Assembly: GCF_005843985.1 (NCBI RefSeq)
Contig: NZ_CP040463.1
Span: 980,001-1,044,000 of the forward strand
Direction of reading: 5' to 3'
Length of the DNA: 64,000 bases
From: Caminibacter mediatlanticus TB-2
GTDB lineage: Bacteria; Campylobacterota; Campylobacteria; Campylobacterales; Nautiliaceae
Under the pieces are notes generated by a model. The model saw nothing but the letters and a program-made list of their open reading frames with translations, was not told the DNA's origin and did not search any database. Positions 1-64,000 of this stretch are shown piece after piece. The stretch's first letter is position 1, and every line of letters starts with the position of its first letter. The position numbers and the translations under genes are program-made.

Positions 1-1
1 A

Positions 2-1069
2 CAATATTTAGAGGATAGAAAAGGAAAATACCCAGTATATAGTTCTCAAACTGAAAAAAATGGAGAAATAGGTAAAATTGATACATATGATTTCGATGGT
101 GAATTTGTAAATTGGACTACTGATGGAGCAAATGCAGGGACTATATTTTATAGAAAAGGTAAATTTTCTATTACAAATGTCAGTGGATTAATTATCTTAA
201 AAAATTATAAGTTATTAACTTATAAATTTTTGTATTATTGGCTTTCAATAGAAGCAAAAAGGCATGTATATAAAGGGATGGGCAATCCTAAATTAATGAG
301 TAATCAAATGGCTAAAATTACAATTCCTATCCCACCTATTGACATTCAAAAAAAAATAGTTAAAATCCTTGATAGATTTACAGAGCTAACCACAGAGCTA
401 ACCACAGAGCTAACCCTCAGGAAAAAGCAATACTATTACTACCTAAATAAACTCTTAACTTTTAAAGATGATGAAGTGGAGTGGAGGAAAATATCAGAAA
501 TATTTAATCTTAAAAACGGATATACGCCAAGTAAATCAAAAAAAGAATATTGGACAAATGGGACAATTCCGTGGTTTAAAATGGAAGATATAAGAATTAA
601 CGGCAATATTTTAGATAGTTCAATTCAAAAAGTGCATATTAGTGGAATAAAAGGAAAATTGTTTCCAGCAAATTCAATAATAATGGCTACTACGGCAACA
701 ATAGGAGAGCATGCATTAATTAAAGTAGAACATTTAACAAACCAACAATTTACAAATTTTTCGTTAAAAGATGAATTTAAAAATAAATTAGATATAAAGT
801 TTGTATATTATTATTTTTTTATTATTGATGAGCAAGCAAAACAAAGTGTAAATAAGTCAAGTTTTCCAAGTGTGCAAATGAATGAATTAAAAAAATGGAA
901 TTTCCCCATCCCCCCACTCGAAAAACAAAAAGAGATTGTTGCAATTCTTGATAAATTCCATACACTTACAAACTCACTAACTGAGGGTTTGCCTCGTGAG
1001 ATAAACTTGCGACAAAAGCAGTATGAATATTATCGTAATTTATTACTTGATTTTGAAAAGGATGAATAA
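2..1069 (+). CDS. hsdS: Type I restriction enzyme specificity subunit HsdS, 5' end outside the window
   Basis: DNA-recognition subunit of a type I restriction-modification enzyme. The frame is open from base 2 with no plausible start, so the gene begins upstream; the TTG at 230 is internal. It shows the tail of the first target-recognition domain, a central conserved segment (IPIPPIDIQKKIVKILDRF followed by TELT repeats), the whole second recognition domain, and a distal conserved segment that copies the central one (FPIPPLEKQKEIVAILDKF, then RQKQYEYYRNLLLDF). This internal duplication is the hallmark of HsdS. The stop overlaps the next start (TAATG). hsdM is not visible and should lie upstream. 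Confidence 0.93.
   Translation, partial: QYLEDRKGKYPVYSSQTEKNGEIGKIDTYDFDGEFVNWTTDGANAGTIFYRKGKFSITNVSGLIILKNYKLLTYKFLYYWLSIEAKRHVYKGMGNPKLMSNQMAKITIPIPPIDIQKKIVKILDRFTELTTELTTELTLRKKQYYYYLNKLLTFKDDEVEWRKISEIFNLKNGYTPSKSKKEYWTNGTIPWFKMEDIRINGNILDSSIQKVHISGIKGKLFPANSIIMATTATIGEHALIKVEHLTNQQFTNFSLKDEFKNKLDIKFVYYYFFIIDEQAKQSVNKSSFPSVQMNELKKWNFPIPPLEKQKEIVAILDKFHTLTNSLTEGLPREINLRQKQYEYYRNLLLDFEKDE
380..415 (+). repeat. Three tandem 12-bp units inside hsdS (TELT repeats)
   Basis: The unit acagagctaacc occurs three times without mismatch at 380-391, 392-403 and 404-415, coding T-E-L-T each time. It sits in the central spacer between the two recognition domains, where type IC HsdS proteins such as EcoR124I carry two or three TAEL repeats. 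There the copy number sets the length of the non-specific gap in the target. Unit length divisible by three means copy changes keep the frame. Confidence 0.95.
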
Positions 1070-2154
1070 TGGGGAAAACATTAAGTGAAATAGTAGAAAA
1101 ATTAGCAAATTCTCATAAAAAGGTTCAATTAATATATGGTTTTAATGGAACTGGTAAAACAAGATTATCAAGAGAATTTAAAAAATATATTAGTAAAGAG
1201 AACAAAAAGATAAATATTATATATTATAATGCCTTTACAGAAGATTTATTTTACTGGGATAATGATTTAGAAAATAATCAAGAATTTAAAATAAAAATAC
1301 ATTCAAATAATTTCACAAATTGGATTTTTAAAGAACAAGGCAAAGAAAATGAAGTTGTTAAGCATTTTCAATATTATACTAATAATAAATTGACACCAAA
1401 TTTTAATAATGATTATAATGAAATAACTTTCTCTTTAGATAGAGGGGATGAAAGAGAAAAAGAATATATTAAAATATCCAAAGGTGAAGAAAGTGTTTTG
1501 ATATGGAGTATTTTTTATAGTTTAATTGAGCTAATTATAGATGTCTTAGATGTAGCTGAGCCTTCAGATAGAGAGACAGATGAATTCGATTACTTAGAAT
1601 ATATTTTTATTGATGATCCTGTTACATCTTTGGATGAAAATCATTTAATAGAATTAGCAGTTAATTTGGCTACACTTATAAGGTCAAGTGAATCAGAAAA
1701 ATTAAAATTTATAATTACAACTCATAATCCTTTATTTTATAATGTTTTATGTAATGAATTAAAGAAAGCTAAAAAATATTTAATGTTAAAAAATGAAGAT
1801 GAAACATATGAATTGAAAGAATATAATAAAGATGCACCTTTTTCTTATCATGTTTTTTTGCTAAATGAATTAAAAAAAGCAATAGAAACAGATAATATAA
1901 AAAAATATCATTTTAATTTTCTAAGAAACATTTTTGAAAAGACTTCTACATTCTTAGGGTATGATAATTGGAAAGAACTACTTTCAAAGTTTGAAGGAGA
2001 TGCGGAAGCATATTGGAATAGAATAATAAATTTATCGAGTCACTCTAAACATTCAGGGGATGAAATAAGTGAATTGAAAGATTTAGAAAAAAAAGTATTA
2101 AAAAATTTATTTAATCAAACTATTGAAAAATATCATTTTAATATTAAGGAATGA
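1069..2154 (+). CDS. prrC: PrrC-like anticodon nuclease / AAA_13-type ATPase in the restriction locus
   Basis: Predicted ABC-type ATPase of 361 residues. Walker A is GFNGTGKT (24-31), a signature-like SKGEES lies at about 137-142, Walker B is YIFIDDP (178-184) and a switch histidine is in TTHNP (217-221). The C-terminal part has R286-x3-E290 followed by H325 in NLSSH. This spacing resembles the Arg320/Glu324/His356 catalytic triad of the tRNA-Lys anticodon nuclease PrrC. The order hsdS-prrC-hsdR is also that of the E. coli prr locus. By analogy it would be kept silent by the restriction complex and cut tRNA when phage inhibit that complex. Its length (PrrC is about 396) and tRNA target are unproven. 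Confidence 0.75.
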   Translation: MGKTLSEIVEKLANSHKKVQLIYGFNGTGKTRLSREFKKYISKENKKINIIYYNAFTEDLFYWDNDLENNQEFKIKIHSNNFTNWIFKEQGKENEVVKHFQYYTNNKLTPNFNNDYNEITFSLDRGDEREKEYIKISKGEESVLIWSIFYSLIELIIDVLDVAEPSDRETDEFDYLEYIFIDDPVTSLDENHLIELAVNLATLIRSSESEKLKFIITTHNPLFYNVLCNELKKAKKYLMLKNEDETYELKEYNKDAPFSYHVFLLNELKKAIETDNIKKYHFNFLRNIFEKTSTFLGYDNWKELLSKFEGDAEAYWNRIINLSSHSKHSGDEISELKDLEKKVLKNLFNQTIEKYHFNIKE

Positions 2155-2157
2155 AAA

Positions 2158-5100
2158 ATGTATAAACCAATAGCAAAAACCAATAACTTCATAATTCTTG
2201 ATAAATTTGAAAAGTATGATTATGTAAAAGAGCAAAATACAGGGTATCAAAGTGAAAAGGCACTTGAAGACGAACTTATAAAAGATTTAATAAATCAAGG
2301 ATATATTTATAGAGATGATATAAAAAATTATGAAAGTTTATTAAAAAATGTTCGTGAAAAAATAGAAAAACTTAATGATATAAAATTTAGCGATAGTGAA
2401 TGGGAGAGATTTTTAAAAGAGTATCTTGATAATTTAAGTGATGGGGTGATTGAAAAAACAAGAAAAGTTCATAATGATTATATTTACGATTTTGTTTTTG
2501 ATAGTGGAGTAATAAAAAACATATATCTTTTTGATAAAAAAAATATTTCAAAAAACTCAGTTGAGGTTATTAGACAATTTACACAAAAAGGGGATTATCT
2601 AAATAGATATGATGTGACTATTTTAGTAAATGGTTTGCCTCTTGTGCATATAGAATTAAAAAGAAGAGGTGTTTCAATAAAAGAAGCCTTTAACCAAATA
2701 GATAGATATAAAAGAGAAAGTTTTTTTAATAAAAATTCACTTTTTAAATATATTCAAATATTTGTAATCTCAAACGGAACGGATACAAGATATTTTGCAA
2801 ATACAACAAAAAGAGAAAAAAATAGCTTTGATTTTACGATAAACTGGGCAACTGCTGATAATAAACCTATAAAAGATTTAAAGGACTTTACAACAACTTT
2901 TTTTGAAAAACGCACACTTCTTGAAGTAATTTTTAAATACTCTGTCTTTGATGTTAATAATACTTTGCTTATAATGAGACCTTATCAAATAGCAGCAACT
3001 GAGAGGATTTTATGGAAGATTAAAAGCTCATACGAAAATAAAAAATATTCATCAGTTGAAGGTGGCGGATATATTTGGCATACAACAGGAAGCGGTAAAA
3101 CTCTCACAAGTTTTAAAACTGCTCAGCTTGCTACAAAGCTTGATTTTATTGATAAAGTGTTTTTTGTAGTAGATAGAAAAGATTTAGATTATCAAACAAT
3201 GAAAGAATATCAAAGGTTTAGCCCTGATAGTGTAAATGGTAGCGAAAATACAGCTGGGCTTAAAAGAAATATTTTAAAGCAAGATAATAAAATAATAGTA
3301 ACTACTATTCAAAAATTAAATAACCTTCTAAAAAGCGAAAAAGATTTAGAAATTTATAAAAAAGATGTTGTGTTTATATTTGATGAAGCACATCGCAGTC
3401 AATTTGGAGAGGCTCAAAAAAATCTAAAAAAGAGATTTAAAAAGTATTATCAGTTTGGATTTACAGGCACTCCAATTTTTCCTGAAAATGCACTTGGTTC
3501 TCAAACAACTGCAAGTGTATTTGGTGCTATGCTTCACTCGTATGTAATAACTGATGCGATAAGAGATGAGAAGGTATTAAAATTTAAGGTTGATTATAAT
3601 AATGTAAAACCAAAATTTAAAAATATAGAAACCGAGCAAGATTTGGAAAAACTCTCTAAATTTGAAACAAAAGAAGCACTTTTGCATCTTGAAAGAATTA
3701 AAGAAATAGCTTCTTATATTTTAGAAAATTTTGATAAAAAAACTCATAGAAAATATGGGCAAAAAAATTTTAATGCAATATTTGCTGTAAGTAGTGTAGA
3801 TGCGGCAAAGATTTATTATGAAACATTTAAGAAATTGCAAGAAAATTCTCCTAATCCTTTAAAAATAGCAACCATTTTTTCATATAAACAAAATGAAGAG
3901 TCCGCAATTGGTGAGATTGAAGATGAAAGTTTTGAAGTAAATGCACTTAATTCAACAGCAAAAGAGTTTTTAGCTAAGGCTATAAATGATTATAATAAAA
4001 TGTTTAAAACAAACTTTAAAGTTGATGGTAATTCATTTCAAAATTATTATAGAGATTTATCAAAAAGAGTAAAAGATGTTGAGATTGATTTATTAATTGT
4101 TGTTGGTATGTTTTTAACTGGATTTGATGCAATAAGGCTTAATACTTTGTTTGTTGATAAAAATCTTCGTTATCACGGACTTATTCAAGCATATTCAAGA
4201 ACAAATAGAATCTATAACAAAACAAAAGCTTTTGGAAATATAGTAACTTTTAGAGACCTCGAACAAGCTACAATAGATGCAATAAAACTATTTGGTGATA
4301 AAAATACTAAAAATATTATTTTAGAAAAAAGCTATGAAGAGTATTTAAAAGGTTTTGAGGATAGTTTAACAAAAGAGAAAAAAAGAGGTTTTGTTGAAAT
4401 TATTGAAGAATTAAAAACAAAATTTCCAAATCCAGTTGAAATAGAAAAAGAAAATGAAAAAAAAGAGTTTGTAAAACTATTTAGTGAATATTTAAAAATT
4501 GAAAATATTTTGCAAAATTTTGATGAATATTATGCAATGAAAGAGTTGCAACATATTAATAATAAAAATGAAGTTGAAAAAATTAAAGAAAAATATCATT
4601 TAGATGATGAAACATTTGAAAAGATTAAAGATATTAAACTTCTTGATGATAGGATAGTTCAAGATTATCTATCAACTTATCACGATATAAGAGAATGGAT
4701 AAAGGTAAGAAAAGAAAATGAAAAAGAAGAGAAAACAGAAATAAATTGGGATAATGTTGTTTTTGAAGTTGACTTGTTAAAATCGCAAGAAATAAATTTG
4801 GATTATATATTAGAGTTAATTTTTGAAAAAAATAAAATTACTAAAAATAAAGATGAATTAGTTAATGAAATAAAAAAAGTTATTAGAGCAAGTGTAGGTC
4901 ATAGAGCAAAAGAGGATTTGATTGTAAGATTTATAAATGATTTTGATTTAGATGAGTTTAAAACTCCTGCTGATATTATTGAAGAATTTTTTAAGTTTGC
5001 AAAAAATGAAATGGAAAAAGAAAAAGAAAAAATTATAAAAGAAGAAAATTTAAAAACAGAGATTGTTAATAAATATTTAAGAGTATCTTTAAAAAGAGGC

Positions 5101-5235
5101 TATGCAAGTGAAAATGGAACAGAACTTAATGATATGCTTCCTAAAATGAGTCCTCTAAATCCAAATTATTTAAATAAAAAAAGAGCTGTGTTTGAAAAAT
5201 TAGCAAAACTTGTTGAAAAATTTAGAGGAGTATAG
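2158..5235 (+). CDS. hsdR: Type I restriction enzyme motor/endonuclease subunit HsdR
   Basis: Translocating and cleaving subunit, 1025 residues, close to the 1038 of EcoR124I. The PD-(D/E)xK nuclease site is visible as D152, E166 and K168 (HIELKRR), with a Q180-x3-Y184 motif behind it; EcoR124I uses D151, E165, K167. Superfamily 2 helicase motifs follow: HTTGSGKT near 308, [10 protein letters not shown] near 408, FTGTPIF near 432 and an IQAYSRTNR motif VI near 680. A charged helical region forms the C-terminus. The start lies 4 bases after the prrC stop, indicating one operon with hsdS and prrC. Confidence 0.96.
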
Positions 5236-5282
5236 TGTCTAAAAAATAATCACTTTTTTATCTAACTTTTTTACTTTTTATT

Positions 5283-5311
5283 ATACAATGCCGTAAAAAA
5301 AGGCATTGTAT
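5283..5311 (+). promoter_or_regulatory. Perfect 10-bp hairpin overlapping the narB start codon
   Basis: ATACAATGCC (5283-5292) is the exact inverse complement of GGCATTGTAT (5302-5311), with a 9-base loop. The ATG of the next gene begins at 5310 inside the descending arm, and the only Shine-Dalgarno-like AAGG (5300-5303) lies at the loop/stem border. The stem would hide the start site in mRNA. It could instead serve as a terminator after hsdR, but no T-run follows. Confidence 0.7.
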
Positions 5312-7253
5312 GACAAAAACAATATGCAGTTATTGTGGTGTTGGGTGTGGGTTTGAGGTTGAAGGAAAAGTTAAAGGGGATAAAACTCATCCATCAAATG
5401 AGGGGCTAATTTGTAAAAAGGGAAGTTTAGAAGATAAAGTTGTAAATAATAGAATTTTAAAGCCACTTTTTAGAGAAAACAAAGAAGATGAATTTAGAGA
5501 AATAAGTTATGAAGAAGCAATTAAGATAGTAGCTAATAAAATAAAAAACACTTCTCCACAAAAAATAGGCTTTTATCTCTCAGGGCAATTACTTAATGAA
5601 GATTACTACATTGCAAATAAACTTGCAAAAGGATTTATTAAAACAAATAATGTTGATACAAATTCACGAACTTGCATGGCAAGTGCGGTTGTTGGGTATA
5701 AAAAGGTAATAGGAAGCGATTATGTGCCTTTAACTATGGAAGATGCTTTGAATTGTGACCTTTATATTTTAGCTGGAAGTAATATTGCTGAGGCTCATAT
5801 TGTCTTTTTTAATAGGGTAAAAAAAGCTAAAAAAAAGGGACTTAAAGTTGTAGTAATTGACCCACGATTTACAAAAACAGCTGAAATTGCAGATTTGTAT
5901 ATTGATATTAATGTTGGAGGGGATATTTATCTGTTTCTTGCAATGCAACGCAAATTTTTAGATGATGGAATGATTGATTTTGAATTTTTAAGAAAAAAGG
6001 CTGAGTTTAGTGAAGATTTTTTTGAAAATTTAAGACAAATTGATATTGATGAATATTTAAAAAAAGCAGGAGTTAGCAAAGATAAATTTGAAAAGTTGAT
6101 TGAACTTTGGAAGAGTAATCAAAATATTGTTGGTAGTTGGACTATGGGGCTTAATCAAAGTAGTGAAGGGGTTGAGAAAAATATTGCTTTTATAAATCTT
6201 TTTTTACTAACTGGCAAAATGTTTAAGAATCTAAATGGACCATTATCTCTGACAGGTCAGCCAAATGCCATGGGTGGAAGAGAAGTTGGAGGACTTGCTA
6301 CAACTCTTGCAGTGCATCTTGATTACACACCTGAGAATGTTAAAAAAGTAGAAGAGTTTTGGGGCACAACAGCAATTCCAACTAAAATAGGACTAACTGC
6401 TGATGAAATGGTAAAAAAAGGTAATTTAGAGTGTTTGATTGTAGCTCATACAGACCCTGTTTATCATCTGCCAAATAGACATGAAACTGAAAAGGCTTTT
6501 AGAGATATTGATTTAGTAGTAGAACTTAATGCTTACAAGGGGAGTGAAACAAGTAAATTTGCAAATTTAATAATTCCAGTAGCTCCTTGGGGAGAAAAAG
6601 AAGGAACTCAAACAAATCTTGATAGGGTAATAACTCTTCAAAAGCCTTTTAGAGAAAAACAAGCAAAACAAGACTGGGAAGTTTTTGCTGATATAGGAAA
6701 GGCTCTTGGATTTAGTGGATTTGATTTTTCTTCAAGTAAAGAAGTATTTAATGAGTATAAAGAGATGACAAGGCTTAGTCCTGATATGAATATTTATGAG
6801 TGTGATTATGATGAATTAGAAAATAAGCCATTTAGATGGGGGAAAAATTTAGATAGTGCAATAGGAGGTAAAGCAAAACTTATTTGGATTGATAAACAAA
6901 ATAGAAGTTTAATACCTGATAGTGAATATCCATTTTTACTTATAACTACACGACTTGCAAATCATTGGCACTCTATGACAAAAACTGCACAAGTTATAAA
7001 AGATGAGGTAGATTTTGTAGAGATGAATGAGGAGGATATGAAGAGTTTAGGAATAGATGAAGGTGATGTTATTGAAATAGTGTCAAAATTTAGTATAATT
7101 TCACTTAAAGCAAAAAAATCTAAAATAAAAAAAGGTGTGGTAGCTATACCTATGCATTTAAAAGGGATTAATTACTTAACAAATAATATTTTAGATCCAA
7201 TAAGTAAAGAACCAGACTATAACCATACACCAGTAAGAATAAACATTCTATAA
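5310..7253 (+). CDS. narB: Assimilatory nitrate reductase catalytic subunit (molybdopterin enzyme)
   Basis: Cytoplasmic molybdenum bis-MGD oxidoreductase that would reduce nitrate to nitrite. An N-terminal [4Fe-4S] site is formed by C6, C9, C13 and C35. The molybdenum ligand is C122 in NSRTCMASAV, as in the NarB/NasA/Nap branch (formate dehydrogenases often have Sec or Cys in another context). LTGQPNAMGGREVGG and the C-terminal LITTRLANHWHSMT block are typical of NarB/NasA. At 647 residues it lacks the extra iron-sulfur or flavin domains of longer NasA proteins. There is no Tat or Sec signal. Neighbouring narK and a siroheme-type gene support nitrate assimilation; a formate dehydrogenase is the alternative. 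Confidence 0.85.
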   Translation: MTKTICSYCGVGCGFEVEGKVKGDKTHPSNEGLICKKGSLEDKVVNNRILKPLFRENKEDEFREISYEEAIKIVANKIKNTSPQKIGFYLSGQLLNEDYYIANKLAKGFIKTNNVDTNSRTCMASAVVGYKKVIGSDYVPLTMEDALNCDLYILAGSNIAEAHIVFFNRVKKAKKKGLKVVVIDPRFTKTAEIADLYIDINVGGDIYLFLAMQRKFLDDGMIDFEFLRKKAEFSEDFFENLRQIDIDEYLKKAGVSKDKFEKLIELWKSNQNIVGSWTMGLNQSSEGVEKNIAFINLFLLTGKMFKNLNGPLSLTGQPNAMGGREVGGLATTLAVHLDYTPENVKKVEEFWGTTAIPTKIGLTADEMVKKGNLECLIVAHTDPVYHLPNRHETEKAFRDIDLVVELNAYKGSETSKFANLIIPVAPWGEKEGTQTNLDRVITLQKPFREKQAKQDWEVFADIGKALGFSGFDFSSSKEVFNEYKEMTRLSPDMNIYECDYDELENKPFRWGKNLDSAIGGKAKLIWIDKQNRSLIPDSEYPFLLITTRLANHWHSMTKTAQVIKDEVDFVEMNEEDMKSLGIDEGDVIEIVSKFSIISLKAKKSKIKKGVVAIPMHLKGINYLTNNILDPISKEPDYNHTPVRINIL

Positions 7254-7349
7254 AAAAGTTAAGAAAAAATCGAGAGTTTAAGGAAAGTTAAGTAAATAAG
7301 TAAAAAGGGTGTACTTCTCCAGCTTTTACTTTATAATTAAATATTAAAT

Positions 7350-7392
7350 AAAGTTTAACTTAAGATCTTAATAAGAGTTTGAGTTAAACTTT
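7350..7392 (+). terminator. 11-bp inverted repeat between narB and the lipoprotein gene, terminator-like
   Basis: AAAGTTTAACT (7350-7360) pairs exactly with AGTTAAACTTT (7382-7392), with a 21-base loop containing the perfect palindrome TTAAGATCTTAA (7360-7371). A short T-run touches the stem at 7390-7394. It could end narB transcription, although it lies 97 bases past the stop, or be a control site for the gene at 7432. The stem is AT-rich, so strength is uncertain. Confidence 0.45.
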
Positions 7393-7431
7393 TTAGTTTA
7401 AAAAAATTTATTTTATTATAAAAGGAAAAAA

Positions 7432-8829
7432 ATGAAAAAGTCATTATTGTTCTTAATAATTTCATTACTTATATTAGGATGTGCAAATAAATCTCCTCAT
7501 ATTTCAACTAAAACACAAAATAATAAAAATTTATCATATAAATTAAAATCTAAATACTATTTATATATGTCAACACAATCAGGAATGATCGTAAACAATA
7601 TAAATAATAATAATTTAAAAGAAAAATATTTTGTAAGATTGAATGATTTAAAACCATATGGATATAAAAATAAAATTTATTGTACAGGATGGATATATTA
7701 TTGGGCAAGAAATTACAAATGTAATTGTGACAAGAATATTTATGACAAAAAAAAACACTATAACGTTGGATTTGCTTTATTGCTAGGAGGAACTACTTTT
7801 GGACTTGGTTGGTTAGTTTTTGGTATTCCTCATTATACTGTGTGTAATTTTAATGATAATAAATTTTTTCATTTTGTTAATAATAAATTAACTTTTTATA
7901 AAATTGACAGAAATAAAATAATAGACAAATATTCAAATTTAGTTGATAAAGCTGATTTGTTAAATAAAAAAACAATACTTATATACAATAAATACTTAGA
8001 AAAATATTCTGAATTCAAAAGAAAAACTATTAAAGAAAAATATAATGATAAAATAGGATTTTTATCTAAAAATGATCATATAAACTTAAAAATTACAAAT
8101 TATATAGAAATACCTAAAAGACCTTCTCTTAAGCGTAGAATTAATGAAATCTTTCCTTGTTATACATTCTTCAGTAATAAAAATTGCATGAACCAGTTTG
8201 CTTCTACATCAGCTGAAATTGAGAAAATGGTAAAAAATTATGTGTATCAATTACAAGAAGGAGATAAAAATTTAAGTTTTATTAAATATTCATATAATAA
8301 AGGTATACATAAATATGATAATAATAAAGGTAAAATTTTATATTACAATATAAAAATAGATAAAAAAGCAAGCACAGTTATTTATACAATATATAGAACT
8401 GATTTTTATGATGTTATTCCTAATTATGCTATCAAAGATAAATATATTAAAATAGAAGAGTTACAAAATGGAAATATAAAAATAAAAAATTTAACAAATA
8501 AGTTTTTATATGTGTCTATGTTAAGTATATATTTTAACAATCATATTGTAAATTATCCAGCTAATCTAAACTTAGCACCTAACAGTGAATTTACAACATA
8601 TATAAAAGGTTTTGTAAATGAAGCAACGAGATTACATGATTTAGTAAATAGTCAAGGCAATGATATAAATTATAATAATTTTTATATGTTAAAAAATGTT
8701 AAAAATAAAAATCAAAAAATAATAGTTGGATTAGCAGTAAAATACAAAATAGTAGGTACTGATAAATATAGGACTTTGTATAAAAAAAATAGAGTGCCTA
8801 TTGAAACTTTAATAAAAAATAAAATTTAA
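7432..8829 (+). CDS. Putative lipoprotein of unknown function
   Basis: Unrecognised protein of 465 residues. The N-terminus is a clear lipoprotein signal (MKKSLLFLIISLLILGC), predicting acylation at Cys18 and export. A cysteine-rich patch (CTGWIYYWARNYKCNC, about 84-99) is followed by one long hydrophobic stretch (VGFALLLGGTTFGLGWLVFGI, about 108-128) that could cross the membrane. The remainder is rich in Lys, Asn, Tyr and Ile with no motif I know. It has its own strong ribosome-binding site (aaaagg) and stands alone between narB and the tetrapyrrole gene. The even lower G+C and Asn-rich codon use differ from its neighbours and may mean recent acquisition. Confidence 0.8.
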   Translation: MKKSLLFLIISLLILGCANKSPHISTKTQNNKNLSYKLKSKYYLYMSTQSGMIVNNINNNNLKEKYFVRLNDLKPYGYKNKIYCTGWIYYWARNYKCNCDKNIYDKKKHYNVGFALLLGGTTFGLGWLVFGIPHYTVCNFNDNKFFHFVNNKLTFYKIDRNKIIDKYSNLVDKADLLNKKTILIYNKYLEKYSEFKRKTIKEKYNDKIGFLSKNDHINLKITNYIEIPKRPSLKRRINEIFPCYTFFSNKNCMNQFASTSAEIEKMVKNYVYQLQEGDKNLSFIKYSYNKGIHKYDNNKGKILYYNIKIDKKASTVIYTIYRTDFYDVIPNYAIKDKYIKIEELQNGNIKIKNLTNKFLYVSMLSIYFNNHIVNYPANLNLAPNSEFTTYIKGFVNEATRLHDLVNSQGNDINYNNFYMLKNVKNKNQKIIVGLAVKYKIVGTDKYRTLYKKNRVPIETLIKNKI

Positions 8830-9082
8830 TGTAGAAATTGGGTATTTTATAATACAAATATTTAATTTGATAATAAGTAAATTTTTAAATTAACTTAAAT
8901 TTACTTATAAAATATTTTATACAATTTACTTTTTTTTTGAAGGTATTAAAAAAGTTTGTGGATAGGATTTGATTATTCAATATTGGAATACTAATTAAGA
9001 AATATTATTGGTTTGGTATTATTATATATTCATATTTTTAAAGTTTAGGTTTTGAGATAATTGTATAAGACACTACAAATAG

Positions 9083-9330
9083 AGAAAAATTGATATGGTA
9101 GTGTTTGTTGGAGATATGTTATAGAGTTCAAAGTAAAAGGATGTGAAAATAAAGTGGAGAGAGGGTGAAGAGAAGGTTGATAGAGTAAAAATGAGGCATT
9201 AAAGCAGATAAAAGAAAAAAAATATTATGAAAAATATATAAATCAAAACAAACAAATATATTTAATTGGAATAATTTTTGATGAAAATGAGAAAAATATC
9301 GTTAAGTTTGATTGGGAGGAAGTATGTTAG
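9083..9330 (+). pseudogene. Decayed remnant of a PD-(D/E)xK (DUF1703-type) nuclease-like gene
   Basis: Within an otherwise gene-free stretch (8830-9323), three pieces of the C-terminal half of the AAA-ATPase-like/PDDEXK_9 family can be read. They are KIDMVVFVGD (9086-9115), RYVIEFKVK (9112-9138, the E-x-K nuclease core) and EALKQIKEKKYYEKY (9193-9237), continuing to FDWEEV just before the TAG at 9328. The pieces lie in two frames and are broken by stops at 9122, 9166, 9178 and 9181. Such genes are common and often multicopy in Campylobacterota. Nothing recognisable remains in 8830-9080, which is plain AT-rich DNA. Confidence 0.75.
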
Positions 9331-10460
9331 TAAATTTAATTAATAAAAAATTTTTAGTAATTGGTGCTGGAAGAGTAGCTAAACAAAAGTGTGATGTTTT
9401 AAGTAAAATGGGTGAAGAGTTTAAAGTTATCACAAAAGAAAAAATGAATAATTTTCCATATGAAGTAGAAATGAAAGAATTTAGTATTGAAGATACAAAA
9501 GGATTTGATGTTGTAATTGATGCAACGGGTAATGAAGAAGTTACCAAAAAACTAATTGAAAATAAAAATTTTTTATTAAATGTAGTAGATAAGCCAGAAT
9601 TTTGCGATTTTTATTTTGGAAGTATTGCAAAAAAAGGAGATTTATCTATTTTAGTTTCTTCAAATGGAACTGCTCCTCGCCTTACACAAGTAATTAGAGA
9701 TAGATGTGAGAGGATTTTAGGAGACTTTGAAGTGGATAGAGAGATGAATTATGAAGAAATTAAAAGAAATTCAGCAAAAGCATTTTTAATAGGTTGTGGG
9801 CCTGGGGCTGTTGATTTGCTTACAATTAGGGCATACAATACATTAAAAACTCTTGAAGTTGCTTTATATGACCATTTAGTAAATCCTGAAATCTTAGAGC
9901 TTTTACCTAAAAATTGTGAGAAGATTTATGTAGGAAAAGTAAAAGGCAAACATTCAAGAAGTCAAGAAGAGATAAATGAAATTATTTTGAAATATCTAAA
10001 TGAAGGAAAAATTGTAGGAAGGTTAAAATCTGGTCATCCTTTTGTTTTTGGAAGAGGGGCTGAGGAAGTTGAAGCTATTGTAAATGCTGGATTTGAAGTT
10101 GAGGTAGTAGAAGGTCTTAGTAGTGCTATGAGTGGTCCTGCAAATGCAGGAATTCCTTTAACTATAAGAGGAAGTAAAGATAGTTTTATTGTGGTATCAG
10201 CTCATTTAAGAGGTAATAGGATAAATTTAAACTGGATAGATTTACTTCTTAGAGAAAATATAAGAGTTATTGTATTAATGGGGCTTAGCCGTATAAAACA
10301 TATACAAAAAAAGGCTCTTGAAATAGGTATTGATGAAAACAGAGAAGTTTATATAATCTCAAATGTGAGTTTAGAAAATCAAATAACAATTAAAACTACT
10401 ATAAAAGATATGTTAAAAGACTCAAAAAAAGCTACTCGTCCTGCTATTATAGTATTTTGA
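9324..10460 (+). CDS. cysG: Siroheme synthase-like fusion: precorrin-2 dehydrogenase plus uroporphyrinogen-III C-methyltransferase
   Basis: The N-terminal part (about 1-140) is a Met8/SirC-like NAD-binding domain (FLVIGAGRVAKQK) that oxidises precorrin-2 and may insert iron. The C-terminal part (about 148-378) is a SAM-dependent uroporphyrinogen-III methyltransferase: GCGPGAVDLLT, YDHLVN, GKHSRSQEEIN, PFVFGRGAEE and the GIPLTIRG region. The usual GGDPFVFGRG is here SGHPFVFGRG. I chose the ATG at 9324 because GGAGG sits 5 bases upstream; a TTG at 9312 would give four more residues. The product, siroheme, is the cofactor of assimilatory nitrite and sulfite reductases, fitting the nitrate cluster, but no such reductase lies in this window. 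Confidence 0.85.
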   Translation: MLVNLINKKFLVIGAGRVAKQKCDVLSKMGEEFKVITKEKMNNFPYEVEMKEFSIEDTKGFDVVIDATGNEEVTKKLIENKNFLLNVVDKPEFCDFYFGSIAKKGDLSILVSSNGTAPRLTQVIRDRCERILGDFEVDREMNYEEIKRNSAKAFLIGCGPGAVDLLTIRAYNTLKTLEVALYDHLVNPEILELLPKNCEKIYVGKVKGKHSRSQEEINEIILKYLNEGKIVGRLKSGHPFVFGRGAEEVEAIVNAGFEVEVVEGLSSAMSGPANAGIPLTIRGSKDSFIVVSAHLRGNRINLNWIDLLLRENIRVIVLMGLSRIKHIQKKALEIGIDENREVYIISNVSLENQITIKTTIKDMLKDSKKATRPAIIVF

Positions 10461-10481
10461 TTAAAAATTAATCAATTTTTT
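10457..10481 (+). terminator. Intrinsic terminator after the siroheme gene
   Basis: TTGATTAA (10457-10464) pairs with TTAATCAA (10468-10475) across a 3-base loop, followed directly by six T residues (10476-10481). The stem includes the TGA stop codon. It would separate this gene from narK, although read-through is possible as the stem is AT-rich. Confidence 0.7.
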
Positions 10482-10511
10482 AGTACAAAACTTTACAATT
10501 AAAGATAAAAT

Positions 10512-10531
10512 TTCTCCTAAAAAAAGGAGAA
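10512..10531 (+). promoter_or_regulatory. Hairpin masking the narK ribosome-binding site
   Basis: TTCTCC (10512-10517) is the inverse complement of GGAGAA (10526-10531), the Shine-Dalgarno sequence placed 5 bases before the narK ATG. The loop is eight bases, mostly A. In mRNA this stem would sequester the ribosome-binding site. This mirrors the hairpin at the narB start. Confidence 0.55.
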
Positions 10532-10536
10532 GTTTT

Positions 10537-11805
10537 ATGGCAAGTATGAAGATGTTTAAAGAACTTAAAAAAGAAGGACATTTTCCAACGCTTATAGCAG
10601 CGTTTTTGTATTTTGATTTTTCATTTATGGTATGGACTATGCTTGGTCCTCTTGCACCAGAAATTTCGCAAAGTATAGGAGGACTTACTCCATCTCAAAT
10701 TTCAACACTTCTATCACTTCCAATTTTAGGAGGAGCAATTCTTAGGATTTTACTTGGATTCTTAGTTGATAATATAGGTCCTAAAAAAACAGCTCTTATT
10801 TCACAAGCAATAGTTGCAGGGGCTTTATGGTATGCTTATTTTAGAGGTGTAAATATTACTTATGGTGAGTTGCTATTAGTTGCTTTTGCTCTTGGTTTTG
10901 CAGGAGCAAGTTTTGCAGTTGCACTTCCACAGGCAGGACAATGGTATCCTCCAAAACTTCAAGGTGTAGTTTTAGGTATTGCAGGGGCTGGAAATATTGG
11001 TGTTGTAATTGACTTTTTATTCGCTCCAAAAATTGCAGAAATTTGGGGATGGCCAGCTGTATTTTTAGTAGGTGCGGTGCTTTCAACTTTTATTTGGGTA
11101 GTTTATTTATTTATGGCAAAAGATGCTCCTATTCAAGCTAAAAAAAGAACTCTTAAAGATTATTTAAGACTTTTAAAAGATAAAGATACTTGGTGGTTTT
11201 CATTATTTTATGCAGTTAGTTTTGGTGGATTTGTAGGTTTTGCAAGTTATATGAAAGTATATTTGATGGATGTTTATTACGAAGATATGGCAAGAATTGG
11301 TAAAGCTTTACTTCATGAAGAAAATGTAAAAGTTGTAGCAGGATATTTTGGTGCACTTACTATTTTTGCAGGGGCACTTTTAAGACCAGTAGGTGGGGCT
11401 ATTGCTGATAAACTTGGTGGTGTTAAAGCTCTATATATCTTTTATGGAGGAGTTTTAGTATTAGCATTAATTTTAGCATTTGCTAAATTACCATTTATGG
11501 CAGCAATTTTAGTTTTATTTTTAATTATGTCGTTTCTTGGTATGGCAAATGGTGCGGTATTTCAATTAGTGCCTCAAAGATTTGGAAAAGATATTGGTAT
11601 TATGACAGGTATTGTTGGATGTGCTGGTGGTCTTGGAGGGACTGCTTTAATTAAAACTCTTGGATGGTCAAAACAATATTTTGGAAGTTATTCTGTTGGA
11701 TTTATGATTTTTGCTGGGGTTGTAGCAGTTGCTATAATTGGACTTAGTTTAGTAAAAACAAGATGGAGGACTACTTGGGGACTTAATGCAGGAGGTAGAA
11801 TTTAA
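10537..11805 (+). CDS. narK: Nitrate/nitrite transporter, NarK family (MFS)
   Basis: Inner-membrane transporter of 422 residues with about 12 hydrophobic segments. The two glycine-rich nitrate signatures of the NarK/NRT2 family are visible: GIAGAGNIGVVIDF in the fifth segment and GIVGCAGGLGGT in the eleventh. LGFLVDNIGPKKTA is the MFS loop 2-3 motif. It would bring nitrate in for the narB product. Its stop overlaps the start of the kinase/phosphatase gene (TAATG), so the two are translationally coupled. Confidence 0.93.
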   Translation: MASMKMFKELKKEGHFPTLIAAFLYFDFSFMVWTMLGPLAPEISQSIGGLTPSQISTLLSLPILGGAILRILLGFLVDNIGPKKTALISQAIVAGALWYAYFRGVNITYGELLLVAFALGFAGASFAVALPQAGQWYPPKLQGVVLGIAGAGNIGVVIDFLFAPKIAEIWGWPAVFLVGAVLSTFIWVVYLFMAKDAPIQAKKRTLKDYLRLLKDKDTWWFSLFYAVSFGGFVGFASYMKVYLMDVYYEDMARIGKALLHEENVKVVAGYFGALTIFAGALLRPVGGAIADKLGGVKALYIFYGGVLVLALILAFAKLPFMAAILVLFLIMSFLGMANGAVFQLVPQRFGKDIGIMTGIVGCAGGLGGTALIKTLGWSKQYFGSYSVGFMIFAGVVAVAIIGLSLVKTRWRTTWGLNAGGRI

Positions 11806-13385
11806 TGAAATTTTCTGCCTTTTCTCTTAGTCGTGGTGATAAATTAATTGGGGATGATTATTATACTGTTAAAAAGTTTGATGATACATTAGTAGCAATT
11901 GTGTGTGATGGAGTTGGAAGTAGTAAAAAAGGTGGAGTTGCAGCTAAAAGAGTAGCTAATTTTTTACTTAACTCATTCTCTTCAATGCCTAAATCTTGGG
12001 ATATAGAAAAGTCTATTAAACACTTTATAAATTCAATTAATAGAGTTTTGTATAATGAAGGAATAAAGGAATACTCTAATCCAGAGTATTTAACAACACT
12101 TGCACTTGCTGTTATAAAAAATAATAGATTATATGGGGCTAATGTAGGAGATAGTAATATTTTTTTGATTAGAGATGATATTTTATATCGTCTCTCTTCT
12201 CCTCATATCGTTGATGGGATGGAAGGAGTTATTAGTGAAGCAATTGGACTTAGAGAAGATGTTGATATTTATTATTTTGAAAATAATTTAAAAAAGAATG
12301 ATATTTTAGTGTTATGTTCGGATGGATTAGAAGCAGTATTTGATGAAGTTGAGATAAAGGAAAATGCAAAATATGGAGCTTCTCATTTAATAAAAAAAGC
12401 TTCAAAAAAAGTAGAAGATGATTTACCTGATGATACGACGGCAGTTGTTATTGAAATTGAAGAAGATAAAATAGGAGAACTTAAAAAAGTAGATTTACCT
12501 ATTCCACAAAAACTTACAAAAAATCAAGAAATTGATGGATTTACTTTAATTAAACCTCTTATACAAAATGAAAGAACATGGCTTGCTATTAGTAAGGGTA
12601 AAAAATATGTTTTAAAATTTCCAGATATTAAAGCAATTGATGATGAAGAGTATTTAGATGCTTTTATTAAAGAAGCTTGGATTGCACGAAGACTAAAAGC
12701 CGGCTTTTTCCCAAAAGCTGTTATTCCTAAAAAAAGAAGTTATCGTTATTATGTAATGGAATATATTGAAAGTGATAATTTAAAAAATCAAAAACTCTCC
12801 GTTGATGAAGCAGTAAAGCTTGGTAAATTTTTACTCAGAATGAGTCAGTATTTACTTAAATTTAATTTAGTCCATGGAGATATAAAACCTGAGAATATTT
12901 TGAGATATAAAAATCGATTTAAGGTTGTTGATTTTGGCTCAATTACTGAAATATTTAGTATTACAAAAGCTGGTACTCCAAGTTATTTATCTCCTGAGAG
13001 ATTAAAAGGTGAAGCAATTAGCGAATCAAGTGAAATTTTTGCTATTGGAGTTACTTTATATGAACTTTTAACAAAAAAATATCCGTATGGAGAGATTGAA
13101 CCATTTCAAAATCCAGAGTTTAAATCACCTAAACCTCCAAGTTTTTATAATAAAAATATACCTATTTGGCTTGATAATATAATTTTAAGAGCTATTTCAA
13201 TTGATAAAAATAAAAGATATCAGCACTATTCAGAAATGCTTTATGATTTACAAAATCCAGATAAAGTAAAACCTTTTTTTGAAAATATAGCATTTGTAGA
13301 TAAAAATCCTCTAAGAAGTTGTAAAATAGCTTTTATAATATCTTTTATATTGAATTTGATTTTTTTATATCTTCTTTTAAATTAA
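11805..13385 (+). CDS. PP2C phosphatase / Ser-Thr protein kinase fusion coupled to narK
   Basis: Bifunctional signalling protein, 526 residues. Residues about 1-225 form a PP2C phosphatase: VCDGVGSSKKGG, GANVGDSNIF, LCSDGLEAV and DDTTAVV supply the metal-binding aspartates. Residues about 240-495 form a Hanks-type kinase: YVLKF with the ATP lysine, HGDIKPENIL as catalytic loop, VVDFGS, then GTPSYLSPERL. A single C-terminal membrane helix (about 505-525) anchors it. Fusions of this sort beside NarK-type transporters are known from other nitrate assimilation clusters. A role in switching transport or assimilation by phosphorylation is inferred from the four-base start/stop overlap with narK. 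Confidence 0.88.
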   Translation: MKFSAFSLSRGDKLIGDDYYTVKKFDDTLVAIVCDGVGSSKKGGVAAKRVANFLLNSFSSMPKSWDIEKSIKHFINSINRVLYNEGIKEYSNPEYLTTLALAVIKNNRLYGANVGDSNIFLIRDDILYRLSSPHIVDGMEGVISEAIGLREDVDIYYFENNLKKNDILVLCSDGLEAVFDEVEIKENAKYGASHLIKKASKKVEDDLPDDTTAVVIEIEEDKIGELKKVDLPIPQKLTKNQEIDGFTLIKPLIQNERTWLAISKGKKYVLKFPDIKAIDDEEYLDAFIKEAWIARRLKAGFFPKAVIPKKRSYRYYVMEYIESDNLKNQKLSVDEAVKLGKFLLRMSQYLLKFNLVHGDIKPENILRYKNRFKVVDFGSITEIFSITKAGTPSYLSPERLKGEAISESSEIFAIGVTLYELLTKKYPYGEIEPFQNPEFKSPKPPSFYNKNIPIWLDNIILRAISIDKNKRYQHYSEMLYDLQNPDKVKPFFENIAFVDKNPLRSCKIAFIISFILNLIFLYLLLN

Positions 13386-13481
13386 ATTAAAATCTAATAA
13401 TATATCATTTTATAAATTTTACTTATAATTTTTATCTTTTTATAATTTTTAGTTATACTTATAAAAAAATAGGAGCTATTT

Positions 13482-14678
13482 ATGGCTAAAAAGGTATTAA
13501 TCCTTGGAGGGGGCTTTGCAGCACTTGAAAGTGCTATATGGCTTAGAAAATATGGATTTGATGTAACTGTAATTACAAATAGAGAATATATGTATATTTA
13601 TCCAATTTCAATTTGGATTCCAACGGGAGAGTATAAATTTGAAGATTGTACATTAGATTGGAGAGAATTAAGCAAAGTTCATGGATTTAATGTTAAATTT
13701 AAAAAAGTAACTAAACTTGATATCGAAGGAAAAAAAGTATATTGCGAAGATGAAGTAAGTGAGTGTGATTTTGATTATTTAATAATTGCTATTGGAGCTG
13801 AAAAAGTTAAACATAAAGGAAGTGAGCATTTTTTATCTATTTGCTCAGCACCAGAAGAGTCTTTAAAAATTAAAGAAAAACTTGATAAATTGATAAAAAA
13901 AGGAATGGGTAAACTTGCATTTGGTTTTGGAGGTAATCCAAAAGACCCAAGTAATGTAAGAGGTGGACCAGCGTTTGAGTTGATGTTTAATGTTCATAAT
14001 AAGCTTAAAAAACTTGGAATTAGAGATAATTTTGAAATTACTTTTTTTGCTCCAATGCCAAAACCTGGCGCAAGAATGGGAGAGAAGGCATTAAAAATTA
14101 TGGATGAATGGTTTAAAAGAGTTAATATTAAAAAAGTAGTAGGTAAGAAAATTAAAGAATTTGTAAGTGATGGAATTATTTTTGAAGATGATAGTAAATT
14201 AGAGAGTGATTTGACAATGTTTATTCCAGCAGGTAATGGTCCTACTATTTTTAAAGATACAGGATTACCTCTAAATGAGGCAGGATTTATAAAAATTAAT
14301 GAATACTGTGAAGTAATTCATAATTTTGATGAGGCAAGTTCTGATAGATATAAAATCTTTGCTATAGGTGATAGTGCAGCTATTGAAGGTCCAGATTGGA
14401 GAGCTAAACAAGGTCATTTAGCAGAAGTAATGGCAAGAGTAAGTGCATTTAATATTAAAATGATGGAAGAAGGAAAAGAGATTAGAAAAGAGTATCTCTC
14501 TCATGTAAATATTTTATGTTTAATGGATAGTGGTAATGGGGCTGCTTTTGTTTATAGAGATAATAAAAGAGCTTTATTGATTCCTCTTCCAATAATTGGT
14601 CATTATTTGAAAAAAGCGTGGGGATGGTATTTTAAAAATTCAAAACTTAATAAAATACCAAGAATCCCAGGTTTATGA
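13482..14678 (+). CDS. SQR-like FAD/NAD(P)-dependent oxidoreductase
   Basis: Flavoprotein of 398 residues. The N-terminal dinucleotide fold (LILGGGFAALES) and the C-terminal FAD motif (FAIGDSAAIEG, near 291) are clear, and the sequence between resembles the sulfide:quinone oxidoreductase/NDH-2 superfamily. The amphipathic tail (HYLKKAWGWYFKNSKLNKI) is of the sort that docks SQR proteins to the membrane. Cysteines are present at several places but I cannot assign the catalytic pair with confidence. It follows the nitrate genes and has its own ribosome-binding site (aggagc), so it might be the electron donor for nitrate assimilation or an unrelated sulfide oxidase. Confidence 0.75.
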   Translation: MAKKVLILGGGFAALESAIWLRKYGFDVTVITNREYMYIYPISIWIPTGEYKFEDCTLDWRELSKVHGFNVKFKKVTKLDIEGKKVYCEDEVSECDFDYLIIAIGAEKVKHKGSEHFLSICSAPEESLKIKEKLDKLIKKGMGKLAFGFGGNPKDPSNVRGGPAFELMFNVHNKLKKLGIRDNFEITFFAPMPKPGARMGEKALKIMDEWFKRVNIKKVVGKKIKEFVSDGIIFEDDSKLESDLTMFIPAGNGPTIFKDTGLPLNEAGFIKINEYCEVIHNFDEASSDRYKIFAIGDSAAIEGPDWRAKQGHLAEVMARVSAFNIKMMEEGKEIRKEYLSHVNILCLMDSGNGAAFVYRDNKRALLIPLPIIGHYLKKAWGWYFKNSKLNKIPRIPGL

Positions 14679-15128
14679 TTTTTTGCATAATTTTTTATTT
14701 ATTTTAAAAATTTCTTTTACTTTTTTCAAATCTTTTTCTTTCTCATATATATGTTTTAGCATTATCTTTTGACAATTATTCTTTAAGTCAATATCAAACT
14801 CTTTAAAAAAATCTTTATAGTCATTTAGTTTTTTCTTTGCAACTAAATAATATATTAAGTGGGACAAACTTAATAAAAATAAAGATGCAAAGAAAAAGAC
14901 TATTGAAAAAATTCTAATATCAAAAACATAATTAAATACTTGATATGTAATTACAAGTAATATTGCTAAACTAAACAGAGTAGCACCTATAAAATAACCT
15001 TTTGAAGAAGTTACTATAAAAAGGTAGTTATCCATATTTTTTTCAATTTTAGAGATACTAAATAGATTGTAAATAGCAAAAAGAGTTATGATAACTCCTA
15101 TTGCTATAAGAAGATAATAAAAAATCAT
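14673..15128 (-). CDS. Small membrane protein of unknown function
   Basis: A 151-residue protein with about four hydrophobic segments: residues 1-24, 47-68, 72-88 and 92-114 approximately. A charged, lysine-rich cytoplasmic tail of about 35 residues follows. I do not recognise a family. It begins within the last codons of adk (4-base overlap), so it is probably cotranscribed with adk, and its end overlaps the convergent flavoprotein gene by 6 bases. Confidence 0.7.
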
Positions 15129-15706
15129 TGAATTCCAGCTTTTTGTTTTATGATTTTTTCCATTTCATCAACTATTTCTTCAATTGTTCTTTCACCATTT
15201 ATTTTAATAAGTTTATTTTGTTTTTCATAAAATTCTTCAATATCTTTTAAAGGTTCTAAGAATACTTTCATTCTATTATTAAATACTTCTACATTATCAT
15301 CAGCACCTCTTGCTCTACCAAGTACTCTATTCCTTGCTACTTCTTCACTAACAACAACTTCAATTACAGATACTAAATCAATATTTGGATTAGTTTTTAA
15401 CATTTCATCTAATGCTTTCATTTGCTCTACACTTCTTGGAAAGCCATCAATTAAAACAATATCTTTATCTGCTTTTTCAATAGCGTTTTTAATTGTATTA
15501 ATAACAATTTCAAGGGGTACTAAATTTCCATTATCAATATAGCTTTTTATTTTCTTACCAAGCTCACTTCCACTTGCAACTTCTGCTCTTAATAAATCAC
15601 CTGTGGAGTAATGAACTATTTTATCAGAGTTTCTTTTTGCTATAAGTTCTGCATCAGTAGTTTTACCACTACCTGGCGCTCCTATAATTAAAAATAATTT
15701 TTTCAT
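15125..15706 (-). CDS. adk: Adenylate kinase
   Basis: Transfers phosphate between ATP and AMP to give two ADP. The P-loop GAPGSGKTT is at 8-16, the AMP-binding region has STGDLLR and VLIDGFPRS, and [11 protein letters not shown] forms the lid entry. At 193 residues it is the short-lid type, without the zinc-binding cysteines of long adenylate kinases. Transcribed away from the DUF134 gene; the shared 115-base gap holds the promoter and palindromes described separately. Confidence 0.95.
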
Positions 15707-15761
15707 TTTGATCCTTTTTTATTGCAATTTTACCTAAAATGTAAAAAAGTTTCTATATTTC

Positions 15762-15790
15762 TTGACATATGTTCATAAAAGTATTATAAT
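15762..15790 (+). promoter_or_regulatory. Consensus sigma-70 promoter for the DUF134/NifX-like pair
   Basis: TTGACA (15762-15767) and TATAAT (15785-15790) are both perfect consensus boxes with an ideal 17-base spacer. This is striking in a phylum whose promoters usually lack a clear -35 box. The -35 box overlaps a CATATG-centred palindrome, and a second palindrome begins 5 bases after the -10 box. Confidence 0.85.
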
Positions 15791-15810
15791 TATATTGAAC
15801 ATATGTTCAA
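15764..15810 (+). promoter_or_regulatory. Paired CATATG-centred palindromes flanking the promoter (putative operator)
   Basis: TTGAACATATGTTCAA (15795-15810) is a perfect 16-base palindrome just where transcription should start. A close relative, GACATATGTTC (15764-15774), overlaps the -35 box; it differs by loss of one A. The centres are 34 bases apart, roughly three helical turns. A strong promoter bracketed by two matching sites suggests repression, perhaps by the DUF134 protein encoded immediately downstream. Confidence 0.7.
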
Positions 15811-15821
15811 AAAGGAGTTTA

Positions 15822-16094
15822 ATGCCAAGAAAATGTAGAAGAAGAATAAGAGGTAAGTTTAATCATTTATGTTTTAAACCTTGTGCAATTCCTGGGGTTG
15901 AATTAGCAGAGGTTATTTTAGAAAAAGATGAAATTGAATCAATAAGACTTGCTGATTTAGAAGGTCTTTATCAAGAAGAGTGTGCAAAAGAGATGGGAGT
16001 TTCTCGTCCTACATTTAGTAGGATTATAGCAAGCGCAAGAAGTAAGATTGCAGATGCTTTAATTAATGGAAAGAAAATTATTATAAAGGAGTAA
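15822..16094 (+). CDS. DUF134-family helix-turn-helix DNA-binding protein
   Basis: Small predicted regulator of 90 residues. The N-terminus MPRKCRRRIRGKF and the GVELAEVILEKDEIESIRLADLEG-type segment are characteristic of DUF134. A sigma-factor-like helix-turn-helix follows (QEECAKEMGVSRPTFSRII, about 49-67). I chose the ATG at 15822 with AAAGGAG ahead of it; an upstream TTG at 15762 is part of the -35 box. DUF134 genes very often neighbour NifX/NifB-domain genes, as here, with a 2-base gap. It is a candidate repressor of its own operon through the palindromes upstream. Confidence 0.88.
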   Translation: MPRKCRRRIRGKFNHLCFKPCAIPGVELAEVILEKDEIESIRLADLEGLYQEECAKEMGVSRPTFSRIIASARSKIADALINGKKIIIKE

Positions 16095-16096
16095 AA

Positions 16097-16606
16097 ATGA
16101 GAGTAGCATTTCCAACAAACAATCAAACAAGAGTTGCAAGACATATAGGACTTGCAAAAGGATTTTTAATTATTGATACAGATACTAATGAAAAGTTTTT
16201 TATTGAAAATCCTGTTTTAGAAAGTTTAGATAATAGAGTTTCAAATGAAGAAGGCAATAGAGGATTAGGTACAGGAAGAATTGTACCTATTTTATTAAAA
16301 GAAGCAGGAGTTGATGTATTTGTAGCAAATGAATTTAGTGATAGCATGAGATTAAATTTACAAAGAGAAAAAATAATACCTTTTGTAACTGATATAAAAG
16401 ATATTGAAGAAGCGTTAGAATATGTTTTAAAAAATAGTAGTGAATCAAAAAACTATACTATTGATAATGAAGAATCAATTAAATGTTTTGGTTATAGAAG
16501 GGGATTTGGTAAGGGATATGGATTTAAAAGAGGTGGTAGTTTTGGTAGACGAGGTTGTGGATTTGGAATGGGTCATGGTAGAGAGAATAGAAGAGGTGAA
16601 TTTTAA
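16097..16606 (+). CDS. NifX/NifB-domain (dinitrogenase iron-molybdenum cofactor-type) protein
   Basis: Residues 1-115 match the Fe-Mo cofactor biosynthesis domain (MRVAFPTNNQTRVARHIG, then RGLGTGRIVPILLKEAGVDV), a fold that binds iron-sulfur or metal clusters. The tail from about 130 to 169 is rich in Gly, Arg and Phe with two cysteines and one His, perhaps metal-binding. No nitrogenase genes are present, so a role in metal cluster handling or sensing is more likely than nitrogen fixation. Cotranscribed with the DUF134 regulator. A related but frameshifted gene lies at 29743-30077 on the other strand. Confidence 0.85.
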   Translation: MRVAFPTNNQTRVARHIGLAKGFLIIDTDTNEKFFIENPVLESLDNRVSNEEGNRGLGTGRIVPILLKEAGVDVFVANEFSDSMRLNLQREKIIPFVTDIKDIEEALEYVLKNSSESKNYTIDNEESIKCFGYRRGFGKGYGFKRGGSFGRRGCGFGMGHGRENRRGEF

Positions 16607-16851
16607 AGGATAGGACACTCAAACTTTTTAACATAAATTTTTTTAGCCATACCTCTACCTATTGCTATTTTTCTTCCATCAATGTCTATTTCAATTGGGC
16701 CAAAAAGTGATTTATTAGTTACTTGGCCTATTTGATTTTTTGCTATTCCTAAATCTATAAGTCTTTGTTTAAAATTTTTACAACTATCATCAAATTCTAC
16801 AATTTTAAATACATCGTTTTTTTTAAGGTTTACAAGCGGGATTTTATTCAT
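16603..16851 (-). CDS. feoA: FeoA-like ferrous iron transport accessory protein
   Basis: An 82-residue SH3-like protein of the FeoA family. The pattern KQRLIDLGI followed by [23 protein letters not shown] matches the core of FeoA, which modulates the FeoB iron channel. No feoB lies nearby. The start overlaps the end of aspS by 8 bases, so it is in the aspS transcript, and its end overlaps the convergent NifX-like gene by 4 bases. Confidence 0.85.
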
Positions 16852-18610
16852 TTTCCGCTTTTGGTTTTTTTATTCTTATATGTAATTCTTTTAGTTGTGA
16901 TTTATCTACTTCTCCTGGTGCACCTGTTAAAAGACATTGAGCTTTTTGAGTTTTTGGAAATGCAATAACATCTCTAATATTATCTGTTTTTCTCATAAGC
17001 ATAATAACTCTATCAAGTCCTAATGCAAATCCACCATGAGGAGGTGCACCAAATTTTAATGCATCAAGTAAAAATCCAAACTTTTCTCTTGCTTCCATTT
17101 CATCAATTCCAAGAAGTTTAAATACTTTTTCTTGAATCTCTTCTTTATGAATCCTTATACTCCCTCCACCTATCTCATATCCATTTAATACTAAGTCATA
17201 TGCAATTGAGTTAATATCTTCAAAGTTTTCTTCATCCCAAGTACCCATATCTGGCATAGTAAAAGGGTGGTGAAGTGGTGTTGGGTTATTATTTTCATCT
17301 TTTTCAAACATAGGAAAATCAACTACCCAAACAAAATTATATTCATCCTCATTTATAAGTCCCATATCTTTTGCAATTTTAATTCTTAATCTTCCCATAT
17401 AATCAAGGACTGTTTTTTTATCACCAGCTCCAAAGAAAATAATATCTCCAACTTTTGGATTTAATTTTTCAATTAATCTATTTAGCGATTCTTCACTCAT
17501 AAATTTTAAAATAGGCCCCTTTAATCCTTCTTCTTTTACTTGAATGTAAGCAAGTCCTTTTGCTCCAAATTTTTTAACGAAATTTTCAAGCTCTTTTAAT
17601 TTTTTTCTACTATAAAAATTGTCTCCACCTTCAATTTTTAGGGCTTTAAATCTATTATTTTTTTTATCTTTTGCAATTTCACTAAAAATTTCATTATTTG
17701 AATCAACAAATTCATCAATAACATCAACCATTGCTAAATCAAATCTTAAATCAGGCTTATCACTTCCATATTTTTCCATAGCTTCTTTATAGCTTATTCT
17801 TTTAATTGGTAAATCTACTTTAATTCCTGCTACTTCAAAAGCTTCTTTAATCATTCCTTCAATTGTTTTTATAACATCATCTTGTGTTACAAAACTCATC
17901 TCAACATCAACTTGTGTAAATTCAGGTTGTCTATCAGCCCTTAAATCTTCATCTCTAAAACATTTTGCTATTTGATAATATTTATCAAAGCCAGCTACCA
18001 TTAAGATTTGTTTAAAAAGTTGAGGTGATTGAGGAAGTGCGTAAAATTCACCAGGATAAATTCTACTTGGGACTAAATAGTCTCTTGCCCCCTCAGGTGT
18101 TGATTTTGTAAGGATAGGAGTTTCTACATCAATAAAACCTTCTTTATCAAAATAATCTCTAATAGCTTTTACTACTTTACTTCTTAAAATAAATGTTTCA
18201 AGTGAATCTTTGTCTCTTAAATCAAGATATCTATATTTTAGTCTCAATTCTTCATTTACGTTTTTATCTCCAATTTGAAAAGGTAAAACTTCGCTTTTAT
18301 TTTCTATTTCTATCTCATCAGCTACTACTTCAATTTTTCCTGTTTTAAGTTTTGGATTTTCAAGCCCTTCGCCTCTAAGTCTTACTTTTCCTTTTACTTT
18401 AATAACATACTCATCTTTTACTCTCTCAGCTACTTCGTGAGCTTTTTTGCTATCTGCTGGGTCTGCTACTATTTGAATAAGTCCACTTCTATCTCTTAGG
18501 TCTATAAAAATAACTCCTCCGTGGTCTCTATGAGAATTTACCCATCCTACAAGTTCTACTTCTTCGCCTACATTAAATTCATTTAATTCTGCACAATAGT
18601 GGCTTCTCAT
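16844..18610 (-). CDS. aspS: Aspartyl-tRNA synthetase
   Basis: Class II synthetase of 588 residues, the usual bacterial length. It has the N-terminal OB anticodon-binding domain ([21 protein letters not shown]), motif 2 ([17 protein letters not shown]) and the C-terminal motif 3 ([13 protein letters not shown]). The bacterial GAD insertion domain fills about 280-420. It charges tRNA-Asp. The feoA-like gene follows with overlap. Confidence 0.97.
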
Positions 18611-18664
18611 TATTTTCCTTTTTTAAGCGCAATTATATCAAAATGTGCTATAATAAAATAAAAA

Positions 18665-19762
18665 ATGAATACAAGAGTATATATTATAATAGGAATTGTT
18701 TTATTAAACATATTGTTTCCTTTTTTGGCTAAACATATAAAATATTTTCTTTTTAAAAAAAGAAGGAATACTTTTTTAAAACTTCTTTATTCAAGAGTTT
18801 ATAAAATAGGAATTCCTTTATTATTGCTTATTGATATTAATGCTTTCTTTTGGTATTTTGATTTTGAAAATTTTAAAAGCATTAAATTTTTTATAAACCT
18901 TTTTTTGCTTAGTTGGTTATTTTATGAGGTAATAAAATATTTTATATATACAGCAATTTCTATTAAAGTTACTCAAAAAAAGAGAGTTAGAAGAGAACTT
19001 TTTCATTTAATAATAAATTTAGCAAAAGTATTTATAGCGTTAATAGTTTTTGTATCAGTTTTGAGCTTTTATGGAGTAAATATTACAGCTATTATTACAT
19101 CTCTTGGTATTGGTGGTGTAATTATTGGTCTTGCAGCAAAAGATACTTTAAGTAATTTTTTTGATTCAATAAGATTAATTAGCTCAGATGCAATCCATGT
19201 TGGTGATTGGATTGAGACAAGAGATTTTGAAGGATTTGTAACAGAAATTGGCTTAACATACACTCAAATAAGAACATTTGATAACTCTTTAATTGTAATT
19301 CCAAATACAAAACTTGCTAATGATTGGGTTAGAAATTGGTCAAGAAGATTAATTGGAAGAAGAATAAAGTTTTGGGTTAAAATAAAATATACATTAGATA
19401 TAGATGAAGTAAATAGAGTTATAAATGAAATAAGGCAAATGCTTATTTCTCACCCAATGATTGTTACTGATAGAAAGATTGAAACTATTAAAAATAAGCT
19501 TCATAAAAATAATCTTTTTATTTTAGAAGATAAATATGGAGTTAGAAAAACACTTCTTGTTTATTTAGATGAGTTTGATGAATATTCTATGAATATATTA
19601 GTTTATGCTTTTTCTATTACAATAGATTGGGAAGGTTGGCTAAAAGTTAAACAAGATGTTTTATTAAAAGTTCTTGAAATTATTAAAAACTCTAAACTTG
19701 AACTTGCATATCCAACTTCTGTTATTTTCCATGATGAAAGGAAAAACTTATGGAAAGAATAG
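18665..19762 (+). CDS. MscS-family mechanosensitive ion channel
   Basis: Inner-membrane channel of 365 residues that would open under osmotic down-shock. About four hydrophobic segments lie before residue 170. The pore-lining helix and the beta domain that follows are well conserved: GIGGVIIGLAAKDTLSNFF, then DWIETRDFEGFVTEIG and the VIPNTKLAN segment near 215. The first segment starts at residue 4. Divergent from aspS with a 54-base gap. Its end overlaps the CHAD gene by 13 bases. Confidence 0.92.
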   Translation: MNTRVYIIIGIVLLNILFPFLAKHIKYFLFKKRRNTFLKLLYSRVYKIGIPLLLLIDINAFFWYFDFENFKSIKFFINLFLLSWLFYEVIKYFIYTAISIKVTQKKRVRRELFHLIINLAKVFIALIVFVSVLSFYGVNITAIITSLGIGGVIIGLAAKDTLSNFFDSIRLISSDAIHVGDWIETRDFEGFVTEIGLTYTQIRTFDNSLIVIPNTKLANDWVRNWSRRLIGRRIKFWVKIKYTLDIDEVNRVINEIRQMLISHPMIVTDRKIETIKNKLHKNNLFILEDKYGVRKTLLVYLDEFDEYSMNILVYAFSITIDWEGWLKVKQDVLLKVLEIIKNSKLELAYPTSVIFHDERKNLWKE

Positions 19763-20343
19763 ATTTATTAATAAATGAATATCTAAAAAAACAAAAACCA
19801 AAAATATTACATGATTTAAGAGTTGAAGCAAGAAGAATTTTAAGTAATTTAGAAAGAAATGGAAAAATAGATTTAGGATTAAAATTTCTTTTAAAAAAAT
19901 CTTCCAAATTAAGAGATACTGATGTAATGATTAAGATTTGTAAAAATAAAGAGATAAAAAAATATTTGAAGAAAAAAAGAAAAAAACTAAGAAAAAAATT
20001 TATAGAATTTTTAAAAAACTTTAAAAGTGAGATAGTGGAATTAGAAAATAAAAAAGAGTTTATTGATTGTAAAAAAGTGTTGAGTGAAACATTTTTAAAT
20101 AAAGATGATAAAACACTTCATAAAATTAGAATAAAAATAAAAAAGTGTAGATATACTAATTCTCAGTTTGAGAGAGAATTTAAAGCTATTCAAGATTATT
20201 TAGGAAAAGTACACGATTTTTATAATTGTGAAAAGTTATTAATAAAATTTGATAAAAATCCAAAAAATGCAATAAAAAATAAAAAGAAATTTATAAAAAA
20301 AGCAGAAAAAGAGAGAATTAAACTATTAAATCTTATCCCATAG
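19750..20343 (+). CDS. CHAD-domain protein (polyphosphate-binding type)
   Basis: A helical, very basic protein of 197 residues. The pattern LHDLRVEARRI near the N-terminus and LHKIRIKIKKCRY near 120 gives the two H-x3-R/K repeats of the CHAD domain, which binds inorganic polyphosphate. It is shorter than typical CHAD proteins (250-300). No CYTH/triphosphatase partner is encoded next to it. Translationally coupled to the MscS-like gene. Confidence 0.8.
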   Translation: MERIDLLINEYLKKQKPKILHDLRVEARRILSNLERNGKIDLGLKFLLKKSSKLRDTDVMIKICKNKEIKKYLKKKRKKLRKKFIEFLKNFKSEIVELENKKEFIDCKKVLSETFLNKDDKTLHKIRIKIKKCRYTNSQFEREFKAIQDYLGKVHDFYNCEKLLIKFDKNPKNAIKNKKKFIKKAEKERIKLLNLIP

Positions 20344-20349
20344 GATAAG
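20332..20349. terminator. Hairpin spanning two convergent stop codons
   Basis: CTTATCC (20332-20338) pairs with GGATAAG (20343-20349) around a CATA loop. The stop codons of the CHAD gene (TAG 20341-20343) and of the convergent aldo/keto reductase (ending at 20333) both lie inside it. No long T-run follows in either direction, so termination activity is plausible but unproven. Confidence 0.5.
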
Positions 20350-21349
20350 GGTATTTTTCTTGAAGTTTTTTGATATCTTTTAACATCTCATTTGTTAGTT
20401 TAAATTCTAATGCATCTAAAATTTCATCAAGTTGGTCTAATTTTCTTGCCCCTGTAATTGTAGAAGCAACAAAATCAAAATGTTTTGAATAACTAAGAGC
20501 TAATGTAACGGGACTTACAGAATATTTTTTAGCTATTTCAATAAATTCAGCAGTTGCTTTTAGAGTTTTTTCATTATAGAATTTTTTAGCATGTTCTCTT
20601 ACTCTTTTGTTTGGATGATTTAAATATAAACTAAATCTTGCATCTTTTGGCATTTCTTTGAGGTACTTTCCACTAAGTATTCCTCCTGCAAGAGGAGAGT
20701 AGGGAAGTAGTGAAACACTCTCTTTTTTGCAGACTTCTGCTAATTCATCAAGAGCACGAGGATTAAGAAGTGAAAAATTATTTTGAATAGATTCAAACCT
20801 TGCTAAATTTTCATATTTTGCAATCATATTTGCTTTTGTTAGACCATAGCAAGTATCATTACTTGTACCTATATATCTTACTTTTCCTTCTTTTACTAAT
20901 TCATTAAATGCTCTCATACTCTCTTCAATTGGAACAATTGTATCAGGCCAATGCATTTGATAAAGGTCAATATAATCAGTTTTTAGCCTTTTTAAACTTC
21001 CTTCAATTGCTCTTTTTATGTGAAATCTATCAATTGCTGTTAGTCCATACCTAATAGGAGGGACAAACCATCCACTTGCAGCCCCAGCAACTTTGCTTGC
21101 TAATATAATACTTTCACGAGGTTTTGTTTGAAGCCACTCTCCTACAATTTCTTCTGTTAATCCAGCATATTTGCTATCAGGTGGGACAGGATATAACTCT
21201 GCTGTATCATAAAAATTAATTCCTCTATCATAAGCTTTATCTAAAATTTTGAAAGCCTCTTTTTTATCAGTGGTACTTCCAAAAGTCATAGTCCCAATAC
21301 AAATTGGAGTTACTCTTAGCCCAGATTTTCCTATGTATCTATATTCCAT
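20333..21349 (-). CDS. Aldo/keto reductase
   Basis: NADPH-dependent (beta/alpha)8 oxidoreductase, 338 residues. FYDTAELYP carries the catalytic Asp and Tyr, SKVAG the Lys, and YQMHWPD the His. The nucleotide-binding end shows STITGARKLDQLDEIL. The substrate cannot be predicted; it resembles the Tas/YajO-like branch. The start overlaps the stop of the ferritin-like gene by a single base. Confidence 0.92.
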   Translation of the reverse strand: MEYRYIGKSGLRVTPICIGTMTFGSTTDKKEAFKILDKAYDRGINFYDTAELYPVPPDSKYAGLTEEIVGEWLQTKPRESIILASKVAGAASGWFVPPIRYGLTAIDRFHIKRAIEGSLKRLKTDYIDLYQMHWPDTIVPIEESMRAFNELVKEGKVRYIGTSNDTCYGLTKANMIAKYENLARFESIQNNFSLLNPRALDELAEVCKKESVSLLPYSPLAGGILSGKYLKEMPKDARFSLYLNHPNKRVREHAKKFYNEKTLKATAEFIEIAKKYSVSPVTLALSYSKHFDFVASTITGARKLDQLDEILDALEFKLTNEMLKDIKKLQEKYPYPMG

Positions 21350-21846
21350 TAATTCTCCTCAGGCATTCCCATTCTTTTGCTTCTTTCCATTGCTTGTTGA
21401 GCTAAATATCTATCACCAAATTTTTTAAGATTCTCAAATTCTTGTTCAAATCCTTCAAAATGTCTCTCTTCATCCGCGATTACAGCTTCAAAAATCTGTT
21501 TAGTCCCAGCATCTCTTGCATTTGCACACTCAATTGCAGAATCATTATACATCTCCATTGCTTCTTCTTCGCTTTTCATAGCCCATTTTAACATCTCATT
21601 TACATCTCTAATATGTTCAACTTCATGTGCTGGTTTCATTTCTATTTCACCGCCTAAAAACAGAATTCTCTCAGCAAATTTTTCTGTATGAAGCATTTCA
21701 TCTATTGCTGTTTTTTTAAAAATTCCTGCAAGTAAGTCATAACCTAAATCATCTAAAATAAAATGAAAATACATATATTGATGAATTGCACTTAGCTCTT
21801 CTGCTATCGCTTTATTTAGTAGTTCAATTGATTTTTGTTTGTTCAT
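21349..21846 (-). CDS. Bacterioferritin / ferritin-like diiron protein
   Basis: Four-helix iron-storage or ferroxidase protein of 165 residues. The metal-ligand pattern is visible: E18 in AEELSAIHQY, E-x2-H in DEMLHTEKF near 51-54, E94 in KSEEEAMEMY and EERHFEGFE near 129. This resembles bacterioferritin, although I cannot confirm the haem methionine. Upstream is a good ribosome-binding site (ggaga) and a divergent nadK. Confidence 0.88.
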   Translation of the reverse strand: MNKQKSIELLNKAIAEELSAIHQYMYFHFILDDLGYDLLAGIFKKTAIDEMLHTEKFAERILFLGGEIEMKPAHEVEHIRDVNEMLKWAMKSEEEAMEMYNDSAIECANARDAGTKQIFEAVIADEERHFEGFEQEFENLKKFGDRYLAQQAMERSKRMGMPEEN

Positions 21847-21924
21847 TTTTTCTCCTTGGTTTTACTTAATTATAACATAATTTAAAAAATGATAACTTGT
21901 TATAATTATAAAAAAAGGTTATTA

Positions 21925-22749
21925 ATGAAAGCTGGGTTTGTTTTAAAGCCAAAAGATACATTAAAAATTAAGCCTCTGTTTTTAAAAGTTAAAGAGATAT
22001 TTGAATCTAAAAATATTGAAGTTTTGCTTGATTTAGTTAGTGCAAAAGCTATTGGATTTAGAGGAGTTGAATTTGAGAAGTTATGTGAAGAGAGTGATTT
22101 TTTAGTAGCTTTTGGGGGAGATGGGACTTTAATTTCGTTAGCAAGAAGAAGTTATAAGTATGATAAGCCAATTTTAGGAATTAATGTAGGAAATTTAGGA
22201 TTTTTAACTGATATAAATCCTGATAATGTTGATGAATTTTTAGATAAATTTTTAGAGGGAAAATATAGAATTGATGAGAGGATGGTAATAGAAGTAGGGT
22301 ATAAAGGAAAAAATTTATATGCTTTTAATGATGTTGTAATAAGCAAAGATATAATAAGTTCAATGATTAATATTGAGGTTAATACCCAAGAGAGTTTTTT
22401 AAATACTTATAGAGGAGATGGACTAATAATTTCTACACCAACGGGAAGTACAGCATATAATTTAAGTGCAGGAGGCCCTGTTGTTTATCCATTAACAGAA
22501 GGGTTTATTTTAACTCCTATTTGTCCTCATTCTTTAACTCAAAGACCACTTGTTTTGCCAAGTAATTTTGAGATAGAAGTTAGCACAAAAGAGGTTGCAA
22601 AACTTATACTTGATGGACAAGAAATTTATAATTTAAATGATAAAATAACTATAAATAAAGCAAAAAAACCTATAAAACTTATTCATAGGATAGAGAGAAA
22701 TTATTTTGATGTATTAAGAGAAAAGTTGAAATGGGGAGAAGTTAAGTGA
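21925..22749 (+). CDS. nadK: NAD kinase
   Basis: Phosphorylates NAD to NADP. Conserved motifs are FGGDGTLIS, NVGNLGFLTD, and STPTGSTAYNLSAGGPVV. I place the start at ATG 21925 (MKAGFVLKP) with an AAGG upstream, giving 274 residues, close to the family norm. An in-frame ATG at 21889 lies in promoter-like AT-rich DNA. The stop overlaps the recN GTG start. Confidence 0.95.
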   Translation: MKAGFVLKPKDTLKIKPLFLKVKEIFESKNIEVLLDLVSAKAIGFRGVEFEKLCEESDFLVAFGGDGTLISLARRSYKYDKPILGINVGNLGFLTDINPDNVDEFLDKFLEGKYRIDERMVIEVGYKGKNLYAFNDVVISKDIISSMINIEVNTQESFLNTYRGDGLIISTPTGSTAYNLSAGGPVVYPLTEGFILTPICPHSLTQRPLVLPSNFEIEVSTKEVAKLILDGQEIYNLNDKITINKAKKPIKLIHRIERNYFDVLREKLKWGEVK

Positions 22750-24290
22750 TTGAGAGAGTTTATCTTAAAGAATATGTTACTTTTGAAGAAGTTGAGCTTG
22801 AATTTAGTGAAGTAGAACTTGAATTTTCAAAAGGACTTATTGTTTTTACTGGTCCAAGTGGTGCTGGGAAATCTGTTTTGATGAGAGGTATTCTTTCAAT
22901 TTTTGGTTTTTTCGATATAAATGCAAAACTTAGTGAAGCAATTGTTGATAATAAATTGGATTTAGAAAAATATGGAATTGAGGAAGATGAGGTAACAATA
23001 TTTAGGCAAATTAGAAAAAATAAAAATAGATATTTTATAAATAATCAAGCTGTCAGTAAGAAAGTAGTAAATAAAGTTGCAAAAGAATTTATTGATTATT
23101 TATCTTTACGAGAAGTGGATGAATTTGAAAATGAAAATATTGTAAATTTACTTGATAAAATGATTAGAGAGAAAGAATATTATGTTAAGTTAGAAGATTA
23201 CAAATCTAAATACAAAAAATATAAAGAACTAAAAAATAAATTAGAAAAAATAAACAAAGAAGAAAAAGAAGCAATAGAAAAAATTGAATTTTTAAAATAT
23301 GAGATTGATAAAATAGAAAATATTTCTCCAAAAGTAGGAGAATTTGAAGAGCTTATGAGCATAAAAAAAGATTTAAGTAAAATTGAAAAAATAAAAGAAA
23401 AAGCATATGAAATAGAGAGAATATTTGAATATGAAAATAATGTTTATGAATTTTTAGATATGATAGAAGAAGATAGTGAATTTTTTTCAAATGCAATGAA
23501 TGAACTTAGAATTGCAATTGATAAGGCTCAGGAAAAAGCATCTTATTTAGAAAGTATTGATATTGAAGAAGTTTTAAACAGACTCTCAAACCTTCAAGAG
23601 CTAATTAGAAGATTTGGAAGTATTGAAAATAGTTTAGAATACTTAGAAGAAAAGAAAAAAGAATTAAATTTGCTTGAAAATTTAAGCTTTGAGAAGGAAA
23701 ATTTACAAAAAGAAATTAAGACTTTAAAAAAAGAGTTAATAAACTTAGCTGAATATTTACATACAAAAAGAGAAGAAGTAGCTAAAAAATTTGAAGAGAA
23801 ACTTAATTTTTATCTTAAAAAACTTTATATGCCTGATGCAAAGGTTGTTTTAGAAAAGGATAATTTGTATAATTTAGGAATTACAAAAGCAAAAATTATT
23901 GTAAATGATATTGATATAAATACAATTTCAACAGGAGAATTTAATAGATTAAGAGTAGCGCTACTTGCAAGTAAATTAGAATATGAAGAAAAGGAAAAAA
24001 CACTCTTTTTAGATGAAATAGATGCAAATTTAAGTGGTGAAGAATCTATGAGCGTTGCAGAAGTTTTGAAGTATCTTTCAAAAAAATATCAAATTTTTGC
24101 AATTTCTCATCAGCCACAACTTGCAAGTAAAGCTAATAAACATTTTTTAGTTACTAAAAAAGATAATAAATCTTTTGTTAAAGAGTTAAGTAAAGAAGAG
24201 AGAATAGAGGAGATTGCAAGAATTATTGGTGGAAAAGAGAAGTCTCAAAAAGCTATTGCATATGCAAAAGAGATGTTAAATATAAAATAA
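22746..24290 (+). CDS. recN: DNA repair ATPase RecN-like
   Basis: SMC-like ATPase for double-strand break repair, 514 residues with GTG start. Walker A is GPSGAGKS near 38-45. A long coiled coil spans about 145-360. The C-terminal ABC parts are STGEFNRLR and LFLDEIDANLSGEES, then AISHQPQLAS. A seven-residue duplication (EVELEFS twice, encoded at 22788-22829) lies between strand one and the P-loop. nadK-recN-trpD are spaced like an operon. Confidence 0.93.
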   Translation: MIERVYLKEYVTFEEVELEFSEVELEFSKGLIVFTGPSGAGKSVLMRGILSIFGFFDINAKLSEAIVDNKLDLEKYGIEEDEVTIFRQIRKNKNRYFINNQAVSKKVVNKVAKEFIDYLSLREVDEFENENIVNLLDKMIREKEYYVKLEDYKSKYKKYKELKNKLEKINKEEKEAIEKIEFLKYEIDKIENISPKVGEFEELMSIKKDLSKIEKIKEKAYEIERIFEYENNVYEFLDMIEEDSEFFSNAMNELRIAIDKAQEKASYLESIDIEEVLNRLSNLQELIRRFGSIENSLEYLEEKKKELNLLENLSFEKENLQKEIKTLKKELINLAEYLHTKREEVAKKFEEKLNFYLKKLYMPDAKVVLEKDNLYNLGITKAKIIVNDIDINTISTGEFNRLRVALLASKLEYEEKEKTLFLDEIDANLSGEESMSVAEVLKYLSKKYQIFAISHQPQLASKANKHFLVTKKDNKSFVKELSKEERIEEIARIIGGKEKSQKAIAYAKEMLNIK

Positions 24291-24299
24291 GGAGAAAAA

Positions 24300-25271
24300 A
24301 TGAAAGAGATGTTTGAGAGACTTTTTAATAATGAATTATCAGAAGATGAAGCAAGGGAATTTTTAATCTCTTTATATGAAAAAGGAGAAAGTCCAGAAGA
24401 TATAAAAATAGCAGCAGAAGTTATGAGAGAAAAAAGTATAAAACTTCCTGTAAGTAAAGAATTGCAAGATAAATTAATTGATATAGTAGGTACAGGTGGA
24501 GATAAATCAAATAGCTTTAATATCTCATCAACTACTGCTCTTTTAGTGTCTTCAATTGGAAGTTATGTTGCAAAACATGGAAATAGAAGTATTACAAGTA
24601 AAAGTGGAAGTGCTGATATGCTCGAAGCTCTTGGCATAAATCTTAATTTAACTCCTCAAAATCAAGTAAAAATGCTTGAAGAAGTTAGATTTACATTTAT
24701 TTTTGCTATTAATCATCATCCAGCTATGAAACATATAATGCCAATTAGAAAATCAATTCCTCATAGGACAATTTTTAATATTTTAGGACCTCTAACAAAT
24801 CCAGCAGGGGCTAAAAAATATCTTTTAGGAGTTTTTTCAACTGATTTTGTTGAAAAAATTGCAAGTGCATTAATGCTTATGGATGTAAAAAGTGCTATGG
24901 TTGTTAGTAGTTTTGATGGAATGGATGAAATAAGTATTGCTGATAAGACAAAAGCAATATATTATGATGGTATAAGATTAAGAGATATGATAATTGACCC
25001 TAAAACATATGGATTTTTTGGAAGTAAAGAGGATTTAATTGGTGGTGATGCAAAAGAGAATGCAAAAATTACAAGAGGAATTTTAAGTGGAGAGATAAAG
25101 GGGCCTAAAAGAGATGCAGTTTTATTAAATAGTGCAGCTGCTTTAATGGTTGATGGTAAAGTAAATTCTATTGAAGAAGGAATTAAACTTTCAAAAGAAG
25201 CAATTGATAGTGGTAAAGCTATAAAACATCTTGAAAAAATTATTGAAGTTTCAAATAAATTAGGAAAATAA
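24300..25271 (+). CDS. trpD: Anthranilate phosphoribosyltransferase
   Basis: Second enzyme of tryptophan synthesis, joining anthranilate to PRPP. 323 residues. Conserved motifs are DIVGTGGDKSNSFNIS (PRPP site), KHGNRSITSKSGSADMLEALG, and HPAMKHIMPIRKSI followed by ILGPLTNPA. It is separate from the other trp genes here and lacks the TrpG fusion. The stop overlaps the hydrolase start by one base. Confidence 0.95.
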   Translation: MKEMFERLFNNELSEDEAREFLISLYEKGESPEDIKIAAEVMREKSIKLPVSKELQDKLIDIVGTGGDKSNSFNISSTTALLVSSIGSYVAKHGNRSITSKSGSADMLEALGINLNLTPQNQVKMLEEVRFTFIFAINHHPAMKHIMPIRKSIPHRTIFNILGPLTNPAGAKKYLLGVFSTDFVEKIASALMLMDVKSAMVVSSFDGMDEISIADKTKAIYYDGIRLRDMIIDPKTYGFFGSKEDLIGGDAKENAKITRGILSGEIKGPKRDAVLLNSAAALMVDGKVNSIEEGIKLSKEAIDSGKAIKHLEKIIEVSNKLGK

Positions 25272-25996
25272 TGGCTATAAGAGAAGTTATAGTAGAAGAT
25301 AAAAAATTTAATATAAGTTATGAAATATTAAATCAAGATAAAACAAAAAATGTTATTTTTCTTCATGGATGGGGAAGTAATAAAGAAATTATGAAAAGTG
25401 CATTTAATAATAACTTTAAAGAATTTAGACATATTTATATTGATATGCCAGGATTTGGTAAAAGTAGTAACTCTTATGTTTTAACCACAAAAGATTATGC
25501 AAATATAATTGATAAGTTTTTAATGGGTTTAAATTTAAAAAAAGATGTTATTATAGGTCATAGTTTTGGAGGAAAAGTAGCTACTCTTTTAAATCCTGAG
25601 TTACTTGTTTTACTTGCAAGTGCTGGAATTGTTTTAGAAAAACCAATTGATGTAAAGATTAAGATAAAAATATTTAAATTATTAAAAAAATTAGGACTTT
25701 CTAAATTTAGAAACTTTTTTGTAAGCAGCGATGTTAAAGGGATGAGTGAAGAGATGTATGAAATATTTAAAAATGTAGTAGATGAAGATTTTAGTGAAGT
25801 TTTTAAAAACTATAATGGAGAAGTTTTGATTTTTGGAGGTGATAAAGATACAGCAGTCCCAAGAAAAGCAATAGAAAAACAAGCAAAATTATTTAATAGA
25901 AATTTTATTATGTTAAGTGGTAACCATTATTTCTTTTTAAATAAAAAAGAAAATACCAAAAAAATTGAGGAAGAAATAAAAAGGAGGCTAAAATGA
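25271..25996 (+). CDS. Alpha/beta hydrolase
   Basis: A 241-residue hydrolase. It has FLHGWGSNKE (oxyanion region), the nucleophile elbow GHSFGGK (Ser near 98), an acid in GGDKDTAVP near 200, and the histidine in LSGNHYFF near 223, completing the triad. Substrate unknown; esterase, lactonase and MhpC/BioH-like roles are all possible. It is overlapped by one base with trpD and 4 bases with the next gene. Confidence 0.88.
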   Translation: MAIREVIVEDKKFNISYEILNQDKTKNVIFLHGWGSNKEIMKSAFNNNFKEFRHIYIDMPGFGKSSNSYVLTTKDYANIIDKFLMGLNLKKDVIIGHSFGGKVATLLNPELLVLLASAGIVLEKPIDVKIKIKIFKLLKKLGLSKFRNFFVSSDVKGMSEEMYEIFKNVVDEDFSEVFKNYNGEVLIFGGDKDTAVPRKAIEKQAKLFNRNFIMLSGNHYFFLNKKENTKKIEEEIKRRLK

Positions 25997-26304
25997 GTGT
26001 ATTAGTAGAATTTGCTATGTTTCCAACAGATAAAGGAGAGAGTGTAAGTGAATATGTAAGTAGAATTATAAAAATGTTTAAAGAAAGTAATATAAATTAT
26101 CAACTAACACCAATGGGTACAATTTTTGAGGTTGATACAATAGAAGAAGCTACAAATATTATTAATAATGCATATAAACAATTAGAGAGAGACTGCAATA
26201 GAGTTTACACTACAATTAAGATGGATATTAGAAAAAATAAAAATAATAGAATGAAACAAAAAATTAAATCAATTGAATCTAAAATAGGAAAAGTTAATGG
26301 ATAG
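25993..26304 (+). CDS. MTH1187/YkoF-like thiamine-binding family protein
   Basis: A 103-residue ferredoxin-fold protein. The order VEFAMFPTDKGESVSEYVSRI, YQLTPMGTIFEVD and RVYTTIKMDIRK fits the UPF0045/MTH1187 family, some members of which bind thiamine or related ligands. A charged tail follows. No transporter genes lie beside it. The stop overlaps the HIT gene start by 8 bases. Confidence 0.85.
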   Translation: MSVLVEFAMFPTDKGESVSEYVSRIIKMFKESNINYQLTPMGTIFEVDTIEEATNIINNAYKQLERDCNRVYTTIKMDIRKNKNNRMKQKIKSIESKIGKVNG

Positions 26305-26779
26305 ATTATATGCACCTTGGAGAAGAAGCTATCATCTAAAAAAACCTAATGGATGTGTTTTTTGCAAAATTGCAAAATCACCTGAATTTGACGATGAAAA
26401 TGAAGTATTTTATAGAGATGATATTTGTTTTTTTGTAATGAATAGATTTCCATATAATCCAGGACATTTTATGATAATTCCAAATAGACATATAGCTAAT
26501 TATGAAGATTTAACTGATGAAGAAGCTTCTCATATAGCAATACTTGCAAAGAAGGGAACTAAAATTCTTAAATATTTTGGAGCAGATGGTATAAATATGG
26601 GATGGAATATTGGTTTTGATGCGGGGGCAGGAATACCTGAGCACATTCATTTTCATTTAGTACCAAGATTTAAAAGAGATACCAATATGATGACGACTAT
26701 TTTTAATACAAGAGTTTATAGCGCTGATTTTAGAAAAGTGTTTGAAGAGATAAGAGAAATTAGTAAGAGGTATTTATGA
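26297..26779 (+). CDS. HIT-family nucleotide hydrolase/transferase
   Basis: Histidine-triad protein of 160 residues. The N-terminal Cys-x2-Cys-x-like part (CVFCKI) contributes to metal binding in some members. PGHFMIIPNRH and the active-site triad HIHFHLVPR (H-x-H-x-H) are intact. The form resembles the Ap4A phosphorylase/HIT proteins of Campylobacterota. It overlaps the next gene by four bases. Confidence 0.92.
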   Translation: MDRLYAPWRRSYHLKKPNGCVFCKIAKSPEFDDENEVFYRDDICFFVMNRFPYNPGHFMIIPNRHIANYEDLTDEEASHIAILAKKGTKILKYFGADGINMGWNIGFDAGAGIPEHIHFHLVPRFKRDTNMMTTIFNTRVYSADFRKVFEEIREISKRYL

Positions 26780-27621
26780 AAAAAACAGGTGATAATATAA
26801 TAAGCATATTACAAAATGAAATTGAAAAAAATTATTCTCAATTAAGTATAGAAAAATTACAAAAAATTTTTTATTGCCATGCTAAAAAATTATTAAATGA
26901 ATATTTATTAAAAATAGAAAATTTAGAAATTGAAATTTTAGATATTGAGTATTATTATTTTAGTGACAACCATCAAGATATTTATGTTCATAAAAAAGAA
27001 AAACAAAAAATCTCACAAAAAAAATCTTCAAAAATTATACAACTATATGTACATGAGAAAAATAATAGGGGAGGAATTGATATTGTATTTGGTAGAGGTA
27101 ATTATTATGGGGGGATTTTAATTAAAGGGATTAACATTATTAATATTAACGGTGAACATACTATTGGAATAAATAAAGTTAAAAATAAAATAGCTAAAAC
27201 ATTTAATATTTCTGATGATTATAAAGAATTACAAGATTTTTTTGATAATACTGATATTACTTTGATAAAAAAGAGTAATCAAAAAAATGATAAAATATTT
27301 GTTTCTATTAGAGAAGGGCTAAATTCATTAGAATGTAAATATAAATTTGCGCTATATAGATTTATTAAATCAGTTAAAATAAATGAAAAATATGATTTAA
27401 CTTATAAAGATTTAAAAAATAAATCTAAAATATTAGCTATTAATTATTGGATTTTTGATAAAAAAATAAAATTAAATGTTTTCAAAAAAAATAGTAAAGA
27501 TTTGTTTGTTGATATTGAAAAACATTACAATATTATAAATAATAATTGTTACAATAATTGTTACCTAAAAAAATATTGTAAAGATTTTAAATTATTTTTA
27601 GAAGAGAAAGAAAAAGGATAA
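26776..27621 (+). CDS. Hypothetical protein, possibly a restriction or DNA-glycosylase-like accessory protein
   Basis: I do not firmly recognise this 281-residue protein. A conserved-looking core is DNHQDIYVHKKEKQ (about 65-78), then RGGIDIVFG and YYGGILIKGI (about 96-118), which faintly recalls methylpurine-DNA glycosylase-like hypotheticals. A cysteine cluster, NNCYNNCYLKKYCKDF, lies near the C-terminus. It is extremely Lys/Asn/Ile-rich, more so than its neighbours, and caps the trpD-to-HIT transcript with a four-base overlap. It may be a late addition to that operon. Confidence 0.65.
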   Translation: MKKTGDNIISILQNEIEKNYSQLSIEKLQKIFYCHAKKLLNEYLLKIENLEIEILDIEYYYFSDNHQDIYVHKKEKQKISQKKSSKIIQLYVHEKNNRGGIDIVFGRGNYYGGILIKGINIININGEHTIGINKVKNKIAKTFNISDDYKELQDFFDNTDITLIKKSNQKNDKIFVSIREGLNSLECKYKFALYRFIKSVKINEKYDLTYKDLKNKSKILAINYWIFDKKIKLNVFKKNSKDLFVDIEKHYNIINNNCYNNCYLKKYCKDFKLFLEEKEKG

Positions 27622-27632
27622 AAAATTATCCT
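27615..27632. terminator. Bidirectional hairpin between convergent genes
   Basis: AGGATAA (27615-27621) pairs with TTATCCT (27626-27632) over a 4-base A loop. It contains both stop codons (TAA at 27619 and the atpE stop at 27626 on the other strand). The GGATAA/TTATCC core is the same as in the hairpin at 20332-20349. Confidence 0.5.
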
Positions 27633-27931
27633 AAGAATGGGTTAGCGTAAAGTGCGATTAGAGCTAAAACTAATGCGTAGATAACTTGCGCTTCGATCAT
27701 TGCTAATGCAATGAACATTGTACCCATTAATTTACCACCCATTCCTGGGTTTCTTGCAGTACCTGCGATTGTAGCTGCTGCTGTGTGTCCCATACCGATT
27801 GCACCACCAAGTGCTGCTAAACCAAGACCTACAACTGCTGCGATTACGCTGTAAGCTTGAATCATTGTTTTACCATCTGCTGCAAATGCAAATGCTGCAA
27901 AAATTGCCATTAATGCTACGATTTTTTTCAT
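27626..27931 (-). CDS. atpE: ATP synthase F0 subunit c
   Basis: Ring-forming proteolipid of the F-type ATP synthase, 101 residues. Two membrane helices flank the polar loop AGTARNPGMGGK, and the ion-carrying carboxylate is E80 in ALAMIEAQVIYAL. The N-terminal MKKIVALMAIFAAFAFAADG looks like a cleavable signal sequence, a known feature of AtpE in Campylobacterota. As usual in this phylum it stands apart from the other atp genes. Strong ribosome-binding site (aaggaga). Confidence 0.96.
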   Translation of the reverse strand: MKKIVALMAIFAAFAFAADGKTMIQAYSVIAAVVGLGLAALGGAIGMGHTAAATIAGTARNPGMGGKLMGTMFIALAMIEAQVIYALVLALIALYANPFLG

Positions 27932-27952
27932 TATGTCTCCTTGTAATATTCT

Positions 27953-28004
27953 ATTACGCTATGTCCGTTCGGCTTGCGTGTCCCTACTTAACACATAGCG
28001 CAAT
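27953..28004 (-). promoter_or_regulatory. 5' leader hairpin of atpE
   Basis: ATTACGCTATGT (27953-27964) and ACATAGCGCAAT (27993-28004) pair over 12 positions with one G-T wobble. The 28-base loop is unusually G+C-rich for this genome. Read on the minus strand, the hairpin begins where transcription from the -10 box at 28008-28013 should start, and ends about 22 bases before the atpE start. It probably forms the 5' end of the mRNA and may stabilise it or control translation. Confidence 0.6.
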
Positions 28005-28007
28005 GAA

Positions 28008-28013
28008 ATTATA
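28008..28013 (-). promoter_or_regulatory. -10 box of the atpE promoter
   Basis: TATAAT on the minus strand, preceded by tgct, about 77 bases upstream of the atpE start. No convincing -35 box; T-rich DNA lies further upstream, as is common in this phylum. Confidence 0.55.
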
Positions 28014-28040
28014 AGCAAAATCAATAAAAAAAGCAATATT

Positions 28041-29117
28041 TCATATGTTTTTAATAAACTTTTTGATTCTTTTTACCGCTTCATTTAAAATTGTGATATC
28101 TTTTGTATAAGCGATTCTTATAAATTTTTTATAATCTCCAAAATCGATACCGGGAGTTGTTGCAACTTTTGCTTTTATAAGTAAGTCATCACAAAAACTT
28201 AATGCATTTTCTGAATATTTAGAAATATTACACCATAAATAAAAAGCACCATCAGGTTTTGCAATTTCAAAAATATCTTTTAATTCATTATAAAGAAAAT
28301 TTCTTCTTTTTTTAAATATTTTTTGGATATTTTGAAGATGTCCATAATCAAATGCTTCAATTGCTGCATATTGGGAAATAGTTGGGGCTGAAATTAAAAT
28401 ATTTTGGGCTATAATTTCAGCTTCTCTTACTAAATTATCAGGAAGTATTATCCATCCCATTCTAAAACCAGGCATTGAAAAAAACTTGCTAAATCCATTT
28501 ATAATAATTGCATTTTTATTATATTTTAATGCAGTAGTATATTCTTTTTCATAAACAAGACCATGATAAAGTTCATCGCTTATTAACAATTTATTATTTA
28601 TTTTACAAAATTCACAAATTTTTTTAAGATTTTCTTTATCAATAACAGTTCCTGTTGGATTATTTGGAAATGAAATCATTAATGTATCAAATTTAATTTC
28701 TTTTAGTTTTTCTATATTTATTTGATAATCAGGAAAAGAAGTTGGAATTTTTACAAATTCTTTATGTTCAAGTTCAGCAAAATTTTCATAACAAGGATAA
28801 TTAGGAGTAGGGGTTGCAATTTTTTTAGCAAAATAAAAGGCAATTAAAAACGCAGTTGAAGTACCAGTTGTAATGATAATATTATTAGGATTAACTTCAA
28901 CATCATAAAAAATTTTATAATGTTTTGCTATTTTTTCTCTTAAATTTTTTAATCCTTTACTTTCAGTGTAAAAAAATTTGTTTTCTTCAATAGCTTTTAT
29001 AGAAGCTTTTTTAACCTTTGGTGAAGGTAGTGTATCAGGTTCTCCAATTTCAAGATGAATAACATCATCAATTGTTTTAGCTTTTGATACAATATCCATT
29101 ACAATAAACGGTTTCAT
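28041..29117 (-). CDS. Pyridoxal-phosphate aminotransferase (class I/II)
   Basis: Fold-type I aminotransferase of 358 residues. SFPNNPTGTVID carries the conserved Asn-Pro-Thr, SDELYHGLVY the PLP Asp/Tyr, INGFSKFFSMPGFRMGW the Schiff-base Lys, and FIRIAYT the substrate Arg. Substrate is not clear; an aspartate- or aromatic-type enzyme is likely. It starts right after a divergent lysE-type gene. Confidence 0.9.
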   Translation of the reverse strand: MKPFIVMDIVSKAKTIDDVIHLEIGEPDTLPSPKVKKASIKAIEENKFFYTESKGLKNLREKIAKHYKIFYDVEVNPNNIIITTGTSTAFLIAFYFAKKIATPTPNYPCYENFAELEHKEFVKIPTSFPDYQINIEKLKEIKFDTLMISFPNNPTGTVIDKENLKKICEFCKINNKLLISDELYHGLVYEKEYTTALKYNKNAIIINGFSKFFSMPGFRMGWIILPDNLVREAEIIAQNILISAPTISQYAAIEAFDYGHLQNIQKIFKKRRNFLYNELKDIFEIAKPDGAFYLWCNISKYSENALSFCDDLLIKAKVATTPGIDFGDYKKFIRIAYTKDITILNEAVKRIKKFIKNI

Positions 29118-29153
29118 CCTAAACCTTTTTTATAATTATAGCAAAGGAGAATA

Positions 29154-29750
29154 ATGGAGTATTTGACATTAGCTTTTGTGGGATTTGTAGCTGCTCTAAC
29201 TCCTGGACCTGATATTTTTTATGTTATTAGAAATGGTCTTTGTAAAGGAAAAAAAGCAGCTTTTTTAGCAGTTGCAGGAATTCTTAGTGGGAATATTGTT
29301 TATTTGACACTTGTTGGACTTGGACTTGGAGTAATAGGACATAATATTTATTTTCAATTAATAGTAGGTTTACTTGGAGGACTTTATTTGTTAAAGATTT
29401 CTTATTTAATTTTTAATGAAAAAGTAATGATTAATAAATCTTGTGATAATTTAAAAAATTTTCAGATATATAAAGAAGCGCTTTTTTTAAATTTGAGTAA
29501 TCCAAAAGCTATGATATTTTTTGCTGTTATTGTCACTCCTTTTATGAGTAAAAATATTATGTTAAGTTTATTAGTACTTTTCTCAGGAATTTCAACAGCA
29601 TTTATATTAGCAGCATTAATTAGCTCAAAAATAGAACTTGAAAAAAAGATTATGAATATAATAAATAAAATTTCAAGTATTGTTTTCTTTATTTTTGCAA
29701 TTAAACTTTTTTTAATATCTTATGAATCATTAATGAAAATCATTAATTAA
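29154..29750 (+). CDS. LysE-family amino-acid exporter
   Basis: Membrane protein of 198 residues with about six hydrophobic segments. The LysE/RhtB signature is near the N-terminus (GFVAALTPGPDIFYVIRNGL) and NLSNPKAMIFF is present in the middle, both diagnostic. It probably exports an amino acid or a derivative by proton exchange. Divergent from the aminotransferase, and its end overlaps the frameshifted NifX-like gene. Confidence 0.92.
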   Translation: MEYLTLAFVGFVAALTPGPDIFYVIRNGLCKGKKAAFLAVAGILSGNIVYLTLVGLGLGVIGHNIYFQLIVGLLGGLYLLKISYLIFNEKVMINKSCDNLKNFQIYKEALFLNLSNPKAMIFFAVIVTPFMSKNIMLSLLVLFSGISTAFILAALISSKIELEKKIMNIINKISSIVFFIFAIKLFLISYESLMKIIN

Positions 29751-29768
29751 AGTTTTTATTAATGATTT
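29737..29768. terminator. Hairpin at the lysE / NifX-like convergent end
   Basis: AAATCATTAAT (29737-29747) is the inverse complement of ATTAATGATTT (29758-29768), an 11-bp stem with a 10-base T-rich loop. It covers the lysE-type stop codon and could terminate transcription from either side. Confidence 0.5.
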
Positions 29769-30077
29769 CATCAATTTTTTTCATTTGCAAAACTGTTTTA
29801 ATAGCAAAAGCTTCTAAATTACCACTCAAACCTTCTTCCATCTTTTTTGCAAAGAAAACATCTACATTTTTTTCTTTTAAAAGCGGAGTAATATTTCTCC
29901 GGTACCCAAAGCATGTTCCCTGCAATCTTTGTAACCATGTTTAATAGCTTTTTCATATATAGGATTTTTTATATATTCTGTTTTTTTAGTATTAACATCA
30001 TAAATCATAATATATTTACAAAATCCAACTTTATCGCACAAAGTTTTTTTATTTGTAGTTGCAAATGCTAATATCAT
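29743..30077 (-). pseudogene. Frameshifted NifX/NifB-domain gene
   Basis: Two overlapping reading frames on the minus strand together make one complete domain. The first (from ATG at 30077) runs MILAFATTNKKTLCDKVGF to CREHALGTGEI. The second continues ITPLLKEKNVDVFFAKKMEEG to the stop at 29743. The join lies near 29890-29900 and needs a one-base shift. This is the same family as the intact gene at 16097-16606 (GLGTGRIVPILLKEAGVDV), so decay by a single indel, a sequencing error or a programmed shift are the options. No classical slippery heptamer is obvious. Confidence 0.75.
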
Positions 30078-30460
30078 TGTATTTTTTTTAAATAATTACA
30101 TGCGTCTTTGTTTCCAAGTTTACACGCTTTATTTAATAACTCTTTTGCTTTTTTTAGATTTCCATTTTTATAAAATTCATATCCAAGTAGGGTGCAACTA
30201 TCTGCATCGTTTAAATTACATCCTTTTTTATAATATGTAATAGCTTTTTGATGATTTTTTTCTATTCCAAATCCTTTGTCATAAAAATAACCGACCATTC
30301 CGCATGCATAACCTTCATTTTTTTTGCATCTTTTTTCAAACATTGAAAATGCTTTTTTATAATTTCCATTTAATGCTTCTTGTAAGGCTTTATCATTAGT
30401 TGTCATATGAGAGTTTGCAAATAAAAATACACTACTTAATAAAATTAATAGTTTTTTCAT
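30074..30460 (-). CDS. Exported Sel1-like repeat protein
   Basis: A 128-residue protein with a signal peptide (MKKLLILLSSVFLFANS). Two to three Sel1/TPR-like repeats follow: KKNEGYACGMVGYFYDKG, KKGCNLNDADSCTLLGYE and NKACKLGNKDACNYLKK. Paired cysteines in the repeats suggest the disulfide-bonded HcpA-type repeats of Helicobacter. It probably acts in the periplasm or outside. It is overlapped by 4 bases with the NifX-like pseudogene. Confidence 0.87.
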   Translation of the reverse strand: MKKLLILLSSVFLFANSHMTTNDKALQEALNGNYKKAFSMFEKRCKKNEGYACGMVGYFYDKGFGIEKNHQKAITYYKKGCNLNDADSCTLLGYEFYKNGNLKKAKELLNKACKLGNKDACNYLKKIQ

Positions 30461-30464
30461 TTTT

Positions 30465-30842
30465 CTACCTTTCTTGACAACATGGACAATTTACTCCATG
30501 TTCGTCAAATACATCTTTTATTTCTGAAATAAGTACTGGCTCATTATATGCTAAGTATTCATCTTTATTTTTTATTGTAACATATATTTGGAAGTTTAGT
30601 TTATTTAAAATACTTTTTTTAATTCTTGTCAATATTTCTTCTTTTTTATTATTTGTTTTGAAATTAAGTTTAATGCTTTCCTCATTAATTTCTATTTCTA
30701 AAAATTCATCTTTTTTTATTAAATCAATTCCTATTGCCATTTTTAAAATATCTATTGAATTAAACTTTTTCTTATCAAAAATAACTATCTCTTCTTTTTC
30801 TATAAACTCAACTTTATTATTATCTAATTGTCTAATTTTCAT
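30465..30842 (-). CDS. Hypothetical protein with C-terminal CPCC motif
   Basis: Unrecognised 125-residue cytoplasmic protein, rich in Lys, Glu and Ile. The most notable part is the end, [10 protein letters not shown], a Cys-x-Cys-Cys group that could bind metal. It overlaps the end of argH by 11 bases and precedes the Sel1-repeat gene by 4 bases, suggesting one argH-led transcript. Confidence 0.65.
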
Positions 30843-32211
30843 TATTTTCCTTTAAAAATTCTTCAAAATACTCAATTTGTTCTTCAACTTTTTTTAAAGA
30901 GGTTGCACCATAACTATTCCTACTATTCATTGAGGTTTCTAAACTTAGATCAATATCTTCTTCTATTCTATTATCAATTGATTTTAATTCATCAAGTGTT
31001 AATTCACTTAAATCAACTCCTTTACTCTCAGCTAATGCAACAGCTCTTCCTGTTATATGATGGGCCTCTCTAAAAGGAATTCCTTTTTTTACTAAATAAT
31101 CTGCTAAATCAGTAGCAGTTAGATGTCCTTTTTTACAAGCTTTGTACATATTTTCTTTATTAATCTGCATAGTTTTTAGAGTTTCTTTTAAAATTTCAAT
31201 AGAAATTAATGCGTGTTTTACACTATCAAAGACTGGCTCTTTATCTTCTTGTGTATCTTTGTTATAAGCAAGTGGAAGCCCCTTCATAACTGTTAGAAGA
31301 GTTACTAAATTCCCATAAGCTCTTCCTGTTTTTCCTCTAATAAGCTCTGGTACATCTGGATTTTTCTTTTGGGGCATAATTGAACTTCCAGTTGAATATT
31401 CATCGCTTAAAGTAATAAAACTAAATTCACTTGTAGACCACAAAATAAGCTCTTCGCTAATTCTACTTGCATGCATCATTAACATTGAAATATTAAATAA
31501 AATTTCTAATGCAAAATCTCTATCACTTACTGTATCTAAACAGTTAATTGTTGGTTCGTCAAATCCTAATTCTTTTGTAGTTTTAAATCTATCAATTGGA
31601 TGAGGAGTACCTGCTAATGCTGCACAACCAAGAGGGTTTTTATTGTTTCTTTTATAGCTTTCAATAAATCTTTCATAATCTCTTTTAAACATACTTGCAT
31701 AAGCTAACATATGGTATGCAAAGCTTATAGGTTGAGCATGTTGAAGGTGTGTCATTCCTGGAAGGATAGTAGTTTTATTCTCTTTTGCAATATTTACAAA
31801 AACCTCAATTAATTCTTTTATCTTTTTTGCAAATTCTAAATTCCTTTTTAATACCCATCTTCTAAAATCCACTGCAACTTGGTCGTTTCTGCTTCTTGCA
31901 GTATGAAGTTTTTTGCCAGTATCTCCAATTAATTCTATCAATCTTTTTTCAATAGCCATATGAATATCTTCATCTGAAATATCCCATTTAAAGTTACCAC
32001 TTTCAATTTCTTCTTTTATTTTAAGTAAGCCTTCTTGAATTTTTTTTGCCTCATCTTTGCTAATAATTCCTTGTTTTGCAAGCATTTTTGAATGTGCAAT
32101 ACTTCCTTCAATGTCTTCAATATATAACTCTTTATCAAATGGAATTGATGCATTAAATTCATCTAAAATTTTTGCAGTCCCTTTTGAAAATCTACCTCCC
32201 CATAGTTTCAT
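30832..32211 (-). CDS. argH: Argininosuccinate lyase
   Basis: Last step of arginine synthesis, cleaving argininosuccinate to arginine and fumarate. 459 residues, standard length. The family signature [12 protein letters not shown] holds the catalytic Ser/Lys, with [10 protein letters not shown] and TGSSIMPQ both intact, and [10 protein letters not shown] (His) at about 155. Starts with [11 protein letters not shown], typical of ArgH. Confidence 0.97.
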
Positions 32212-32251
32212 AATTTGCCTTTTTTGGTAGAATTATATCAAAGGAGAGAAA

Positions 32252-33400
32252 ATGAATGCAAAGCTTATAAAACTTCTTTTTACAACTGCATCAATTGAGA
32301 GATGGAATGATTTGCCAAGACCTTTTAAATTTATTGAACTTGATAAACAAGCTCATAAAATGATTATTGCTTATGTTTTATCACATTATGAAAAAGATGT
32401 TGATTTTTTAGAACTCATAAAATTATCAATTGCTGGGGTTTTATATAGAGCCGTTTTGACTGATTTAAAATCTCCTGTTTATAATTATCTAAGAAAAAGA
32501 AAAGGAAAAGAATTAGATGATTTTGTCATAAACAAATTAAAAAATATTTTAGACAAAGAGATGTTAGAATATATCAAAAAATATAACAACACTAATTCAA
32601 AAGAGAGAAAAATATTAGCTGCTGCAAGTTTGATAGCTAATAGATGGGAGTTTGATTTTATTTATAATTTTGCAAAAAATAGTTTTGGGATTGAAGAGAT
32701 AAAAAAATCATTAGATTATGAAATAGAGGATTATTATGATTTAGAAGGAGTAAAAATCTTAGCCCTTAGAAAAAAAACATACGATTTTATTTCATTATGT
32801 GGAAATTTAAGATTTCAAAAAAGATGGGCTAATACACCAAGAGTACCAGAAACATCAGTACTTGGACATATGCTTTTTGTAGCAATAATTTCATTTTTAT
32901 TAACAAGATTATATGGCGGAAATGAATATAAAATTTATTACAACTTTTTTACTGGACTATTTCATGATTTGCCAGAAGCATTAACAAGAGATATTATAGC
33001 TCCTATAAAGCAAGGAGTTGCTGGACTTGATGAAATTTTAAAAGAGTATGAAAAAATGTTAATCGAAGAGAAGATTTTACCACTTGCTCCAAAAAATATT
33101 CAAAATGAGCTTAAAATTTTTATTACAGAAGAATTTAGTAATAAGATTATAATAGGTGATAGCTACAAAAAAGTTGATGTTGCTGAGGATTTACTTGGAC
33201 AAAAGGGAATTGATGGAAGTTTAGTTAAGGTTGCAGACCATTTTGCTGCTTTTGTAGAAGCTATTATGAGTATTAAACATGGTATAAAATCACCTGAACT
33301 TAAAGAAGCAATTAAAATGCTTGAAAAAAAATATAAAAATAAAAAAATTTATAGTATCGATTTAAGTAAATTTTTTAAAAAGGATTTTTTTAATGATTAA
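32252..33400 (+). CDS. HD-domain metal-dependent phosphohydrolase
   Basis: A 382-residue cytoplasmic protein. The second half has a complete YfbR-like HD site: LGHMLFVAI (His), FHDLPEAL (His-Asp) and KVADHFAAFVEA (Asp). The first half has a weaker helical repeat (QAHKMIIAYV). It may hydrolyse nucleotides. The end overlaps the next gene by eight bases. Divergent from argH with a 40-base gap. Confidence 0.85.
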   Translation: MNAKLIKLLFTTASIERWNDLPRPFKFIELDKQAHKMIIAYVLSHYEKDVDFLELIKLSIAGVLYRAVLTDLKSPVYNYLRKRKGKELDDFVINKLKNILDKEMLEYIKKYNNTNSKERKILAAASLIANRWEFDFIYNFAKNSFGIEEIKKSLDYEIEDYYDLEGVKILALRKKTYDFISLCGNLRFQKRWANTPRVPETSVLGHMLFVAIISFLLTRLYGGNEYKIYYNFFTGLFHDLPEALTRDIIAPIKQGVAGLDEILKEYEKMLIEEKILPLAPKNIQNELKIFITEEFSNKIIIGDSYKKVDVAEDLLGQKGIDGSLVKVADHFAAFVEAIMSIKHGIKSPELKEAIKMLEKKYKNKKIYSIDLSKFFKKDFFND

Positions 33401-34130
33401 AAAATTTATTATTTTTATTGGAACTTTTCTTTTTGCTTATCAAGAAGTCTATTTTTATAATGTAGATTTAGATTATAAAGAGTATGTAAATAATCAAGTA
33501 GTAGATAGAGATTATTCTAAATTTGGGGAGTTAGTTGGAGTAGGGTATAAATATGTAAATTTTGGAAATTTAAATTATGGAGTCAATATAGAATATGCAG
33601 CAGGAAAAAGTCATTATGTTGGTGGGACATGGAGTGGAGCTTCACTTAATTTAACTCAAAATAATGTTTCAATTTTGAATGCTAATATTTTTGGAGGTTT
33701 TAGGTATTTAAATTTTGTATTAGGATACAGAAGCTGGAATAGAGGTAAAAGTAATTATGAAGGAGATTATGAAGAAGTTTATTATTGGAGCTATTTTGGT
33801 GTTAGATATACTTCACTATTAAAATTTAGAAATGTAGCTTTTATTCCAGAAATTGAATATCAATTTGCAATAAATCCAAAACTTGATATTAAACTTGGTA
33901 ATAATCCTACTCTAAATCTTGGAGAAACAACAGGAGCAAAAATAGAATTACCTTTTATAGCAAAATATGATAATTTATATTTTAAGATTTTTTATAGATA
34001 CCAGTATTGGCATATCAGCAAATCAAATACTTATATTTTAAAAATTAATAATGAAGAAGTTCCTATATTTGAGCCAGAAAGTATTACAATTAATCAATAT
34101 TTAGGAGCTGGAATATTATTTAAGTTTTAA
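33393..34130 (+). CDS. Putative outer-membrane beta-barrel protein
   Basis: Unrecognised 245-residue protein with a short signal-like N-terminus (KKFIIFIGTFLFAYQ). The rest alternates aromatic and polar residues (for example YFYNVDLDYKEYVNN and LNFVLGYRSWNRG) and ends GAGILFKF, with a terminal Phe. These are the features of small outer-membrane beta barrels. Function unknown. It overlaps the convergent exonuclease gene by 15 bases. Confidence 0.72.
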   Translation: MIKKFIIFIGTFLFAYQEVYFYNVDLDYKEYVNNQVVDRDYSKFGELVGVGYKYVNFGNLNYGVNIEYAAGKSHYVGGTWSGASLNLTQNNVSILNANIFGGFRYLNFVLGYRSWNRGKSNYEGDYEEVYYWSYFGVRYTSLLKFRNVAFIPEIEYQFAINPKLDIKLGNNPTLNLGETTGAKIELPFIAKYDNLYFKIFYRYQYWHISKSNTYILKINNEEVPIFEPESITINQYLGAGILFKF

Positions 34131-34730
34131 ATTTTTAAAATTAAGCTTAATATAAATAAGAGCAGTCATTATTGCATCGTTTAACGCATTATGTTTTTTA
34201 AATATTGGTAAATTTAAATCTTTCATTATAGAATCAAACCTTAAATCCACATTTTTTTGTGGAATAATACCAATCTTTTTGTCATAATATAGTGAGGAAA
34301 CTTCGATTTGCCTATTTGGAAGTTTTATTCCTAAATATTTTTTAGTTAATTTATTAATCATAGCTATATCAAATTCTAAATAATATCCAACAATTGGTCT
34401 ATTTTGTATAAAATTTAAAAATTCATAAATTGCTTCTTTTGTCTCTACTGCATTTTTTAAAGTAGTTGGAGTTATTTTATGAATTTTTATACTATCATTT
34501 GATATTTTTTTTGTAGTTTTTACATAAATATGAAATTTTTTGCTTAATAAAATTTTATTATTTTTTACTATAACAGCCCCAATTGAAATAATTTCATCTT
34601 TTTTTGTATCTAATCCAGTAGTTTCTGTGTCAATTACGACAACTTCATCACCTGTGTATTCTTCATATAAAAATGAAAAATTTTTATCTTTTAATTTTTT
34701 CTTTTGGAACTTTTTTAAAAAACTTATCAT
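34116..34730 (-). CDS. DEDDh 3'-5' exonuclease (DnaQ epsilon-like)
   Basis: Exonuclease of 204 residues: VVIDTETTGLD holds Asp-x-Glu, YYLEFDIAMIN holds the third acid, and HNALNDAIMTALIY gives His-x4-Asp. Could be the proofreading subunit or a repair nuclease. However, a gene of this type commonly follows a CBS/DUF294 gene beside actP, so a link with acetate use or nucleotide signalling is also possible. Its start codon shares one base with the stop of the CBS/DUF294 gene. Confidence 0.9.
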   Translation of the reverse strand: MISFLKKFQKKKLKDKNFSFLYEEYTGDEVVVIDTETTGLDTKKDEIISIGAVIVKNNKILLSKKFHIYVKTTKKISNDSIKIHKITPTTLKNAVETKEAIYEFLNFIQNRPIVGYYLEFDIAMINKLTKKYLGIKLPNRQIEVSSLYYDKKIGIIPQKNVDLRFDSIMKDLNLPIFKKHNALNDAIMTALIYIKLNFKNLKLK

Positions 34731-36460
34731 TAAAAAACACTTAATTTAAAATGATGATTTATAATATTTTTTAGTTCATTTATAATTTTTAATGCATCTT
34801 TTAGCATATCCTTTTCAATTTTTGTTAATTCTTTAGTATGTATTATATTTTTTAATGTTTCTTTGTTTTTTATCTGTTTTAGTTTGTTTTTTAATTCAAA
34901 TGATAATATAACATCAAAACTTTCAATCAAATCAGTCGCAAATTGTTTATCGAAAATTCCAAGATTATGTAATTTTTTTATTCTCTCTACGGTTGAAGTT
35001 TCCATTAATTTTTTTTCTAATGCAAAACTTCTAATCGAATGAACTAATATAAATCTTGCTTTTTTTAAATCTAACTCATCTTTTAAACCTAAAAATGTAA
35101 TTCCAACTTCAAACTGATTAACAAAAGAGGCAAAATTATTTAAAAGAGTAACATTATCATTTAAATGATTAAATAAATATTCTTTTAATAAAACTAAATA
35201 TTTTTTATTTCCCCAAACAATATTTGCATCCATAATTATTGCTAAGTTCATCATATTTTCTTTAGTAGGATTTTCAATCCACTCAAATACTCTATCTTGA
35301 TAATTTTTTAAATAATCGCACCATAAAGGATTATTTACCATTATTTTTCCTGGACACTCAGGAAAACCTAAAAATTTTAAATAATTTGAAAAAGTTGAAA
35401 ATTTTTCATTTTCATATTTAAAATTATTATCAATTATTGCACCATTATCTTGGTCAGTTCTAATGATTTGCTCACCTCTACCTTCACTTCCCATAACTAT
35501 TAATGCAATATTTTCTTTATAACTATTATCAAAAACAATTTCACTTACTTTTATAAAGATTTTCCTATTAAGTTCACTTACAATTTTGGCAATATATCTT
35601 GCTTTTAGTCCTTTGTTGTAAAGAAGATCAATTAAATCTATCATATCAATAGTAATTTCTTTTAATTCTTCAATATTATTTGCTTTTTCTATTTTTATGT
35701 TTATTAAATGAGAATGATTTGAAAAATAGCTTAATAAATCTATTTGTTCTATTATACCTATAATTTTATTTTTTGACTTTACAACTAATCTTTTTATGTT
35801 ATGTTTTGTCATTAAGAGTAGTGCATTAAATAAGAAATCCTCTTCATCTATCGTTATTAGATTTTTAGTAGCAATTTTTTCGATAGAATCATCAATTGAA
35901 ATATCATTTAATATAATTTTTTTCAAATTTGAATCAGTAACAATTGAATTACTATCTACAATTATTGCTGATGTGTTTTCATTTTCTTTTTTTATTACTG
36001 CATCTTTAATTGAATTATTTTTTTCAACAAAAGTTACTTCATGTATTATCAAATCATTAACTTTTGCAGATAAAAAACTACTAAATTGATTTTGATTTCT
36101 TTTTCTTAAATTTTGAATTTTTGTTGCAATATCTAAAAGAAAAAATTTTTTAAATTTTTCATTGTTTTGAACTATTTCAAGAAAAATATTTTTTTTTATT
36201 TCATAACATAAACACTCATTAATAACTTCAAACTCTGCTTCTTTGTTTTTAATTATTTCTTTTGCAAAAACAATATCTTCTTCGCAATATATTTCATCTC
36301 CTTTTATTTTTCCCTTAATTATAATTCTTACATAATCAGGATATAGTTTAGTTTTATCTTCATAAAAGGCAATATCAATATTATCTTCACTAAGTTTAAA
36401 TTCTTTATCATTTAATAAATCAAAAGGAGGAAAAGAGAGAAATGATTTAATGTTTTCCAT
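34730..36460 (-). CDS. CBS-pair / DUF294 putative nucleotidyltransferase
   Basis: Signalling protein of 576 residues. Order: degenerate cyclic-nucleotide-binding-like N-terminus (about 1-130), CBS pair (about 145-255), DUF294 nucleotidyltransferase domain with the motif VMGSEGRGEQIIRTDQDNG (about 315-335), and a DUF294 C-terminal helical domain. The GSxxR...DxD pattern matches GlnD-type nucleotidyltransferases, so the domain may modify a protein. It lies directly downstream of actP, the usual place for this family. Confidence 0.88.
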   Translation of the reverse strand: MENIKSFLSFPPFDLLNDKEFKLSEDNIDIAFYEDKTKLYPDYVRIIIKGKIKGDEIYCEEDIVFAKEIIKNKEAEFEVINECLCYEIKKNIFLEIVQNNEKFKKFFLLDIATKIQNLRKRNQNQFSSFLSAKVNDLIIHEVTFVEKNNSIKDAVIKKENENTSAIIVDSNSIVTDSNLKKIILNDISIDDSIEKIATKNLITIDEEDFLFNALLLMTKHNIKRLVVKSKNKIIGIIEQIDLLSYFSNHSHLINIKIEKANNIEELKEITIDMIDLIDLLYNKGLKARYIAKIVSELNRKIFIKVSEIVFDNSYKENIALIVMGSEGRGEQIIRTDQDNGAIIDNNFKYENEKFSTFSNYLKFLGFPECPGKIMVNNPLWCDYLKNYQDRVFEWIENPTKENMMNLAIIMDANIVWGNKKYLVLLKEYLFNHLNDNVTLLNNFASFVNQFEVGITFLGLKDELDLKKARFILVHSIRSFALEKKLMETSTVERIKKLHNLGIFDKQFATDLIESFDVILSFELKNKLKQIKNKETLKNIIHTKELTKIEKDMLKDALKIINELKNIINHHFKLSVF

Positions 36461-36468
36461 ATTTGTCC

Positions 36469-38112
36469 TTAATGTTTTGAAGCTCCCTCAGCACCTATAC
36501 CTGTTTCTGACCTTATTAATTGAGCTTCAAATAGTTCTCTTTCTTTTTTAGCATCTTCGCTATTATCAGTAATTGAGAAGAACCAAATAGCAATAAATGC
36601 TACAGTAACACTAATTAGTGCTGGATATTTTGATGGGAAAATTGGTTTTTCAAATCCTAAGATTGATACCCAAACTGTCGGACCCAAAATAACTAATATA
36701 ACCGCAGTTGCAAGACCAATACTTCCTCCAATAACTGCACCTCTTGTAGTTAAATTTTTCCAATACATTGATAAGAATAATACTGGGAATGTTGCACTTG
36801 CTGCAATTGCAAATGCTAATCCAACCATAAATGCTATATTTTGCTTCTCAAATGCAATACCAAGTAAAATAGCTAAAATACCAATTATTAAAGTAGCTAT
36901 TCTTGAAACTTTCATCTCTTCTTTTTCAGAAATTTGTCCTTTTTTAAATACATTTGCATATAAATCATGACTTATTGCACTTGCACCAGCAAGAGTTAGT
37001 CCAGATACAACTGCTAAAATTGTAGCAAATGCTACTGCTGAGATAAACCCTAAGAATAAGTTACCACCTAATGCATGAGCTAAATGTATAGCTGCCATAT
37101 TATTTCCACCAATTAATTTACCAGCTGCATCTAAATACTCTGGATTAGTAGAAACAAATACAATTGCACCAAATCCTATAATAAAAGTTAATAAATAAAA
37201 ATATCCTATAAACCCTGTTGCATAAAAAACTGATTTTCTTGCTTCTTTTGCGTCAGCAACTGTAAAAAATCTCATTAGAATATGAGGAAGACCTGCTAAA
37301 CCAAACATTAATGCTACACCTAAACTTATTGCAGAATATGGGTCACTAACAAGTCCACCTGGCTCCATTATTTTTTCATGTAATGGATGTATTTCAACTG
37401 CTTTTCTAAAAAATGCTTCAAAATCAAAACCAAAATGTGCCATAACTGCAAATGCCATAAATGTTGCACCAAGTAATAATAATCCAGCTTTAATAATTTG
37501 AACCCATGTTGTAGCAAGCATTCCACCAAATGTAACATATGCTATCATTAAAACACCAACTATTATAACTGCATATGAATATGGTAATCCAAACAATATT
37601 TGAATAAGTTTACCACTACCAACCATTTGTGCAATTAAATAAAGTAAAACAGTAGCAATACCACCAAATGCTGCAAGAGTTCTTATAGGACCTTGTTTTA
37701 ATCTAAATGAAACAACATCAGCAAAAGTATATTTACCAAGATTTCTAAGTCTCTCCGCAATAATAAATAGTACAAATGGCCAACCAACTAAAAAACCGAT
37801 GGAATATATTAATCCATCATAACCTTTTAAATAGACTAAACCAGAAATTCCTAAAAATGATGCCGCAGACATATAATCACCTGCAAGAGCAAGTCCATTT
37901 TGAAATCCTGTAATTCCACCACCTGCTGTGTAAAAGTCTTTTGCAGTTCTTGTTTTTTTTGCTGCCCAATATGTAATTCCGAGTGTTGCAGCGACAAATA
38001 CTAAAAACATAATAATTGCTGATATATTTACAGGTTGTCTTTGAACTTCACCTTCAATAGTACCTGCTGCAAATAAAGAGATACCTGCTAATAAAAAAAT
38101 TAATTTTTTCAT
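36469..38112 (-). CDS. actP: Cation/acetate symporter (SSS family)
   Basis: Sodium/solute symporter of 547 residues with about 13 membrane helices. The N-terminus has a signal-like segment ([19 protein letters not shown]), as in Act[22 protein letters not shown] and [14 protein letters not shown] are the acetate-symporter signatures. The DUF485 gene just upstream overlaps its start by one base. With acs nearby this is an acetate uptake and activation unit. Confidence 0.94.
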
Positions 38113-38429
38113 TATACTCCCTTTTCATATTTTAATTTTATTTTTCTTGTTAATTCATCAAAAACTTTGTTTGCTTTATTTACATAAATACCTGTAAGTA
38201 TAAAAGCTGCGATTATAATTAATACTCCAATCGGAATACCAATTGTTATAATAGAATCTTTTGAAATAGGTGTTCCTAATAATTTAGGATCAAAAGCAAT
38301 TGTTAAGATGAATGAATAATAAATTAATAATAAAACAAATGTTAAACCCCAAGCAAATTTTTTTCTTGTTGTGACTAATTTTATATAGTCTGGGTCATTT
38401 TTAATTTTTTCTAAAATTTCTTTGTTCAT
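38112..38429 (-). CDS. DUF485 membrane protein
   Basis: A 105-residue inner-membrane protein with two hydrophobic segments (about 29-47 and 62-88). The pattern [18 protein letters not shown] at the N-terminus is the DUF485 signature. These proteins are almost always encoded directly upstream of actP, as here with a one-base overlap, and are thought to support the symporter. Confidence 0.93.
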
Positions 38430-38574
38430 TTATACTCCTTTTACATTTTTACACTTTATATTAATGAAGTTGTATAGCGTTAACGTAGCAATATAAAATT
38501 TTTGTAAAATTTTTAAAGAAGAATAATATTGAATGTGAAGATATGTAACAATCTTAATATTTATTGATTAGTCT

Positions 38575-39225
38575 TTATTTTATAATATATCCAACACCTC
38601 TAATATTTTGTATAAAATCTTCCTTTAATAGTTTTTTTAATCGGCTTATTTCAGCTCTAATAATTGAATTATCAACTTTTCCATTCCATATTTCTTCTCT
38701 TAATAAATCAAAAGTAACTGTTTTGTTTTTATTAATTGCTAAAAGTTTTATTATGTTTCTGTGAATTTGAGTTAGGGGTATTGTTTCATCTTTAAAGATT
38801 AATTCATTATCTTCTACACTAAATTTATAATTTTTAGTAATTTTTATAAATTTTTTGTCTTTGTTGTTAATAAAATTTGATAATTTTTCAATCTTAAATA
38901 ATAATTCTTCTAAATAAAAAGGTTTTTTTATATAATCAAAACATCCAAGTTTATATGCTTTTGTAATATGCTCAATACTGTTCATTGCACTAATAAAAAT
39001 TACTGGTGGGAAAATTTTTTTATTTTGTAAAGTTTCTAAAATTGAGAAACCGTCAATATTTGGTAAATGTATATCAAGAATCACTATATCATAACTATTT
39101 TTTGATAAATACTCGTATGCTTCTTTGCCATCAAAAAAAGATTTTACTATGTAACCTTCATTTTCTAAAAATTCAGTTATTATTTCATTTAAAGCAAATT
39201 CATCTTCAATTAAAACTATTTTCAT
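38575..39225 (-). CDS. OmpR-type response regulator
   Basis: Receiver domain with acidic pocket EDE (7-9) and phospho-acceptor D51 (VILDIHLPN), switch Lys in YIKKPFY, and a C-terminal winged helix (about 130-216, ending IRGVGYIIK). 216 residues. Its start overlaps the sensor kinase by 20 bases. Sited between acs and actP, it is likely to control acetate genes, as the CrbSR pair does in other bacteria. Confidence 0.92.
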   Translation of the reverse strand: MKIVLIEDEFALNEIITEFLENEGYIVKSFFDGKEAYEYLSKNSYDIVILDIHLPNIDGFSILETLQNKKIFPPVIFISAMNSIEHITKAYKLGCFDYIKKPFYLEELLFKIEKLSNFINNKDKKFIKITKNYKFSVEDNELIFKDETIPLTQIHRNIIKLLAINKNKTVTFDLLREEIWNGKVDNSIIRAEISRLKKLLKEDFIQNIRGVGYIIK

Positions 39226-40567
39226 CTTTATCCTTAAAGTGGTATTTAAAAATTATATCATTATTAATATTTTCAATTTTAACTTTAATGTTATATTTTT
39301 TACAAATTTCACTAACCAGATATAGTCCAAGACCAAATCCTTGGGAGTTACTATTTTCTTGATAAAATGGCTCAAAAAATTTATTAATATTGTTTACTTC
39401 CGAAGTAGTGTTTTTAAAACTTAATATATGATTTTTAGCTTTTATTATAATTGTTGAATTTGGAATTGAATATTTTATGGCATTTGATAAATTATTATCA
39501 ATAATTCTTATTAATTCTTCTTTATTTATTTTCACTATAAAATTTTCTATTTCTGTTTTAATTTTTAATTTTTTGATTGAAGCAATAACTTCAAAAAATT
39601 GTATTCTCTCTTGTAATATATCTTTTATTTCAATTAGTTGAATTGGATAGTTTTTGTGCTTATATTTCAATATAAAACTCAAATCAGAATAAATATTATT
39701 TATCATTAAAACTGCAGATTCGATTCTTTTAACATTTTTATTATTCTTATCTAAGAAATTTAATGATGATAAAATAATTGCAAGAGGAGTATTTATTTCA
39801 TGTATTGCAGTCTGTATAAAATTTTCTTGTAGTTTTACTAATTTTTTTAGCCTAATCGTTTTTTGATTTACTTTTTTTTCAAGATTTAAATTTATATTTT
39901 TCAATTGTTTATTTTGAGCATTAATTTCTTTTAGCATTTTATTTATATAAAAAGCTATATTTAAAAATTCTTTAACTTTTATATCACTATATTTCATATA
40001 TATATGTTTTCTATATGCTTTTTTAAAAAATTTAACAAATTTGTTTAATTCATCTTTTAAAAATTCATTAATCAAATAAAATCCACTCAGTGCAAAAATA
40101 TATATTATAAATGATAATGTAAGAAAGTTCAAAATATTTTTGATTAGTTTATGAATAAGTAATTCTTTTTTTTGTTTTATTACCTTTTTTATTTTATTAT
40201 AGGAATCTAATAAAACGATTTCAATAGTATCTTTTTTTAAAGAGTATTTAATATATTTTTTCGGTGGATTAGATAGTTTAAAAAGTATTTTATTGTTTTT
40301 TCGAATTTCAATATAAACTAAATCACCATAAAATGTTTGTAATATATTTTTATATTCATATGGATATTGTTGAAAAATTTTATAAATTTTTGTAGCTTCA
40401 CCTTTTAGTTTTAATTTAGTTTTTTTAATTAATTCTTTTTTTATATTTGTAGCTTCATGTTCAAAATCTTTATATTCTTCATATATTGCAAGTGATGTAA
40501 AAATTATTGATAAAATAAAAAGGAGGGAAATCCCGCCTAAATAAATTTTATTTAAGGATAGTTTCAA
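39206..40567 (-). CDS. Membrane sensor histidine kinase
   Basis: 453 residues. Two membrane helices (about 9-29 and 145-168) enclose a sensor segment of about 115 residues outside the cytoplasm. The phospho-acceptor is H256 in AIHEINTPLA, followed by an ATPase domain with N box (IDNNLSNAIKYS) and G box (SQGFGLGLYLVSEICKKY). It is a classic kinase, not the transporter-fused CrbS type. Located 2 bases after acs and coupled to the response regulator. Confidence 0.92.
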   Translation of the reverse strand: MKLSLNKIYLGGISLLFILSIIFTSLAIYEEYKDFEHEATNIKKELIKKTKLKLKGEATKIYKIFQQYPYEYKNILQTFYGDLVYIEIRKNNKILFKLSNPPKKYIKYSLKKDTIEIVLLDSYNKIKKVIKQKKELLIHKLIKNILNFLTLSFIIYIFALSGFYLINEFLKDELNKFVKFFKKAYRKHIYMKYSDIKVKEFLNIAFYINKMLKEINAQNKQLKNINLNLEKKVNQKTIRLKKLVKLQENFIQTAIHEINTPLAIILSSLNFLDKNNKNVKRIESAVLMINNIYSDLSFILKYKHKNYPIQLIEIKDILQERIQFFEVIASIKKLKIKTEIENFIVKINKEELIRIIDNNLSNAIKYSIPNSTIIIKAKNHILSFKNTTSEVNNINKFFEPFYQENSNSQGFGLGLYLVSEICKKYNIKVKIENINNDIIFKYHFKDKDENSFN

Positions 40568-40569
40568 TT

Positions 40570-42516
40570 TTAAATTTTATTAACAACTGCAATTATTGCT
40601 TCAACAACTTTTGGGTCTTCAAGTGTTGATGTGTCTTGCTTGATTTCTTCTCCTTTTGCAATGGCCCTTAGTATTCTTCTCATAATTTTTCCACTTCTTG
40701 TTTTTGGAAGTCCTGGTACAAATGCAATAGTATCAACCTTTGCAATTGCTCCTATTTCTTCTTTTACAATTGCATTAATTTCTTGAATAATTTCTATTTC
40801 CTCAGCAATAGTATCTTCTTCCTTTAAGACAACATATGCAAAAATACTCTCACCCTTAATTTCATCTGGTCTTCCAACTACTGCAACCTCAGCAACTAAT
40901 GGATGTTTCTTAATAGCTGCTTCAATTTCAGCAGTACCAAGTCTATGTCCTGATACATTTATAACATCATCAACTCTTCCAGTAATCCAAATATAACCAT
41001 CTTCATCATAAATAGCACCATCACCAGAGAAATATACTGGTTTTCCATCTTTTTTTGCTGTTGAAAAATAACTTTTAATAAATCTCTCAGGGTCTCCCCA
41101 AATTGTTCTAATCATACTTGGCCAAGGTTTTGTTATACATAAAAGTCCTTTTTCATTTGGAGGCATTTTATTACCTTCTTCATCAATAATTTCAGCAAAT
41201 ATCCCAGGTAGAGGAAATGTCGCACTTCCTGGTTTAATTGGTGTAGCTGCTGGAAGAGGAGATATCATATGTCCTCCTGTTTCTGTTTGCCACCAAGTAT
41301 CAACAATACTGCATCTTCCACCTCCAACTACTTCATAATACCATTTCCAAGCAGTTGGGTCAATTGGTTCACCAACAGTTCCTAAAATTCTAAGAGAACT
41401 TAAATCATACTTTTTAGGTTCATCAGGTCCCATTTTATGAAGTAATCTAATAGCAGTTGGAGCAGTATAGAATTGATTTACTTTATATTCTTCTACCATT
41501 TTCCAAGCTCTACCGCTATCAGGATAAGTTAAAACACCTTCAAACATTAAAGTAGTACCACCAGCTGCAAGTGGTCCATACACAATATATGTATGACCTG
41601 TAATCCATCCAATATCAGCAGTACACCAGAAAGTATCATTATCTTTAATATCAAATACCCACTCCATTGTTAATTGAGCCCATAAAATATATCCTGCTTG
41701 TGAGTGTTGAACTCCTTTTGGCTTTCCTGTACTACCACTTGTATATAGTAAAAATAGTGGGTCTTCACTATCCATAATTTCACATTTACACTTATCATCT
41801 TGATTAATAATTAAATCGTTATAACTTAAATCTCTACCTTCTACCCAATTAATATCTTCATTGTTTCTTTCAACAACAATAACTTTTTCAACTATATCAA
41901 CACCTTCAAGTGCCTTATCAACAACAGGTTTTAACATATAAGGTTTACCTTTTCTAAAAGCACCATCAGCAGTAATTACAATTTTAGCCTCAGCATCTAA
42001 AATTCTATCTTTAAGAGCTTCTGCACTAAATCCACCAAATACTACACTATGAATAGCTCCAATTCTTGCACATGCAAGCATAGCATAAGCTGCTTCTGGA
42101 ATCATAGGCATATAAATAACAACTCTATCACCTTTTTTTACTCCTAAGCTTTTAAGTAAATTTGCAAACCTATTTACATCTCTGTATAATTCAAGATAAG
42201 TAATAATTCTTTTTTCTCCATTGTCACCTTCCCAAATAATTGCAGCTTTATTTTTCTTATCTTCAAGGTGTCTATCAATACAGTTATAAGTAACATTTAG
42301 TTTACCACCAACAAACCATTTATAAAATGGAGCATTACTTGTATCAAGTGTTTGTTTAAAATCTTCAAACCAAGTTATTTTTTCTTTTGCAAGTTTTGAC
42401 CAAGTCCCTTCATAGTCTTTTTCAAATTCTTCTACTAAATCTTTATATTCACACATATTTTTAAATGCAGGATTTTTAAACATCTCTTTTTTTGGATAAT
42501 AAACTTCTTTTAACAT
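40570..42516 (-). CDS. acs: Acetyl-CoA synthetase
   Basis: AMP-forming enzyme activating acetate with ATP and CoA, 648 residues. [16 protein letters not shown] is the AMP-binding motif, [12 protein letters not shown] the adenylation core, and [13 protein letters not shown] carries the acetylatable lysine. The order acs, histidine kinase, response regulator, DUF485, actP on one strand fits one functional block, although a 145-base gap before the DUF485 gene may hold a second promoter. Confidence 0.97.
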
Positions 42517-42731
42517 ATAAACTCCTTTAGGCTTTTTTTTATAATAATCAAAATAAATAGCATAAATATAGCATTGGAGAAAATATTATTTTTAATTATA
42601 TGAAAGATGTAACAAATAGTAACGTTTTTATAAGATGAAACTATTAAAAAAATAATTTCTTCTAAAATTAATAAATTTAAAGAAAAATTTACATTTTTTA
42701 ATTTACAATAAAAAAAAATTAAAGGTATATT

Positions 42732-43841
42732 ATGATTGGGCTATATGAAAAATCAAAACAACGCTTAAAATCATTATCACCTGATAAAAATATAGAAAAA
42801 ATTTTAGAAGTTGAAGGAATTAGTAGAAGAGATTTTTTAAAATGGGTTAGTGTTACAACTGCAATGCTTGGACTTCCTGGATTTTTTGAACCATTAGTTG
42901 CTCAAAGTATAAATGCTTTAAATAAAATACCTGTTATTTGGATGAATTATCAAGATTGCGCAGGAAATAGTGAATCAATTTTAAGGGCAAGTAAACCTAC
43001 AATTGATGAGATTATTATAAATTTAATTTCTCTTGAATTTCACGAACTTCTTATGGCACCATCAGGTACTCAAGCAGAAAATCAACTTGAAGAGACAATT
43101 CAAAATTATGAAGGTGAATATTTATTATTTGTAGAAGGTTCAATTCCACTTGCAGATAATGGAGTCTATGGAACTATTGGTCCAAGTGGTGAAACATATA
43201 AAGACCATTTATTAAGACTTGCAAGTAAAGCAAAAGCAATTATAGCTGTTGGAAATTGTGCAAGTTTTGGAGGAGTTGTAGCAGCAAACCCAAACCCAAC
43301 GGGAGCAACAGGAGTTATGGGAGTTGATGGAATAAATGTGCCAATCATTAATTTACCTGCATGTCCTGTTAATCCAGAAACAATGATAGGTGTATTAATT
43401 ATGTATGCATTAACTGGAGAATTACCAGAGCTTGATAGCTTAAAAAGACCTTTTTTTGCATATGCATCAAGAATTCATGATAGATGTGAGAGAAGAGTTC
43501 ATTTTGATGCAGGAGAGTTTGTTGAAAGTTTTGGAGATAATGCTTCACAAAGTGGGTATTGTTTATATAAAGTTGGATGTAAAGGACCATTTACATTTAA
43601 TAATTGTCCAACGGTTAAATTTAATGATACAAGTTGGCCAGTAGATGCAGGGCATGGATGTATTGGATGTAGTGAGCCTGGATTTGTTGATAAATTTGGA
43701 AGTTTTGAAAAACCATTTGTTGAAGAGAATATAAATCCAGCAGCTGAGAGCATAAAAGATATTCCTTTTGTAGCAACTACTATACTTGCAGCATTTAGCT
43801 ATGAAAAAATAAAAAATATTATAAGGAAAGAAAATGGCTAA
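42732..43841 (+). CDS. hydA: NiFe hydrogenase small subunit with altered proximal-cluster motif
   Basis: Electron-transfer subunit of a membrane-side uptake hydrogenase, 369 residues. A twin-arginine signal (SRRDFLKW, 31-38, then a hydrophobic stretch) predicts Tat export. The usual C-x2-C pair of the proximal [4Fe-4S] cluster is C76-A-G-N79: the second cysteine is Asn. The later ligands look intact (GNCASFGG, LPACPVNP). The distal and medial cluster sites are also complete: HDRCERR, SGYCLYKVGC, NNCP and HGCIGC. It overlaps the large-subunit gene by 8 bases. Confidence 0.93.
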   Translation: MIGLYEKSKQRLKSLSPDKNIEKILEVEGISRRDFLKWVSVTTAMLGLPGFFEPLVAQSINALNKIPVIWMNYQDCAGNSESILRASKPTIDEIIINLISLEFHELLMAPSGTQAENQLEETIQNYEGEYLLFVEGSIPLADNGVYGTIGPSGETYKDHLLRLASKAKAIIAVGNCASFGGVVAANPNPTGATGVMGVDGINVPIINLPACPVNPETMIGVLIMYALTGELPELDSLKRPFFAYASRIHDRCERRVHFDAGEFVESFGDNASQSGYCLYKVGCKGPFTFNNCPTVKFNDTSWPVDAGHGCIGCSEPGFVDKFGSFEKPFVEENINPAAESIKDIPFVATTILAAFSYEKIKNIIRKENG

Positions 43842-45543
43842 TAAAATAGTAATAGACCCAATTACAAGAATTGAAGGACATTTAAGAATTGAAGTAGTAG
43901 TTGATGATAATAATATAGTAATAGATGCTTACTCATCATCTACAATGTTTAGAGGAATTGAGCCAATTTTAAAAGGGAGAGATCCAAGAGATTGTGGGCT
44001 AATTGCTATGAGGATATGTGGAGTTTGTACTGTAACTCATTATCAACGCTCAATTGAAGCAGTAGAAAATGCATATAATATTGTTGTGCCAAAAAATGCA
44101 AGGCTTGTTAGAAATTTAATTCAATCAACCCTTTTTATGCATGACCATTTAGTCCATTACTATCATCTCCACTCTCTTGATTGGATTGATGTAATTTCAG
44201 CTTTAAATGCAAATGAAAATGATGCTTTAAATGAAGCAACAAAATATGCAAATATTGCTGGGGTTACACCTTATATTACACTTGATGATATAACATCTAT
44301 AAAAGCAAAATTAAAAGCACTAAATGATGCTGGAAAACTTGGAATATTCTCAAAAGGATATTGGGGAAATAGTAGCTATAAATTAACTCCTGCTCAAAAT
44401 TTAATGGCAATTACAAACTATTTTAAAGCATTTGAGATACAAAGGTTTCTTGGAAGTATGATGGCAACTCTTGGTGGAAAAGACCCACACCCTCAAAGTA
44501 TAGTAGTAGGAGGAGTTACATCTATTAAAAATATTTTAGATAATGAAAAGATGACAAATTTTTATAATTTAGCTTTAAATGTAAGAGATTTTATAAAAAG
44601 GGCTTACATTCCAGATATGTATATGTTAGCAGATGTGTATAAAGATGATATGATAAATCAAGTAGGAGGAGGGCTTAAAAACTTCTTAGTTTATGGAGGT
44701 TTTCCACTTGAAGATGGAGATTTAAATAGTGTAGAAATGTTTTTCCCACAAGGAGTAATTTATAATGCTAATTTAGATGATATTAAAGACTTTGATGCTA
44801 ACTTAGTTACAGAAGATGTAACACATGCTTGGTATAGTGGAGGAAATGATAAACCATATGAAGCTGATACTATCCCAAATTATACAGGATTTAAAGAAGT
44901 CGTTGATAATGTTGCATATTTAGATACTGATGGAAAATATAGTTGGATAAAATCGCCTCTATATAATGATGAGAGAATGGAAGTAGGACCTCTTGCAAGA
45001 ATGCTTGTTGGATACAAAAAAAGTAATACAATAAAAACTTATATGCAAAACTTTTTAGATAAGTCTAATACAAATATAAATGATTTTATCTCAGCTGTAG
45101 GTAGGACAATTGCAAGGGCTATTGAGAGTGAAATTATTTCTGATAAGATTTTTGATTTTTTTGATGAATTAAAGCTAAATTTACAAAATGATACTTCAAG
45201 CGTTGCAAGCTATACTGAAATTCCAAACACGCAAGGTTTTTCTACCGAAGAAGCACCAAGAGGAGCACTTGGTCATTGGGTAAGAATTGAAAATTCAAAA
45301 GTAGCAAATTATCAAACGGTAGTCCCATCAACTTGGAATGCAGCACCACGAGATTATAAAGGAAGAAGAGGTGCTTATGAAGAATCATTAATTGGAGTTA
45401 AATTATCAAATATAGATGAACCTCTTGAAATTTTAAGAGTTGTTCATAGTTTTGACCCGTGTATTGCATGTGCAGTTCATGTAATGGATGTTAGAGGAAA
45501 AAAATTATCTCAATTTAATGTTAATTCAATTTGTGGAATATAG
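43834..45543 (+). CDS. hydB: NiFe hydrogenase large subunit
   Basis: Catalytic subunit of 569 residues. Both nickel motifs are intact: RICGVCTVTH (C62, C65) and DPCIACAVH (C543, C546). A 20-residue C-terminal tail follows His549, the usual substrate for a maturation protease, ending SICGI. No protease, b-type cytochrome or hyp genes lie in this window. It would oxidise hydrogen in the periplasm together with the small subunit and pass electrons to a partner, probably the cytochrome encoded next. Confidence 0.95.
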   Translation: MANKIVIDPITRIEGHLRIEVVVDDNNIVIDAYSSSTMFRGIEPILKGRDPRDCGLIAMRICGVCTVTHYQRSIEAVENAYNIVVPKNARLVRNLIQSTLFMHDHLVHYYHLHSLDWIDVISALNANENDALNEATKYANIAGVTPYITLDDITSIKAKLKALNDAGKLGIFSKGYWGNSSYKLTPAQNLMAITNYFKAFEIQRFLGSMMATLGGKDPHPQSIVVGGVTSIKNILDNEKMTNFYNLALNVRDFIKRAYIPDMYMLADVYKDDMINQVGGGLKNFLVYGGFPLEDGDLNSVEMFFPQGVIYNANLDDIKDFDANLVTEDVTHAWYSGGNDKPYEADTIPNYTGFKEVVDNVAYLDTDGKYSWIKSPLYNDERMEVGPLARMLVGYKKSNTIKTYMQNFLDKSNTNINDFISAVGRTIARAIESEIISDKIFDFFDELKLNLQNDTSSVASYTEIPNTQGFSTEEAPRGALGHWVRIENSKVANYQTVVPSTWNAAPRDYKGRRGAYEESLIGVKLSNIDEPLEILRVVHSFDPCIACAVHVMDVRGKKLSQFNVNSICGI

Positions 45544-45551
45544 GAGTAATT

Positions 45552-46643
45552 ATGAAACAAAAAATTTTAAATGTTTTTTTTCTTTCCATTATTTTTATTG
45601 GTTGTGGAGGTGGAGGTAATAATGATTCAAATTCACAAACAACAATTTCATCACAAGCAAAACCAGAAACTACTTTACAACAAGCTTCAGACTCAAATAT
45701 ACCTATAAAACTATTAACTTACCCATTTAATGATGATTGTACTCAAGAGCAAGTCTTTACTTTACTTGGCTCAAAAAGAACAGTAAAAGCTATGGTATTT
45801 GATGTAAATTCATTTACTGAACTAAATAGTACTTCTGTTAGTTTAGAAAAAGAAAATTTTTCAAAAAACTTAATATATAATACTCAAACAAAAAAATATG
45901 AACTAAATTGTATTGATTTAGTTTATACAAATAGAGCAGATATTTATCCAAGATATAATGTTGTTTTAAATGAGGGAAATATTACGATTAAAAAAACTAT
46001 TTCATTATTCGATAATAAAGCTACAAATAATTGTATGGCATGTCATGCTTCAAACTCTGGATTTAATTTAGCTTTACCTTCTACTCCTGCAAATTTAAAT
46101 GATGCGGAAATGGATTTTAAAACAAATATTTTAAGACTTCACGATGAAAGACATCCAACGGCAGTAAAAGATAATCTTTTAGCACTTCAAAAAAAAGGAA
46201 AAAATTATAATGAAGCAGGCTTAGAAGCAACTTCAAAAACAATGATTGTTTCTTGTGTTGATTGTCATGGAAGCAATGCAATCTCAAATAGTGGTTTAAA
46301 AAATGTACCATCTTTAACAAAAGCACTTCATAGTGTTCATACTAATGTTAATGATGTAAAACAATTTGGAATTAAATGTTTAACTTGCCATGGAGGAGAT
46401 ACCATTCCTAAAATGTTTAATGGTAAAGTTATGCATCCACTTGATGCAAGTTGGAAAGATGAAGATGGTCATGGAGAATTTGTTGAAAATAATGGTCCGG
46501 TTAGTTGTACTCTTTGCCATGGTGTTGATTTAAAAGGAAGCAATTTATCAAATGGAGTTAGTTGTTATAAATGCCATGGTAATGAGTGGGGTAGTTTTAG
46601 TATTACCCCTACTAACATTACCTGGGTAAAAGAGGATGATTGA
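45552..46643 (+). CDS. Pentaheme c-type cytochrome lipoprotein
   Basis: 363 residues. The lipobox IFIGC18 predicts a lipid anchor. Five CxxCH heme sites are visible: CMACH (161), CVDCH (235), CLTCH (276), CTLCH (319) and CYKCH (338). Between signal and first heme lies about 140 residues of unique sequence. I chose ATG 45552 with ggagt ahead; an earlier TTG at 45531 overlaps the hydrogenase gene and would spoil the signal. The immediate position after hydB suggests it replaces the b-type cytochrome usually encoded there as electron acceptor. Confidence 0.88.
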   Translation: MKQKILNVFFLSIIFIGCGGGGNNDSNSQTTISSQAKPETTLQQASDSNIPIKLLTYPFNDDCTQEQVFTLLGSKRTVKAMVFDVNSFTELNSTSVSLEKENFSKNLIYNTQTKKYELNCIDLVYTNRADIYPRYNVVLNEGNITIKKTISLFDNKATNNCMACHASNSGFNLALPSTPANLNDAEMDFKTNILRLHDERHPTAVKDNLLALQKKGKNYNEAGLEATSKTMIVSCVDCHGSNAISNSGLKNVPSLTKALHSVHTNVNDVKQFGIKCLTCHGGDTIPKMFNGKVMHPLDASWKDEDGHGEFVENNGPVSCTLCHGVDLKGSNLSNGVSCYKCHGNEWGSFSITPTNITWVKEDD

Positions 46644-47162
46644 TTATTTATAATTTTCTATTGACTTTTTAATAAGTTCAATTGCTTTTTCTTTTCCTTC
46701 AAATCCTGTAACTTTAACCCATTTATTTGGTTCTAAATCTTTATATGTTTCAAAAAAATGTTTAATTTGTTGTACTGTAATTTCAGGTAAATCTTCAATT
46801 TTTTCTATTTTAGCCATTTTTGGGTCAAGTTTCGTTACTGGTACTGCTAAAATTTTTTCATCTTTTCCACTTTCATCTTCCATAATTAATACACCAATTA
46901 CTCTTGATTTGATAACACATCCAGGTACAACACTCTCGCTACTTAATACTAATACATCAATTGGGTCTCCATCATCTGCTAATGTATTCGGTACAAATCC
47001 ATAGTTTGCAGGATAAAATTGACTACCATAAAGAATTCTATCTAAAAATATTGCTCCACTTTCTTTATCAAGTTCATATTTTATATTACTGCCTTGTGGA
47101 ATTTCAATAACTACATTGATAGCTTCTTGTGGATTTCCTGGTTTGATTTTTGAAATGTCCAT
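46644..47162 (-). CDS. ppa: Inorganic pyrophosphatase
   Basis: Soluble family I enzyme, 172 residues, hydrolysing pyrophosphate. [21 protein letters not shown] holds the catalytic acids (DDGDPIDV), and [11 protein letters not shown] closes the fold. It abuts the convergent cytochrome gene with no gap. Confidence 0.96.
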
Positions 47163-47255
47163 AATTTTCTCCTTTTTTTGAAATTATATCAACTAAATTT
47201 GTAGTTTTTGAAACTTTTGAGTAAAATTTTATTATAACTTTAAAAAAGGATTCAG

Positions 47256-47423
47256 ATGAAAAAATTTAAAGATGTTATTCCATCTGATTATGCCGCAAGG
47301 CTTTTATTATTATATGGTTACAAAGTTTTAGATGTTTTACAAAAAGATATTGAAAACAAAGACCTCAAAAAGAAAAAAACTGCCGCTGTTATAGCAGCAA
47401 TACTTCATATGAAAGGGATGTAA
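47256..47423 (+). CDS. Small protein (55 residues) upstream of pycB
   Basis: A short gene with a good ribosome-binding site (aaagga, 47245-47250) ending in TAATG overlap with pycB, which argues for real translation. It begins MKKFKDVIPSDYAARLLLLY, has a predicted second helix (KVLDVLQKDIEN) and a helical, lysine-rich end (KKKKTAAVIAAILHMKGM). No signal or membrane helix is clear. Function unknown; translational coupling suggests a link to the carboxylase, perhaps assembly. Confidence 0.7.
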   Translation: MKKFKDVIPSDYAARLLLLYGYKVLDVLQKDIENKDLKKKKTAAVIAAILHMKGM

Positions 47424-49210
47424 TGGGAAAAAAATATATTGATGTCATGGATACTACTTTTAGAGATGGTTTTCAATCTGTCTTTGGGGGTAGGGTATTA
47501 ATGGATGACTTTCTTCCTGCCATTGATGCTGCAAAAGAAGCAGGTATTACTCATTTTGAATTTGGTGGAGGAGCAAGATTTCAGAGTCTATTTTTTTATT
47601 TAAGAGAAAATGCATTTGATATGATGGATAAATTTAGAGAAAAAGCGGGGAATGAAGCTAATTTGCAAATATTAGCAAGAGGTATTAATACAGTTATGCT
47701 TGATACAGCAAGTAGAGAAATGATTGATTTATTTGCAAAACTTTTTGCAAAACATGGAACTACTACTGTTAGAAACTTTGATGCTTTAAATGATATTGAT
47801 AATCTTGTAGAAAGTGGTGCTGCTATTAAAAAATATGGAATGAAACATGAAGTTGTAATTACTATTATGGATTTACCTCCGGGATGTGAAGGTGCTCATA
47901 CAGTTGAATTTTATGAAAAAAAATTAAGAGAAATTTTAGATAAAGGAATTGAATTTGACTCCCTTGCATTTAAAGATGCAACAGGTACTGCAAATCCACA
48001 AAAAGTTTATGAAACAATTAAGATGGCAAGAAAATTACTTGGAGATGATGTACATATAAGACTTCATACTCATGAAACAGCAGGAATTAGTGTTGCTGCA
48101 TATTTAGCGGCTCTTGAAGCAGGTGTTGATGGGATAGATTTAGCAGCAGCGCCAGTTAGTGGCGGTACAAGTCAACCTGATATTATTACACTTCTTCATG
48201 CAGTAAAAGGTAAGCCTTATGATTTAGGTGGTCTTGATATGGAAAAAGTGATGAAATATGAAGATACTTTAAAAGAATGTTTAAAAGAGTATTTCTTCCC
48301 ACCAGAAGCAACACAAGTTAATCCAATAATTCCATTTTCTCCAATGCCAGGTGGAGCACTTACTGCTAATACTCAAATGATGAGAGATAATAAAATATTA
48401 CATAAATTCCCAGAAGTTATTAAAGCTATGAGAGAAGTAGTAGAAAAAGGTGGATATGGTACAAGTGTTACACCAGTTTCACAATTTTATTGGCAACAGG
48501 CATTCAATAATGTAATGTTTGGTCCTTGGAAAAAAATTGCACCTGGGTATGGTAAAATGGTGCTTGGATATTTTGGTAAAACACCTGTTAGACCAGATGA
48601 GGAAATTATTAAATTTGCAAGTGAGCAACTTGGACTTGAACCAACAACAGAAAATCCATTAGATATAGCAGATAGAGATGAAACAAAATCAATTAAATAC
48701 TGGGAAAATAGATTAAAAGAAGAAAACATTGAAATTACTGATGAAAATATTTTTATTGCTGCATCTTGTGGCGATAAAGGAATTGCGTTCTTAAAAGGCG
48801 AGAGCCCATTAATGGTAAGAAAAAATGAAGAGGAGGTTTGTAATATGCCAAGAAAAACAAGTGGAGTTTATACGGTTATAGTTGATGGTGAGAAGTTTAC
48901 AGTTGAAGTACATGAAGGAAAAGAAGCTGGAAATCCAAAAGCTCCTATTAAAGTAGAAGAAAATCAAATTTCGGATGAAGCATCATCAGGTATGACAGAA
49001 ATTAGAGCAACAGTTCCTGGAAATGTATGGAAAATATTAAAAAATCCTGGTGATAAAGTTAAAAAAGGCGAAAAAATTATGATTCTTGAAGCTATGAAAA
49101 TGGAAATTGATGTTAATGCACCTCATGATGGTGTAATTGCTCATATAGCGGTAAAAGTTAATGACCAAGTAGAAGAAGGTCAAGTTTTAGCTACAATGGA
49201 AGAAGCATAA
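47423..49210 (+). CDS. pycB: Pyruvate carboxylase subunit B / oxaloacetate decarboxylase alpha-type
   Basis: Carboxyltransferase plus biotin carrier, 595 residues. MDTTFRDGFQSVFGGR carries the metal/catalytic region, HTHETAGISVAAYLA the metal histidines, and the C-terminal biotinyl domain has the biotinylated Lys in EAMKMEI (near 560). With the biotin carboxylase encoded at 49527-50957 it would form the two-part pyruvate carboxylase of Campylobacterota, making oxaloacetate from pyruvate and bicarbonate. No sodium-pump subunits (OadB/G) are in sight, which favours carboxylase over decarboxylase. Confidence 0.9.
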   Translation: MGKKYIDVMDTTFRDGFQSVFGGRVLMDDFLPAIDAAKEAGITHFEFGGGARFQSLFFYLRENAFDMMDKFREKAGNEANLQILARGINTVMLDTASREMIDLFAKLFAKHGTTTVRNFDALNDIDNLVESGAAIKKYGMKHEVVITIMDLPPGCEGAHTVEFYEKKLREILDKGIEFDSLAFKDATGTANPQKVYETIKMARKLLGDDVHIRLHTHETAGISVAAYLAALEAGVDGIDLAAAPVSGGTSQPDIITLLHAVKGKPYDLGGLDMEKVMKYEDTLKECLKEYFFPPEATQVNPIIPFSPMPGGALTANTQMMRDNKILHKFPEVIKAMREVVEKGGYGTSVTPVSQFYWQQAFNNVMFGPWKKIAPGYGKMVLGYFGKTPVRPDEEIIKFASEQLGLEPTTENPLDIADRDETKSIKYWENRLKEENIEITDENIFIAASCGDKGIAFLKGESPLMVRKNEEEVCNMPRKTSGVYTVIVDGEKFTVEVHEGKEAGNPKAPIKVEENQISDEASSGMTEIRATVPGNVWKILKNPGDKVKKGEKIMILEAMKMEIDVNAPHDGVIAHIAVKVNDQVEEGQVLATMEEA

Positions 49211-49223
49211 TTCTTCCTTTTTT
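49198..49223 (+). terminator. Intrinsic terminator of pycB
   Basis: GGAAGAA (49198-49204) pairs with TTCTTCC (49211-49217), loop of six bases, followed immediately by six T residues (49218-49223). The stop codon TAA lies in the loop. Confidence 0.8.
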
Positions 49224-49526
49224 CTTCAATATATTAAAAAAAGTATCTAAAAAATATTCAAAAATAAATATCGTTATTAAATTAAACTAAATTAAATTCA
49301 AATAAACAATAGCTTAAATCTTCATAAGCTCATTCCTATTTTTTAATCTTCAAAAATGTTACTGCTTTTGCGAGAAAGAGCATATATATTATACTAATTG
49401 AAAAAGATAATAGAAAATGATTAAAAGTATTAAAATAATGAGAGTTTTAAATATTTTTAAAGTTACTAACTTATTTAAAATTGGTATTATTTTAAACTGA
49501 TTAATTTTGATAAAAAAAGAAGAAGA
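49224..49526. other. AT-rich gap between convergent pycB and pycA
   Basis: About 300 bases without a supportable gene. It contains only very short open frames and simple A/T-rich sequence; near 49360-49390 a 15-codon minus-strand frame (MLFLAKAVTF...) could be a scrap of a lost membrane protein, but this is weak. No promoter or repeat is convincing. Confidence 0.5.
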
Positions 49527-50957
49527 TTATTGTTTTTTAAGCTCGTCTACTAATTCTTTTAAGAATTTAGCTTTTGCTTCTTCTTTTTCAAAAATATCTT
49601 CATTTTTTATATCTAACTTTTCAAGTTTTTCATCAAGATATTTTGTTGTGAATTTTCCTTTTATAAAGTCTTCATCTCTAATTACAGCCCTATGTAGAGG
49701 AATATTAGTTACAACTCCTCCAATATTTAATTCATCTAATGCTCTTCTTGCTTTATTAACCGTATCTTCCCAATCTTTTCCATAAACAATAAGCTTTCCT
49801 ATCATTGAATCATAATTTGTAGGAAGTTTATATCCTTCATATAAAGCATTATCATTTCTAATACCAATTCCGCCTGGAAGCATTAAGTTTTTAATAGTCC
49901 CTGTTGTTGGCATAAAGTTTTTAGTTGGGTCTTCTGAGTTTAATCTAAATTCAATTGCAAAACCTCTAATATTAACATCATCTTGTGTAATGCTTAGTTT
50001 TTCTCCCTCAGCTACTCTAATCATTTCTTGAATAATATCAACACCACTTACAACTTCACTGACAGGATGTTCGACTTGGACTCTTGTATTCATTTCAATA
50101 AAGTAGAAATTTTCATTTTCATCTACTAAAAATTCAACTGTCCCAGCACTTACATACCCAAGTTTTTTTAATGCATTTACACTTACTTCACAAATTTTAT
50201 CTCTTGTGTCTTTGCTAAGTGATGGAGATTCTGCAATTTCAATTACTTTTTGATGTCTTCTTTGAATACTACAATCTCTAATTCCAAGATGAATTACATT
50301 TCCATGAGTGTCAGCTAAAATTTGGACCTCAATATGTCTTGGATTTTCTACATATTTTTCAATAAAAACTTCTCCTCTACCAAAAAATTTCATTGATTCA
50401 CTTGTTGCAGCTTCAAAAAGGTCTTTAAACTCTTCTTCACTTCTTACAATTCTCATACCTCTACCACCACCACCAAATGCAGCTTTAATAATTACAGGAA
50501 ATCCAATCTGTTTTGCTATTTTTTCTGCTTCTTTAATATCAATAATTGGCTCTTCCGTACCTTCAAGGACTGGCATTCCAACTTTTTTCATAGCTGTTTT
50601 TGATGCCATTTTATCACCATATAGGTCAATATCATCAGCCCTTGGTCCAATAAATTTAATTCCAGCTCTCTCACACGCTCTTGCAAAATCTCCATTTTCA
50701 CTTAAAAATCCATATCCAGGATGTATTGCATCAACACCTGCTTTTTTAGCAATATCTATAATTCTTTCATAATCTAAATACGCTTTTATAGGGTCTCCTA
50801 AAATTGGATATGCTTCATCAGCTCTTCTAACCCATAAACCATTTAAATCAGGCTCACTAAAAATTGCTACACTTGTAATTCCCATTTCCTTACACGCTCT
50901 AATTATTCTTAATGCAATTTCACCTCTATTAGCAATTAATATTTTTTTAATTTTCAT
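49527..50957 (-). CDS. pycA: Biotin carboxylase subunit (pyruvate carboxylase subunit A / AccC-like)
   Basis: ATP-grasp biotin carboxylase, 476 residues. KKILIANRGEIALRIIRA opens the fold, AAFGGGGRGMRIV is the glycine-rich ATP loop, and FYFIEMNTRVQVEHPVSE holds the catalytic Glu/Arg. The C-terminal extension past residue 445 (IKNEDIFEKEEAKAKFLKELVDELKKQ type) is usual for PycA rather than AccC. It faces pycB tail-to-tail, so the two halves are not cotranscribed. Confidence 0.9.
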   Translation of the reverse strand: MKIKKILIANRGEIALRIIRACKEMGITSVAIFSEPDLNGLWVRRADEAYPILGDPIKAYLDYERIIDIAKKAGVDAIHPGYGFLSENGDFARACERAGIKFIGPRADDIDLYGDKMASKTAMKKVGMPVLEGTEEPIIDIKEAEKIAKQIGFPVIIKAAFGGGGRGMRIVRSEEEFKDLFEAATSESMKFFGRGEVFIEKYVENPRHIEVQILADTHGNVIHLGIRDCSIQRRHQKVIEIAESPSLSKDTRDKICEVSVNALKKLGYVSAGTVEFLVDENENFYFIEMNTRVQVEHPVSEVVSGVDIIQEMIRVAEGEKLSITQDDVNIRGFAIEFRLNSEDPTKNFMPTTGTIKNLMLPGGIGIRNDNALYEGYKLPTNYDSMIGKLIVYGKDWEDTVNKARRALDELNIGGVVTNIPLHRAVIRDEDFIKGKFTTKYLDEKLEKLDIKNEDIFEKEEAKAKFLKELVDELKKQ

Positions 50958-51014
50958 TGCAATCCTTTTTATGTTTTTAATTAAGAATAATTATACTAAA
51001 AATTAATTTTGCTT

Positions 51015-51809
51015 TTAAGGTTTCTTATCTTTTAAATATAGATATGTTATAAATTTAATCAAATAAATACCTGATATATAAATAATCCAGCTAATATAAA
51101 TCCATAAAAGTAAAAACATCAATACAGAAATAGACCCATATATTGTTGTATAAGTTTTATTAATTAAGACGTAATAAATAAATAGATTTTTAGAAATATA
51201 AAATACAATTGTCACAATAAATGAAGAAATAAATGTAGCTTTTGTCTGTTCATTTGTCAAAGTTAATTTATAAGATAAAAAAAATATTAACCACAGTAAT
51301 AAAAAAGGTATAATTTTAAACACAAAAGGAACAATTAAAAGCATTTTTACTTTTATAGACAGATAAATTACTCCTGCAAACATTATTGGAAAAAGTGTTA
51401 TCAAAGTCCAATAAAGTTTTATTTTCTCCCATAAATTTCTTTTTTCTTTATTAAAAATTTTAGAAATTATTGTTTCGTAGTTATCAAAAAATAATATTGA
51501 TGTAATTAATATATAAAATCCACCAATAATTCCCATTTTTGAAGAATTAGATAAAAAATTTTGTAAATATGTTTTGATTATCTCTTGATTTGAAGGCAAA
51601 ATATTTGATGCTATAAAATGTTCAAGCTTACTATAAAACTCACTAAAAAAAGGACTCGAAGAAAATATAGTTAGAATAATTAAAATAATAGGAACTAATG
51701 AAAAGATTGTATAAAAACTAAGTGCTGCTGAATATAAAGTAATTTCATCAACTGTTTTTTTTAAGGTGTGAAAATCAATTTTTTTAAAAAAATCTTTTTT
51801 TATTAAAAT
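51015..51809 (-). CDS. YihY/BrkB-family membrane protein, probable ATT start
   Basis: Inner-membrane protein of about 264 residues with six hydrophobic segments. Conserved family features (TLYSAALSFYTIFSLVPI and SSSPFF) lie upstream of the first TTG at 51599, so the gene must extend back. The frame has no ATG, GTG or TTG between the stop at 51822-51824 and 51599. An ATT at 51807-51809, seven bases after AAAAAGGA, gives M-L-I-K-K-D-F-F as a natural beginning; ATA at 51803 is another option. It follows the ABC-F gene by 15 bases and is probably in its transcript. Confidence 0.75.
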   Translation of the reverse strand: MLIKKDFFKKIDFHTLKKTVDEITLYSAALSFYTIFSLVPIILIILTIFSSSPFFSEFYSKLEHFIASNILPSNQEIIKTYLQNFLSNSSKMGIIGGFYILITSILFFDNYETIISKIFNKEKRNLWEKIKLYWTLITLFPIMFAGVIYLSIKVKMLLIVPFVFKIIPFLLLWLIFFLSYKLTLTNEQTKATFISSFIVTIVFYISKNLFIYYVLINKTYTTIYGSISVLMFLLLWIYISWIIYISGIYLIKFITYLYLKDKKP

Positions 51810-51824
51810 TATTAATCCTTTTTA

Positions 51825-53756
51825 TTAGTTTTCTAACTCTTCTTTTTTTTCTTCAAGCTCTAAATATCTTTCAACTTTTTCTTCATATAATTTTTTAATC
51901 TCTTCAAGTTCAGCACTTAATGTAGTAAGTCCTTTTTCATTATAACATTCAGGATTTGTAAGGCACTCTTCAATCTCTGCAATTGTTAATTCAAGCTCTT
52001 CAATTAATTTTGGCAATTCTTCAAGTTCTTTTTGTTCTTTATATGATAATTTTTTTTGTTTTTTTGTTTTTTTTACTTTTTTTTCAGTCTTTTCTTTTTT
52101 AGTATCTAACTCTTCAAGAAGTTTTAACTCTTTTTCGATTTCAAGATACTCTGTATATGGAATATAACTCTCTTCAATAATTCCATCACCTTTAAAAATA
52201 AATAGTTTTTTTGTAATTTTATCTACAAAATATCTATCGTGACTTACAAAGATAACACTTCCATTAAAGTCTATTAAATACTCTTCTAAAATATTTATAG
52301 TTGGAATATCTAAATCATTTGTTGGTTCATCTAATATTAATACATCAAAATCCTTTGTGAAAAGTAGAGCGAGTGCTACTCTTGTTTTTTCTCCTCCACT
52401 TAAAACTCCAATTTTTTTAGTTAAATATTCAGGCGGAAATAGAAACTCTCTTAAATATCCATATACATGCATATTTCTACCTCTTACATTTACATGGTCT
52501 CCACCATTTGGGCAAAAAGTTTCAATTAAATCTTTATTATCATCAAGCATAGATTTTCTTTGGTCAAGATATCCTACTTTTACATTTTCTCCAATTTTAA
52601 TTATTCCACTATCAGGTTTTTCTTCTCCAATTAAAATTTTTAGAAGAGTTGATTTACCACTTCCATTTTTTCCTACAATTGCAATTTTATCTTTTTGTAA
52701 AATTCTTGTTGTAAAGTCTTTAATTAAAAGTTTATTTCCAATAGATTTATTTAAATTTTCAATCTCAAACATAATCTTTTGTTTGTTTATTTTTTCTTCT
52801 TGTTTTGCAAAAAGTTCTCTTTTGAGTTGCATTTCTATTTTTCTAATTTCGCTTTTATCTTGTTTTACTTTTTCTCTAAGTTCAAGCACTCTTTTTTTTC
52901 TACCTTCATTTCTTTTTAGTCTTGCCTTAACTCCGCGTCTTAGCCACTCTTCTTCTCTTTTTAAGAGTCTTAATTCATTTTCAAATTCTTTTTCTTTTGC
53001 TTTTAGTAACTCTTCTTTTTGTCTTAAATAATCAGCATATCCACCTTTAAAACTTCTTAGTTTGCAATTTTCAAGCTCAACGACTCTTGTTGCAACTCTA
53101 TCAATAAAATATCTATCGTGGCTTACTACAATAAAAGTAAATTTCTCTTTAAGTAGCATCTCTTCTAAAAATTCAGTCATATAAACATCTAAATGGTTAG
53201 TTGGCTCATCAAGTAATAAAACATCGGGTTTTTGTAAAAGCAAAGAAGCTAATGCAACTCTTCTTTGTTCGCCACCACTTAAAAGATTTATATTTTTATT
53301 TTCATATTTTTTTAAATCAAATTCTTGTAAAACTCTTTCAATTCTGTCATCTAAATTCCAAGCATTATGAAAATCAAGAAATTTTGAGAGTTTGTCAAGA
53401 TCACTTTCAAGTTGTTTAGAAGGATTTTTAGCAAATTCTTCGCTAAGTTTTACATATCTCTCATATGCTTCTTTAAATTCAGTAAGTTCATTTTCAATCG
53501 CTTCTCTTACTGTTAGATTTCCTTTGAATTTTGGAGTTTGTAGAAGTCGTTTTATTTTTATTCCACTTTTTATAATAACTTCACCACTATCAGGAGGAAT
53601 TGTTTTATCAATAATTTTCATCAAAGTAGATTTTCCACTTCCATTTTTCCCAATTAATGCTACTCTTTCTCCTTCATCTAAGTGAAAATCTACATTACAT
53701 AATATTTTTTGAGCTTCAAAGTTTTTAGATACATTGAGTAAGTCAACTAATGCCAT
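51825..53756 (-). CDS. ABC-F ATPase (Uup-like)
   Basis: Two ABC domains in one soluble chain, 643 residues. Walker A GKNGSGKS occurs twice (near 36 and 362), and both signature/Walker B pairs are present: LLSGGEQRRVALA with LLLDEPTNHLD, and LSGGEKTRVALA with LILDEPTNDLD. The linker between them is highly charged and a C-terminal coiled coil (about 545-643) matches the Uup subgroup that acts on ribosomes or DNA. No membrane part. Confidence 0.93.
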   Translation of the reverse strand: MALVDLLNVSKNFEAQKILCNVDFHLDEGERVALIGKNGSGKSTLMKIIDKTIPPDSGEVIIKSGIKIKRLLQTPKFKGNLTVREAIENELTEFKEAYERYVKLSEEFAKNPSKQLESDLDKLSKFLDFHNAWNLDDRIERVLQEFDLKKYENKNINLLSGGEQRRVALASLLLQKPDVLLLDEPTNHLDVYMTEFLEEMLLKEKFTFIVVSHDRYFIDRVATRVVELENCKLRSFKGGYADYLRQKEELLKAKEKEFENELRLLKREEEWLRRGVKARLKRNEGRKKRVLELREKVKQDKSEIRKIEMQLKRELFAKQEEKINKQKIMFEIENLNKSIGNKLLIKDFTTRILQKDKIAIVGKNGSGKSTLLKILIGEEKPDSGIIKIGENVKVGYLDQRKSMLDDNKDLIETFCPNGGDHVNVRGRNMHVYGYLREFLFPPEYLTKKIGVLSGGEKTRVALALLFTKDFDVLILDEPTNDLDIPTINILEEYLIDFNGSVIFVSHDRYFVDKITKKLFIFKGDGIIEESYIPYTEYLEIEKELKLLEELDTKKEKTEKKVKKTKKQKKLSYKEQKELEELPKLIEELELTIAEIEECLTNPECYNEKGLTTLSAELEEIKKLYEEKVERYLELEEKKEELEN

Positions 53757-53764
53757 AAACTTCC

Positions 53765-53950
53765 TTAAATTTCAATTCTATTATTTTCATCATAAATATA
53801 TAATTTATTATCTTCTTCATCTTTTGTTCTTTTATGACTTCCATCACAATAAGGAAATTTTTTTGAAAGTCCACATCTACAAATAAATATTGTTTTATCT
53901 TTTCCTTCAATTTTTTCAGGTGATTTTTCAGTTAATTTTACTAATCTCAT
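53765..53950 (-). CDS. CDGSH iron-sulfur domain protein
   Basis: A 61-residue protein. FICRCGLSKKFPYCDGSH gives the C-x-C...C-x3-H ligands of a [2Fe-2S] CDGSH cluster, with the KTIFICRCG lead typical of the prokaryotic single-domain form. Redox or iron-sulfur trafficking role. It starts just before the ABC-F gene (8-base gap). Confidence 0.93.
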   Translation of the reverse strand: MRLVKLTEKSPEKIEGKDKTIFICRCGLSKKFPYCDGSHKRTKDEEDNKLYIYDENNRIEI

Positions 53951-54042
53951 TTTTTCTCCATGTTATTGATTTGTTATTGTAATGATACCAAAATGAAACT
54001 TTTTATTTTTATAATTTCAGCGAAAAAAACAAAGGAGAAATT

Positions 54043-54138
54043 ATGAAAACATTAACAAAAAAAGTTAACTATGATGTAATGATAGTAGTAGCAATTAGTG
54101 TTTTAATGTTTGGTGTAGCATTAGTTAATAGTTTCTAA
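54043..54138 (+). CDS. Membrane miniprotein of 31 residues
   Basis: A short frame with a strong ribosome-binding site (aaaggagaa, 54031-54039). The product starts MKTLTKKVNYD and then has one hydrophobic helix (VMIVVAISVLMFGVALV) before NSF and the stop. This is the layout of the small single-helix subunits seen in oxidases and transporters. No partner gene adjoins; it lies between the divergent CDGSH gene and the end of ribF, which it overlaps by 14 bases. Confidence 0.6.
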   Translation: MKTLTKKVNYDVMIVVAISVLMFGVALVNSF

Positions 54139-54883
54139 AAAAATTAGTTGCTTTGATTATATCAACAGCAATTTGATTTTTTAGTTGGTTTAAGTTTCTA
54201 AAATAGATATTCTCTCTTAAAAACTCTAAAAATTCTATCTCAAAAAAAGAGTTATCTTCAAAATCTTCTAAAATATGAGTTTCAATTGAAAAGTTTTTAT
54301 CTGTTGAGCGAGTACCAATAAAAGTTATAGATTGATAACCATTTGTTTTTGTAATATATACACCTGCTTTTGGCAAAAAGTAGTTTTTAAAAGGTGTAAT
54401 ATTGATAGTTGGAAATAGTTCTTTACTCCCAAGTCCTTGACCTTTTATTTTAATACCTTTTATTTTATAAATATGGCCTAAAAATTTATTTGCTTTTTTA
54501 ATTTCGCCATTTTTAATTAAAGTTCTTATATAATGAGAATGAATGCCAATGTTATTTATTTTAATTTCATGAATAACCTCTACTTCAAAAAATTTTTTTA
54601 ATAGCTCAATATCGCCACTTCTATTTTTGCCAAATCTAAAATCATCACCTACAATGATTTTTTGTGCATTATATTTTTTTAATATTTCTATAAATTCAAT
54701 TGCAGATAAATTTTTAATTTTTTCTAAATACAAAATATCAAGTAAAGTAGGGGAATAATATATTCTATCAAAACCTGGGGTTAGGTTTGAGTTTTTTTCA
54801 ATTACTAAATAAGCATCTGCTTTTCTTATTAACTTCATATGCCCAATATGCATACCATCAAATCCGCCAATTGTAATTGTCAT
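54125..54883 (-). CDS. ribF: Bifunctional riboflavin kinase/FMN adenylyltransferase
   Basis: Makes FMN and FAD. N-terminal nucleotidyltransferase motif GGFDGMHIGHMKLI, VGDDFRFGKNRSG near 79, and a C-terminal flavokinase region beginning GQGLGSKELFPTINI. At 252 residues it is shorter than the common 300 but has both domains. Start overlaps uvrC by 4 bases. Confidence 0.9.
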   Translation of the reverse strand: MTITIGGFDGMHIGHMKLIRKADAYLVIEKNSNLTPGFDRIYYSPTLLDILYLEKIKNLSAIEFIEILKKYNAQKIIVGDDFRFGKNRSGDIELLKKFFEVEVIHEIKINNIGIHSHYIRTLIKNGEIKKANKFLGHIYKIKGIKIKGQGLGSKELFPTINITPFKNYFLPKAGVYITKTNGYQSITFIGTRSTDKNFSIETHILEDFEDNSFFEIEFLEFLRENIYFRNLNQLKNQIAVDIIKATNFFRNY

Positions 54884-56700
54884 GATTTTTCCTTAAAAAA
54901 TACAACTATATTTTGTGCATCTTTTTCATTTAAAACTTCCTTTAATTCATCAAATTTAGCCTTTTTTATGTTTTCAAAACTTCCAAAATAATTAAGAAGC
55001 TTTGTCATTTTTGCTTTTCCTATTCCTTTTATTTTTAGTAATTCTATTTTTTTATCTTCTTTAAGTTTAGTTTTTCTATGAAATTCAATTGCAAAACGAT
55101 GTGCCTCATCTCTTAGCATTTGCAAAAATTGAAGTCTTTTATCATTTTCACTTAGTTTTATCTCCTCAATTTTCCATTCTCCATTCTTCATTCTCCATTG
55201 ATAATATATTTTATCTTTTGCTTTACCTTTTGCACGATGAGCTTTTAAGTCAATCTTTTCTTTTGAAATTGCTAATATATCAACATTAGCACCACTTGAA
55301 GATATTATCTCCTTTGCTAAATTAAATTGTGCCACTCCACCATCAATTAACCACAAATCAGGTGGTGAATCTTTCTCAAAACTTTTTGCTCTTCTTGTTA
55401 GTAATTCTTTCATTTGAGAGTATTCATCTTTGCCTTCTAAATGATAGTGTCTATAATCACTCTTTTTAAATTTCCCATTTTCCCAAACAATCATTGCACC
55501 AACTATTGCTCTTCCTTGCATATGAGATGTATCAAAAACTTCTATTTTATAAGGAATATTTTCAAGATTAAATAAATTTTTTATTTCTAATAAAATAGTA
55601 CTTTCTTTTTGATTTTTCATAACTTCAAGTGCATTTATTTTTGCTAAATCAATTAGTTTTTTTCTTTCTTTTGATGTTGGAGTTATTATTTTTATATTTT
55701 TTTTAAATTTTTCTGATAATGTAGTACTTAACCATTCTCTTTCTTCAAAATCATCTCCAACTAAAATCTTAGAAGAGGTAAAAGGAGTTTCACTATTATA
55801 AAATTCTAAAATAGCCCTTGTATAAATTTCACCTTTATCTGGCAATACTTGAAAATTTATAATATTATTACTGCTTGCAACAACTTTTCCTTCTCTTACA
55901 AAAATCCTAATAACAATAGCTTTTTTATCAAATACCTCAACTACAAATACATCTAAATCTTCTAATTTTGCTAAATCTACATTAGAATAAATCTCAGCAC
56001 TTTCAATTGCTTTTATTCTATCTCTAATTTCAGCCGCCTCTTCAAATTGTAAATTTTCAGCAAACTTTTGCATTTTTTTATTTAAAATGTCTAAAATTTT
56101 TTCTTTATTGTGTAATAGTTTAATTGCTTTATTGACATATTTTAAATATTCATCTCTTGAAATAAGTCCTTCACAAGGCCCAAGACATTTTTTTAATTGA
56201 TAATAAAGACATACTTTTTTACTTTTTATGCAACTTTTACTTTGGATGAGTGGAATTTCTTCATAAATTGTTTTTAAAATAGCACTTGCTCCACTACTAA
56301 ATGGTCCATAATATTTAATATTTTTGCCTTTTACTACTTTCCTTGTTATTTCGAGTCTTGGAAATTCTTCATCATAATTTACGTAAATGTAAGGATATGT
56401 TTTATCATCTCGAAGTAATATATTATATTTTGGTTTTAACTGTTTTATTAAAGAGTTTTCTAAAATTAAAGCGTCATTTTCACTCTCAACAACAATATAA
56501 TTTATATCTTTTGCCTCACTAATCATTTTATAAATTCTTGGAGATAAGTTATCTGCTGGACGAAAAGGATTAAATCTAAAATAACTTTTAACTCTTTTTT
56601 TTAAAGACTTTGCTTTTCCAATATATAAAAGTTTTCCATTTTCATCAAAATATTGATACACACCTGGTTTATCAGGAAGTGATTTTATTTTCTCAATCAT
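54880..56700 (-). CDS. uvrC: Excinuclease ABC subunit C
   Basis: Nucleotide-excision repair nuclease, 606 residues. The GIY-YIG domain opens the protein (GVYQYFDENGKLLYIGKAKSL). A UvrB-binding UVR segment lies near 205-235 (MQKFAENLQFEEAAEIRDRI), the second nuclease domain has VFDTSHMQG, LWLIDGGVAQ and DEAHRFAIEFHR, and a C-terminal helix-hairpin-helix follows. Transcribed with the upstream DciA-like gene. Confidence 0.97.
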   Translation of the reverse strand: MIEKIKSLPDKPGVYQYFDENGKLLYIGKAKSLKKRVKSYFRFNPFRPADNLSPRIYKMISEAKDINYIVVESENDALILENSLIKQLKPKYNILLRDDKTYPYIYVNYDEEFPRLEITRKVVKGKNIKYYGPFSSGASAILKTIYEEIPLIQSKSCIKSKKVCLYYQLKKCLGPCEGLISRDEYLKYVNKAIKLLHNKEKILDILNKKMQKFAENLQFEEAAEIRDRIKAIESAEIYSNVDLAKLEDLDVFVVEVFDKKAIVIRIFVREGKVVASSNNIINFQVLPDKGEIYTRAILEFYNSETPFTSSKILVGDDFEEREWLSTTLSEKFKKNIKIITPTSKERKKLIDLAKINALEVMKNQKESTILLEIKNLFNLENIPYKIEVFDTSHMQGRAIVGAMIVWENGKFKKSDYRHYHLEGKDEYSQMKELLTRRAKSFEKDSPPDLWLIDGGVAQFNLAKEIISSSGANVDILAISKEKIDLKAHRAKGKAKDKIYYQWRMKNGEWKIEEIKLSENDKRLQFLQMLRDEAHRFAIEFHRKTKLKEDKKIELLKIKGIGKAKMTKLLNYFGSFENIKKAKFDELKEVLNEKDAQNIVVFFKEKS

Positions 56701-57121
56701 ATTTTCCTTTCAAATTTTCTTTTATCTCTTCAAAAATTTTTATTATTTTTTCATTCTTAGCTTTTATCTCAAAGTTACCAGCTGGTTTTATATAAAACTT
56801 GATATCTTTTGGTGGTTTTGGAGGAGGGGAATATTTATAAAAAGTGACAATTTTTTTAGGTTTTAAGTTTATACACATATTATTTTTATGCATTAAATTA
56901 ATTAAATCAAAAATCATTTTTCTTTTGTAAAAAATTTCTTGCCTTAATGCAGGATGTGATACATAAATATATAATGTATGTCCTTTATAATCCATAAATG
57001 AAATATACTTTTTGTAATTTTGCGGCATTAGTGCTATAATTTTTTTTAAACAACGAAAAGTATCTATTTTTTCCTTAAAAGGTGATAATAAATGAGAAAT
57101 TATTTCATTGGCTTTTTTCAT
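56693..57121 (-). CDS. DUF721/DciA-like protein
   Basis: A 142-residue basic protein. The pattern of an N-terminal helix, LPQN-like turn and TLYIYVSHPALRQEIFYKRKMI resembles the DUF721 fold, related to the helicase loader DciA. The match is partial. Its 5' end overlaps a divergent small lipoprotein gene by 30 bases, so one of the two starts may be further in. Confidence 0.6.
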   Translation of the reverse strand: MKKANEIISHLLSPFKEKIDTFRCLKKIIALMPQNYKKYISFMDYKGHTLYIYVSHPALRQEIFYKRKMIFDLINLMHKNNMCINLKPKKIVTFYKYSPPPKPPKDIKFYIKPAGNFEIKAKNEKIIKIFEEIKENLKGKYD

Positions 57122-57262
57122 ATTATAATTATATCTATTTTTTTAGGGTGTGGCTACAAAGCCCCTCCAAGTTATAAAAAAGAAAAACTAAAAACAACAC
57201 CTGAGGATATTAAAATTATTGATTTAAACTCAACATTAAAAGTGAAGATAGGAGTAAAATGA
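57092..57262 (+). CDS. Small lipoprotein, LptM (YifL)-like
   Basis: 56 residues: hydrophobic signal then lipobox SIFLGC (Cys at 20), followed by GYKAPPSYKKEKLKT. Small lipoproteins with Cys-Gly-x-Lys-(Gly/Ala)-Pro right after the lipidated cysteine belong to the LptM/YifL type, which helps mature the LPS transport protein LptD. The gene has AAGGTGA before its ATG and overlaps nadB by 4 bases. Confidence 0.65.
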   Translation: MRNYFIGFFHIIIISIFLGCGYKAPPSYKKEKLKTTPEDIKIIDLNSTLKVKIGVK

Positions 57263-58677
57263 AATTTGACAGTGTTATTATAGGAAGTGGACTTGCAGCA
57301 TTATGGTGTGCAAAATATTTAAATGATTCAGGACAAAAAACATTAATTATTACTAAAAATCAAGTGTGGGATGCAAATTCTTTTTATGCACAGGGTGGAG
57401 TTACTATGGCAGTTGATGAAAATGATGTACCAATTCATATTGAAGATACTTTAAAAGCTGGTAGTTTTCACAACAATAAAAAGGTAGTAGAAATTTTAAG
57501 TAAAGCATCTTTAAAATTAAAAAAAGAGTTATTAGAATATGGATTTAAATTTTCTCCAAATGTCACAAGAGAGGGAGCTCATAGTGTAAAAAGAGTATAT
57601 CACGCAGGAGGTGATGCAACAGGAAGAGAACTTCATAAGTTTGTATTTAAAAAAGATAAAAGTTTTTTACTTGATGAGGCGATAGTTTTTGATTTATTAA
57701 TTGAAGATAATACAGCATATGGTGTAAGCGTTTTTCATAAAAATAAAAAATTCAATATATATGCAGATAATGTGATTATTGCAAGTGGTGGAATTGGAGC
57801 ATTATATAAATATGATACAAATGCAAGGACTATTAGTGGAGATATGCAAGGACTTGCAGTAGAAAAAGGAATTGAGCTGAAAGATATGGAAATGACACAA
57901 TTTCATCCAACTGTTTTTATTGAAATGCAATTTGCTCAAAAACTTTTATTAACAGAAGCATTAAGAGGAGAGGGAGCACATATTATTGATGAGAATAAAA
58001 ACAGATTTTTATTTGAATATGATGAAAGAGGTGAACTTGCAAGTAGAGATATTGTAAGTAGAGCTATTTATATACATCAGCAAAAAGGGCATAAAGTATT
58101 TTTAGATGTAAGTATGTTTGATGAAGAGTATTTTAAAAATAGATTTCCTACAATATATTATAAATTAAGAAATTTTGATATTAATGTACCATATGAACCT
58201 ATTCCAATATCTCCTGCTTTTCATTATATGATGGGAGGAATAGTTGTAGATGAAAATTCAAAAGTTAAAAACTTTAAAAACCTTTATGCAGTTGGGGAGG
58301 TAGCAAATACAGGTGTTCATGGGGCTAATAGACTTGCAAGTAATTCTTTACTTGAATGTTTTGTTTTTGCAAAAAGAGCTGCAAAAGAGATAATCAATAA
58401 AAACTTTAAAACAAAATTTAAAGAATTTGAAATAAATAGTGAAGAATTATTTAAAAATGACGATAAAAAGTATAAAAATAAATTAAGAGAAGTTATGTGG
58501 AGTAAAGTTGGAATCATTAGAAATAAAAAAGATTTAAATGATGCACTAAATTTTGTAGAAGAAAATATTGAAAAAGTAGGGAGAATGACAAAACTTAGAT
58601 TTTTAACTGCAAGAGAAATTATAAAAGCTGCAATAAATAGAAAAAAATCGCTTGGCGCTCATTATAGAATTGATTAA
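57259..58677 (+). CDS. nadB: L-aspartate oxidase
   Basis: FAD enzyme converting aspartate to iminoaspartate in NAD synthesis. FDSVIIGSGLAALWCA is the FAD site, NSFYAQGGVTMA and a histidine/arginine-rich active site (HPTVF, then EALRGEGAHI) follow, and HYMMGGIVVDENSKV with GANRLASNSLLECFVF is typical of NadB. 472 residues. It has the shorter C-terminal arm common in Campylobacterota. Confidence 0.94.
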   Translation: MKFDSVIIGSGLAALWCAKYLNDSGQKTLIITKNQVWDANSFYAQGGVTMAVDENDVPIHIEDTLKAGSFHNNKKVVEILSKASLKLKKELLEYGFKFSPNVTREGAHSVKRVYHAGGDATGRELHKFVFKKDKSFLLDEAIVFDLLIEDNTAYGVSVFHKNKKFNIYADNVIIASGGIGALYKYDTNARTISGDMQGLAVEKGIELKDMEMTQFHPTVFIEMQFAQKLLLTEALRGEGAHIIDENKNRFLFEYDERGELASRDIVSRAIYIHQQKGHKVFLDVSMFDEEYFKNRFPTIYYKLRNFDINVPYEPIPISPAFHYMMGGIVVDENSKVKNFKNLYAVGEVANTGVHGANRLASNSLLECFVFAKRAAKEIINKNFKTKFKEFEINSEELFKNDDKKYKNKLREVMWSKVGIIRNKKDLNDALNFVEENIEKVGRMTKLRFLTAREIIKAAINRKKSLGAHYRID

Positions 58678-58686
58678 AGGAGAAAT

Positions 58687-59991
58687 ATGGAAGAGATGTT
58701 AAATTTAACCCATACATGGGTAGGATATGCAGTTTTAGCTGTATTTGTAATTGGATATTATTTAATAGCAACTGAGGAAAAATTTGAAATAAATAAAGCA
58801 AAACCAGCTCTTTTTATTGGTACTTTTTCATTTATGTTAATAGGAATCTATTTTGCTTTAAATAATCTTGACCCAACTCCTCTTCATCATGAGATGCAAA
58901 AACTTATTGAAGAAATAGCAGAAATATTTTTCTTTTTATTTGTTGCAATGACTTATATTGAAACATTAATTGAAAGAGGTGTATTTGATGCATTAAGATT
59001 TAGACTTATATCAAGAGGATATAGTTATAAAAAGCTTTTTTGGATTACAGGAATTTTAGCTTTTTGGATAAGTCCTGTTGCTGATAATTTAACAACTGCA
59101 CTTATTCTTTCAACTGTTTTATACACAATAGATAAGCATAATACTAACTTTTTAGTACCTGGTGCAATAAACATTGTTGTAGCAGCAAATGCTGGTGGTG
59201 CTTGGTCTCCTTTTGGAGATATTACAACTCTTATGGCTTGGACTGCTGGTAAAGGCGGATTTATTGACTTTTTAATGCTTTTTCCAGCTGCTTTTTTTGG
59301 ATGGCTACTTACTTCTTGGCTTTTAAGTATCTTTGTTCCAAAAGGAGAGCCTCATTTTGATGCATTAACTACGCCAAAAGTTGAGTTAAAAAATGGTGCA
59401 AAAGTTATTATATTTTTAGGATTTTTTACGATTTTTATTGCAGTAGTTGGACATATTCTTTTCCATTTCCCAGCAATGTGGGGAATGATGTTTGGTTTAT
59501 CTTTGCTTCAACTTTATACTTTTTATCATAAAAGAAAATATAAAGAACATATTAATATTTTTGTTAATATGAGTAAAGTAGAAAATGATACATTACTCTT
59601 TTTCTTTGGTATTTTAAGTGCAGTTGGTGCTTTGGCATTTTTAGGATGGCTAATTTATGTTACAAAACTTTATGAAATTATTGGACCAACTTGGGCAAAT
59701 ATTGGAGTTGGATTTATTAGTGCTATTATTGACAATGTCCCTGTAATGGCAGCTATTTTAAAAGCAAATCCACCTATGGGAATAGATCAGTGGATGCTTG
59801 TAACTCTTACAGCTGGTATTGGAGGTAGCTTAATTAGTTTTGGTAGTGCAGCAGGAGTTGGAGTAATGGGTAGAATGAGAGGAGTTTATACTTTCTTTTC
59901 ACATATGAAATTTGCTTGGGCAGTATTAGCTGGATATATTTTAAGTGTAATTATCTGGTATATACAATTTGAGATATTAGGACTTTATTAA
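58687..59991 (+). CDS. nhaD: NhaD-type sodium/proton antiporter
   Basis: Membrane protein of 434 residues, about 11-12 helices. FWISPVADNLTTAL and VAANAGGAWSPFGDITTLM are NhaD signatures, with SAIIDNVPVMAAIL in the second half. It would exchange external protons for internal sodium, fitting a marine microbe. Starts 9 bases after nadB. Confidence 0.92.
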   Translation: MEEMLNLTHTWVGYAVLAVFVIGYYLIATEEKFEINKAKPALFIGTFSFMLIGIYFALNNLDPTPLHHEMQKLIEEIAEIFFFLFVAMTYIETLIERGVFDALRFRLISRGYSYKKLFWITGILAFWISPVADNLTTALILSTVLYTIDKHNTNFLVPGAINIVVAANAGGAWSPFGDITTLMAWTAGKGGFIDFLMLFPAAFFGWLLTSWLLSIFVPKGEPHFDALTTPKVELKNGAKVIIFLGFFTIFIAVVGHILFHFPAMWGMMFGLSLLQLYTFYHKRKYKEHINIFVNMSKVENDTLLFFFGILSAVGALAFLGWLIYVTKLYEIIGPTWANIGVGFISAIIDNVPVMAAILKANPPMGIDQWMLVTLTAGIGGSLISFGSAAGVGVMGRMRGVYTFFSHMKFAWAVLAGYILSVIIWYIQFEILGLY

Positions 59992-60023
59992 TTTTTGATA
60001 CAATTTCACTAAAAAGGAATTAA

Positions 60024-61559
60024 ATGCAAGTAGAGATTTTAATACTTGATTTTGGAAGTCAATACACTCAGCTTATTGCAAGAAGATTAAGAGAAGAGGG
60101 GGTCTATAGTGAAATTGTTCCATATTTTGATGGATTGAAAGCTGCAAAAGAGAAAAAACCAAAAGGAATTATTTTTAGTGGAGGTCCTGCAAGTGTATAT
60201 GAAAAGGATGCTTATAGAGTAGATAAAGAAATATACAATTTAGGACTTCCAATACTTGGAATCTGTTATGGAATGCAATTAATTACTGTTGATTTTGGTG
60301 GAGAGGTAGTTAGGGCTGACCATCATGAATATGGAAAAGCAGAACTTTTTATTGATGATGAACATAAATTATTTAAAGATGTATCTAATCCTACAATTGT
60401 TTGGATGAGTCATTCTGATAGAGTTGAAAAATTACCTAATGGATTTAAAAGAATTGCTCATACAAAGAATGCCCCTTATGCTGCTATTGTTAATGATGAA
60501 AAAGAGATTTATGCAATACAATTCCACCCAGAAGTAACTCATTCAGTTGAAGGTAGTAAAATATTAAGAAATTTTGCAAGAGAAGTTTGTAATGTAACAA
60601 CTAAATGGGATATGGCTCACTTTGCAAAAGAACAAATCAAAAAAATTAAAGACCAAGTAGGAGATAATAAAGTAATTTGTGCACTAAGTGGTGGAGTAGA
60701 TAGCTCAGTTACAGCAGCTTTACTTCACGAAGCAATTGGTGATAAGTTAATTCCAATTTTTGTAGATACTGGTCTTCTTAGAAAAAATGAAAGAGAAGAG
60801 GTTGAACATGCTTTTAAGAATGTACTTCATGTGCCACTCATTACTGTTGATGCAAAAGATAAATTTTTAGGAAGATTAAAAGGTGTAACTGACCCAGAAG
60901 AGAAAAGAAAAATAATAGGTCATACATTTATTGAAGTTTTTGATGAAGAGGCTAAAAAACATAAAGATGCTAAGTTTTTAGCACAAGGTACTTTATATCC
61001 TGATGTAATAGAAAGTGTATCAGTAAAAGGACCAAGTAAAACTATCAAATCTCATCATAATGTTGGAGGGTTGCCTGAATGGATGAAGTTCGAATTAATT
61101 GAGCCATTAAGAGAATTATTTAAAGATGAAGTAAGAAAACTCGGACTTGAACTTGGACTTCCAAAAGATTTAGTATATCGTCATCCATTCCCAGGACCAG
61201 GGCTTGCTATTAGAATTATGGGTGAGGTTAATGAAAAAGATTTAGAAATTTTAAGAGAAGCTGATGCTATTTTGATTCAAGAACTTAAAGCTTGGGGACT
61301 TTACGATAAAGTATGGCAAGCATTTGCAGTTTTACTTAATGTAAAAAGTGTAGGTGTAATGGGAGATAATAGAACTTATGATAATACAGTAGCAATTAGA
61401 TGTGTAAGCTCAACAGATGGAATGACAGCTACTTTTTCTCATTTGCCACATGAATTTTTAGAGAGAGTTTCAACAAGAATAATTAATGAAGTTGATGGAA
61501 TAAATAGGGTAGTTTATGATATTTCAAGCAAACCTCCTGCAACAATAGAGTGGGAGTAA
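60024..61559 (+). CDS. guaA: GMP synthase (glutamine-hydrolysing)
   Basis: Converts XMP to GMP. An N-terminal glutaminase ([11 protein letters not shown] with the nucleophile Cys, and QFHPEVTHS) is joined to an ATP-pyrophosphatase domain ([16 protein letters not shown]) and a C-terminal dimerisation domain. 511 residues, standard. Confidence 0.97.
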
Positions 61560-61584
61560 ATAAATGGAAAATGGATAATGAAAA

Positions 61585-62226
61585 TTGAGAATATATCTTT
61601 TAAATAACGAAAAATATGAAGGGGTAGAAAACTATCCTGTTATTTCTTTTTCTCCTTTAATTTCTTCAATTGAATTTGATAATATAGACTATTTAATTTT
61701 TACTTCAAAAAATGCTGTAAGAATAACTAATGCTATTATAGATGAATGGAAAAAAATTCCTACTATTGCAATTGGAAAAGCTACTGCAAATGAAATAAAA
61801 CATTTAGGTGGAAGTGTTGAATATCAATCAAATAGTGGATATGGAGAGGAATTAGCAAAAGAAATTGACAACATATATAAAAACAAAACTTTTCTTTGGC
61901 TTAGACCTAAAAAAATAGTAACTAATTTAAAGAAATTTATAAAAAACAACAATTTTAAAGAACAAATTATTTATGAAACTATTTGTAATAAGCCTAATAA
62001 AAAATTAGTCAAACCTGCAATTGTAATTTTTACTTCTCCTTCAACTGTTAAATGTTTTTCTAAAATAGAAAATTTTGAGGAAATAATTCCTATTGCAATT
62101 GGTAAAAAAACAAAAGAAGTTTTAAAACAATTTACTTCTTCTGAAATATTTATTCCTAAAAATCCAAACATTAAAGAGTGTATTAATTTAGCAAAAAATA
62201 TAAACAAATCAAATCTATTAAATTAA
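61585..62226 (+). CDS. hemD: Uroporphyrinogen-III synthase
   Basis: Cyclises hydroxymethylbilane in tetrapyrrole synthesis. 213 residues, low sequence conservation as usual for HemD, but LIFTSKNAVRI, IAIGKATANEIKHLGG and IVIFTSPSTVKCF are the family hallmarks. The start is a TTG at 61585; a nearby ATG (61578) is out of frame. It precedes the gene-free defence-island boundary. Confidence 0.82.
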   Translation: MRIYLLNNEKYEGVENYPVISFSPLISSIEFDNIDYLIFTSKNAVRITNAIIDEWKKIPTIAIGKATANEIKHLGGSVEYQSNSGYGEELAKEIDNIYKNKTFLWLRPKKIVTNLKKFIKNNNFKEQIIYETICNKPNKKLVKPAIVIFTSPSTVKCFSKIENFEEIIPIAIGKKTKEVLKQFTSSEIFIPKNPNIKECINLAKNINKSNLLN

Positions 62227-62456
62227 AAATTTAATTTATTAATTAGCAATATATAAATTTATAATATTTAATTATTAACATAACTAAATACACTTAATAA
62301 CAATACCAAATTATTACCACTACTAATAAAGCAAAACTTGTAATTGTTTCGTTTTATTTAGTCAATTTTTAATTAGTGTTTATTAATTTTTTTATTTAAT
62401 TTCCAATTGTTTTATTTTATTGATTTTTATAATGTAAAATATTTATCAACTTATGG
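62227..62456. other. AT-rich gap before the reverse transcriptase locus
   Basis: About 230 bases with G+C near 15-20%, no open frame of substance. Immediately after hemD a weak AT-only stem occurs. The right end holds the promoter of the structured RNA. It may mark the edge of an acquired segment; no direct repeat or integrase is visible. Confidence 0.6.
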
Positions 62457-62462
62457 TATAAT
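62457..62462 (+). promoter_or_regulatory. -10 box ahead of the structured RNA
   Basis: TATAAT lies 13 bases before the first paired base of the RNA (62475), so transcription would begin close to 62469. There is no consensus -35 box; the sequence 17 bases upstream is gtaaaa, as often found in this phylum. A second TATAAT occurs at 62654-62659, between the RNA and the reverse transcriptase gene. Confidence 0.6.
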
Positions 62463-62469
62463 AATAATA

Positions 62470-62645
62470 TATATTCCTGGGAGGAGCGCTACCCGCACAT
62501 TTTGGGGCCCTACAAGAAATGTTATAGGGGAGATGGTAGTGGCTGGGGTGTGTGGCGAGTAATCTCGCCCCTAAACCAGCCCTCCTATCCCCACTTTGTG
62601 GCTCACGGGAGCCCAAAGTCACTGCGTGAACGCCCTCCCGGGACT
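62470..62645 (+). ncRNA. Structured RNA associated with the reverse transcriptase (DRT-type ncRNA)
   Basis: In a 15-20% G+C setting, 62475-62645 is 59% G+C (101 of 171). By eye it closes with a 13-bp helix: 62475-62484 with 62634-62643 (one G-T), then 62486-62488 with 62631-62633, A62485 bulged. Inside are three arms. Arm A pairs 62497-62502 with 62517-62522. Arm B pairs 62527-62531 with 62588-62592, 62541-62546 with 62576-62581, and 62554-62559 with 62564-62569 over a TAAT tetraloop. Arm C has 11 bp, 62593-62604 with 62609-62619, one bulge and an ACGG tetraloop. It lies 75 bases before the reverse transcriptase gene and is most likely its template or scaffold. It matches no 6S, SRP, RNase P or tmRNA motif I know. 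Confidence 0.8.
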
Positions 62646-62671
62646 TAATAGGTTATAATCGTATTATTAAG
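62644..62671 (+). repeat. Inverted repeat between the RNA and the reverse transcriptase
   Basis: CTTAATA (62644-62650) pairs with TATTAAG (62665-62671), loop of 14 bases holding a TATAAT (62654-62659). It could be an extra stem of the RNA, an attenuator, or an operator over an internal promoter for the reverse transcriptase. Confidence 0.4.
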
Positions 62672-62717
62672 ATTTTAAATCAGACACTTTTAATAAATCA
62701 ATAATAAGGTCTAATAA

Positions 62718-64000
62718 ATGAAATCACGTAGTATATTAGATATGTCTCCAAAAGAAGCTAAAAACTTTTTTTTGAAACAATCAAACTATTGCAATATTGA
62801 TTTACCACCTTATTTTAATTTTAATCATTTACTACAACAAATTTCTCAATATTTAGAAAATAAAAATTTGAATAGTTTGATACAAAATCCAAAAAATTAT
62901 GAAAATATTAATTATTCTATTATAACTAATAAAGATGGAAAAAATTCTTGGCGAAAACTTGAAATTATACATCCTGTATTGTATGTAGATGCTGTTCATA
63001 CAATAACCCAAGAGGAGAATTGGCAATTTATTATAGAAAGATTTAAAGAGTTACATAATTGTAAAAATATATATTGTATGAGTATGCCTATTGAGTCATT
63101 AAATATATCAAATAATGATAAAGAAGCTCAAATATCAAATTGGTGGTCTGAAATAGAACAAAAATCTTTAGAATTAGCATTAGATTACGAAATATTGATT
63201 CAAACAGATATAACAGATTGTTACGCTCAGTTATACACACATTCTATTGCATGGGCTTTACATTCAAAAGATAAAGCAAAAAATAATAAGCAAAATAAAA
63301 ATTTATTAGGTAATAAAATTGATTTATTTATACAAAATATGAGATATGGCCAAACAAATGGAATACCTCAAGGGTCAGTACTTATGGATTTTATTGCTGA
63401 AATTGTTTTAGGATATATTGATAAATTATTAGAAGAAAAAATAACAAAAGAAGTTAAAGAATATACTGTATTAAGATATAGAGATGATTATAGAATATTT
63501 GTAAATAATTACAAAGATGGTGAATTAATATTAAAAAGTTTAACAGAAGTTTTAATTGACTTTAGTTTTAAATTAAATTCATCAAAAACTTATATTAGTG
63601 ATGATATAATTTTATCTTCTATCAAAAAAGATAAATTTGATTGGATTTATATAAATAAAGAAATAAAAGATATCCAAAAAAAGCTTTTAATAATTTATAA
63701 TCATTCTAAAAAACATCCTAATAGTGGAAGTGTGTTTAAATCTTTAACGGAAATAAGAAAGATTATATATGATAAAAAAAATATAAACAATAGTCAAATA
63801 TTAATAAGTATTATAATTGAAATTGCTTATAAAAATCCTCGAACATATCCTGTATGTACAGCAATAATAAGTAAATTATTACATTTCATTCCTATAAAAG
63901 ATGAAAAAGAAAAACTTTTTGACAAAATAATCAAAAAATTTTCTAAATTACCAAACACAGAGTATTTATTTATATGGCTTCAACGTATTATCTTACCTTT
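62718..64000 (+). CDS. Defence-associated reverse transcriptase (DRT2/UG2-like), cut off by the window end
   Basis: The frame runs from ATG 62718 (AAGG nearby) to the end of the window, at least 427 residues with no stop. Palm motif A is QTDITDCY (D164), motif B is NGIPQGSVLMDF (Q218, G219) and motif C is RYRDDYRIF (D256, D257). An N-terminal extension (SPKEAKNFFLKQSNYCN, then LPPYFNF) and a long helical C-terminal part lie around the palm. Retron RTs usually have YADD plus NAxxH and VTG motifs, which I do not see. From memory of family sequences it is closest to the UG2/DRT2 group, with UG28/DRT9 as alternative. It would protect against phage by making cDNA from the RNA upstream. Confidence 0.85.
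   Translation, partial: MKSRSILDMSPKEAKNFFLKQSNYCNIDLPPYFNFNHLLQQISQYLENKNLNSLIQNPKNYENINYSIITNKDGKNSWRKLEIIHPVLYVDAVHTITQEENWQFIIERFKELHNCKNIYCMSMPIESLNISNNDKEAQISNWWSEIEQKSLELALDYEILIQTDITDCYAQLYTHSIAWALHSKDKAKNNKQNKNLLGNKIDLFIQNMRYGQTNGIPQGSVLMDFIAEIVLGYIDKLLEEKITKEVKEYTVLRYRDDYRIFVNNYKDGELILKSLTEVLIDFSFKLNSSKTYISDDIILSSIKKDKFDWIYINKEIKDIQKKLLIIYNHSKKHPNSGSVFKSLTEIRKIIYDKKNINNSQILISIIIEIAYKNPRTYPVCTAIISKLLHFIPIKDEKEKLFDKIIKKFSKLPNTEYLFIWLQRIILP

Follow-up and report, generated by a model that had tools for sequence, protein, structure and literature searches.

When the genes of a periplasmic group 1 [NiFe] hydrogenase are followed directly by one for a five-heme lipoprotein, what serves as the enzyme's electron partner? 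Such a gene set lies on the plus strand of the window (the whole 64-kb stretch of DNA analyzed here). The first gene, hydA (positions 42732 to 43841), encodes a 369-aa small subunit with a Tat signal (RRDFLK; 18.3 bits to TIGR01409, above its 16.7 cut-off) and matches to TIGR00391 (401.5 bits) and PF14720. It is followed by hydB (43834 to 45543), which encodes a 569-aa large subunit (PF00374, 621.4 bits) with the motifs RICGVC and DPCIACAVH and a 20-aa C-terminal extension beyond the last motif histidine, and then by a gene (45552 to 46643) for a 363-aa pentaheme c-type cytochrome with five CxxCH sites and a lipoprotein-like N terminus. Based on the PF00374 large subunit, its cysteine motifs and C-terminal extension, and the Tat-type small subunit, HydAB is a group 1 [NiFe] uptake hydrogenase.

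The hydA and hydB reading frames overlap by 8 bp, and the pentaheme ATG (45552) lies 8 bp past the end of hydB (45543), behind an AGGAG-like site that overlaps the HydB stop. Because of this spacing and this site, the three genes very likely form one transcript. A promoter and terminator scan found no terminator, and promoter-like sites were near background (31 versus a shuffle mean of 26.8). Downstream lies a convergent gene, read by inspection as that of an inorganic pyrophosphatase. The open reading frame, the 8-bp gap, the heme sites, and the lipoprotein-like start agree with the initial annotation, which had placed a lipid-anchored cytochrome with five CxxCH sites directly after the hydrogenase. 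Using two HydCs and three HydDs as tblastn queries, we found neither protein anywhere in the window; an ordinary hydA-hydB-hydC-hydD set lies ∼280 kb away in the same genome, near C1:742-746 kb, with HydC at C1:744880.

The N terminus of the pentaheme protein (MKQKILNVFFLSIIFIGCGGGG) resembles a lipoprotein signal. Its lipobox-like FIGC (45594 to 45605, plus strand), which ends at Cys18, departs slightly from the lipobox consensus by the F at −3. The residue at +2 is Gly, and the Cys-Gly pair is invariant in the 8 aligned rows (Gly after the lipid Cys in 8/8 homologues). Under the Escherichia coli lipoprotein sorting rule, Gly after the lipid Cys directs a protein to the outer membrane, and by analogy this residue may point to the outer membrane for the pentaheme. 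The heme sites, all on the plus strand, are CMACH (residue 161; 46032 to 46046), CVDCH (residue 235; 46254 to 46268), CLTCH (residue 276; 46377 to 46391), CTLCH (residue 319; 46506 to 46520), and CYKCH (residue 338; 46563 to 46577). A chance origin of these sites was ruled out, as 0/200,000 protein shuffles had more than two. Across all six frames of the window, the pentaheme gene is the single open segment of >60 codons that contains CxxCH. In an alignment of 33 sequences, C63 and the five heme sites are invariant. Outside CxxCH, the invariant histidines number exactly five (H197, H260, H263, H295, and H307), which fits five bis-His hemes that carry electrons. A first structure model was poor (pLDDT, 41.7). 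A second model (pLDDT, 67.3) gave Ig-like matches over residues ∼46 to 157, and the N-domain is thus a predicted Ig-like beta-sandwich (top Z, 8.9). The fold search with the second model returned no multiheme cytochrome among the matches listed, a result that barely probes the heme half and does not argue against a fold of this kind, and a PDB sequence search with the pentaheme gave no convincing match.

The pentaheme has relatives within its phylum, the nine-heme “WNDLGMHC” lipoproteins, which are related to MtrC/MtrF domain II/IV (PF22113) and are homologous to the pentaheme in the N-domain and the flanking hemes. We found 29 nine-heme-type proteins, one of them with eight sites, and aligned the first 12; in 12/12, the pentaheme sites align with hemes 1, 2, 3, 8, and 9. 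Unlike these proteins, the pentaheme has only five CxxCH, lacks any counterpart of nine-heme sites 4 to 7, and is tied to hydrogenase genes. PF22113 scores 27.6 bits on the window pentaheme, below the cut-off of 30, reaches an E value of ≤0.01 in 6/7 pentahemes, and scores 50.8 bits on one nine-heme relative. Genes for nine-heme lipoproteins occur at further loci (L129, L126, L128, L161, and L162). L129 has three within ∼10 kb, and at the others a two-component system and a protein with TSP3-like repeats are frequent neighbors. A contig scan of further genomes yielded one distant multiheme protein, in a deltaproteobacterial metagenome-assembled genome, with no NiFe hydrogenase recognized among the listed flanking open reading frames.

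The pairing of hydrogenase and pentaheme is a conserved variant, not an isolated oddity. The full pentaheme is present in eight genomes from three family groups (the window genome, G000, and G042, G271, G488, G516, G546, G511, and G562), and it adjoins hydrogenase genes in all eight, so that the search of other genomes suggested by the initial annotation found co-occurrence in every case. In G562, the contig begins inside hydB, and hydA, if present, would lie beyond the contig end. Gene order is hydB-pentaheme in seven genomes and pentaheme-hydA-hydB-hydD in one (G042). These counts come from several searches of overlapping genome sets. The window pentaheme matched 8/60 genomes at an E value of ≤0.001, its own included, with G042 the sole other match over most of the length. 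The G042 pentaheme matched 24/397 genomes of the phylum at 1e-20 and only three at ≤1e-58. A three-row profile matched 8/175 genomes of one family at 1e-50 (six below 1e-120, plus two nine-heme proteins), 3/18 of another family at 1e-50 (two of them partial, the third being G042), and 1/21 of the window's own family. In a separate search of the 397 genomes, the three best HydB matches (61 to 100% identity) fell in G000, G271, and G042, the same three genomes that hold the three best pentaheme matches.

Within a family other than the window's own, the surroundings of the pentaheme gene vary. At three loci there (L157, L158, and L159), a two-component system lies downstream, and genes for mono-/diheme lipoprotein cytochromes directly follow the pentaheme gene (L157:8637-10367, L158:7739-9393, and L159:6678-8361); these lipoproteins possibly continue an electron wire. 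Nickel/cobalt ECF transporter-like genes lie near the pentaheme gene at L125:3603-7627 and L160:2947-5425 (a DUF4198 match, the rest by inspection), and the L156 locus runs off its contig.

For comparison with other hydrogenases of the phylum, we fetched 40 regions containing the best HydB matches and some lower ones as controls; the underlying HydB search had matches in 81/100 genomes, and the comparison mainly covers its higher-scoring loci. After removal of L091, whose HydB is split by N, we analyzed 46 HydA-HydB pairs, comprising 36 HydC-linked, 7 pentaheme-linked, and 3 with fused HydA (L083 to L085). HydC lies directly 3′ of HydB in 36/36 HydC-linked loci versus 0/7 pentaheme loci with a complete HydB, and tblastn found no HydC at the eighth pentaheme locus, at the contig end in G562. 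The earlier statement that a b-type cytochrome usually neighbors the uptake hydrogenases of this phylum therefore held in every comparison locus.

The loss of HydC is matched by a change in HydA. The 54-aa C-terminal tail of the window HydA (43677 to 43838, plus strand) has no counterpart of the histidine that HydC-linked HydAs carry in the tail helix, and it is less hydrophobic. The tail-helix His (as in GIAIHAA) is present in 36/36 HydC-linked HydAs versus 0/7 pentaheme-linked ones, and the best 19-residue tail hydropathies occupy separate ranges (1.55 to 2.11 versus 0.77 to 1.39). In Wolinella HydA, a histidine in this helix is required for menaquinone reduction. The window tail scores 1.13 and might still touch a membrane, because it remains weakly hydrophobic.

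HydA also varies around its iron-sulfur clusters. The medial-cluster motif is NNCP in 6/7 pentaheme-linked HydAs (NNCG in one) versus NNCS in 36/36 HydC-linked ones, and Pro at this motif also occurs in 1h2a, the best PDB match of the window HydA. At the proximal cluster, the second Cys of the CxGC motif is replaced by Asn in the window protein (CAGN, C76 to N79; 42957 to 42968), as it is in 28/36 HydC-linked, 7/7 pentaheme-linked, and 3/3 fused HydAs; across a large hydrogenase clade, this cluster may have an atypical fourth ligand or lack one. In the fused proteins of L083, L084, and L085 (e.g., L085:7764-10199, minus strand), HydA lies behind a pyridine-nucleotide-disulfide oxidoreductase and a BFD-like [2Fe-2S] domain. 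We found no Tat motif in these fused HydAs, which are candidates for a cytoplasmic NAD(P)H-linked relative of the group 1 hydrogenases.

In a 46-row HydB tree, the seven pentaheme-linked rows form one group (support, 100/99; present in 100% of 200 bootstrap trees), and 0/500 shuffles scored as low for this single-group result. The clade is nested inside HydC-linked enzymes, with the window HydB on a long branch (0.66); the closest outside row, L060, is the HydABCD copy of G042 itself. Because the seven HydBs form one group among HydC-linked enzymes, the most likely history is a single loss of HydC and a single gain of the cytochrome. With a common origin for all seven, the correlations described above are worth about one evolutionary event rather than seven. 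A rearrangement is suggested by the unusual gene order in G042. The occurrence in three family groups, the HydB tree, and the presence in 1/21 genomes of the window's family suggest that the module spread horizontally. Foreign base composition as a sign of recent arrival was rejected, as third-position GC is 0.10 to 0.14 in the three genes versus 0.10 to 0.12 in four neighbors. A natural comparison is available in G042, where the nearest HydC-bearing relative (L060) shares a genome with a pentaheme version (L055).

Based on these observations, we conclude that HydC has probably been replaced by the pentaheme lipoprotein as the electron partner of this periplasmic hydrogenase. HydAB would be exported folded via Tat, the HydA tail would no longer dock HydC, and the lipoprotein would instead hold the HydAB dimer close to a membrane. 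Electrons would then pass from the distal FeS cluster to the five bis-His hemes and on to other periplasmic or outer-membrane cytochromes. We infer the physical complex, the direction of flow, the membrane side, and the next carrier from sequence. The initial annotation had suggested that the electrons enter a periplasmic or extracellular cytochrome path instead of passing directly to quinone. The cytochrome path is likely, given that HydC and the tail His are gone and the pentaheme is conserved, whereas the extracellular half is unsupported in the window genome because no MtrB-type porin matched (PF11854, MtrB/PioB porin; 0 matches there and above the cut-off in 1/8 pentaheme genomes); an extracellular path in this genome is possible. 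We regard an outer-membrane or extracellular role of the pentaheme as doubtful. The same applies to the more ambitious idea of a horizontally spread wire from H2 to the outer membrane, in which HydAB would sit on an outer-membrane pentaheme and, independently of quinone, exchange electrons with mono-/diheme lipoproteins and with an external acceptor or donor, for example sulfur or iron minerals.

A genome-wide pattern for closely spaced CxxCH pairs, which misses wider-spaced hemes, matched only two places, the pentaheme gene and C1:754654-754998. The latter (L163:4654-4998) encodes a small four-heme lipoprotein-like cytochrome and lies near a second hydrogenase cluster, of the energy-converting type, and a HypF-like gene (names by inspection).

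Several other readings of the locus have to be weighed. Within the pentaheme-partner reading, electrons from H2 could pass through the pentaheme to a NapC/NrfH-type cytochrome and then to menaquinone, reaching the quinone pool indirectly, which competes with the claim that quinone is bypassed. The window genome does encode a PF03264 (NapC/NrfH) protein (C1:724216, 79.6 bits), but PF03264 matches occur in 4/8 pentaheme genomes, G000 among them, so this protein is no constant companion and the route seems unlikely, if conceivable. Outside that reading, HydAB could pair with a HydC from another locus, with the pentaheme serving otherwise or as an extra side exit. The HydC at C1:744880 would be at hand for this, and in Nautilia sp. 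PV-1 a second AB pair has been proposed to share one HynC (PMC10092268, in the portion available). We nevertheless consider such sharing quite improbable, as the tail His is gone in 7/7 pentaheme-linked HydAs, tail hydropathy is lower, and the pentaheme is adjacent in 8/8 genomes with two gene orders.

The pentaheme could also work in reverse, carrying electrons from outside or periplasmic donors to HydAB for H2 production. Multiheme chains are reversible in principle, and as the genome already has an uptake HydABC, the second hydrogenase might do a different job. Against this, relatives of HydAB are known as uptake enzymes (PMC5357620, in the portion available), no donor system was found, and the window genome has no match to an MtrB-type porin; reversed flow is therefore very unlikely. 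Finally, an unrelated multiheme gene might lie beside a second hydrogenase by accident, and nine-heme relatives do occur without an adjacent hydrogenase (L126 to L131). This is extremely improbable given that the genes adjoin in 8/8 genomes, which span three family groups and show two different gene orders, and chance adjacency was ruled out by that 8/8 count together with the best HydB and pentaheme matches falling in the same three genomes. Replacement of HydC by the pentaheme remains our preferred reading.

Energy metabolism in this phylum is founded in part on quinone-linked uptake hydrogenases. Should electrons take the pentaheme route, H2 oxidation would supply acceptors in the periplasm or outer membrane with no quinone loop involved, and the energy yield would differ. 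The exchange of cytochrome b for a pentaheme in one clade, accompanied by a corresponding loss in the small subunit, would be an example of an enzyme rewired to a new electron acceptor.

Among known systems, the periplasmic [NiFe] hydrogenase of Desulfovibrio is likewise a HydAB without cytochrome b, and its partner is the tetraheme type I cytochrome c3; the enzyme described here would similarly donate to a multiheme c cytochrome. Unlike in Desulfovibrio, the putative partner, a lipoprotein with five hemes, belongs to a different family and is encoded beside the enzyme, and the clade derives from HydC-linked ancestors. PF02085 (class III tetraheme cytochrome c3) scores 21.7 bits on the window pentaheme, below its cut-off of 22.9. 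We found no description of a hydrogenase-pentaheme pair of this type in the accessible parts of the open-access literature. A hydrogenase cluster adjoining a multiheme cluster in Deferribacter autotrophicus is a loose precedent (PMC6896113, in the portion available). Within the same phylum, Nautilia profundicola also has a second periplasmic enzyme without HydC, a soluble uptake hydrogenase with no anchor subunit, but that enzyme is described as being of the NiFeSe type and nearest to those of Deltaproteobacteria, and the available text mentions no cytochrome partner (PMC2628731). The uptake hydrogenases of N. profundicola and Nautilia sp. PV-1 are described, in the available portions of both reports, without a cytochrome c partner (PMC2628731 and PMC10092268). 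The closest comparison is with the quinone-reactive HydABC of the Wolinella/Sulfurospirillum type, which shares the Tat-exported HydA and the same HydB motifs (PMC5357620, in the portion available). In contrast to that enzyme, the pentaheme clade has neither HydC nor the tail His and carries a pentaheme lipoprotein in their place.
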